Assembly (NCBI GenBank): GCA_029233965.1
Contig: JARGOP010000045.1
Span: 1-36,932, forward strand
Reading direction: 5' to 3'
Length of the DNA stretch: 36,932 bases
From: Verrucomicrobiales bacterium
GTDB taxonomy: Bacteria > Verrucomicrobiota > Verrucomicrobiia > Verrucomicrobiales > DEV007
Shown: positions 1 through 36,932 of the stretch, in pieces
How the letters are laid out: every line of letters starts with the position of its first letter
Numbering within the stretch: position 1 is the stretch's first letter
Translations under genes and position numbers: made by a program
Notes under the pieces: generated by a model
Databases searched by the model: none
What the model was told of the DNA's origin: nothing
What the model saw: only the letters and a program-made list of their open reading frames with translations

Positions 1-41
1 GAAAAACCATAAATACCGTTTATTTTAAGCGTGGCGTTCTA

Positions 42-2099
42 CTAGGCTGGAGCCAGCTCACCGGAAAAATCCTCCCCGCTGTCTTTTTCCTCCTTTTCGA
101 CGGCCCTGTCCTTCGGTTCGGTTTCAGCAGGGAGGTCAGGCGGGGTCGGAGCGGACGGGGGATTCTGAATCTCACCGTGATCCATAATTTCCTGGATGTG
201 AACCCCATCAAGGGTCTCGTAGAGAAGCAAAGCCTGGGCGATCGCCTCAAGCTTGTCCCGGTTTTCTTTCAGAAGCTTAGTCGCTTCCACATAGGCCTCG
301 TCGGTCAGCTTCTTAACCTCGTCATCGATCGTCTGGGCTGTCGCCTCGGAATAGTTCCTCGGTGTTGAAATATCACGGGCAAGGAAAACTTCCCCCTGCC
401 CCTCACCGTATTCGATCATGCCAAGGCGTTCGCTCATACCCCAGTTGCACACCATCTTGCGGGCTATCTCGCTGGCCTGGCGAATGTCGCCTGCCGCACC
501 ATTGGTGACGTCACCGAAAACGAGTTCCTCGGCAACACGGCCACCCATGATGAGGATGAGTCGGTCGAGAAGGTACTGCTTCTTGTAGCTGTGCTTGTCC
601 TCAACCGGCAAATACATCGTTACGCCCAGGGCCGGACCACGCGGGATGATCGAGACCTTGTGCACCGGATCGGTATCTTTAACGAGCATGCCGAGAAGCG
701 CATGGCCCGCTTCATGATAGGCGGTAAGCTGCTTCTCATCTTCGCTGAGAGCAAGGCTGCGCCGCTCTTTACCCCAACGCACCTTGTCGCGGGCCTCTTC
801 AAGCTCCTCGGTATGGATCGCCTTGAGTCCCTTGCGAGCCGCAAGAAGAGCCGCTTCATTAATGACGTTGGCCAGTTCGGCACCCGAGTAGCCGGGAGTT
901 CCCCGGGCGATGATACCAAGATCGACCCCTTCAGCGAGCTTCACTTTTTTCGCATGAACGGTGAGAATTTCCTCACGCCCCTTCACGTCGGGAAGACTCA
1001 CCGTAATTTCGCGGTCAAAACGCCCCGGACGCAGAAGCGCCGGATCGAGAACATCAGGACGGTTTGTCGCAGCAATAATGATGACGCCCTCCTGAGTGTC
1101 GAAGCCGTCCATCTCCACGAGAAGAGCGTTCAGGGTCTGCTCACGCTCATCGTGTCCACCGCCCATACCGTGACCACGATGACGACCGACCGCATCGATC
1201 TCATCAATAAAAATCAGGCAGGGAGCGTTCTTTTTTCCCTGTTCAAACATGTCGCGGACACGGGAGGCACCGACACCGACAAACATTTCGACAAAGTCCG
1301 AACCACTGATCGAAAAGAAAGGCACATCCGCCTCGCCGGCAATGGCGCGGGCGAGAAGCGTCTTTCCTGTTCCCGGTGAACCCACCATAAGCACACCCTT
1401 GGGAATACGGCCTCCAAGCCGCTGAAACTTCTTGGGATTGCGAAGATACTCGACGATCTCCCAGACCTCTTCTTTCGCCTCCTCAACGCCGGCAACATCC
1501 TTGAAGGTGACTTTGCCTTTCTCCATCGTCATCATCTTCGCCTTGCTCTTGCCAAAACTCATCGCGCCCTTCCCGGCCGCTTTGATCTGATGGCGGAAGA
1601 GAAAGTAGAGAAGCAAAAGGAGAAAGATGATGGGCAGATAAAAGGACAACAACATCACGCCAAGACCGTCTGACTCCGTGGAAAGTTCAGTGATTTCCAG
1701 ATTCTTCGAAGCGAGAACCTCTTTGAGGTCTTCCCCCGCATAATCCAGAATGATGGGCGCGGAAAATTCACTGTATTCACTGTATTTGCTTCCAGCATTT
1801 TCCTCAGGGTTATCGACGATATACCAGCCCTGGATGAACTGCTTCGAACTTCCGTCTCTCTGCACCAGTTTCAGGAGCTTGGGAGGGGTCGACTCGGCAT
1901 CGACGTGAATCCGATCATTAGCGACCATGTTTTTGAATTCCCCGAAGGTGACAGTCTTCGAAGCGTCGGAAAAACTCTTCGACCAGATCGCGAGACCGAA
2001 AAGTCCCATCGCGACTAAAAGGAGGATCAGCCCTTTCCAGTTGAAGCCGCTCTCCCCGCCGGGGCGCTGGTCGTTATCGTTGGGCTCTTTGTCTTGCAT
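42..2099 (-). CDS. ftsH: ATP-dependent zinc metalloprotease FtsH
   Basis: Membrane-anchored AAA+ protease that degrades misassembled membrane proteins and short-lived regulators. The 685-residue protein has two membrane segments (about residues 21-40 and 147-168) flanking an extracytoplasmic domain. The AAA module follows, with Walker A GSPGTGKT at 240-247, Walker B around FIDEID at 297-302 and an SRH region near 345-365. The M41 peptidase domain carries the zinc site HEAGH at 462-466. The tail is Pro/Glu-rich and probably disordered. Length and domain order are normal for the family. The start is ATG. The gene ends 41 bases from the window edge, so its downstream neighbour is unseen. Identity is certain from the motifs; substrates cannot be inferred. 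Confidence 0.98.
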
Positions 2100-2395
2100 T
2101 AAAAAATCGAGTTGAGGGTCGAAAAGTCGGGAACGCTAACATAGTGGGCAGAAAGACGCAATCAACGGTAGAACCGTCTCATTCACCCTCTGGAACACTC
2201 GGGCGACCGACTGGAGGAGGTAAACGGATTCCTTGCTTACATCGCCGGAATCCTGTCAAAGAGAATACGCCGAAGAGTTCATCCATGCCTCAAAAAACAA
2301 TCAGCAAAGCGCTTATCCCTGATCATTTACGATTAGAATTTCTTATCTTTAAAATATTTGAAACCACTTTGATGTTAAAATAAGTATTACTGATA
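2100..2395. other. Intergenic region between ftsH and the sigma factor gene
   Basis: About 296 bases between two divergent genes. The first 200 bases show no open frame I would defend. The last 80 bases before the sigma factor are strikingly AT-rich compared with the rest of the window, as expected of a promoter region. The ftsH promoter must also lie here but I could not pick out its boxes. Confidence 0.5.
2358..2386 (+). promoter_or_regulatory. Possible sigma-70 promoter of the ECF sigma gene
   Basis: TTGAAA at 2358-2363 and TAAGTA at 2381-2386 are separated by 17 bases inside an AT-rich block. The -35 fits well and the -10 is weak. The predicted transcription start would fall within about 10 bases of the ATG at 2396, which would make the transcript leaderless or nearly so. 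Seen by eye only. Confidence 0.28.
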
Positions 2396-2986
2396 ATGAA
2401 ACCAAACTCGAAAGAAGCACCAGCATATGATGACGCCCTCGATGAAGCGCGTCTCAAGGGTATCGCGAACGGTGACAGGCAGAGCTTTCGGGACCTGTAC
2501 GAGCGCTACGACGGCCTCCTGTTCACCACCATCGAAAAGGTCCTCAACGATCGTGAGGATTCTCAGGAAGTTCTCCAGGAAGTGATGAGTTCCCTCTGGA
2601 GGAAAGCTCATCTTTACCACCCCGGGCGGGGTCGCCCTATCACATGGCTTGCCTCGACGGCAAGAAATCGTGCCATTGACCGGCTTCGCTCGAAGCAGCG
2701 TCAGTCCCGTTTGAAATCAGCTTACACGGATGAGATGGACGTGAACCCACGGGGATCAACCGGGCTCAGCGGACCGGAGGCAGCAAGTCGGCGCGATACC
2801 TGCAGCGCGGTTCGTTCCGCCGTGATGGAACTCACCGATGTGCAGCGGGAAGCGATCGAGAAAGTTTACTTCGAAGGACTCACTCAACAGGAGATCGCGG
2901 ACCAACTCGGAGAACCACTCGGAACGGTGAAGGCGCGGATTCGGCGTGGTCTCGCGAAGCTGAGGAAAACGGTAGAGGTGAGTTAG
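2396..2986 (+). CDS. ECF-type RNA polymerase sigma factor
   Basis: A 196-residue sigma-70-family factor that directs RNA polymerase to alternative promoters. Region 2 spans about residues 27-100, with the helix leading into RPITWLASTARNRAIDRLR. Region 4 lies at about 140-190, with a helix-turn-helix around LTQQEIADQLGEPLGTVKARI. There is no region 3, so it is ECF class (SigK/RpoE-like). The ATG is the first start after an AT-rich promoter-like stretch. No anti-sigma gene follows: downstream is a gene-poor stretch of about 590 bases. Its control and regulon are therefore unknown. It could be regulated transcriptionally, or its partner may have been lost or lie elsewhere. Confidence 0.93.
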   Translation: MKPNSKEAPAYDDALDEARLKGIANGDRQSFRDLYERYDGLLFTTIEKVLNDREDSQEVLQEVMSSLWRKAHLYHPGRGRPITWLASTARNRAIDRLRSKQRQSRLKSAYTDEMDVNPRGSTGLSGPEAASRRDTCSAVRSAVMELTDVQREAIEKVYFEGLTQQEIADQLGEPLGTVKARIRRGLAKLRKTVEVS

Positions 2987-3577
2987 GTGGACCGAAACCC
3001 GGCATAAATTATTTCCTTTTCCCCATCCCTCCGTCTCGACGCCAGAACCATCCTTCCCGGAGATCGAGGGGAAAGCGGCCCTCCTCCCACGTCCACCTGT
3101 AGAATCCATCATCTCAGCATTTCGCTTCAAAACCCAAAGGGCAGCCCCTCCGGGATTAAAAAGCCGGATTGTGGGCCTGTATTTCAAGAAAGCCTGAGTA
3201 CGGTTTTCCCTTGCCCCGCCGCGGCATGGGGAAGCCCCGAGGCAAGTGAGAACGGCCGCAATCGCTCCGTCGGAATCTCCGCCATAAAATAAGACCGGTG
3301 TCGACCGGTCAGTCCCACGGGATCGTCCTCGAGAACTGGTTCGACAAAGTCGGGATCGACCAATTGAAAATCTATGATCAGGGAACCTTCCTGCAGACAG
3401 GGAGCAAACTGTCCCGGTCGTTTTCGAAAGATGACCACGGACACGGCCCGATTATTTTCTTCGAAAACCGGACCACGAAGCAGAGGGAATGATCTCGAAG
3501 AGTCAAAAACATCATGAAGTTGAACACTCCGATTCGCGGAAGTTGTTGCTGTCACCGGTCTGTGCGTTCATAGCGGA
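2987..3577. other. Gene-poor stretch, possibly with decayed coding remnants
   Basis: About 590 bases between the sigma factor and the FAD oxidoreductase. No family is recognisable. The only frame with codon usage like its neighbours is on the plus strand at 3298-3492. It has 64 codons from a GTG and is listed separately. Frames on the minus strand have arginine- and proline-rich shadow composition. Near 3290-3310 the octamer GACCGGTG/C is repeated around a short spacer. The stretch probably holds remnants of a lost gene, perhaps including a former anti-sigma, but that is a guess. Confidence 0.4.
3298..3492 (+). CDS. Short unrecognised open frame, possible gene remnant
   Basis: A 64-codon frame starting at GTG and ending in TGA. 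The product contains stretches that read like a folded protein (around LENWFDKVGIDQLKIYDQG and HGHGPIIFFENRT), and codon choice resembles that of real genes here. I do not recognise the family. No Shine-Dalgarno sequence is visible and an in-frame stop lies just upstream. It may be the 3' piece of a decayed gene rather than a functional small protein. Confidence 0.25.
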   Translation: MSTGQSHGIVLENWFDKVGIDQLKIYDQGTFLQTGSKLSRSFSKDDHGHGPIIFFENRTTKQRE

Positions 3578-5632
3578 ATGAGACTACCCACCTGTTTCGG
3601 CTTGCTCCTGTTCCTCGTGTTTCCGCTTTCCGCGACTGAGCACGATCTTATCATCTACGGCGGAACTCCGGCGGGTTTAACGGCTGCCATCGCGGCGCAT
3701 CGGGAAAATCCCGATCTCAGCATCAGGATCATTGAACCAAGTCCGTGGGTTGGCGGCCTCGTCACGGGCGGCCTTTCGCGAACAGATAAGGGTCGTGAGG
3801 ACACGATCGGCGGAATTACTCTGGAATATTTTCGGCGTGCCGCGGAACGGGGTGGAGAGGGAACACCGATGTGGTATGCGGAGCCGAAACAGAACATGGC
3901 AGTCTTCGAAACGATGCTGGAGGAATGCGGTGACAGCCTTCAGATCCTGATGCAGCGCCAAGTCAGATCTGTCGGGAAAAAGGGAAGCCGGATTGTGGAG
4001 ATGACCCTGGACGATGACACGGTGCTTCGGGGGAAAGTCTTTATCGACGCCAGCTACGAAGGAGATCTCATGGCCCGCGCCGGTGTCAGCTATGTCGTCG
4101 GTCGCGAGAGTCGGGAAACGTATGCGGAACCGCTCGCAGGATACTATCCCATGAAAGTCCGACCGCACGGGCCGGATACAATGGGCGAGGTCTGCTCCTG
4201 TCTCGGAGGCGACGCCCCGCATTTCATCCATGGTACCCCGACAGAAATCAATGCCTTTGATGCAGATGGAAACCTCATTGCCGGGGTGGCGCAAACGGAC
4301 CCGAATACCGAACCCGGGAGCGCGGACCATCGCACCCAGGCCTACAATTTTCGACTCTGTGTAACGCAGCGGAAGGACATTTTCGTCCCCTTCCCCAAAC
4401 CGGTGAACTACGATCCCTCGCGTTATGAACTCCTCCTGAGGCTCATCAAAAGCTATCCCGACGTCCGGTTCGGGCGACTGGTCCATCTAGGCGCGATCGC
4501 GAACGGCAAATTTGATCTCAACGCCCAGGGACTCTTTTCGACGGACTACGTCGGCGGCAATACCGGCTATCCGGACGGGGACTACAAAACACGCGAAGAA
4601 ATCCGGCAGGATCATGTCGACTATGTGCAGGGATTCCTCTGGTTTCTTGGACACGATAATCGCGTTCCGCCGGAGTTGCGCGAAGAAGTGAATTCATGGG
4701 GTCTCTCCGCAGATGAATTCGTCGACAACGACCACTGGCCGTATGCGCTTTACGTCCGCGAAGCCCGTCGCATGATCGGCGAGTCTGTCATGAAACAGGA
4801 GGATACCTGGACCGAGATCACCAAGCCGGATTCCGTCGGCATGGGTTCGTTCATCCTTGACTGCCACATCGTGCAGCGAATTGCCGATGCGAATGGCAAT
4901 GTCGTTGATGAAGGTTCCTTTCAGGACCATCCCACCCGACCCTATCAGATCCCCTATCGGACCCTGTTGCCGCGGCGCAACGAGTGCGAAAACCTTCTCG
5001 TTCCGGTTTGTCTTTCCGCCTCACACATCGCCTATTGCTCGATGCGGATGGAACCGGTTTACATGACCATGGGCCAAGCCTCGGGAGTCGCCGCAGCAAT
5101 GGCGATCGGTACATCCGGCAATGTCCACGAAATTTCCGTTGAGACTCTGATAAAGAAACTGACCGCGCAGAATGTCGTTCTTGAACTGAAAGGACTGGCC
5201 GACTTGATCATGGTGGAAAAACTCCCCGGGATTGCGATCGATGATCGGGAGGCGAAATTCGTCGGATCCTGGTCACACAGTTCTTTCGGCAATCCGGTCG
5301 AGGGAAGCGCTGCTCACGATGGAAACGGTGGCAAGGGAGAAAAGTTGGCAACCTTCACAATTGAAGTTCCGGAGTCGGGGCAATACGAAGTCCGCTTTGC
5401 CTACGCCGCTTCGGGCAATCGCGCTTCAGCCGCGCCGATCGCGATCGAGCACAGCGGAGGAACCGCCTCGGTGACCGTCGATCAGCGCAAGGTTCCCGAG
5501 CATGACAAGCGCTTCACCACACTCGGAACATGGAGCTTCACCAGCGGGAAACCGGCAGCCATCACGATCCGCAATGACGGGACAGACTCCTATGTCTCGG
5601 TCGATGCCATCCAGTTAATCCCCGTCGAATAG
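3578..5632 (+). CDS. Secreted FAD-dependent oxidoreductase (FAD_oxidored family) with golvesin-like C-terminal domain
   Basis: 684 residues. A Sec signal peptide covers about residues 1-20, ending SAT before EHDL. Directly after it comes the FAD-binding dinucleotide motif IYGGTPAGLTAAIAA, a GxxxxG-type variant of the Rossmann motif. The glycine-rich WVGGLVTGGLSRTD motif is typical of the FAD_oxidored (PF12831) group common in PVC bacteria and Bacteroidetes. From about residue 545 a separate beta-rich module begins (DDREAKFVGSW ... GTDSYVSVDAIQLIP). It matches the golvesin C-terminal/xanthan-lyase-associated domain found on extracellular glycan-active proteins. The substrate is unknown; oxidation of a sugar or glycan outside the cytoplasm is inferred. 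The ATG is the only one that includes the signal peptide. The gene is transcribed alone, convergent with rph. Confidence 0.88.
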   Translation: MRLPTCFGLLLFLVFPLSATEHDLIIYGGTPAGLTAAIAAHRENPDLSIRIIEPSPWVGGLVTGGLSRTDKGREDTIGGITLEYFRRAAERGGEGTPMWYAEPKQNMAVFETMLEECGDSLQILMQRQVRSVGKKGSRIVEMTLDDDTVLRGKVFIDASYEGDLMARAGVSYVVGRESRETYAEPLAGYYPMKVRPHGPDTMGEVCSCLGGDAPHFIHGTPTEINAFDADGNLIAGVAQTDPNTEPGSADHRTQAYNFRLCVTQRKDIFVPFPKPVNYDPSRYELLLRLIKSYPDVRFGRLVHLGAIANGKFDLNAQGLFSTDYVGGNTGYPDGDYKTREEIRQDHVDYVQGFLWFLGHDNRVPPELREEVNSWGLSADEFVDNDHWPYALYVREARRMIGESVMKQEDTWTEITKPDSVGMGSFILDCHIVQRIADANGNVVDEGSFQDHPTRPYQIPYRTLLPRRNECENLLVPVCLSASHIAYCSMRMEPVYMTMGQASGVAAAMAIGTSGNVHEISVETLIKKLTAQNVVLELKGLADLIMVEKLPGIAIDDREAKFVGSWSHSSFGNPVEGSAAHDGNGGKGEKLATFTIEVPESGQYEVRFAYAASGNRASAAPIAIEHSGGTASVTVDQRKVPEHDKRFTTLGTWSFTSGKPAAITIRNDGTDSYVSVDAIQLIPVE

Positions 5633-5681
5633 GCTTTCCTGCGGTCCACTGCGCTGCGGAAGTCACGCCTCAGGCCAAGCA

Positions 5682-5706
5682 GAAGGGATCCCCGGATCTG
5701 CCCTTC
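5682..5706. terminator. Weak hairpin between convergent genes
   Basis: GAAGGG at 5682-5687 pairs with CCCTTC at 5701-5706, with extra GATC pairing inside. It lies in the 82-base gap between the convergent oxidoreductase and rph genes. There is no clear T-tract on either side, so it is only a candidate bidirectional terminator. Confidence 0.25.
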
Positions 5707-5714
5707 CCTTGCCT

Positions 5715-6491
5715 TCACTTCATCTCCCCGATCCTCGCGAGAATCTCCACATTGGCGGTTGGATCAAAAGCAGCGAGAGCGCCTTTTTGCATTTCGATGA
5801 TCTCTGAAGCGCCTTTCTTGGCGAGCTGCAGCATTTCGAGCATTTGCGCTTCCGAGAAAGTGGCTTCCTCCCCCGATCCCTGCACTTCGATCAGTTCGAG
5901 GTCCGAAGTCATGGCATAGTTGAAATCGACGCTCGCGTCTTTGTCCTCGTGGTAGTTGAGATCAAGGACACAGGTGTCCTGCCAGACGCCGGCACTGATC
6001 GCGGCGGCGAATCCGCTCATCGGCGAGGTTTCAAATTTCTTCGCGACAATGAACCGCTGAAACGCCATCTCAGCAGCGACGCAGGCGCCAGTGATGGAGG
6101 CGGTTCTCGTTCCCCCATCGGCGCGGAGAACATCACAATCGACCCAGAGCGTCCGTTGTCCGAGTCCTTTCAAATCGACCACAGCGCGGAGGCTGCGACC
6201 AATGAGGCGCTGGATCTCCGAGCTGCGTCCATCGAGCTTGCCACGACTGATGTCGCGCGGCTTCCGCTGCAAGGTTGAGTAAGGCAGCATACTGTATTCC
6301 GCCGTGAGCCAGCCGCCCGGAACGTTCTGCTGAAACATCCAGCGGGGCACCCCGGTTTCGATCATGGCACTGCAGATCACCTGCGTATCTCCGAAACTCA
6401 CGAGGACGCTTCCGTGGGCATGGCGGGCAATGTCGAGTTGAAAGTTGATATCACGTAGTTGGTCTGTGGCGCGGCCATCGATTCGAGTCAT
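5715..6491 (-). CDS. rph: Ribonuclease PH
   Basis: Phosphorolytic 3'-5' exoribonuclease that trims tRNA 3' ends and takes part in RNA turnover. The 258 residues are slightly longer than the usual 238-250 because of a short C-terminal extension. Family hallmarks are present: an N-terminal DGRA..QLR, the HGSVLVSFGDTQVIC strand, WLTAEYSMLP, the GRSSEIQRLIGRSLRAVVDL helix and CDVLRADGGTRTASITGA. The arginines and the Asp/Gly loop of these motifs form the phosphate and RNA site. The ATG at 6491 gives the standard N-terminus. It stands alone, divergent from lpxK, rather than in the frequent rph-rdgB pair. Confidence 0.97.
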   Translation of the reverse strand: MTRIDGRATDQLRDINFQLDIARHAHGSVLVSFGDTQVICSAMIETGVPRWMFQQNVPGGWLTAEYSMLPYSTLQRKPRDISRGKLDGRSSEIQRLIGRSLRAVVDLKGLGQRTLWVDCDVLRADGGTRTASITGACVAAEMAFQRFIVAKKFETSPMSGFAAAISAGVWQDTCVLDLNYHEDKDASVDFNYAMTSDLELIEVQGSGEEATFSEAQMLEMLQLAKKGASEIIEMQKGALAAFDPTANVEILARIGEMK

Positions 6492-6592
6492 GCTTAGGAA
6501 ATGCTCTAATAGCGAGCGGATTGCAACCGTTCACATTCGCGGTTGCGTCGGAGTCCTGATTGACGACCATACCCATCCCTTGAAATCGAACG

Positions 6593-7783
6593 ATGCGGCC
6601 CGCCCGGGAAAAACTCGAACAATTCGCGATCGACGTCATTCTTGACCGTCGTCAGGGCTTTCGTGCGGGAATGCTGCGCGGTTTTCTGGGATCAATGTCC
6701 ACCCTCTACGAAGGCGCGGTCGGCCTGCGCCTCTGGCTCTATCGCAACCGGATCTTGCGGGAACGAAATCTCGGATGTCTTGTCGTTAGCATCGGGAATC
6801 TCACGGTGGGGGGAACCGGGAAAACGCCGGTGGTGGAAAAATTTGCACGCTCTCTGCAGGACGGGGGACGCCGCGTCGCGATCCTGAGCCGGGGCTACAA
6901 ATCAGTGAAGCAACCCTTTCTCCGGCGCCTCATCGGCAAAATTCAGGGAAAGAACGAAATCGATCCTCCCCGCGTCGTCAGCGACGGAAAGTCGCTGCTC
7001 CTCGATTCAAAGACGGCCGGCGATGAGCCCTACATGCTTGCGGCGAACCTTCGCGACATTCCCGTCGTCGTTGACAAGGACCGCGTCAAAAGCGGCAAAC
7101 ACGCCATCGGTGAGTTGAATTGCGACACCTTGATTCTCGATGACGGGCTCCAATATCTTCGCTTGAGACATCGGCTCGATATCGTGCTCGTCGACCGCTG
7201 GCATCCTTTCGGCACGGAGCGGCTTCTTCCCCGCGGCACCTTGAGAGAGCCGCCGCGCAATCTGAAGCGCGCCTCCTACATTTTCATCACGAAGTGCAAC
7301 GGAGACCCGAATGACGAGCTGATTGATCGCATCCGCCTCTACAACCGTACTGCTGAGATCATCGAATGCGAGCACCGGCCCCGCTACCTGCAGCATATCG
7401 AAACCCGTGAGACACGTCCTCTTGATGATCTTCAGGGGAAAAAAGTGGGAACGGTCAGTGCCATCGCGGTGCCGGAAAGCTTTGAGGACGGCGTCAAGAA
7501 GCTCGGCGCAACCCTTGAGGCAACCTGCCGTTTCATGGATCACCACCGCTTCACGGAGCAGGAAATCATTTCCTTCATCAACTGCTGTGTGGAATCCGGC
7601 GTCGACATGATCCTCACGACTGAAAAAGACGCGGTCCGCTTTCCCCGACTCGGACGCATGGATGTCCCCATTTACTTTCTGCGCGTCGAGATCGGAATTC
7701 TGAGCAACGAGGAAAGTTTTGAGCAATGCATCAACCGGATCTGCACGCCGGTCGCAGAAACCTCGGCCCGTCGCTTTTTCTAA
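6593..7783 (+). CDS. lpxK: Tetraacyldisaccharide 4'-kinase
   Basis: Inner-membrane-associated kinase that phosphorylates the 4' position of tetraacyldisaccharide 1-phosphate to make lipid IVA. The 396 residues include the amphipathic N-terminal helix region, the Walker A motif in [12 protein letters not shown] at about residues 67-78, and the family motif [19 protein letters not shown]. Near the C-terminus is the TTEKDAVRF motif. Length is slightly above the usual 320-350, with extra residues ahead of the N-terminal helix. It is evidence for lipid A and a true outer membrane. No other lpx or kdo gene is adjacent. The next gene is a DUF456 protein 59 bases downstream in the same direction. Confidence 0.96.
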
Positions 7784-7842
7784 ACGCCTCCTTCGGCAGT
7801 AGCCAAGGACGGGAAACTCGGCGATAGTCCTCTATTCCTCCC

Positions 7843-8385
7843 ATGTCCATCCTTGCCGGTATTTTCGATATTTTCATCTCAGACGGGGCGATGATGACAT
7901 TCAAATGGACGATCATCATCGCGTTGATCGTGATTGGCTTCCTCGGAACCTTTCTTCCCATTCTCCCCGGCACGACCCTCATTTTCGCCGGCTGCGTCAT
8001 TCATTATTTCGCGATGGGGATGGAAGCGTCCGGGCTCGCCTGGCAGGGCCTGGTTTTCATCGGGATCCTCTATGCCCTCTCGCTGGTGCTCGACTGGTTC
8101 AGCGGAGTGATCGGGGCGAAATGGTTCGGCTCAAGTAAGTGGGGGATCATTGGTGCGCTCGTCGGCGCCATTATCGGATTCTTCTTTTCGCTCCCGGGAC
8201 TTATCCTCGGTCCTATCGTGGGCGTTTTCGTATTCGAACTCGCTTTCGCGAAGAAGCAGGTCCGCGATGCCTCCAACTCCACCATCGGTACGGTCGTCGG
8301 TGGCATTGCCGGCCTCATCGGAAAAGTGATCCTCGCGCTGGGCATGATCGCCTGGTACATCGGTGACGTTTTCGTCATCAACTGA
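7843..8385 (+). CDS. DUF456 family membrane protein
   Basis: A 180-residue integral membrane protein with about five hydrophobic segments. The glycine-rich sequence between helices (GFLGTFLPILPGTTLIF and a later GIIGALVGAIIGFFFSLPGLILGPIVG) is the DUF456 pattern. Function is not established for the family. It lies 59 bases after lpxK and 79 bases before the NDH-2 fusion gene, so the three may be co-transcribed. The ATG at 7843 places a short amphipathic segment before the first helix. Confidence 0.85.
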   Translation: MSILAGIFDIFISDGAMMTFKWTIIIALIVIGFLGTFLPILPGTTLIFAGCVIHYFAMGMEASGLAWQGLVFIGILYALSLVLDWFSGVIGAKWFGSSKWGIIGALVGAIIGFFFSLPGLILGPIVGVFVFELAFAKKQVRDASNSTIGTVVGGIAGLIGKVILALGMIAWYIGDVFVIN

Positions 8386-8464
8386 CCGAATTTACCCTTT
8401 TCCCGAAAGGTGAAGGATTTGAGGCTTGCAGTCGGCACGGGACTAGCTTTCACGTCTGGCACTT

Positions 8465-10558
8465 ATGTCTATCGAAAGTGTTACCGCCCGAACAGGACCC
8501 GAGCCTTATCGAATCAAACTCAAAGTCGCGATTCTGGGGGGGGGATTTGCCGGCGTCTACTGTGGACAGAAAATCGGCCGGGAGCTGAAAAAGGCGGGCA
8601 TCGACACACGGGATGCTGCGATTGTCTCGGAGCAGAACTACATGGTCTTCCAACCGATGCTCGCTGAAGTCGCCGGGGCATCGATCCAGCCACGGCACGT
8701 CGTCAACCCGATCCGCCAGCTCTGCCGCGGGCTTCGAGTCTATCGGGGCAGCGTCGTTTCGGTCGATTTGAAGGCGAAGGAAGTTCACGTCAACACCGGT
8801 AACTTCTCGGCCGGCGTCATTCTCGAGTATGAGCACATCGTTCTCGCTCTTGGTGCGGAAATTGATCTCAGCCGTGTCCCAGGCATGCCCGAGCACGCCC
8901 TCCTCATGCAGAATGTCGGTGACGCGATGATCCTTCGCGCCACGATCATCAAACGAATCGAAGAGGCGAATGCCGAATACCGCGAGGATGTCCGGAAGCG
9001 CCTCCTCACATTTGTCGTCGTCGGCGGGGGCTATTCAGGGGTCGAGACGGCCGGGGAAATGCTCGACATGCTCCTCGAAACGGCGAAATTTTATACGAAT
9101 GTTCCGAAGGGGGATATCAGGGTCGTGCTCGTGCACAGCCGCGAAAGAATTCTCCAGACGCTCACCGATTCGCTGGGCGACTATGCTGGACGCAAGCTCC
9201 AGGAGCGGGGTCTTGAACTTTGTCTTAACGAAAGGGTCAGAGCGGTCACCGCGACTAAAGTTTATCTTCAGTCCGGCGCCGAAATCGAAACCTCTACGGT
9301 TGTTTCGACCGTCGGGAACGCGCCGAACCAGGTCATCCGGCAAATTTGCGACCATCAGGAAGTCGGCCACGAGCGCTACCGTATCATCACGGACGAATAC
9401 CTCCGCGTGGAGGGCCATGAAAATGTCTGGTCCGCCGGCGACTGCGCTGCCGTTCCCCTTGCCGACGGAGGCGGTGACAGCTGCCCGCAGACAGCGCAGT
9501 TTGCGATGCGCCAGGGCGCCTGCCTCGCTCACAACATCGGGCGCACGATCCGAAAAGAGAAATTGAAACCCTTTCTCTTCAAGGGGCTCGGCGAACTGGC
9601 TTCGATCGGCCACCAGACCGCCGTGGCAAATATCATGGGGCTTCAGTTCTCCGGTTTCATCGCCTGGTTCATGTGGCGCACGATCTATCTGTCCAAGCTC
9701 CCGGGGATTGACCGGAAACTCCGGGTCGTTATCGACTGGACCCTCGATGTCTTCTTTCCACGCGACATCAACCTGCTCAACCCGCGCTACACGAAGCTCT
9801 ACCAGCAGGTGCACCTCGAGCCGGACGATATCCTCTTTAACCGGGGAGAGCCGGCGTTCTCCCTCTACGTCGTCCAAAGCGGACAGATCATCCTCAAGGA
9901 TCAGGAGGGCGGTGTCGCCCGGACGATCGAAGAAGGAGATTTTTTCGGAGAGCGGGCGCTCGTCCATGGAGGTGGCTACCTCTACGACGCGGTCGCTCAG
10001 GGCCGCACCGAACTGGTCTCGCTGAGCGGGGAGGCGGTGCTCCCGTTTATCCAAAGCAGCCGACGTTTCCGCCGGGTTCTCGCAAAAACGAGTGCTCAGG
10101 TTTCTGCCGAAGGCGAAATCCAGGCCATCATCGACAAGCTCCATCCCACGACCCTCGAGGCCTGTGTCACCGAAGTGATGCGTTCTGACATCGCAACCCT
10201 CCGGGGAGACCAAACCCTCCAGGATGCACTGTCGCTCTTCCGCGAACGACGCTTCAGCATCTACCCTCTCGTCGACGAAGAAGGGAAACTGTCAGGGGTG
10301 ATGAGCCGTGAGGATTTCTTCGATTTCATCAAGCGGGGAGATGTCGACGAAAACGCCCGGCTCAGTTCCATCGAGAGCATGAGTCTCCCCAGCTGCCTCG
10401 ACAATGCCACGGTGCAGGATTCCCTCGAAGGCATGGTCCGGATGGGACGCTACAAGTGCCTCATCGTCGATTCGGACAACTACCTCAAGGGCATCGTCAC
10501 GGTGATGGATCTACTCGGCGAAGATCTCGCCAAGAAAGAATTGCCGGCGAAGAGCTGA
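8465..10558 (+). CDS. NDH-2-like FAD/NAD(P) oxidoreductase fused to cNMP-binding-like and CBS domains
   Basis: 697 residues in three modules. Residues 1-435 are a type II NADH:quinone oxidoreductase-like flavoprotein, with FAD motif GGGFAG at 25-30, NAD motif GGGYSG at 187-192, and WSAGDCAAVP near 322-331. An NDH-2-like region with hydrophobic and aromatic residues (about 380-410) may attach it to the membrane. Residues about 440-545 form a cyclic-nucleotide-binding beta-roll (GDFFGERAL at 491-499). Residues about 568-690 form two CBS repeats, which usually sense adenosine nucleotides. Ordinary NDH-2 proteins have about 400-450 residues and lack both tails. The phosphate-binding Arg-Ala-Thr of classical cNMP sites is replaced by YLYDAVA, so this roll may bind another ligand or none. 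Respiratory NADH oxidation gated by nucleotide status is an inference. It ends 2 bases before the convergent glyS stop. Confidence 0.9.
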   Translation: MSIESVTARTGPEPYRIKLKVAILGGGFAGVYCGQKIGRELKKAGIDTRDAAIVSEQNYMVFQPMLAEVAGASIQPRHVVNPIRQLCRGLRVYRGSVVSVDLKAKEVHVNTGNFSAGVILEYEHIVLALGAEIDLSRVPGMPEHALLMQNVGDAMILRATIIKRIEEANAEYREDVRKRLLTFVVVGGGYSGVETAGEMLDMLLETAKFYTNVPKGDIRVVLVHSRERILQTLTDSLGDYAGRKLQERGLELCLNERVRAVTATKVYLQSGAEIETSTVVSTVGNAPNQVIRQICDHQEVGHERYRIITDEYLRVEGHENVWSAGDCAAVPLADGGGDSCPQTAQFAMRQGACLAHNIGRTIRKEKLKPFLFKGLGELASIGHQTAVANIMGLQFSGFIAWFMWRTIYLSKLPGIDRKLRVVIDWTLDVFFPRDINLLNPRYTKLYQQVHLEPDDILFNRGEPAFSLYVVQSGQIILKDQEGGVARTIEEGDFFGERALVHGGGYLYDAVAQGRTELVSLSGEAVLPFIQSSRRFRRVLAKTSAQVSAEGEIQAIIDKLHPTTLEACVTEVMRSDIATLRGDQTLQDALSLFRERRFSIYPLVDEEGKLSGVMSREDFFDFIKRGDVDENARLSSIESMSLPSCLDNATVQDSLEGMVRMGRYKCLIVDSDNYLKGIVTVMDLLGEDLAKKELPAKS

Positions 10559-10560
10559 AA

Positions 10561-12144
10561 TCAGGCGATCTGATCGAGAAGGAAATTACGAAGATCGGCA
10601 ATCGCGACCCGCTCCTGCTTCATGGAATCGCGGTGACGAAGCGTCACGGTTTCCTTCAGCTCATCCCCACTCTCACCCAGTGTGTCGAAATCAATCGTCA
10701 CGCAGAAGGGAGTTCCGATTTCATCCTGACGGCGGTAGCGACGGCCGATTGCAGCAGTTTCGTCATAAAACACGTTCATGTGGGGAACAAGGAGCGCCTG
10801 CACCTCCCTCGCTTTCTCCACCAGCTCGGGCTTGTTCTTGAGCAGCGGGAACACACCGACCTTCACCGGAGCCATCCGGGGAGAAAAACGCATCACGGTC
10901 CGGATTTCCTCTTTGCCTTTTTCGTCGGTGACGGTCTCTTCGTCGTAAGCTTCGCAAATCAGGGCGAGGATCGTGCGATCACATCCCGCACTTGGCTCGA
11001 CGACGTGAGGAATGAGTTTTTCTTTGGTCTCATCATCAAAGAACTCGAGAGGCTTGCCGCTGTGCTCTTTGTGCTTCGTGAGATCGTAGGCTCCGCGGTA
11101 GGCAACGCCTTCCAGCTCCTGAATCCCGAACGGGAATTCATACTCGATGTCGTAGGTCTTCTGCGAATAGTGGGCGCGTTCGCCATCCGGAATATCGAGA
11201 ACGTGGAGATGCTCGCGAGGAATTCCGATTTCCTCGTAGAAGGTGAGACGACGCTCAAGCCACTCATCCGTGAGGGCGAGACCATCCTCGGCGCGACAGA
11301 AAAACTCGATCTCCATCTGCTCGAATTCGCGGGAGCGGAAGGTGTAGTTTCTCGGGTTGATCTCGTTACGGAACGATTTCCCGATCTGGGCAATACCGAA
11401 AGGAAGCTTCACCCGGTTCGTCTCGGCGACGTTTTTGAACTGAACAAAGATGGACTGCGCTGTCTCGGGTCGAAGGTAGGCCACCGCGCTTTCGTCCCCG
11501 TCATCAGCAGAGGCACCCATGTGGGTCTTGAACATCAGGTTGAACTCACGGGGCTCAGTGAGAAGCGATCCATTTTCCGGATTGTATCGGGTCGTCTCCG
11601 TGAGTTCCTCCGTCGATTCACCGGCAAGTTCGATCGTTTTCGGAGAGATCTGCTTATCGGTGAGAAACTGGGAATAGTATTGCTTTGCCGTCTTGCGCGC
11701 CTTGTTTTCGTCCTGATTTCCGGAAATGAGAACCGAGTAGGGACGCTCTACAGACCAGCCGGATTCCGCGTGGGAAGCTCCCGTGTAATGATACGCGGTA
11801 CCGGACTGAGGCTCGATCTGGTCGGCACGCAGCCGCGCTTTGCTGAGAAGGCAGTCGCACATGGGGTCGGAAAATCCGCCGACGTGTCCCGAAGCCTTGA
11901 GGACATCCTGGTGCGTGAGAATGGAACCGTCGAGGCCTAGAATGTCTTCCCGCTCCTGCACATTCTTCCGCCACCAGTAGTCTTTGAGATTTCGCTTCAG
12001 TTCCGCGCCCAGTGGACCGTAATCCCAACATCCGTTCAAACCGCCATATATCTCGGCTGACTGGAAGATGAACCCCCGACGTTTGCACAGGCTCACGATT
12101 TTCTCCATCAGGGCGGTATTTTTTTCGGACGCAGCGTCGCTCAT
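10561..12144 (-). CDS. glyS: Glycyl-tRNA synthetase, single-chain (alpha2, eukaryote/archaea-like) type
   Basis: Class II synthetase that charges tRNA-Gly. The 527 residues match the homodimeric GlyRS rather than the alpha2-beta2 GlyQ/GlyS enzyme. Seen in order: GGLNGCWDYGPLG near the N-terminus, the motif 2 region FRNEINPRNYTFRSREFEQMEIEFF, the motif 3 region PSAGCDRTILALICEAY, and a C-terminal anticodon-binding domain (APVKVGVFPLLKN ... RYRRQDEIGTPFCVTID). The ATG at 12144 yields the expected N-terminus. It is transcribed alone, tail-to-tail with the NDH-2 fusion gene and divergent from rpmB. Confidence 0.96.
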   Translation of the reverse strand: MSDAASEKNTALMEKIVSLCKRRGFIFQSAEIYGGLNGCWDYGPLGAELKRNLKDYWWRKNVQEREDILGLDGSILTHQDVLKASGHVGGFSDPMCDCLLSKARLRADQIEPQSGTAYHYTGASHAESGWSVERPYSVLISGNQDENKARKTAKQYYSQFLTDKQISPKTIELAGESTEELTETTRYNPENGSLLTEPREFNLMFKTHMGASADDGDESAVAYLRPETAQSIFVQFKNVAETNRVKLPFGIAQIGKSFRNEINPRNYTFRSREFEQMEIEFFCRAEDGLALTDEWLERRLTFYEEIGIPREHLHVLDIPDGERAHYSQKTYDIEYEFPFGIQELEGVAYRGAYDLTKHKEHSGKPLEFFDDETKEKLIPHVVEPSAGCDRTILALICEAYDEETVTDEKGKEEIRTVMRFSPRMAPVKVGVFPLLKNKPELVEKAREVQALLVPHMNVFYDETAAIGRRYRRQDEIGTPFCVTIDFDTLGESGDELKETVTLRHRDSMKQERVAIADLRNFLLDQIA

Positions 12145-12277
12145 GGGTCAATAAACTGAAGATTTTAAAAAGAGTGGGACAAAATAGCCGACCCCCTTCT
12201 TCCGCAAGAGGAAAGTCGGAATGCTTTCATGGGAACAATCCTTCCAACCGCACCTGAGGTTCATCGCCTATTTTCTC

Positions 12278-12306
12278 TTGACCAGCGGTGAATTGTGCGG
12301 ACATTG
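12278..12306 (+). promoter_or_regulatory. Possible promoter upstream of rpmB
   Basis: TTGACC at 12278-12283 is a near-consensus -35 box. It is 17 bases from ACATTG at 12301-12306, a poor -10. The position, about 65 bases before the rpmB ATG, is reasonable. GGAG lies about 8 bases before the ATG as ribosome binding site. The promoter call is tentative. Confidence 0.25.
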
Positions 12307-12369
12307 CCCGCCCGCAGGAAACGACAGTGTGTCGATCCCTGCCCTACTATTTTTTAACGGAGCTTCACC

Positions 12370-12633
12370 ATGGCAAGAGTTTGTAAAATTACCGGCGCTA
12401 AAGTCACCTCAGGTCGCAGAATCCACCGCAGTGGACGTGCGAAGAAAAAGGGCGGTATCGGTCGTCACGTGACCAAAACGGTGAAGCGCCAGTTCAAGCC
12501 CAACCTTCGTCAGAAGCGGATCTGGGTTCCGGAGCTCGGACGTTACGTGAAGGTCAAAGTCAGTGCCCGCGGTCTGAAAACGATCGATAAGAACGGTGCG
12601 CTCAAGACTTTGACGAAGGCCGGACTTCTCTAG
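12370..12633 (+). CDS. rpmB: 50S ribosomal protein L28
   Basis: An 87-residue basic protein of the large ribosomal subunit. It begins MARVCKITGAK and continues through GRRIHRSG..KKK, the RQFKPNLRQKRIWV core and the VKVSARGLKTIDKNG tail, all standard L28 sequence. The first-cysteine form (VCKITG) keeps only one of the zinc-ribbon cysteines. The ATG follows a GGAG ribosome site. The frequent partner rpmG is not adjacent. The next gene starts 22-28 bases downstream, suggesting co-transcription with the 210-residue protein and clpS. Confidence 0.97.
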   Translation: MARVCKITGAKVTSGRRIHRSGRAKKKGGIGRHVTKTVKRQFKPNLRQKRIWVPELGRYVKVKVSARGLKTIDKNGALKTLTKAGLL

Positions 12634-12661
12634 TTCGGCCTCTTTCACCCTCCCGGTGTCT

Positions 12662-13288
12662 ATGTCTGACACCTTCTACATCGCGACCGGGTCGGACGCG
12701 GAAGGCTTTGAGCTGAGCCGATTCGTATCCTTGCTGGGTATTGAGCCCATCACATCGGCAACTTTTTCTCCCGATCCCGGTGCTCCGCTGGACCACGCCT
12801 GGAAGATCTGGCAGGAAACCCGGTTCCTTCCCTGTTTCGCACCGGCCTTTGTCCGAACCTTTCATGCGGCCGGAACACTTGAGGTCGATGCGATCGTCGC
12901 GGCGGACAGGGAAGTCGATTCGAGCCTGCCGGAGCCAATCCGGAAAAGCAGCCTCTCCGCGGGAAAACCTTTTCTTGAGGGAAAAAGCGAAATGAAAGGC
13001 CATCGCGAGTGGATCCGCTTTGCCGGGAAAGTCGAAGGCAACGAGTCTCCCGGGCATCTCTGTGTTCTCTTTGCGCTCCAGTCAGCGCTCTACCACCTTC
13101 CTCTTCCCTCGGCCCTCACGGCATTTGCAGCCTTTGAGTTTCAGGCCCGGCGCGGAAAATTCCCCTTCCCGGAAATGACCGGAAAGGAAAATGTCATTTT
13201 CTCCTCCATCCTCCCGCGTATCCCTCTTGCCGTCCGGGGCAATTCGGAGGAAATTGACGATGGCAAGGGAATGCTCCGCGTCATTTGA
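12662..13288 (+). CDS. Unrecognised 208-residue soluble protein between rpmB and clpS
   Basis: I chose the ATG at 12662 (MSDTFYIATGSD); a GTG two codons earlier is also possible. There is no signal peptide or membrane helix, and the protein seems mainly helical. The segment from about residue 80 to 170 (ADREVDSSLPEPIRKSSLSAGKPFLE, then GHLCVLFALQSALYHLPLPSALTAFAAFEFQARRGKF) loosely resembles the C-terminal helical half of urease accessory protein UreF. No urease genes are present and the N-terminal half does not fit well, so I do not assign that function. The gene starts 28 bases after rpmB and ends 15 bases before clpS, so the three probably form an operon. Codon use is like its neighbours. 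Confidence 0.8.
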   Translation: MSDTFYIATGSDAEGFELSRFVSLLGIEPITSATFSPDPGAPLDHAWKIWQETRFLPCFAPAFVRTFHAAGTLEVDAIVAADREVDSSLPEPIRKSSLSAGKPFLEGKSEMKGHREWIRFAGKVEGNESPGHLCVLFALQSALYHLPLPSALTAFAAFEFQARRGKFPFPEMTGKENVIFSSILPRIPLAVRGNSEEIDDGKGMLRVI

Positions 13289-13303
13289 AGAAATCAGCAA
13301 CGC

Positions 13304-13594
13304 ATGTCGACCGGGATCGAAGAAATCACCATTACTGAGGAGGAGACCGAGGTCGATCTCGATACTCCCTGGAATGTGATCGTCTATGACGACCCGGTTA
13401 ACCTCATGTCATTCGTGACCCTCGTCATCCAGCGGGTCTTCGGCTACCCGAAGACGAAGGCCGAAGCCATGATGATGGAAGTTCACCAGAAAGGCCAATC
13501 CGTAGTCTGGACCGGTCAGCGCGAGCAGGCCGAGCTGTATGTGCAGCAGCTCCAGAGCCATCAGTTGCTCGCCGCCATGAAAAAGGCGGAGTAA
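13304..13594 (+). CDS. clpS: ATP-dependent Clp protease adaptor ClpS
   Basis: A 96-residue adaptor that delivers N-degron substrates to ClpA/ClpC-ClpP. An acidic, flexible N-terminus of about 20 residues is followed by the ClpS core. WNVIVYDDPVNLMSFVTLVIQRVFGY has the Asp-Asp-x-x-N and Met of the N-degron pocket, and VHQKGQSVVWTGQREQAELY follows. The sequence resembles the shorter actinobacterial-type ClpS more than the E. coli form. No clpA/clpC is adjacent. It ends 4 bases before the stop of the convergent DUF1287 gene. Confidence 0.95.
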   Translation: MSTGIEEITITEEETEVDLDTPWNVIVYDDPVNLMSFVTLVIQRVFGYPKTKAEAMMMEVHQKGQSVVWTGQREQAELYVQQLQSHQLLAAMKKAE

Positions 13595-13598
13595 CCGC

Positions 13599-14174
13599 TC
13601 AATCTTTCGGGCCGCTCCAGCGATAGTGCCCGACGATCTTCCACTGTCGAATCCCGGAAGCAGCCACCGGGCCATTGCCAATGTTATGAACGAAGGTGTC
13701 AGGACCGGTGACCACACCAATGTGCCAGAGGCCGTTTCCGTTGAGATCCCAGGCAACGAGGTCACCGGGAAGAAATGAGGAAGCCTCTCCTTTGACTTCC
13801 GCCCCCTGCCGCTCAAGGAATCGCTGGAGATTGGGAACGCGGCGGTGATCAATGTTTCGATCCGGCCGCTTCAGCCCCCAAAGTCCGGGGTAGGCACTGA
13901 AGTTGGCGCGCATGTCCTCGTGGACAAGTTGTTGAAGGTCCACCCCCATCGCCCGATAAGAACGAATCACCACGTCAGTGCAAACGCCGGTGTCTGCCGG
14001 CACATCTCCGCCGGGATAGGTGAGCACGGCGTAGGCGGGATCGTATCGCACGCTTTGGGTGGTCCGGTAATTCGCCGCCGCGACGAATCGCCCGGCAAAT
14101 GCGGCCCCTTCCTGAGCGGACAGCATCTCTGCAAGCACCCAGACGCCGAAGAGAATCAGAGAAACGTATTTCAT
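13599..14174 (-). CDS. Secreted DUF1287 family protein
   Basis: 191 residues with a Sec signal peptide at about 1-20 (MKYVSLILFGVWVLAEMLSA). The family core is clear: YPGGDVPADTGVCTDVVIRSYR, with a conserved Cys, then FLPGDLVAWDLNGNGLWHIGVV, with a conserved His. Cys and His are arranged as in NlpC/P60-like papain-fold hydrolases, so cell-wall peptide hydrolysis is plausible but unproven for DUF1287. It is the last gene of a minus-strand run (uvrC, PBP2, lipoprotein, DUF1287), separated from the lipoprotein gene by 194 bases. The PBP2 nearby fits an envelope role. Confidence 0.9.
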   Translation of the reverse strand: MKYVSLILFGVWVLAEMLSAQEGAAFAGRFVAAANYRTTQSVRYDPAYAVLTYPGGDVPADTGVCTDVVIRSYRAMGVDLQQLVHEDMRANFSAYPGLWGLKRPDRNIDHRRVPNLQRFLERQGAEVKGEASSFLPGDLVAWDLNGNGLWHIGVVTGPDTFVHNIGNGPVAASGIRQWKIVGHYRWSGPKD

Positions 14175-14368
14175 GGCAACTTCTACGATTAGACGATCCG
14201 GCTTCTTTCATTTGCAGAACGAAATCGGCGATGCAGATTCGAGAGCACACGCGTGAGCCGCTTGACGCACCGTTCCTCCCGCGGAACAGAGTGGCTGCCC
14301 CCTCTTCACAATCCCTTTGCGCGACGAGCCGGACCGTAAGTCTTCCCTTCTTTTGCGATGCCCCTGAC

Positions 14369-15241
14369 TCACTGAAAACGCACCGTGACTTCCTCGGCCA
14401 GCTCCACGGTCATGCCTTCTATCTTCCTGAAAAGCTCCTTCACCTTTTCCAGATCGACGCCTTCCGGGTCTTCCATTGCTTCGTCGACAAAGGCACCGAA
14501 GTCGGGATCTTTCAGCACCTTCGAAATTTCGGCATCGCTCAGGATGATCAGATCTCCCGTCGTGTGCTCGGCGTTGGTCTCAGCGATTCCGGGCACGACT
14601 CGAACGAAGAAACCGGTCCGCATCCCCTGAGTCGTGTTGGCTGCCATCTGAATTGCCTCAGACGGCTTCATTCCCATTTCCTTGGCTTTTGAAAGCTGAT
14701 CCCCATTCACAATCTCATTCACGTTTCCGTCCGCGAGACTTGAATGGATTGTAAGTAGATCCCCTTCCAGCTCAAAGCGGAGGCTTCCTCCTTTTCGAGC
14801 GGCGGGAGCCTGCCCTCTGGCTTCCATGAGTTCTTTTGCTTTTCCGGGCAAGGTGTTCTGATCGATGACTATTTTTCGGATATCGTCAAAGTCGTAGACC
14901 ACGATATATCCCTCCCAGCCTTCAGTGTCTTTGCCAATCTCATGTCTGGAGTAGGAAACCCCTTCCCCGTAATTCTTTGCATCGGCCGTGAGCCCCTCCT
15001 CATCAGGAGTCATGATTTCCCGAATGAGGCCGAGATTGGCTGCTTCCATCGGAATGCCGGCACGGGGCCCCATCGCCTCAACCTGTTCAAGGAAAGCCGT
15101 CACCTGGGGAGAGAAGTGATAGCGCGTAATGATTTCGCCGCTGCCGTCCTTCTCCAACTTGACGACGGTCGAGGTCCTCACACAGGAGGTGCAGGCTCCG
15201 GCAATGAAGACTGCCAGGGCAATACCCAAGAATGCTTTCAT
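14369..15241 (-). CDS. Probable lipoprotein of unknown function
   Basis: 290 residues. The N-terminus MKAFLGIALAVFIAGACTSC is a signal peptide ending in two cysteines. Cys17 (IAGAC) is the likelier lipidation site, although the lipobox is not canonical. The following sequence (TSTVVKLEKDGSGEIITRYHFSP) is the pattern of secreted beta-rich lipoproteins that often begin with such a phrase. The rest is acidic and probably soluble, and I recognise no catalytic motif. It starts 53 bases after the PBP2 gene on the same strand, so probable co-transcription suggests an envelope role. Confidence 0.82.
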   Translation of the reverse strand: MKAFLGIALAVFIAGACTSCVRTSTVVKLEKDGSGEIITRYHFSPQVTAFLEQVEAMGPRAGIPMEAANLGLIREIMTPDEEGLTADAKNYGEGVSYSRHEIGKDTEGWEGYIVVYDFDDIRKIVIDQNTLPGKAKELMEARGQAPAARKGGSLRFELEGDLLTIHSSLADGNVNEIVNGDQLSKAKEMGMKPSEAIQMAANTTQGMRTGFFVRVVPGIAETNAEHTTGDLIILSDAEISKVLKDPDFGAFVDEAMEDPEGVDLEKVKELFRKIEGMTVELAEEVTVRFQ

Positions 15242-15294
15242 ACCGGAAAACTACTCATCTGATTCGCTCTCCGTAAATCACGTAATCAGTGAGA

Positions 15295-17676
15295 TCAGCG
15301 GCGCTCGCGCTTGAAGATCCGGTTGAAGAGACCGCCACCTCCACGCTGAGGAGGCTCCGGCCCCGCCTGCTCTTCGGCAGGATTCACCTGCTCGAGGGCA
15401 GGCACCTCGCCGCCCGGACCAGTGCGAAATATTGAGGGCCTCATCGAGTCACGATAGGAATACTCGTCCAGATCACCGGGATCAACCTCCTTGAGTTCCG
15501 TCGCCGCATCGCGGACCCGATTGTAGTTTTCCTCGGTGAGATACTGCTCAAGAAAGGCACCCACGACCGGAGCGGCATTTTTCCCACCGCCCACTTTTTC
15601 GCCGGGCTCCCCTTCGTAGATCACCGCGAATGAATAGATGGGATACTTGGATGGAAAATAACCGGCAAACCACGCGATATTCTGCTCTTGAGCCACCTTC
15701 CATTGTCCCGTGCCGGTTTTTCCGGAAACCGTGATCTTGTGGTAGGCCGCTTTGCCGGTCCCGTTTCCGGCATTGACGACGTCATACATCCCCCGGCGCA
15801 CCGTACGAAGGGAATAACCATCGACGTTCAGAGAGTTCGCGACCTCCGTGGGGAACGATCTGACGATCTCGTGATTCAAATCCTGAATCTGAAGCACGAG
15901 CCGCGGCTTCATCACTTCGCGCCCATTGCCGACCGCAGCCATCATTTTGGCAATCTGGAGAGGGGTTGCCTCCACTTTACCCTGACCGATACTCATCACG
16001 GCTTCTTCCCCGTCGGACATCATGTAGCCATACTTATCGAGCCACCAACGATTGCTTGGAATGAATCCTTCCACTTCATTCAGGGGAATCCCCGTTTTCT
16101 GACCGAGACCGAGGCGGGTCGCCATGTAACTCATCGAATCGGCACCTGCGGAAACAGCGACCTCGTAAAACCAGGTGTTGCAGGAACGGGTCAGGGCGGT
16201 GACGACATTCATCATGCCTTCCTCCTTGGTGTTCCAGTTCCTCATTGTGAGATCGCCGATCGTCCAGGCATTGGGACAAGGATACATATCGCCCGCTGAG
16301 ATGTATCCACTCTCAAGAAATCCCAGTGCCACCGGCACCTTAAAGGTAGATGCCGGTGGATAGGCGGCGCGATAGGCGCGGGGGAAAAGGGGCTTGGCAG
16401 GGTCCTCAACCAGAGCACTGTATTTCTCCTGCGAAATGGAGGGAATAAAATCGTTCGGATTGAATTGAGGGTAGCTCGCCATCGCGACGATATCGCCCGT
16501 GCGAACATCCAACACGACCATGGCACCGCGCTTCACCTTCTCCGCGAGAAGCGATTCGCAAATACGCTGCATCTCCAGATCAATCGCAGTGACGACGTTG
16601 AAGCCGGGTTTCGGCTTCGAAAGGACGTCCTCTTTGGTCTTTGTCCCGTCCTCTTTGAAGAGCACATTGACCCGACCGTCCTGACCTCTCAGGTCCGTTT
16701 CGAAAGCCTCTTCGAGACCGTCCACCCCGACACCCTGCCCCCAAAGCGGCTCATCATTCACAATCGGGCCGGTCAAGCGGGGAGGACGTTTCCCGACATA
16801 ACCGATCACGTGGGAAAGCGTCTCGCCCTGCGGATAATGCCTCACATAGACAGGATGGAGTTTCAGTCCCTCCATCTGCTGGCGGTTCAACTCATCGACT
16901 TCCTCATCAGTGAGTATGGAAGAAAAGGTGAGAGGGAACCAGCGGCGCTCTTTGTAGTGCTGCAATACGGTTTTTCCCGGCAAATCCCATTCAGAACCGA
17001 GAATGTTATTCACATGAAGAATGCGCTCCCCGGCGTAACGGAGCACCTCAGCGTCCTCCACCTCTTTTCCCAGATAAGGAAAGCTGATCGCCGCGTAATA
17101 AGAAACCTTGCTCTGTGCCAGCGGATATCCGTTTCGATCAAGCATTTGTCCGCGCGGTGCCGGAATCGCAAAAGTAAACGTTCTCGCCTCGGTCCGGGTC
17201 ATGACGTCCGCACCGAGTTTAGCCTGCGGCTCCGGCTTGGATCTCGCGCGAAGCGCACTGGCGGTAAGAGGAGCGCGACCCGGAGTCACTCCCTCCATGT
17301 TTTTGATCGTCGAATCCTTTTCATCGATCTCCTCCTGAAGCGTCGCGTCTTCCGCCATTTCCACTTCCTCCTCCTCTTCGGCCTCCTCTTCCCCGATCAG
17401 CTCGGCGGGGATTTCAACCGCTTCGACATCGTCTGCGACCATGGGCTGAGCGACGATAGCCGGGCGGGCGGCCGCGGGAACAGTTTCTTCGAAACGCGGA
17501 ATCGAGATCGTATCCGGCACCGCAGGCTGATCCGGAACTGGAACGGCAGGGGCATCAATGATCGCCTGCGCGTCCTCTCCGAGACCGCTCTGAACCGTCT
17601 GCGCGTGCAGGGAGGGAAGTAAGAGAGCCGCAGTGAGTGCGAAAAGGGGGACGAATGTAGGTCGTAAAATCGCCAT
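15295..17676 (-). CDS. mrdA: Penicillin-binding protein 2 (peptidoglycan D,D-transpeptidase)
   Basis: 793-residue class B PBP. The transpeptidase motifs are all present: STFK at 443-446 (nucleophile S443), SCN at 498-500, and KTG at 653-655. The PBP dimer/pedestal domain lies at about 170-370, starting at IPAPRGQMLDRNGYPLA. GWGQGxxVDGLE-type sequence near 312-321 supports the MrdA/PBP2 subgroup. The N-terminus is unusual: residues 1-25 look like a cleavable signal peptide (SLHA before QT) rather than a retained anchor. A linker of about 140 residues rich in Pro and Glu follows, including an acidic block at about 95-110. The C-terminus ends in a Gly-rich, basic tail. No rodA or mreB is adjacent. 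It lies 71 bases after uvrC. Confidence 0.93.
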   Translation of the reverse strand: MAILRPTFVPLFALTAALLLPSLHAQTVQSGLGEDAQAIIDAPAVPVPDQPAVPDTISIPRFEETVPAAARPAIVAQPMVADDVEAVEIPAELIGEEEAEEEEEVEMAEDATLQEEIDEKDSTIKNMEGVTPGRAPLTASALRARSKPEPQAKLGADVMTRTEARTFTFAIPAPRGQMLDRNGYPLAQSKVSYYAAISFPYLGKEVEDAEVLRYAGERILHVNNILGSEWDLPGKTVLQHYKERRWFPLTFSSILTDEEVDELNRQQMEGLKLHPVYVRHYPQGETLSHVIGYVGKRPPRLTGPIVNDEPLWGQGVGVDGLEEAFETDLRGQDGRVNVLFKEDGTKTKEDVLSKPKPGFNVVTAIDLEMQRICESLLAEKVKRGAMVVLDVRTGDIVAMASYPQFNPNDFIPSISQEKYSALVEDPAKPLFPRAYRAAYPPASTFKVPVALGFLESGYISAGDMYPCPNAWTIGDLTMRNWNTKEEGMMNVVTALTRSCNTWFYEVAVSAGADSMSYMATRLGLGQKTGIPLNEVEGFIPSNRWWLDKYGYMMSDGEEAVMSIGQGKVEATPLQIAKMMAAVGNGREVMKPRLVLQIQDLNHEIVRSFPTEVANSLNVDGYSLRTVRRGMYDVVNAGNGTGKAAYHKITVSGKTGTGQWKVAQEQNIAWFAGYFPSKYPIYSFAVIYEGEPGEKVGGGKNAAPVVGAFLEQYLTEENYNRVRDAATELKEVDPGDLDEYSYRDSMRPSIFRTGPGGEVPALEQVNPAEEQAGPEPPQRGGGGLFNRIFKRERR

Positions 17677-17747
17677 GCAAAGGATGGTTAAGGTATCCAG
17701 AATAGCACGAAATCATGATCTGGCCCACTCCCAATACGGGCGAACCC

Positions 17748-19337
17748 TTAGTGGGTTTTCAAAAAATGCGCAATTTCTTCCGCCAGTTTCTCCGTGATTC
17801 CTGAAACGGCCGCAAAATCAGCCGCGTCAGACTTTCGCATCCGGCTCACGGAACCGAATTTTTCGAGGAGTCGTTCTTTCCTCGCCCGACTGATTCCGGG
17901 GCAATCATCGAGAATGCTCTCCTCGACGCGACGCTTCATGAGGAGCTGATGATATCCGTTCGCAAAGCGGTGCGCTTCATCGCGAATTCGCTGCAGCAGT
18001 TTCAGGGCGCCCTCGGTATGGGGAATCAAAATGGGTTCCGATTCCCCGGGCACAAACACTTCCTCCCGCTGCTTTGCGAGTCCGATCACGGGGAGATCGT
18101 GGAGCCCGAGCCGGTTCAATTCCTTTACCGCCATGCTGAGTTGTCCTTTGCCACCATCAACGATAACGAGGTCCGGCAACCTGACGAACGGCTTTTTCTT
18201 TGCAGCCTCCGTCTCAGCCAGTTCCGCCTCCAGTCGTCGCATCACGTCCAGTGGATTTTCCTGGGTCGCATCCGCCACATCCTCCCCGACCCGCTCCCGT
18301 GCTTCGAGCAGAATCCGTGAATAGCGCCGTCGAATCACTTCCGCCATGCTCGCAAAGTCGTCCTGCCCTTTCACCGTCTTGATGCGATAGCGACGATAAT
18401 TACTGTTGTCGGAGACCCCGTTCCGGAAGCGCACCATCGAGGCCACGATGTGATTCGAGGAAATGTTGGAGATATCAAAACACTCCATCACCGTCGGCTC
18501 CCGTTCCAGCTGGAGATATTCCCGGAGCTCTTTCACGTCCTGCTCAGGATTGATCGCCTTCCCGGGAACCCCGCGCCGCTTGAACTGGCGTGTCGGACGC
18601 AGGGTCTTCTTCAAATTTTCAATCATGTCGCGCAACTCGGCAGCCCGTTCAAAATCGAGATTCTGTGCCGCCTCCGCCATTTCCTCTTCGATCGACCGGA
18701 TCAGGTCCTTCGAGTGTCCTGCGATGAACTCGCAGGCCTCATCGACTTTCGCCATGTATTCGTCCCGCGTGATCCGCCCGATGCAGGGCGCGGTGCAGTT
18801 CTTGATCACATCATTCGAGCAATGTTGATAGTCCTTCTCCCCCGGGCTGAGCGGTCGACAACTCCGGAGACCGAATTCGCGATTCATCCACGAAACCGTC
18901 TGGCGCAACGCTCCGGAATGGGCAAACGGCCCGAAATAGCGGGCCCCGTCCTCTTTTTTCAAGCGGGTCAGCTGAAATTTCGGCCAGGGCTCTTCGGGGT
19001 GAACTTTCACGAGGAGGAATCGCTTATCGTCGCGGAAGGCGACATTATACTTGGGGCGATACTCCTTGATCAACTTGCCTTCGAGGAGCAGGGCCTCCGG
19101 CTCGTTGCGGACCTCGTGAATGTCAAAGTCCCAGATGCTTTGAATCAGCGCGCGGGTCTTGTGCTCAGCGAGTCGCTGCCGCGAGGGGGTGAAGTAGGAG
19201 GCGAGTCGCTTCCTGAGATCGCGGGCCTTCCCCACGTAAATCACCGTGCCAAAGCGATCCTTATGCAGGTAGACGCCCGGCTTATGGGGGACGTCCCGTA
19301 GCTTTTTCTGAAGATCCGGTTTCGCTTCGCTGGGCAC
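17748..19337 (-). CDS. uvrC: UvrABC system protein C (excinuclease)
   Basis: Makes both incisions in nucleotide excision repair. 529 residues, somewhat shorter than the about 600 of E. coli. In order: the GIY-YIG nuclease (KPGVYLHKDRFGTVIYVGKARDLRKRL, about residues 18-45); a central region with paired cysteines (HCSNDVIKNCTAPCIGRI); the UVR motif (about 215-250, NLDFERAAELRDMIENLK); the RNase H-like C-terminal nuclease (ECFDISN, VIVDGGKGQL, RDEAHRFA); and a helix-hairpin-helix pair at the end. The start is GTG at 19337; no ATG in frame gives a complete GIY-YIG domain. It is apparently the first gene of the minus-strand run. Confidence 0.96.
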   Translation of the reverse strand: MPSEAKPDLQKKLRDVPHKPGVYLHKDRFGTVIYVGKARDLRKRLASYFTPSRQRLAEHKTRALIQSIWDFDIHEVRNEPEALLLEGKLIKEYRPKYNVAFRDDKRFLLVKVHPEEPWPKFQLTRLKKEDGARYFGPFAHSGALRQTVSWMNREFGLRSCRPLSPGEKDYQHCSNDVIKNCTAPCIGRITRDEYMAKVDEACEFIAGHSKDLIRSIEEEMAEAAQNLDFERAAELRDMIENLKKTLRPTRQFKRRGVPGKAINPEQDVKELREYLQLEREPTVMECFDISNISSNHIVASMVRFRNGVSDNSNYRRYRIKTVKGQDDFASMAEVIRRRYSRILLEARERVGEDVADATQENPLDVMRRLEAELAETEAAKKKPFVRLPDLVIVDGGKGQLSMAVKELNRLGLHDLPVIGLAKQREEVFVPGESEPILIPHTEGALKLLQRIRDEAHRFANGYHQLLMKRRVEESILDDCPGISRARKERLLEKFGSVSRMRKSDAADFAAVSGITEKLAEEIAHFLKTH

Positions 19338-19338
19338 A

Positions 19339-19626
19339 GTGCACGTTACGACGAAAACCCGCGCCGCTCAGCGGAAAATTTCAGGGGAGAAAGTCTGGCA
19401 GGAAAAGATCGATGGCGCCGTCGTTCTCTTTCTTCGAAACGGCTTCTCGGAGGCGAAGGAAATCCTCTTGACCCTGCCAACAATGGAAAACCTCAGCCCG
19501 AGCAAAACGGTTCCGCTCTCGATGGTCGTGGAACCGCAAACGGAGCGATTTGCCGTGATCCTGAAGCAACGTGACTTCACGATTCCCTTCCGGTATCAGA
19601 ACAGAGTGGAAGTATCGGAGCGCTAA
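19339..19626 (+). CDS. Small hypothetical protein divergent from uvrC
   Basis: A 95-codon frame from GTG to TAA, with codon choice like real genes in the window and protein-like content (KIDGAVVLFLRNGFSEAKEI, ERFAVILKQRDFTIPFRYQN). No family is recognised. There is no signal peptide or membrane segment. The GTG at 19339 is almost back-to-back with the uvrC GTG at 19337, leaving no room for promoters. The true start may therefore lie within the 5' end of uvrC or at a later codon such as the ATG of MENLSP. The minus-strand frames over the same bases look like shadows. Confidence 0.5.
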   Translation: MHVTTKTRAAQRKISGEKVWQEKIDGAVVLFLRNGFSEAKEILLTLPTMENLSPSKTVPLSMVVEPQTERFAVILKQRDFTIPFRYQNRVEVSER

Positions 19627-19708
19627 GTAGCCGCCTCCGTCATTACGCAGGAAAAGGTGCCGTAAATACGGGCCTGCGGTGCCTTCTTTCGTTCGTTACC
19701 TTACCTGC

Positions 19709-22621
19709 GTGAACCTGCGACTTATATCCGGACTTTTCCTCCTCGCCTTCGCCAGCTCCGGTTCGCCGGCTCAGGCTGAAAATCGCATCGACTTCGCACG
19801 GGATATCCGTCCCGTTCTCAACGCGAAATGCACCGGATGTCACGGCGGCGTGAAGCAGGCCGGTGGTGTCTCGTTTGTGTATGAGAATCAGGTCGTCAAC
19901 TTTGAAGGGGAAACCGGGAACCCCGTTGTCGTCCCCGGAGATGTGGACGCCTCGGAACTTTTCTTCCGGATCACCCTTCCGGCAGACGACGTCGATCGCA
20001 TGCCTCCGGCCGAGGAGCACCCGAAAGGGTTGAACGAAAATGAAATCGCTCTCTTCCGCCAGTGGATCGAAGAAGGCGCCGACTGGGCAGGCCACTGGTC
20101 CTTTGAATCTCCGACCGCACCGGAAATCCCCGCTCTCGCGGAGGATCAAACCGCGAATTCGGAAATCGATCATTTCATTTTCTCCCGACTCGAAAAAGAA
20201 GGCCTCAAGCCTTCGCCTCCCGCCGAAGCGGCCCGCCTCCTTCGTCGTCTTTCTCTCGACCTCAACGGACTCCCCCCGACACCGGAGGAACTCGATGTCT
20301 TCCTCGCTGACCACGCCCGGGATCCGGAGGGAGCCATCATCGCCGCTGTCGAGGAGCGACTCGCCCGCCCCGCCTTCGGCGAGAAATGGGCTTCGATGTG
20401 GCTCGACCTCGTTCGCTACGCCGACTCCCGCGGCCTCGGGCAGGATGGAAAACGCAACATCTGGCCCTACCGCGACTGGGTCGTGAACGCCTTCAATGAC
20501 GACATGCCCTTCGATCAGTTCACGATTCGCCAGCTCGCCGGGGATCTTCTTCCGGAGCCGACCATCGACGACCTCATCGCGACGGCGGCCCACCGCAATA
20601 CGCAGACCAATAACGAAGGCGGCACCGACGATGAGGAATTCCGCACCGAGGCAGTCATCGACCGGGTCAATACGACCTGGCAGACCTGGGGCTCCATCAC
20701 CTTCGGCTGCGTCCAGTGCCACGACCACCCTTACGAGGCTTTCCACCATGACGATTACTATGAGTTCATGGCCTTTTTCAACAACACCGCTGATTCTGAT
20801 CTCGGCAACGACGAACCGCTTCTGCAGGTCCCCACGGACCCGGCGATGCGGGGAAAAGCGGGGCAGCTCGACCGCGACATCCGCGACCTCCAGACCCGGC
20901 TCTGGGAATCAGGACAGGAGGCGGTCGCTTCAGTCAGCTGGAGCCCCCTTGCTCTCGAACGTGTCAGCACGAGCAACAACACCGTCCTCGAGACCGGGGC
21001 CGTCGGTGGACAGCATCACTTCTTCACGAAGGGAACGGTGCAGCGCGGACCGGTTTACAGCCTCTATCCCACCCTTCCCGGGTCGGGTGAACCCATCACG
21101 GGATTCAAACTCACGGTCCTGCCGACGGATGCAGAGAAAGCGCTCAAAGATTCCGAATGGGGATTCGAAGTGAGCGAACTGGACGTGGAACTCCTCGATG
21201 CGAATGACGAAGCAACCAAAGTCGAGTTCGCCGCCAGCGTCGCCGACATTCCCTACTTGCCGCACAAGCCGGACACCGTCATCGGAAACAGCGGAAACGG
21301 GTTTCAGGCCTGGACGCGCCTCCACCACGCCCGGGAACTCACGATCATTCCGAAAGCCCCGATCACTCCGGGGGAAAAGACACTTCGAATCCGCATCACC
21401 AACAAAGGCTTCCTTCTCGGGGCCTTCCCGCTCGTCATCAAACGCGGTTACTTTGAAGTCAGCTCCGATCCTTCGCTGATTGCCTTTGCTCAGTCGGAAG
21501 CACAGAGAGGCATGAAGAAACAGCTCGCCAGCCTGCAGGCTGAGCGGAAGAAGATTCCATCGACAACGCTTCCGGTCATGGCGGAGCGCCACTCCTCTAT
21601 TGCCCGCCCCACGCATGTCTTTGCCCGGGGCAATTTCCTGGAAAAGGACAAACCGGTTTCGGCAGGACTTCCCGACAGTCTTCCACCGCTTCCTGAAAGC
21701 AAAAATCCGAGCCGTCTCGATATGGCAAAGTGGTGGGTTTCCGGCGAACATCCGATGACCTCCCGTGTCCTCGTCAATCGGATCTGGGAGCAACTTTTTG
21801 GCACCGGGATCGTCGCGACCCTCGAAGACTTTGGATCCTCCGGTGAGAAACCGAGTCACCCCGAGTTGCTCGATTTTCTCGCCCTCCGCTTCCAGAACGA
21901 GCACGCCTGGAGCATGAAAGCGGTCGTGCGGGACATCGTTCTTTCCTCCACGTATCAGCAGTCCGCAAAGGCTTCCCCGGCATTGGTCGAACGTGACCCG
22001 TCGAACCGCCTTCTCGCCCGTGGTCCCCGCAGTCGCCTCTCCGCCGAAGTGCTGCGCGACCAGGCGCTCGCGATCGGCGGACTCCTCACGGAGAAGGTCG
22101 GAGGTCCACCCGTCCATCCCCCGATTCCGGAGGGAGTCTGGAAACCGTTCCAGGGTGGCGACAAATGGGAAACGCCGAAGCCCGGAGAGGCGGACCGCTA
22201 CCGTCGCGCCCTCTACACTTACACCAAACGAAGCATTCCCTACCCCGCGATGGCGACCTTCGACGCGCCTTCGCGTGAATTCTGCAGTCCGCGCCGTCTT
22301 GCCTCCAACACGCCGCTGCAGGCGCTCACGATGCTCAACGACGCAGCCTTCTCGGAAGCCGCGCAGGGCCTCGCCCGACGCATGAAATACGATACCGAAG
22401 GCAGCGTTTCCGATAAACTTTCCGCAGGGTATCGCATCGCCACTGCGAGGCAGCCGTCACCGGAAAAACTCAAGGAACTGATCGGTCTTTTCGACAAACT
22501 GGAAGTGCAGTACGCATCAGAGCCTGAACTCAAAAAAGGCATGGCAGGCACCGCTGATGGTGCCGCCTACACCATCGTCGCCCGGGTCATCCTCAACCTC
22601 GACGAAGTTCTCACGAAGTAG
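19709..22621 (+). CDS. Secreted PSCyt1 / DUF1549 / DUF1553 protein
   Basis: About 970 residues, a family expanded in Planctomycetes and Verrucomicrobia and always secreted. The GTG at 19709 gives a compact signal peptide (MNLRLISGLFLLAFASS..AQA); a GTG ten codons earlier at 19679 is also open. The order is a PSCyt1 cytochrome-like domain with heme motif CTGCH (about residue 41), DUF1549/PSCyt2 (DHFIFSRLEKEGL ... LDLVRYADSRGLG) with a second CVQCH motif at about 333, a beta-rich insert (about 390-620), then DUF1553/PSD1 (HPMTSRVLVNRIWEQLFGTGIV ... PSREFCSPRRLASNTPLQALTMLND). The function is not known; a redox role in polysaccharide breakdown is commonly proposed. It is paired with the DUF1501 gene, the usual genomic partner, 138 bases downstream. 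Confidence 0.93.
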   Translation: MNLRLISGLFLLAFASSGSPAQAENRIDFARDIRPVLNAKCTGCHGGVKQAGGVSFVYENQVVNFEGETGNPVVVPGDVDASELFFRITLPADDVDRMPPAEEHPKGLNENEIALFRQWIEEGADWAGHWSFESPTAPEIPALAEDQTANSEIDHFIFSRLEKEGLKPSPPAEAARLLRRLSLDLNGLPPTPEELDVFLADHARDPEGAIIAAVEERLARPAFGEKWASMWLDLVRYADSRGLGQDGKRNIWPYRDWVVNAFNDDMPFDQFTIRQLAGDLLPEPTIDDLIATAAHRNTQTNNEGGTDDEEFRTEAVIDRVNTTWQTWGSITFGCVQCHDHPYEAFHHDDYYEFMAFFNNTADSDLGNDEPLLQVPTDPAMRGKAGQLDRDIRDLQTRLWESGQEAVASVSWSPLALERVSTSNNTVLETGAVGGQHHFFTKGTVQRGPVYSLYPTLPGSGEPITGFKLTVLPTDAEKALKDSEWGFEVSELDVELLDANDEATKVEFAASVADIPYLPHKPDTVIGNSGNGFQAWTRLHHARELTIIPKAPITPGEKTLRIRITNKGFLLGAFPLVIKRGYFEVSSDPSLIAFAQSEAQRGMKKQLASLQAERKKIPSTTLPVMAERHSSIARPTHVFARGNFLEKDKPVSAGLPDSLPPLPESKNPSRLDMAKWWVSGEHPMTSRVLVNRIWEQLFGTGIVATLEDFGSSGEKPSHPELLDFLALRFQNEHAWSMKAVVRDIVLSSTYQQSAKASPALVERDPSNRLLARGPRSRLSAEVLRDQALAIGGLLTEKVGGPPVHPPIPEGVWKPFQGGDKWETPKPGEADRYRRALYTYTKRSIPYPAMATFDAPSREFCSPRRLASNTPLQALTMLNDAAFSEAAQGLARRMKYDTEGSVSDKLSAGYRIATARQPSPEKLKELIGLFDKLEVQYASEPELKKGMAGTADGAAYTIVARVILNLDEVLTK

Positions 22622-22759
22622 CGCCGCGAAGCGAAGAGTAAAAAGCAGGAAGGTGAAAAGTAAGACCCGAAATTCACACCTAACCAAACAGCGAAAGCTC
22701 TAAACACTTTTCTACCTTTCACTTTCCCACCTTGAACCTGCGCCCGGCCTTGAACCACC

Positions 22760-24241
22760 ATGAACCCTGAAACTCTGCTTCAACAACTCCGCTCTCAACA
22801 ACTGGAAGCAGATACGAGGCGCCAGTTCCTGAAGACCTGCACCACAGGCATGGGGAGCTTTTTCCTGAGTCATCAACTCGCCGGTGGCGCCGTCCCGACG
22901 CCTCAGCACGAAGCGGGAAATCCTCTGAGTGCCCTGCAGCCTCACTTCAATCCGAAGGTGAAGCGGGTCATCTACCTGCACATGATCGGTGCCCCGAGCC
23001 AACTTGAGCTTTTCGACTACAAGCCGGAACTGGAGAAGCTCGACGGCAAACCCTGCCCGCAGGAGTTCCTCGAGGGGAAGCGCTTCGCCTTCATCCAGGG
23101 AACCCCGAACATGATGGGACCTCAGGCGAAGTTCCAGCAGCACGGTGACTCCGGCGCCTGGATCTCCGACCGCCTTCCCCATCTCGCCAAACACGCGGAT
23201 GACCTCTGTTTCATCAAAACGATGAACACCGATCAGTTCAATCACGGACCGGCCCAACTCATGGTTCACACCGGTCATGCTCAGATCGGCTATCCCTCGG
23301 CAGGCTCCTGGGTCACCTGGGGGCTCGGCACAGAAAATTCCGACATGCCCGGCTTCATGGTACTTCTGTCAGGAGGTCGGCTCCCCCGGGTCGGCAAAGC
23401 CCTCTGGAGCGCCGGATTTCTCCCTTCCGTCTACCAGGGAGTCCAGTGTCGCTCCGTCGGCGACCCGGTTCTCAATGTCTCGAATCCTGCGGGCACGAAT
23501 CGTGAAATTCGACGCACCGCGCTCGATGCACTCAACAAGTTAAATGAGAGCACCTTCGACGAGTTCGGCGATCCTGAGACCCTCACCCGCATCGCCCAGT
23601 ATGAGATGGCCTACCGGATGCAAACGGCGGTGCCGGAAGTAATGTCCATCGAGGAGGAACCGGCCGCCGTTCATGAAATGTACGGCACCGAGCCGGGCAA
23701 AGAAAGTTTTGCCAACAACTGCCTCCTCGCCCGTCGTCTCGCCGAACGCGGCGTCCGCTACATCCAGCTCTTCGACTGGGGATGGGATTCTCACGGAGCT
23801 TCCAAAACAGAAGCGCTCAATGGAGGCTTCCTCGACAAGTGCCAACAGGTCGACAAACCAATCTCAGCATTGCTGACCGATCTCAAACAGCGCGGCATGC
23901 TCGAAGACACCCTTGTCATCTGGAGCGGAGAATTCGGGCGCACTCCGATGCGTGAGAATCGCGGCGGTCAGGAAATGGCGCTCAAAGGCCGCGATCACAA
24001 TCCGGGCGCCTTCACTCTCTGGATGGCGGGAGCCGGAGTCAAAGCCGGAACCACCTACGGGGAGACTGATCCCATAGGGTATGATGCCGCACTCAACCCT
24101 GTTCGGGTCAATGATTTTCACGCCACCCTTCTGCACCTGTTAGGCTTCAATCATAAGCACCTCACGGTGCCCTTCCAGGGGCTGCAGCAAAAACTGACCG
24201 GTGTGAATCATGCCGAAGTCGTGAAGGGTGTGCTGAGCTGA
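22760..24241 (+). CDS. Tat-exported DUF1501 family protein
   Basis: 493 residues. The N-terminus TRRQFLKTCTTGMGSFFLSHQLAGG has a twin-arginine motif, so export in folded form by Tat is likely. The DUF1501 core follows, related to the alkaline phosphatase/sulfatase fold: YLHMIGAPSQLELFDYKPEL, NHGPAQLMVHTGHAQIGYPSAGSWV, DWGWDSHG, and VIWSGEFGRTPMREN with GRDHNPGAFTLWMAGAGVKAG. The His/Asp residues in the last motifs suggest a metal-dependent hydrolase, but no substrate is established. It is almost certainly an operon partner of the upstream DUF1549/1553 protein. The ATG follows a purine-poor leader without a clear ribosome site. Confidence 0.93.
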   Translation: MNPETLLQQLRSQQLEADTRRQFLKTCTTGMGSFFLSHQLAGGAVPTPQHEAGNPLSALQPHFNPKVKRVIYLHMIGAPSQLELFDYKPELEKLDGKPCPQEFLEGKRFAFIQGTPNMMGPQAKFQQHGDSGAWISDRLPHLAKHADDLCFIKTMNTDQFNHGPAQLMVHTGHAQIGYPSAGSWVTWGLGTENSDMPGFMVLLSGGRLPRVGKALWSAGFLPSVYQGVQCRSVGDPVLNVSNPAGTNREIRRTALDALNKLNESTFDEFGDPETLTRIAQYEMAYRMQTAVPEVMSIEEEPAAVHEMYGTEPGKESFANNCLLARRLAERGVRYIQLFDWGWDSHGASKTEALNGGFLDKCQQVDKPISALLTDLKQRGMLEDTLVIWSGEFGRTPMRENRGGQEMALKGRDHNPGAFTLWMAGAGVKAGTTYGETDPIGYDAALNPVRVNDFHATLLHLLGFNHKHLTVPFQGLQQKLTGVNHAEVVKGVLS

Positions 24242-24266
24242 ACACCTCCCGAACCGGCAGCAACAA

Positions 24267-24343
24267 TGGAGGGACGACTTCCACGTCGTCCGCAATGCCT
24301 CCGCGATGGACCCTCTGCGGGCAAGGTGGAACTTGTCCTTCCA
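24267..24343. repeat. REP-like imperfect palindrome (27-base arms)
   Basis: The left arm at 24267-24293 and the reverse complement of the right arm at 24317-24343 agree at 20 of 27 positions, following TGGARGGACRASTTCCAC. A 23-base spacer separates them. The left arm alone contains a perfect 7-bp hairpin (GGACGAC 24272-24278 with GTCGTCC 24285-24291). Paired related arms in opposite orientation in an intergenic space are the layout of BIME/REP elements. I could see no second full copy in this window, so dispersal is inferred. Confidence 0.55.
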
Positions 24344-24374
24344 CAAAAAAACCCGATTGGAAAAACCAATCGGG
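24344..24374 (-). terminator. Rho-independent terminator of the NiSOD gene
   Basis: A perfect 9-bp stem, CCCGATTGG (24352-24360) with CCAATCGGG (24366-24374), encloses a five-base loop. Read on the minus strand it is followed by seven T residues (24351-24345). It lies 30 bases downstream of the sodN stop. On the plus strand it is followed only by CTTCTT, so it may also weakly terminate DUF1501 transcription. Confidence 0.9.
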
Positions 24375-24403
24375 CTTCTTCGAAAATCTGGAGATCAACG
24401 ATC

Positions 24404-24874
24404 TCAGTGACTGTGGAAGTCAGGCTCCTTGCCTTCGTAAGCGCGGTAGAGATCAAAGATCGCCGTCTTCAGCGCTTCAGCCACTTCGTCGGAGGGATCC
24501 TGCTTCGCCTTCATTGCCGCGCGCATCACGGCGTGAGCTGCGAGGAGAGCCTTCTCGTAATTCTCAGCATCCGGCTTGATGCGCTGAGCCATGAAATACT
24601 CGGCGACGCTGGTGATCACTTTTTTGCAGTGATCTTCCTTCGTCATGATCCAGCGGGTCGCCTGATTCACCGCGAGAGGCGTGTTTTCTTCGATGAGCTT
24701 GGCCATTTCAACGTTGGCTTTGGCAATCGTGGTCTGCGCTTCGAGCATCTTTTCAAATTCAGCCGTGTCAGAAAAAATTCCGCAGGGGACCTGGCAGTGG
24801 GCTTCCACACTTTGAGAGGGGAGCGAAACGATCGCCGCAATAGCAAGAGAGAGGGTAAGTAGGGTCTGTTTCAT
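24404..24874 (-). CDS. sodN: Nickel superoxide dismutase with Sec signal peptide
   Basis: 156 residues. Residues 1-25 form a Sec signal peptide (MKQTLLTLSLAIAAIVSLPS..VEA). Cleavage after VEA would leave His26 as the new N-terminus, exactly as the Ni hook needs. The hook reads HCQVPCGIF: His1, Cys2 and Cys6 of the canonical HCDLPCGVY are kept, Asp3 is Gln and Tyr9 is Phe. The rest matches the four-helix NiSOD body (NQATRWIMTKEDHCKKV ... YFMAQRIKPD ... MRAAMKAKQD). The mature chain of about 131 residues is slightly longer than the usual 117. Known NiSODs often need a dedicated leader peptidase (SodX/CbiX-like); none is adjacent here. An ATG two codons upstream (24880) is equally possible. It is probably periplasmic, removing superoxide. 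A terminator follows. Confidence 0.93.
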   Translation of the reverse strand: MKQTLLTLSLAIAAIVSLPSQSVEAHCQVPCGIFSDTAEFEKMLEAQTTIAKANVEMAKLIEENTPLAVNQATRWIMTKEDHCKKVITSVAEYFMAQRIKPDAENYEKALLAAHAVMRAAMKAKQDPSDEVAEALKTAIFDLYRAYEGKEPDFHSH

Positions 24875-24903
24875 AGTCATTTCACGGTAACCTGATTTCG
24901 AGA

Positions 24904-25174
24904 TCAGTGCGAGGCTGATTTGCGTGATTTCTCCAGCTCCGCCTGTGTCACCGGCTCCATCCGGTCCGCATGCTTCGCCCGCCACGCGGCGGCCTCTTCG
25001 TCCGTGATGTGGTCGTCGTGGCCGCCCCAACGGTCACGAATAAAAGTCATCACGGAAGCGAAGTCATTTTTTCATTCGGGCGTGACGCATCGCCTTTGAT
25101 TTGTCATCGGCGAAAATTTCGGGAGAGAGAGCGAAGACGAGAAGGAACAGGGGGAGAAGGAGTGATGCTTTCAT
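24904..25174 (-). pseudogene. Frameshifted, heme-less cytochrome c-like small secreted protein
   Basis: The ATG at 25174 starts a signal peptide (MKASLLLPLFLLVFALSPEIFA) followed by about 14 residues, and the frame stops at TGA 25066-25064. The stop lies just after six A residues on the minus strand (25072-25067). With five As the frame would continue into FASVMTFIRDRWGGHDDHITDEEAAAWRAKHADR and end at 24904, giving 87-88 residues. That second part resembles the C-terminal helix and tail of class I cytochrome c in this phylum (VMTYIRN.WGN...VT.E.VAA.R). There is no CxxCH anywhere, so it cannot bind heme covalently in the usual way. It ends about 30 bases before sodN on the same strand and was probably co-transcribed with it. 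A sequencing error at the A run is an alternative. Confidence 0.5.
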
Positions 25175-25475
25175 GCCGAGGAATTGTCCAAAACGAACGC
25201 CTCTACAAAGAAGTCGGATCAGGATTTTTGCAGGGTTTTACAAATTCCCGACTGCGGCATGAACTCTCTGACGATCCCGGCAAGGTGAAATCGAAGCTGC
25301 TTCGACGATTTTGCCGGGCAATTCAGATGCAGCCAGATGCGGTAGACCCGGCTTTGCTGAATTTTTTCGACGCCTCTTTGCATACCGGTCTGACGAACGG
25401 TCGGCGAATTTCATACACCAAAAAGGCCTCATGACGGCCCTTTTGTTTCCGCGGAAACGGCTCAAACTCCTCTCT
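25175..25475. other. Divergent intergenic region upstream of the NiSOD unit and sulfatase
   Basis: About 300 bases between the start of the broken cytochrome-like gene (-) and the sulfatase (+). Open frames here lack family features. It should hold promoters for both directions, but I could not identify convincing boxes. The only structured element is the hairpin at 25419-25445. Confidence 0.45.
25419..25445. other. Hairpin in the sulfatase leader
   Basis: CAAAAAGGCC (25419-25428) and GGCCCTTTTG (25436-25445) can pair with a single mismatch around a seven-base loop. It has A and T flanks like a bidirectional terminator. No gene ends here on either strand, and it lies 30 bases before the sulfatase ATG, so an attenuator or leader structure is possible. 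Confidence 0.3.
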
Positions 25476-26951
25476 ATGTGGAAAACCCTCCTATTCTCCT
25501 TCTTGGCGCTTGTTTTCAGCTCCTCCGCCTTCGCGGAAAAACCAAATATCATCCTCATCATGGCCGATGATCTCGGCTGGGCGGACATTGGTCCCTACGG
25601 CAATGACTTCATCGAAACGCCGCACCTCGACCAACTCGCCGCCGACGGGATGAAGTTCACCGACTTTTACGCCGCCGGCGCAGTCTGCTCCCCGACCCGC
25701 TGCGCGGTGCAGTCCGGTCAGAATCAGGCCCGCATCGGGATCACCGCTCACATCCCCGGTCACTGGCGCCCCTTTGAGCGGGTCCAGACGCCGCTCACGA
25801 CGATGGCGCTGCCTCTCGATACCGTCACCGTCGCGGAGTCGCTCAAGGAGGTCGGCTACTCGACCGGCTACATCGGAAAGTGGCATCTCGGAAACGGCCC
25901 TGAGTTTCAGCCGGAACATCAGGGCTACGACTGGACCGCCGTGGTGGGCGGGCCCTTTCTCCCCGGTAAATTCCGTGTTCAATACGGAGCGACCGAGATC
26001 AAACCGGGCCCCGATCAATTTCGTACGGACTTTGAAGCGCAGCTCGCCGAGACCTTTGTCGAACAGCAGGGCGAGGCTCCCTTCTTCCTCATGGTCTCGC
26101 CCTACGCCGTTCATATCCCGCTCGCCTCCCGCTCGGATCTCGTCGCCAAGTACGAGATGAAAGCAAAAGAGACGGGCCGCAATCTCCCCCACCCCGTTTA
26201 CGCCGCCATGACCGAAGAACTCGACGACCTCGTAGGACGGGTCGTCGCCGCAGTGGAGAAAGTCGGAAAAACCGACAGCACCATGATTGCTTTCACCTCG
26301 GACAACGGGGGCCTCTACCGCCGGTATGACTACCGGGAACACGCCGATGATGACGTCACCAGTAATGCACCGCTGCGCGGGGAAAAAGGTCAGCTCTACG
26401 AGGGAGGGATCCGCGTTCCTCTCATCGTCAAGTATCCCGCCGTGGTCGGTCCGGGAACGGAATCCGATGCGGTCACGATCAGCTATGATTTCTATCCCAC
26501 GTTCGCGGAACTCGCCGGGGCGGACCTGCCTGAAAATCAAACCATCGACGGAGTCAGTCTTCTCCCCGCTCTGAAAAATCCTGAAGCGGGCCCGGGCCGG
26601 GCAGCGATCCATTTTCACTACCCGCACTACCACCACCACCGCCCGGCTTCCGCGATCCGCGAAGGAGACTGGAAGCTGATCCAATATCTCGATGAGACCG
26701 GAGAGGTGGAGCTATTCTATCTCGCCGACGATATTGGGGAAACCAATGATCTTTCCGGTGAGAAGGTGGGTCGTGTCGCAGACCTGAAGAAAAAACTGCA
26801 GGTCTGGCAGAATTCCGTTTCGGCGCGGATGCCGATCAAGAATCCTCATTTTGACGAATCACGAGCCGCGGAGTGGTGGAATTTGCGCAACGGAACCCCG
26901 GTCGACAGCGACGGTCGACAGCGGTTTCCCCCGACAGAGGAGGATCTGTGA
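25476..26951 (+). CDS. Secreted type I (formylglycine) sulfatase
   Basis: 491 residues. I chose the ATG at 25476 because it starts a clean signal peptide (MWKTLLFSFLALVFSSSAFA before EKPN); the frame is open 55 codons further upstream without signal features. The sulfatase core starts at once with NIILIMADDLGWADIG (metal Asp31, Asp32). The modification motif is CSPTRCAVQSG, with Cys71 the residue converted to formylglycine; the usual TG ending is SG. GYSTGYIGKWHLG and the later FTSDNGG metal motif are present. It probably removes sulfate from a polysaccharide in the periplasm or outside the cell, as expected for marine Verrucomicrobia. No formylglycine-generating enzyme or second sulfatase is adjacent. 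Confidence 0.95.
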   Translation: MWKTLLFSFLALVFSSSAFAEKPNIILIMADDLGWADIGPYGNDFIETPHLDQLAADGMKFTDFYAAGAVCSPTRCAVQSGQNQARIGITAHIPGHWRPFERVQTPLTTMALPLDTVTVAESLKEVGYSTGYIGKWHLGNGPEFQPEHQGYDWTAVVGGPFLPGKFRVQYGATEIKPGPDQFRTDFEAQLAETFVEQQGEAPFFLMVSPYAVHIPLASRSDLVAKYEMKAKETGRNLPHPVYAAMTEELDDLVGRVVAAVEKVGKTDSTMIAFTSDNGGLYRRYDYREHADDDVTSNAPLRGEKGQLYEGGIRVPLIVKYPAVVGPGTESDAVTISYDFYPTFAELAGADLPENQTIDGVSLLPALKNPEAGPGRAAIHFHYPHYHHHRPASAIREGDWKLIQYLDETGEVELFYLADDIGETNDLSGEKVGRVADLKKKLQVWQNSVSARMPIKNPHFDESRAAEWWNLRNGTPVDSDGRQRFPPTEEDL

Positions 26952-27545
26952 AGAGATTGCAGCCTCCCGTGCTTGTCGTTGCGCGGACAGTTGAGGAGAA
27001 GAAGCGCAAAAGCTTCCGGGTGATCGACGGGGACGGAGTCAGCATAAGCCGGCGCCATGAGCATACCGGGGCACATCGGCCTGACGACTCGCAATTCAGG
27101 CAGTTTGGAGATCCTTTCTCCGGCGGACGACTCATGGGTGCATCTTCGAGCAAATCGCGAAGCGACTGCTCCCTCCGCAATCCGAAGTGGTTCGCCACTG
27201 ACAGGGAGCGCGAATTCCACGACAGGGCTTCCACACTTGTCGGTCCCAGAAGAATCGTTCCCTTTTCCGAACCGGGGGGAGAACTCTTGTTCTCCTGATT
27301 CGGCTGAATCGCCCTAGCAAGCTCACAATATTCGCAAGGAGGGCTGGAAAATGCTGCCGCGAGCACCGACTTTTCGGAAGCTTTCGCGACCATGGAACTC
27401 CGGGCGAAGCCCTGAACGGCAACCGAGGGAAGGCCTCCGATCACGAAAGTCAACGTGAGCGGAAGGATCGGGGAAGCCGACTTGCGAACGCAGGGGGCGT
27501 CATTTTAACGTCATTTTCTCATCCCGATGCCCTGACGATCGGTGA
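26952..27545. other. Gene-poor stretch between sulfatase and gpmI
   Basis: About 594 bases with long open frames on both strands but no recognised family. Plus-strand frame 26948-27298 (GTG start) has low-complexity, Arg/Ser-rich content. The best candidate is on the minus strand near the gpmI end and is listed separately. No terminator-like hairpin with a T-tract was noticed for either flanking gene. Confidence 0.4.
26954..27503 (-). pseudogene. Possible decayed gene for a small secreted Cys-containing protein
   Basis: A minus-strand frame runs from about 27500 leftward. It encodes a hydrophobic segment (ASPILPLTLTFVIGGLPSVAV preceded by RK) like a signal peptide, then an FSSPPCEYCELARAIQ segment with a CxxC. 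Later come more cysteines (CLNCESSGRCAPVC). In frame, the only starts are a TTG at 27453, inside the hydrophobic segment, or none. An ATG at 27503 would join the frame if the C5 run (27493-27497) had one more base. The frame stays open into the 3' end of the sulfatase gene (to 26836), which is not credible for a functional gene; the left edge given is arbitrary. Real gene, remnant and chance are all possible. Confidence 0.22.
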
Positions 27546-29084
27546 TTACGCTTTCGAAAGCAGGATCGATCCTGTCATTTCCGCCGGCTGTTCGAGACCG
27601 AGCAGCGAGAGAATCGTTGGTGCAATGTCAGCGAGCTTACCACTGCTGAGTTTCACATCATCAGCATCATCACCCACATAGATCAGCGGCACGAGATTCG
27701 TGGTGTGAGCCGTCTGGGGTGACCCGTCCGCATTGATCATCTCCTCGCAGTTGCCGTGGTCCGCGGTGATAAGGAGCTTACCGCCCAGCGAAAGGACTTT
27801 TTCAACGACACGGCGGACACAGTCATCGACGCACTCGACCGCCTTGATCGCTGCGGGAACGTTCCCGGTATGGCCGACCATGTCGGGGTTGGCGTAATTG
27901 ATGATCGCCATGTCGTAGTTTTCGATGCGGTCGAGAATCGTCTGCGTGACGCCTTCGGCCGACATTTCCGGCTTTTCATCGTAGGTCGCGACATCCTGCG
28001 GTGACTGCAGCATCTGGCGGTCTTCTCCGGGGTTCTCAACCTCGACACCACCATTGAAGAAAAAGGAAACGTGAGGGTATTTTTCCGTTTCCGCGATCCG
28101 GAGCTGGGTCATTCCGGCCCGTGCGACGACTTCGCCGAGTGTGTTCGTAAGTTCCTCGGGAGCAAAAATGACGGGGCATCCGTAGGTCTCGTCGTATTCG
28201 GTCATGGTGTAATAGCCAACCCTGGGCCAGCTTCCCCGATCAAATCCGTCGAAATCTTCATTCAGAAAGGCAACGCTGAGCTGTCGCGCGCGGTCCGCGC
28301 GAAAGTTGAAGAACAGAACGACATCGCCATCGCGGACGCGCTGCTCATCGACGGCATCGAAGACCATCGGCTTCATGAATTCGTCGGTGACATCTTCCGC
28401 GTATTTTTCCGCAACCGCCTCAGAGGCGAGAATCTCTTTGGCCTCCCCCCTGCCATGAACAATGGCGTCCCAGGCCAGTTTGGTGCGGTCCCAGCGCTTG
28501 TCACGATCCATTGCGTAGTAGCGACCGATCACCGTGGCAATCTTCGCACCGGACTCGGCGAGTTTGTCTTCGCAGTAGCTCAGATATTTTTTCCCCCCGG
28601 TCGGCGAAGTGTCACGCCCGTCAGTGATCGCGTGGACCATGATGTCATTGACCCCGGCCGCTTTTGCCGCCGCGGCGAGCGCACAGAGGTGGTCCTGGTG
28701 ACTGTGAACGCCGCCGTCAGAAACCAGGCCGAGGAGGTGCAGGCGGGAGCTGGAAGCTTTTTCAAAGGCCTCTTTGAGCTGCGGAATTTCGCTCAACTCG
28801 CCGTCCGCGATCGTTTTATTGATTCGCGTAAAGTCCTGATACACAATGCGCCCCGCTCCCAAGTTGAGGTGCCCGACCTCGGAATTGCCCATCTGTCCTT
28901 CGGGAAGGCCCACGTCCATTCCGCTGCAACTGAGGTGCGCGACCGGATACCTGGAATGCATCTCGTCAGTGAACGGAGTGTTCGCGAGGCGCGGGCAATC
29001 TCCCACTCTCTCAGCGCCCTCGGGGCCTGCGGGGTTGTCACCCCATCCATCACGAATGATCAAAACGACTGGTTTTCTCGCCAT
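27546..29084 (-). CDS. gpmI: 2,3-bisphosphoglycerate-independent phosphoglycerate mutase
   Basis: Manganese-dependent glycolytic and gluconeogenic enzyme interconverting 3- and 2-phosphoglycerate. The 512 residues have normal family length. The N-terminal LIIRDGWGDNP carries metal-binding Asp12. The catalytic serine is Ser68 in GQMGNSEVGHLNLGAGR. SDGGVHSHQDHL and HAITDGRDTSP are in the transferase domain, and ITADHGNCEEM near the C-terminus completes the metal sites. It is transcribed alone, divergent from cdsA with a 132-base gap that must hold both promoters. Confidence 0.97.
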   Translation of the reverse strand: MARKPVVLIIRDGWGDNPAGPEGAERVGDCPRLANTPFTDEMHSRYPVAHLSCSGMDVGLPEGQMGNSEVGHLNLGAGRIVYQDFTRINKTIADGELSEIPQLKEAFEKASSSRLHLLGLVSDGGVHSHQDHLCALAAAAKAAGVNDIMVHAITDGRDTSPTGGKKYLSYCEDKLAESGAKIATVIGRYYAMDRDKRWDRTKLAWDAIVHGRGEAKEILASEAVAEKYAEDVTDEFMKPMVFDAVDEQRVRDGDVVLFFNFRADRARQLSVAFLNEDFDGFDRGSWPRVGYYTMTEYDETYGCPVIFAPEELTNTLGEVVARAGMTQLRIAETEKYPHVSFFFNGGVEVENPGEDRQMLQSPQDVATYDEKPEMSAEGVTQTILDRIENYDMAIINYANPDMVGHTGNVPAAIKAVECVDDCVRRVVEKVLSLGGKLLITADHGNCEEMINADGSPQTAHTTNLVPLIYVGDDADDVKLSSGKLADIAPTILSLLGLEQPAEMTGSILLSKA

Positions 29085-29216
29085 GTCGCAGTCATCGGGC
29101 AGAAATGACGGTTTCGCAACTGTTTCACACCGACACGATCGTCCCGGTTTCGTCTGAATTAGTCATTGCCAATCCCCTTCCAAGCCTGTTTCTTGAACGA
29201 TACCTGACCGAGCGCA

Positions 29217-30158
29217 ATGCCCGAAAACCCCGCCGACGAATCGACCGAATCCCCGGCCAACTCGCCCGAGGCAGTTGCCACAACGAGTGAGCTGAAGCGT
29301 CGTGCCTTCAAAAGCAGGCTGATCAGCACCGTCATCCTCGTCGCAATCATCGCCGGAGCCTTCTGGACCCAGCAAACCTGGCTTTACGCGGCCCTTTTCG
29401 CGATCCTGTCGATCGGCGCGCTCATCGAATACTTCCGCCTCTTCCCGATCCGGGGATTCCGAAGGTTCCGCTGGCAGACCTACGGAGTGAGCGTCGGTTA
29501 CGTCGTCCTGCTCTTCGCTCCCATCTGGGGATTCGAAGCGGCCTGGTTGAGCGAGCTGGATGCCCTTGCTGTCGCCCTTCTCGTGATTCTCGTTGTTCTG
29601 GAACGACTGCGGTATCCGCTCGAAGGATTCCGAACGCTTGACGAAATCGCGGCCACGATTTTCGGTTTCATTTATTGTGTGCTCCTCTTTAGCTTTATCC
29701 CCAAGCTGCTCATGCTTCCTCTCGAGAGCACGGGAGGAAATCCCTCTTCCCACTACTACCTGATCTACCTGGTCGCGATCACCAAGCTGACTGACATGGG
29801 CGCCTACATTGTGGGGTCTCTCATCGGGCGGGACAAAATGATCCCTCACGTCAGTCCCGGAAAAACCTGGCAGGGATTTGGTGGCGCGATCTTTTTCGCC
29901 GTCGCCGGCAGTTTCACTCTCTACTTCGCGATGGATGACCGGATCCCTCTCATCACGCCGATTCACGCATTTTTCCTGGCCGTCATCCTTGCTCTCATTG
30001 CCGTGCTCGGCGATCTTGCGGAGTCGATCTTAAAACGCAGCCTCGAGGTCAAAGACAGCGGCCACGTCATGCCCGGGATCGGTGGATTTCTCGACTTGAT
30101 TGACTCTGTCATTTTTACCGCTCCGGTGTTCTACATTTACCTGCTGATCTTCTCCTGA
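29217..30158 (+). CDS. cdsA: Phosphatidate cytidylyltransferase
   Basis: Integral membrane enzyme making CDP-diacylglycerol from phosphatidate and CTP for all phospholipids. The 313 residues have a charged N-terminal tail of about 40 and then about eight membrane segments. The C-terminal signature is clear: ILKRSLEVKDSGHVMPGIGGFLDLIDS. The textbook motif has HGG and DR where this one has IGG and DL; the Lys-Asp and final Asp are kept. The ATG at 29217 is the first in frame after the divergent gap. It overlaps no gene, but dxr starts 4 bases after its stop, forming the common cdsA-dxr pair. Confidence 0.95.
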   Translation: MPENPADESTESPANSPEAVATTSELKRRAFKSRLISTVILVAIIAGAFWTQQTWLYAALFAILSIGALIEYFRLFPIRGFRRFRWQTYGVSVGYVVLLFAPIWGFEAAWLSELDALAVALLVILVVLERLRYPLEGFRTLDEIAATIFGFIYCVLLFSFIPKLLMLPLESTGGNPSSHYYLIYLVAITKLTDMGAYIVGSLIGRDKMIPHVSPGKTWQGFGGAIFFAVAGSFTLYFAMDDRIPLITPIHAFFLAVILALIAVLGDLAESILKRSLEVKDSGHVMPGIGGFLDLIDSVIFTAPVFYIYLLIFS

Positions 30159-30162
30159 CTCG

Positions 30163-31326
30163 ATGCCAGTTCCTGACCGTCCCAAAAACGTCGTCGTGTT
30201 AGGCTCGACCGGCTCCATCGGCGAAAGCAGCCTCAAAGTGGCCCGCGACATCCCCGGGCGGATGAAGGTGGTCGGCCTGGCCGCCAATCGCAGCGTCGAA
30301 ACCCTCGCCGACCAGATCAATGAGTTCGGAATCAAACAGGGTTGCCTCTACGACCCGACAGGGTTGGATTCGCTTATTGCCAGGGTGCCGACTGATGTCG
30401 CGCTCCACACCGGGGAAGAGGGGCTCATCGAACTCGCAACAATGCCCGAAGCGGACCTCGTCCTCATTGCCATTGTCGGGGTGGCAGGACTGCGGCCTGC
30501 CCTCGCGGCGATCGAAGCAGGCAAAGACATCGCCGTCGCAAGCAAGGAAATTCTCGTCATGGCAGGCGAAACCGTCATGAACGCAGCAAGGGAAAAGGGA
30601 GTGCGCGTGCTCCCGGTCGATTCCGAGCACAATGCGATTTTTCAGTGCCTGGAAGATCGCTCCTCTGCGGACGTCTCCCGCCTCATCCTCACCGCTTCCG
30701 GCGGACCTTTCCGCGAACTTCCCTCCGGGCAGCTTGCCGCCGTCACGAAAGCACAGGCGCTCAAGCACCCGACCTGGGAGATGGGGCAGAAGATCACGAT
30801 CGATTCCGCGACCCTGTTCAACAAAGGCCTCGAAATGATCGAAGCCCGCTGGCTCTTCGATATCGAAATGGCGCGGGTCGATGTCATCGTGCACCCGCAG
30901 AGCATTGTTCACAGCATGGTGGAGTTCATTGACTCCTCCGTGCTCGCTCAGCTCAGCACGACAGACATGTGTTTCCCGATCCAGTATGCAATCACCTGGC
31001 CGGAACGGGTTCCCAACACGCTTCCTCCCCTCGACTTCGCGGAACTGGCCCGACTCGATTTCGAAGCCCCGCGCTGGGAGGATTTTCCGGCTCTGAATCT
31101 CGCGAAGGAGGCCGGCACTCGCGGCGGCACCCTTCCTGCGGTCATGAATGCCGCCAACGAAGTCGCCGTGGCCGCTTTTCTTGAGGAGAAAATTGCGTTT
31201 CCTGCAATCTGGGAAACGGTGGAGAAGACGATGAGCTGCCATCATTGGAAGGAAAAGCCTTCGCTGGAGGAAATCATCGACGCCGATCTCGAGGCACGAA
31301 GCAAAGCCGCAGAATTTATTTCATGA
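30163..31326 (+). CDS. dxr: 1-deoxy-D-xylulose 5-phosphate reductoisomerase
   Basis: Second step of the MEP isoprenoid pathway: NADPH-dependent conversion of DXP to 2-C-methyl-D-erythritol 4-phosphate. 387 residues. NADPH motif VLGSTGSIGESSL is at about residues 7-19. PVDSEHNAIFQCLE carries the metal-binding Asp and Glu. TASGGPF, HPTWEMGQKITIDSATLFNKGLEMIEA and VHPQSIVHSMVEF form the substrate site. The ATG lies 4 bases after the cdsA stop. Its stop overlaps the start of the ROK kinase gene by four bases (ATGA), indicating translational coupling. uppS and rseP, often neighbours, are absent. Confidence 0.97.
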   Translation: MPVPDRPKNVVVLGSTGSIGESSLKVARDIPGRMKVVGLAANRSVETLADQINEFGIKQGCLYDPTGLDSLIARVPTDVALHTGEEGLIELATMPEADLVLIAIVGVAGLRPALAAIEAGKDIAVASKEILVMAGETVMNAAREKGVRVLPVDSEHNAIFQCLEDRSSADVSRLILTASGGPFRELPSGQLAAVTKAQALKHPTWEMGQKITIDSATLFNKGLEMIEARWLFDIEMARVDVIVHPQSIVHSMVEFIDSSVLAQLSTTDMCFPIQYAITWPERVPNTLPPLDFAELARLDFEAPRWEDFPALNLAKEAGTRGGTLPAVMNAANEVAVAAFLEEKIAFPAIWETVEKTMSCHHWKEKPSLEEIIDADLEARSKAAEFIS

Positions 31327-32312
31327 GCAAGAAAAAGAAGCACTACGAAGGCCGCGTCTGGATCGGCTTTGATCTGGGTGGCACCAAGATGCTCGCCAAG
31401 GTTTTCAATGACGACTACCAAACCCTGGGCCGCGCCAAGCAAAAGACGCAGGGTGCTAAAGGAGCCGAGGCCGGCCTCTCCCGCATGGTCAATGTGATCG
31501 AATCTGCGCTGGATGATGCGGGAGTGGAACCCAAACAAATTGCCGGGATCGGGGTCGGCTGCCCGGGACCTTTGAATCTCACCAAAGGCGAAATCGTTGA
31601 AGCCCCCAACCTGAACTGGCACGATGTTCCTATCGAAGCCTATATCGGCGATGCGTTCGACTGTCGCGCCGTGATCTGCAACGATGTCGATGCCGGCATC
31701 TACGCGGAATATGAAGAAGGTGCTGCCCGCGATGCCCGATGTGCTGTCGGCATATTCCCCGGCACCGGAATCGGAGCCGGAGCGGTCATGAACGGCCAAA
31801 TGCTCCGCGGCGCTCACCTTTCCTGCATGGAGCTCGGTCACATTCCTCTTTTCCCGGAGACTTCTGGAGACGGATCAGAAGGCAGCACTCTTGAGATGGA
31901 ATGCTCCCGTTTGAAAATCTCGTCCGAGGCAGCCCGTGCCGCGTACCGCGGCCTTGCGCCGAATCTCCTCAAATCCTGCGGAACTGACATCTCCAACATC
32001 ACGAGCGGAAAGCTCGCGGCCGCGATCGACGCCGGTGATGAAGAGATCGAACGAATTGTGCGGCGCTCCGCGGTTCTCCTGGGTTGCGGTGTCGCCACCG
32101 TCGTGCATCTCCTTTCCCCGGATGTGATCGTCCTCGGCGGAGGCCTCGTCGAAGCGATGCCGGAGCTCTATGTCGAAACCGTTCGCGAGGCGGCAAATGA
32201 CCGGGTCCTCGGCCCCTACAAAGGCAGCTACAAAATCGTCGCCGCGGAGCTGGAAGACGACGCAGGCGTCATGGGCGCCGCAGCCTGGGCGCGGAAAGTG
32301 ATTGAAGCCTGA
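31323..32312 (+). CDS. ROK family sugar kinase (glucokinase-like)
   Basis: 329 residues from the ATG at 31323, whose ATGA overlaps the dxr stop. The ATP phosphate-binding motif GFDLGGTK is at about 15-22. ROK motifs follow: GIGVGCPGPLN, NDVDAG, GIFPGTGIGAGAV, and the substrate-site ELGH. The usual zinc-binding cysteines after ELGH (CGCGxxGCxE) are missing; the segment reads PLFPETSGDGSEGSTLEMEC instead. VIVLGGGLVEAMPELY matches the C-terminal ROK motif. It most likely phosphorylates glucose or a related hexose in the cytoplasm; the exact sugar cannot be read from the sequence. The stop directly abuts the stop of the convergent small gene. Confidence 0.9.
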   Translation: MSKKKKHYEGRVWIGFDLGGTKMLAKVFNDDYQTLGRAKQKTQGAKGAEAGLSRMVNVIESALDDAGVEPKQIAGIGVGCPGPLNLTKGEIVEAPNLNWHDVPIEAYIGDAFDCRAVICNDVDAGIYAEYEEGAARDARCAVGIFPGTGIGAGAVMNGQMLRGAHLSCMELGHIPLFPETSGDGSEGSTLEMECSRLKISSEAARAAYRGLAPNLLKSCGTDISNITSGKLAAAIDAGDEEIERIVRRSAVLLGCGVATVVHLLSPDVIVLGGGLVEAMPELYVETVREAANDRVLGPYKGSYKIVAAELEDDAGVMGAAAWARKVIEA

Positions 32313-32579
32313 TTACTCGGCCACTTTGAGGGAACGGTGATTCTTTTCGGTCTCTCTCTCGAGCCCCGAAAAATCAACACGCCGACCGGAAACGGCCTTC
32401 GTGATCATCAAATCGGACGAGAAATGATGGTCATCGACCTGCACGTCGAGGCGCGCCGGCCCCTCTGAGATGAAAGCATCCTCACGCAGGATAACGAAAT
32501 CCGGCCCGGATTGAGCCGCGTCATATTGACCGCTCGAAGTGGTCAGGGTAATGGTAACGAACGCAGAATGTCCAGGCAT
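32313..32579 (-). CDS. Small hypothetical protein
   Basis: 88 residues from the ATG at 32579. The content looks coding (GPDFVILREDAFISEGPARLDVQVDDHHFSSDLMI), probably beta-rich and acidic. I recognise no family and see no signal peptide. An upstream GTG at 32618 would lengthen it but would overlap the divergent kinase-like gene. Its ATG shares the CATG at 32577-32580 with that gene's start. Its stop abuts the ROK kinase stop. Confidence 0.5.
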   Translation of the reverse strand: MPGHSAFVTITLTTSSGQYDAAQSGPDFVILREDAFISEGPARLDVQVDDHHFSSDLMITKAVSGRRVDFSGLERETEKNHRSLKVAE

Positions 32580-33059
32580 GTTGAATGAGCGGGTCGAACA
32601 GTATTGTGAGAGTACCACGCTCCGAATTGAGCATCAACTTGGATTTGGGATCCACGGTGAAGCCTATGCTCTCAGTCACCTTCTTACCTTTGTGCCAAGT
32701 GTCGTTAAGGTTTTTGAAGACGAATCGCCTTTTGAACGTGAACTGGCGGTCTATCTGCGTTTGCGGGAGGTGAAGACTTCGATCATAAACGGGTTTGCCG
32801 TTCCACAACTCTTCGATTTTGACTCCGACCTTCTCATCATCCAGATGTCGCTCGTCTCGCGCCCCTTCTACCTCGATTTTGGGGCGCTTACCTCGACGAA
32901 CTGCCGCCCTACTTCCCGCCCTTCGATGAGAACTGGCATCGGGAGAAAGAAAATCAGTTTGGAAGTGAACACTGGCCCGAAGTGCTCGCCGTCGTTCGCG
33001 AACTTGAGAGTCTCGGCATCTACCAGACCGATGTTTCCCCAAGTAACATTGCGCTTTAG
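32578..33059 (+). pseudogene. Small protein kinase-like (APH/PKL fold) gene, frameshifted at a G4 run
   Basis: Frame 1 from the ATG at 32578 (or 32551) gives a Gly-rich loop (LGFGIHGEAYAL), a VAIK-like strand (VVKVFEDESPFERE) and FAVPQLFDFDSDLLIIQMSLVSRPFYLDFG. It then goes out of frame at GGGG 32881-32884. Adding one G continues as GAYLDELPPYF ... WPEVLAVVRELESLGIYQTDVSPSNIAL, ending at TAG 33057-33059. TDVSPSN matches the catalytic loop D-x4-N of kinase-like folds. The rejoined protein would have about 160 residues. It ends at the catalytic loop, with no metal-binding DFG after it. Such short kinase-like proteins resemble hypothetical proteins I recall from PVC bacteria. It is a pseudogene or a sequencing artefact; the POT gene begins 24 bases later. 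Confidence 0.65.
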
Positions 33060-33082
33060 CCTCCTGCGTGCGAAAAAGAGAA

Positions 33083-34990
33083 ATGTCCGCTTTTGTTTCC
33101 ACTCCCGTTTCAACGAGCAAGATGCCTCCGGGTATTCCCTACATCATCGGAAATGAGGCCGCGGAACGGTTCAGCTTCTACGGAATGCGAACCATCCTCA
33201 CCATTTTCATGGTGAACTACCTTTGGCTGATGGGGGATTCCCCCATCGCGAAACTTTCGGATGCAGAAGCGACAAAACATTTCCACGACTTTGTCTCGCT
33301 CGTTTATCTGACTCCGATCTTCGGAGCGCTCCTCGCGGATCTTTTCTTCGGCAAATACCGGATCATCATGGTGCTCTCGGTCGTCTATTGCATCGGGCAT
33401 GCCGCGCTCGCGCTTATGGGAGTAGTGGGAGAGGCTCACTGGTGGTTAATCGCCGGGCTCTGGCTCATCTCAATCGGCTCGGGTGGCATCAAGCCCTGCG
33501 TCTCCGCCCACGTCGGGGATCAGTTCGGGAGTGAAAACCGACACCTTCTTCCGCGCATCTTTAACTGGTTCTACTGGTCGATTAACCTCGGCGCTTTCCT
33601 CTCCACCCTTCTCACGCCGTGGCTGTTGGAATGGCATGGCCCGCACTGGGCCTTCGGGGTTCCCGGCGTGCTCATGGCCCTCGCGACGCTCGTTTTCTGG
33701 ATGGGGCGCTGGAAGTTTGTCCACATCCCCGCGAAGGGAACCGGCTTTCTCAAGGAACTCTTCAGCCCGGTCGGCCTCAAAGCAATCGCCAAACTCTTCT
33801 CCATCTACGTCTTCGTCGCGATCTTCTGGGCGCTCTTTGATCAGACCGGATCGTCGTGGGTCCTGCAGGCGGAAAACATGGATCGCAACTGGCTCGGAAT
33901 CGAGTGGCTCCCGAGTCAGATCCAGGCGCTGAACCCCATCCTGATCCTGACATTCATCCCGCTTTTCTCTTACGTCATCTATCCACTGATCGACAAATTC
34001 TTCCCGCTCACCCCGCTGCGAAAAATCAGCATCGGGTTGTTTCTGACGGCGGCCTCCTTCGCGCTTGTTTCCATGGCTCAGGGAAGAATCGACGCCGGCG
34101 GGACGCCTTCGATCTCGTGGCAGCTTTTGGCCTACGTCCTCCTCACTGCGGGCGAGGTCATGGTCTCGATCGTCTGCCTCGAGTTCAGCTACACGCAGGC
34201 GCCCCGGTCCATGAAGTCGGTGATCATGGCCATCTTCCTGATCTCGGTTTCCCTCGGCAACCAGTTCACGGCCGCGATCAACCACTTCATTCAGGTGGAA
34301 AGCCCGCTCGCCACGATTGAGTCCACCTCCAATGAAGTCGCGCACGGAGGCTACGATCAGCAATCCGGGACTAAAGATGACTTCCAACTGACCTTCGATG
34401 AAGACGGAAAACGTACCGCCCTGAATTTCGCCGGAAAGGCGGAGCTCGACCTGCTCCTCGACCGCTTCAAAGCGGAGATCGAATCCAACAACTTCGAAGC
34501 ACCGGGCAACGAACGGGGAGCCGAATTGGCCGCATCGCTCAATGACCCCTGGGGAGTGCCCTATCAATTCCGTCTCATCAATCGCAATCAAATGCGGATC
34601 TGGAGCAACGGAGCCGACGGGGAAACACTCACCCCGTGGGATCAGGGAGCGGTTCTTCAGATTTCCCGACCCGACACGACGGAGCCTTCCGCCATCGCGG
34701 CTTTCTTTGACCGTTTCCGTCCGGAGGAGCCCTGGCTGGAACGACGCAAGGCGGAACTGGGTGTCGAAACGAAAGCGGAGGCCAATGCTGCAGGCCACCA
34801 GGTCTCACGGGATTATTTCGTCGGCGGACTGGTGAAGCTGGAAGGCGCCAGCTACTTCTGGTTCTTCACGATGGTCATGTTAGGTGCCGCTGCGATCTTC
34901 GTGATCGTCGCCAGGATCTATCAGCCGAAGGAATATTTTCATGACGAAGTCGACGAAGCCGAGGCGCGTGGAGAAGCGATCGGGAACTGA
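33083..34990 (+). CDS. POT/PTR2-family transporter with pseudopilin-like insertion
   Basis: 635 residues from the ATG at 33083, which follows AAAGAGA; an upstream GTG at 33068 is less likely. It is a proton-coupled oligopeptide transporter-type MFS protein: the proton-coupling motif lies in NEAAERFSFYGMRT in helix 1, and the PTR2 signature in FNWFYWSINLGAF in helix 5. I count 12 helices with no clear HA/HB pair. Between helices 11 and 12 (about residues 403-587) sits a soluble insert of about 185 residues. Part of it, LNDPWGVPYQFRLINRNQ followed by RIWSNGADGETLTPWDQG (about 487-522), strongly resembles the C-terminal domain of GspG major pseudopilins. By the usual topology the insert is periplasmic. 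The substrate (di/tripeptides) is inferred from the family. Confidence 0.92.
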   Translation: MSAFVSTPVSTSKMPPGIPYIIGNEAAERFSFYGMRTILTIFMVNYLWLMGDSPIAKLSDAEATKHFHDFVSLVYLTPIFGALLADLFFGKYRIIMVLSVVYCIGHAALALMGVVGEAHWWLIAGLWLISIGSGGIKPCVSAHVGDQFGSENRHLLPRIFNWFYWSINLGAFLSTLLTPWLLEWHGPHWAFGVPGVLMALATLVFWMGRWKFVHIPAKGTGFLKELFSPVGLKAIAKLFSIYVFVAIFWALFDQTGSSWVLQAENMDRNWLGIEWLPSQIQALNPILILTFIPLFSYVIYPLIDKFFPLTPLRKISIGLFLTAASFALVSMAQGRIDAGGTPSISWQLLAYVLLTAGEVMVSIVCLEFSYTQAPRSMKSVIMAIFLISVSLGNQFTAAINHFIQVESPLATIESTSNEVAHGGYDQQSGTKDDFQLTFDEDGKRTALNFAGKAELDLLLDRFKAEIESNNFEAPGNERGAELAASLNDPWGVPYQFRLINRNQMRIWSNGADGETLTPWDQGAVLQISRPDTTEPSAIAAFFDRFRPEEPWLERRKAELGVETKAEANAAGHQVSRDYFVGGLVKLEGASYFWFFTMVMLGAAAIFVIVARIYQPKEYFHDEVDEAEARGEAIGN

Positions 34991-35037
34991 GCGCCGCGCC
35001 GGTGAAGACAAGGCCTTCTTCAGGCCACGTCGCGAAG

Positions 35038-36603
35038 TCAATTCGTGCTTCCCGTAACCTCGCTCAATTTGAGCACATGCGAATATTGCTCATCCCCGTA
35101 GATGTCAAGGCAGCGGAACCTGACTTGCGGATCGTCCGCCGTGGTGTCGAACTCCATCAGTCCGAAGGAGCAGGTTTCATTGTAGCCCCAAATCAGGCCG
35201 GGAGTTTTCACGACTGGATGCACATGCTTGTTCGTAAGGCGTGAACTCATGAATTCGAAAAGCGGATACCCCTGCTCCCGGTCAATCCGGCGCAGGTCAG
35301 TACGATGACGATCCGCCGCAACGAGAAAGACACCCTTGATGTTTTCCGTTTCAATAAAGTGGAAAATTTCCTCCCGCTCCTCCGGAAATCCATCCCAGGG
35401 ATCTTTGCTGCCCGGTTTGATATTCGGAGTGAAAGGCACCGGGGAGACGAGGACCTTAAACGTTGCTTCAGACTGCTTCATGGCTTCGAGAAGCCACTGC
35501 TTTTGAAAAACGCCTAACATGCTTCCCGATTGTTGATCACGATAGTAGCGGCCATCGAGCATGAAGAACTGCACATCTCCGATCATGAAATCATACCAGC
35601 AGCCCGGATTTTCCTTTCCACCGCCGTAGCCGGGATTGACCCAGTTTTGTCGAAAGACCTCCAATACCGGACGCTTCCAGGCCGGCTTTTCGATTTCCGG
35701 ACCGGGACTGCAATCGTTGTCTCCGAAGTCATGATCATCGTAGATCGAATAAACCGGAATTTCGGAAACGAGCGTTCGCCAGAGCGGCTCACTCTGCCGG
35801 CGGTAGTAGCAGTAGTGTTGCGTTGCGACATGCTCGGGGTCGTCAATGTAGACGTTGTCTCCGAGCATGAGCAGCGCATCGGGCTCGAAGGACGCGATCG
35901 TCTTCCACATCTCATGAAACTCAGGGACGTAGCCTGCCCCTCCTCCGAAAGCGACGCTGAACACTGCGCCGGTTCCTTCTTCCGGCCGGGTCTTAAAGGA
36001 GAAGGGGCTCAGCTTTTCGTCGCCATGAGTGATAAATCCTTCATATTCCGTGTCGGCCTTGAGCCCCTTCAGGGTAAGCACTGCCGTGAAATCGGACTCC
36101 GCCGTCGAAGCCATTTCGGAAATCTCGACCTCAGAGTCGGCGTCACCGCTCAATTCGAGGGATAGAAAACATGCCCCTTTTGTCCGAACCCAGAGGGATG
36201 CCTCGGAGTCCGTCACGTTCCCGAGCATGGGGCCATGAATCAAGGTGCCGACCTCCTCGACTCCGGGGAGCGTCGCAAATCCCGGATGCTCGCGGAGACG
36301 CTCCAACAGTTCCCCCGACCCGGCGTGGAGGCGGGCCGGATTGAGAAGACCTGATCCGAGACTCTCACGCGCCGTGCTGATTGCGTCATCCACATCCCCT
36401 TCAGAAAGATGACGAAGAATGCTTACCATCACGGACTCTTCGCTACCCGCGTCGCCTTTTGGCTTCACAAAAGCCTTGTCGAAGTCTCCCCGGTCACCCT
36501 TCCCCAACTCAATCATCGCATTCCTCTGCATGTCATGCTGCGCGTGAGCAGAGACAGGGGGAAGCGTCAGCGCGAGAGCAAGGAAGAGCCGGATTTTAGA
36601 CAT
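35038..36603 (-). CDS. Secreted PhoD-like metallophosphatase
   Basis: 521 residues with a signal peptide at about 1-22 (LFLALALTLPPVSAHA). An extra N-terminal region of about 110 residues precedes the PhoD N-terminal beta domain (HGPMLGNVTDSEASLWVRT). The metallophosphatase domain then shows LMLGDNVYIDD, YDDHDFGDND, MLDGRYYRDQ and VAADRHRTDL, which are the PhoD metal ligands and a His. PhoD enzymes are alkaline phosphatases or phosphodiesterases acting outside the cytoplasm. No twin-arginine motif is visible here, unlike many PhoDs, so Sec export is likely. The true substrate is uncertain. It is convergent with the POT gene. Confidence 0.9.
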   Translation of the reverse strand: MSKIRLFLALALTLPPVSAHAQHDMQRNAMIELGKGDRGDFDKAFVKPKGDAGSEESVMVSILRHLSEGDVDDAISTARESLGSGLLNPARLHAGSGELLERLREHPGFATLPGVEEVGTLIHGPMLGNVTDSEASLWVRTKGACFLSLELSGDADSEVEISEMASTAESDFTAVLTLKGLKADTEYEGFITHGDEKLSPFSFKTRPEEGTGAVFSVAFGGGAGYVPEFHEMWKTIASFEPDALLMLGDNVYIDDPEHVATQHYCYYRRQSEPLWRTLVSEIPVYSIYDDHDFGDNDCSPGPEIEKPAWKRPVLEVFRQNWVNPGYGGGKENPGCWYDFMIGDVQFFMLDGRYYRDQQSGSMLGVFQKQWLLEAMKQSEATFKVLVSPVPFTPNIKPGSKDPWDGFPEEREEIFHFIETENIKGVFLVAADRHRTDLRRIDREQGYPLFEFMSSRLTNKHVHPVVKTPGLIWGYNETCSFGLMEFDTTADDPQVRFRCLDIYGDEQYSHVLKLSEVTGSTN

Positions 36604-36685
36604 CTTTCCAGAAAACAGGGAACAGGCACGCGCATCAATCCCAAAACAGCCTGATCGGAGCGGAAAAAAATCTCAGCCTCGCTAC

Positions 36686-36713
36686 TTGATTCACGGTGGA
36701 ATCCAAGTAGAAT
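36686..36713 (+). promoter_or_regulatory. Promoter of the tRNA-Gln gene
   Basis: TTGATT (36686-36691) and TAGAAT (36708-36713) are 16 bases apart. Transcription would start around 36720, leaving a leader of a few bases before the tRNA. Position and boxes fit a sigma-70 stable-RNA promoter. Confidence 0.5.
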
Positions 36714-36727
36714 CCCCCCTCCCGTGT

Positions 36728-36801
36728 AACTCCATGGTGTAACGGTAGCACAACAGATTTTGGTTCTGTTTGTCAAGGTTCGAATCCTTGTGGAGTTGCC
36801 A
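36728..36801 (+). tRNA. tRNA-Gln (anticodon UUG)
   Basis: A complete cloverleaf can be drawn. The acceptor AACTCCA (36728-36734) pairs with TGGAGTT (36791-36797). The D arm is GTGT/GCAC, with one T-G pair. The anticodon stem ACAGA/TCTGT has the loop TTTTGGT, giving anticodon TTG. The T arm is CAAGG/CCTTG with TTCGAAT. The discriminator is G and the CCA end is encoded (36799-36801). It reads glutamine CAA codons. Confidence 0.96.
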
Positions 36802-36811
36802 CTATAAGTCC

Positions 36812-36832
36812 CTGTAAATCAATCATTTACAG
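36812..36832. other. Perfect 8-bp inverted repeat just after tRNA-Gln
   Basis: CTGTAAAT (36812-36819) and ATTTACAG (36825-36832) are exact reverse complements around CAATC. There is no T-tract after it, so it is a poor intrinsic terminator. Its place 10 bases after a tRNA CCA end also fits a recombination or protein-binding site. Function unproven. Confidence 0.5.
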
Positions 36833-36840
36833 AAACGGGG

Positions 36841-36900
36841 TCTCCGCCAAAGTTTGGGGACTTTCGTGGATCTCCACCAAAGGTTGGGGACTTTTGTCTT
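36841..36900. repeat. Two tandem imperfect 30-base repeats
   Basis: Unit 1 (36841-36870) and unit 2 (36871-36900) both read TCTCCRCCAAAGKTTGGGGACTTTYGT and agree at about 24 of the first 27 positions. Unit 1 contains the palindrome CCAAAGTTTGG. They lie right after the tRNA-Gln hairpin and near the window edge. Such direct repeats could be the end of a mobile element beyond the window, but only two copies are visible. Confidence 0.6.
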
Positions 36901-36932
36901 GTTAACCGCACTCCGCGATGACTCTCAAGCGG

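Follow-up and report, generated by a model that had tools for sequence, protein, structure and literature searches.

A pseudopilin-like domain between the last two helices of POT peptide transporters from Verrucomicrobiales and Planctomycetota

Among the peptide transporters of the POT family, mammalian PepT1 and PepT2 (SLC15A1/2) have an outer domain that consists of two tandem Ig-like folds placed between TM9 and TM10, binds trypsin, and can be removed with transport persisting (PMC4597091). According to the same structural paper of 2015, a large extracellular domain sets the mammalian members of the family apart from the bacterial ones, in which it is absent (PMC4597091). Among the bacterial transporters of solved structure, PepTSo (4uvm/2xut) and PepTXc (6ei3) have a short TM11-TM12 link and carry the extra helices HA and HB. 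A second system that bears on our results is the major pseudopilin of the type II secretion system (GspG/EpsG/PulG; T2SSG, PF08334), which binds calcium in the loop between strands 2 and 3 of its sheet. For PulG, the role of this calcium-binding loop was discussed in PMC6692295. Our searches of the literature turned up no POT or MFS protein that carries a pilin-like domain.

The protein analyzed here is encoded in a window of 36,932 nucleotides (the whole stretch of DNA that was analyzed), which lies on contig C133 of a draft genome of 4.8 Mb in 151 contigs, with named relatives in the order Verrucomicrobiales. An open reading frame on the plus strand, at 33083-34990, encodes 635 amino acids plus the stop. 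Its features, in coordinates of the window, are the following:

33083..34990, plus strand: coding sequence of the POT/PTR2 peptide transporter (open reading frame, Pfam, PDB relatives, structural superposition)
33083..34291, plus strand: TM1-TM11, residues 1-403 (model; ExxERF, K137, E358)
34292..34846, plus strand: insert, predicted folded extracytoplasmic domain, residues 404-588 (model, link-length alignment)
34346..34384, plus strand: loop 1, GGYDQQSGTKDDF, residues 422-434, resembling the GspG calcium loop (conservation, weak hhalign match)
34436..34486, plus strand: pseudopilin-like core helix, residues 452-468 (model)
34544..34555, plus strand: DPWG motif, residues 488-491, with D488 invariant (conservation, hhalign)
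34565..34606, plus strand: first and second strands of the pseudopilin sheet, residues 495-508 (model, hhalign)
34604..34642, plus strand: loop 2, SNGADGETLTPWD, residues 508-520, at the position of the GspG calcium loop (G510, D512 and D520 invariant)
34643..34666, plus strand: strand 3, residues 521-528 (model)
34691..34828, plus strand: extra segment C-terminal to the pilin sheet, residues 537-582 (three short helices, one strand; W551 and GG581-582 invariant)
34847..34918, plus strand: TM12, residues 589-612 (AlphaFold2 model)

Sequence and model identify this protein as a peptide transporter of the POT family, predicted to be proton-coupled, in the PepTSo/PepTXc/PepT1-2 branch. It matches Pfam PTR2 at E 1e-82 (278.6 bits against a cut-off of 27), and its closest relatives in the PDB are PepTSo (2xut, 1.4e-91) and PepTXc (6ei3, 5.7e-83), followed by PepT2/PepT1. 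The full-length AlphaFold2 model (pLDDT 86.4, pTM 0.88) has the MFS fold with 12 core helices, and the core superposes on PepTXc (Z 44.0, 423 residues) as well as on PepTSo and human PepT2 (Z 43.4 for both). The fold, the order of the helices, the ExxERF motif and the region of the TM10 glutamate are all shared with PepTSo and PepTXc, at 40-43% identity over ~420 residues, but the window POT differs from them by the lack of HA and HB (19 residues join TM6 to TM7) and by a 185-residue folded outer domain. The catalytic and coupling residues, in the ExxERF motif of TM1 (E25, E28, R29), K137 of TM4 and E358 of TM10, are invariant in 45 homologues, and the core is predicted to import di- and tripeptides by the usual POT mechanism. 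A Pfam PTR2 search revealed no second POT in the host genome. Upstream of the transporter, at 30163-32312 of the window, there are genes resembling dxr and a ROK-family kinase gene; the order of these two and of a CdsA-like gene located further upstream, beside the POT, is kept within the genus only.

Similarity to POT cores ends at residue 403/404 and returns at ~588, which delimits an insert made up of residues 404-588, between TM11 (residues 375-403 in the AlphaFold2 model) and TM12 (589-612). The first-pass annotation, made from the sequence of the window, had described at 34289-34843 an insert of about 185 residues that splits helices 11 and 12 of an otherwise standard PTR2 transporter; this was borne out, and those coordinates agree with the limits of the alignment. 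Across 84 aligned POTs, the TM11-TM12 link measures 137-241 residues when the insert is present and 5-22 when it is absent (8-22, if one distant planctomycete POT is set aside). The TM9-TM10 link of the window POT is normal, with 14 residues between positions 333 and 346. The model and the link lengths also confirm that the insertion site is TM11-TM12, unlike the TM9-TM10 site of the mammalian domain, as had been proposed. Modelled alone with AlphaFold2, the insert is globular, with pLDDT 86.9 (90-98 in the core). Numbered from residue 404, it comprises, in this order, a strand, a loop, two strands, a helix at 49-65, another at 73-80 and a three-stranded sheet (92-97, 100-105 and 118-125), after which three short helices and one strand lead into TM12. 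A disordered or fast-changing linker was ruled out by the pLDDT and by the dN/dS values presented below. An assembly artefact or a fusion of reading frames was likewise discarded, given the single open frames found in tens of genomes from two phyla.

In an MFS protein with both ends in the cytoplasm, the TM11-TM12 link faces the periplasm, and so does the TM9-TM10 link, in which the mammalian domain is located. Because the charge pattern (the positive-inside signal) is only weakly informative, the side of the membrane was deduced from this conserved family topology, which suggests that the insert is extracytoplasmic, that is, periplasmic. The window POT would then resemble PepT1 and PepT2 in that a folded domain, placed between two C-terminal bundle helices, lies on its outer face, with one pseudopilin-like fold between TM11 and TM12 instead of tandem Ig-like folds.

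The insert almost certainly descends from the globular domain of a major pseudopilin of the type II secretion system (GspG/T2SSG). The Pfam T2SSG model gave 4.9e-4 and 20.6 bits for the window insert alone, slightly below its cut-off of 21 bits, which is exceeded by the homologous inserts L115 and L154 (27.7 and 27.0 bits); this model matches 29 of 46 homologous inserts, and NCBIfam GspG matches 12 of 59. When the insert profile was compared with all PDB sequences, the best five matches were all GspG chains (E 0.011-0.053). Moreover, hhalign aligned the insert profile with seven genuine verrucomicrobial pseudopilins, among them the GspG of the host genome itself, with a probability of 97.8% and E 1.1e-12 over 58 columns, which span the PTT..G segment, DPWGNPY and S.GPD....T..D.

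Structural comparisons led to the same family. The top matches of the insert model were 4lw9, 3gn9, 3g20 and 3fu1 (Z 6.6-6.9), with EpsG from V. cholerae, GspG from V. vulnificus and GspG from enterohaemorrhagic E. coli as the best-matching structures, and the superpositions on major pseudopilins have an rmsd of 2.4-2.5 A over 75-77 residues at 22-27% identity. Next came the pilin 1qve (Z 5.8) and a model of the XcpG filament (5.2), and the first unrelated fold appeared at 4.4; the solved structures with Z >5 are only major pseudopilins and pilins. Foldseek returned no significant match for the insert (best E 0.67), and therefore the fold claim rests on VIA-align and the profiles. A Z of ~7 between a model and a solved fold is moderate by itself, and convincing only together with the evidence from sequence profiles. 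A chance resemblance between motifs was ruled out by the PDB profile matches, the T2SSG matches in 29/46 inserts, hhalign and the structural matches.

These results also answer what the first-pass annotation had claimed about this domain. It had pointed to the order and spacing of DPWG.PY....GADG as those of major pseudopilins, and NDPWG and RIWSNGADGE do occur at the positions that it gave, residues 487-491 and 505-514. Structure prediction followed by a fold search was expected to point to GspG, and it did so, with a confident model of the insert and EpsG/GspG as its best matches. The pseudopilin reading also withstood the two findings that would have counted against it, an unrelated fold or a disordered and variable insert, since the model showed a pilin-like fold, and the insert proved to be both ordered and conserved in its relatives. 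Identity, origin and placement of the insert taken together, apart from any docking role, can be regarded as very probable.

In comparison with GspG/EpsG/PulG, the insert keeps the C-terminal helix of the pseudopilin, packed on a three-stranded antiparallel sheet, the position of the calcium loop, and the motifs DPWG.PY and S.G.D....T..D in the same order, but not the prepilin N-terminus. It has neither a prepilin peptidase cleavage site nor the hydrophobic N-terminal half of the helix, used for assembly; it begins directly after TM11 and is tethered by TM helices at both ends, whereas the genuine GspGs that we retrieved do start with a GFTLxE-type sequence (prepilin N-terminus G^FTLxE). It differs further by the additional C-terminal helices and strand and by one calcium ligand replaced mostly by an aromatic residue. 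The score with NCBIfam TIGR01710 is 13.3 bits, below the equivalog cut-off of 88.85. The insert is a T2SSG-type domain in a new place and not a pseudopilin.

The first-pass annotation had proposed that the insert could dock peptides, a partner protein or calcium, and the conservation of loop 2 is compatible with calcium binding. All 59 inserts share G510, D512 and D520 and have either T or S at 517, but residue 519, at a position that we take to be that of an acidic calcium ligand in GspG, is aromatic (W, Y or F) in 56 of them. Further invariant residues of the insert are D488 and W551. Upstream, loop 1 had also been read as a pseudopilin tail, for which the evidence is suggestive: hhalign aligns GGYDQQSGTKDDF with the calcium loop of GspG (E 1.3e-4), but with a probability of only 53.5%, and the segment alone has no T2SSG match. 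A full second pseudopilin domain was not supported by these results. Residues D425, D432 and D433 of loop 1 are conserved at 86-92% and, since tandem modules occur elsewhere (in L265 and L270, described below), its sequence may represent the surviving end of a first module.

POTs with the insert were found in 32 of the 34 genomes of the genus, the window's own counted; the two genomes lacking a match, G006 and G009, are 86% and 69% complete. The profile search for POTs with the same insert, which had been suggested along with the first description, extended this to several Verrucomicrobiales families, with full-length matches, and to Planctomycetota. In a sample of 388 genomes drawn evenly from Verrucomicrobiota, the insert was detected in this order only (15 genomes, E 3e-35 or better), and in Planctomycetota 22 of 392 genomes gave matches with an E of about 1e-18 or better. 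Among the named carriers are Rubritalea marina, Haloferula rosea, Planctomycetes bacterium Pla163 and several Phycisphaerales MAGs. The best 80 loci of a scan of the genome collection with an alignment that included TM12 all belong to Verrucomicrobiota or Planctomycetota. A scan of the same collection with the single protein gave no matches, as the divergence of the insert is too great for a search by eight-residue words.

Relatives without the insert, with 53-57% identity in the core, are present in the same order and in Planctomycetota. In a FastTree phylogeny of the core, from which the insert columns were left out, all 56 insert-bearers fall in one clade (support 0.946). The tree from a quick IQ-TREE search needs two changes, versus 23.7 for shuffled labels, and a tree constraining the insert-bearers together is 28 log units above that search, with p-AU 0.878. 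A single gain of the insert, in an ancestor of a clade of Verrucomicrobiales and Planctomycetota POTs, explains these data best. Most insert-bearers were found through the insert itself, and thus only the smaller PTR2-based samples speak for the absence of losses. Comparisons within the genus gave a dN/dS of about 0.03-0.22 in the insert and 0.025-0.054 in the core, so that the insert is under clear purifying selection, with a constraint weaker than that of the core.

The insert profile also detected T2SSG-like modules on membrane proteins that are not pilins. In Planctomycetota, non-pilin proteins anchored by several TM segments carry a pseudopilin-type module at the C-terminus (L265-L269, L271), another one, of 966 residues, has three such modules (L270), and L272 is also among the non-pilin proteins with the module; tandem modules occur in L265 and L270. 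In Verrucomicrobiota, L084, L080 and L088 combine a single hydrophobic anchor with a T2SSG-like module (hhalign E 9e-10). These three proteins, together with L090, L092 and L087, are short and devoid of a prepilin N-terminus, and some of them are encoded near a genuine pseudopilin. Two proteins beside a pseudopilin have a lipobox-like start followed by a T2SSG-like module (L087). Proteins such as L265-L269, L271 and L084/L080/L088 have in common with the window POT the module, a membrane anchor and a location that is probably outside the cytoplasm, but in them the module is C-terminal or in tandem, whereas in the window POT it lies inside the transporter. Judging by the diversity of these anchors, the module is mobile in Verrucomicrobiota and Planctomycetota, and a pool of non-pilin membrane proteins of this sort was probably where the transporter acquired it. 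The pseudopilin fold is seen here in use independently of any filament, as a mobile domain attached to several types of membrane protein.

As for its function, we tentatively favor, by analogy, the possibility that the insert is a docking module for a partner. The domain would stand in the periplasm, over the C-terminal bundle of helices, calcium bound in the conserved loop or loops would stabilize it, and it would dock a second protomer of the transporter or a periplasmic protein, for example a peptidase. Docking is favored because of the analogy with the mammalian transporters and PepTSo2 and because relatives keep the core without the insert. Our search for a partner among conserved gene neighbors found none, the neighbors being housekeeping genes kept within the genus only. 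The insert might instead serve the transporter itself, by stabilization or by self-association through the TM12 side, with no outside partner. It is attached directly to TM12, next to which the invariant W551 and the GG/GA residues suggest a fixed packing, and in PepTSo2 an outer loop that touches helix 12 drives the assembly of tetramers (PMC6497099). Nevertheless, the PepTSo2 loops concerned are TM7-8 and TM9-10, not TM11-12, and relatives from the same order whose core is 53-57% identical do without the insert, which indicates that the core does not need it; such a role seems to us somewhat doubtful. We consider unlikely a calcium- or ligand-dependent gate, in which the domain would move with the extracytoplasmic gate and tune transport. 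The residues of the GspG-type calcium loop are conserved in loop 2, loop 1 is similarly acidic, TM11 and TM12 are part of the moving C-terminal bundle, and the title of a work cited in PMC11265797 states that an interaction of the PepT1 outer domain with TM1 facilitates transport; however, transport is not appreciably impaired when the mammalian domain is removed (PMC4597091).

The descent from a major pseudopilin and the genuine GspG encoded in the host genome (L031) might suggest that the domain docks the transporter on the T2SS pseudopilus or on another type IV filament machine. This is very improbable: the domain lacks the hydrophobic assembly helix and is held in the membrane at its two ends, there are no conserved type II secretion genes nearby, and the presence of the module on many unrelated membrane proteins points to a generic use. 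A neutral, functionless decoration would be in line with the faster evolution of the insert compared with the core and with the relatives that keep the core without it, but the insert is maintained in all sampled members of the clade, its dN/dS is well below 1 and some of its residues are invariant across two phyla, and for this reason we find it quite unlikely. The function of the insert can be directly addressed by swaps and deletions, because insert-bearing and insert-less relatives occur in the same order with 53-57% identity in the core. These proteins might also be less difficult to work with than their mammalian counterparts.

Outer domains of POTs have been credited to mammals only, and here one is found in a whole bacterial clade, maintained by selection in two phyla, with another fold and in another loop. 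Other bacterial POTs have additional segments at the mammalian site. A POT from Planctomycetota (L236, also L281; G609:C163:78366-80324) lacks the TM11-TM12 insert and has ~225 residues between TM9 and TM10, two stretches of which match the bacterial Ig domain Big_9 (E 4.8e-14); loop and Ig fold class are the same as in PepT1 and PepT2. Two further planctomycete POTs, L293 (G809:C226:18200-20400) and L294 (G722:C17:9000-11100), have ~150-175 residues at TM9-TM10, in which a different, unrelated and apparently helical repeat is found (AARDAGWTNGQIAASFVGAES in L293). The inserts of L236, L293 and L294 show that outer domains were added to bacterial POTs more than once. It is conceivable, albeit speculative, that POTs of Planctomycetota and Verrucomicrobiota repeatedly gained outer docking domains, the pseudopilin module at TM11-TM12 and tandem Ig or helical repeats at TM9-TM10, that tether peptide-producing proteins beside the importer. 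If so, bacteria would have a counterpart of the trypsin-binding domain of PepT1 and PepT2, with the pseudopilin fold recruited as a calcium-dependent protein-binding module. Lastly, in one of the insert-bearing POTs (L120) the TM6-TM7 link is also enlarged, with 101 residues instead of 19.
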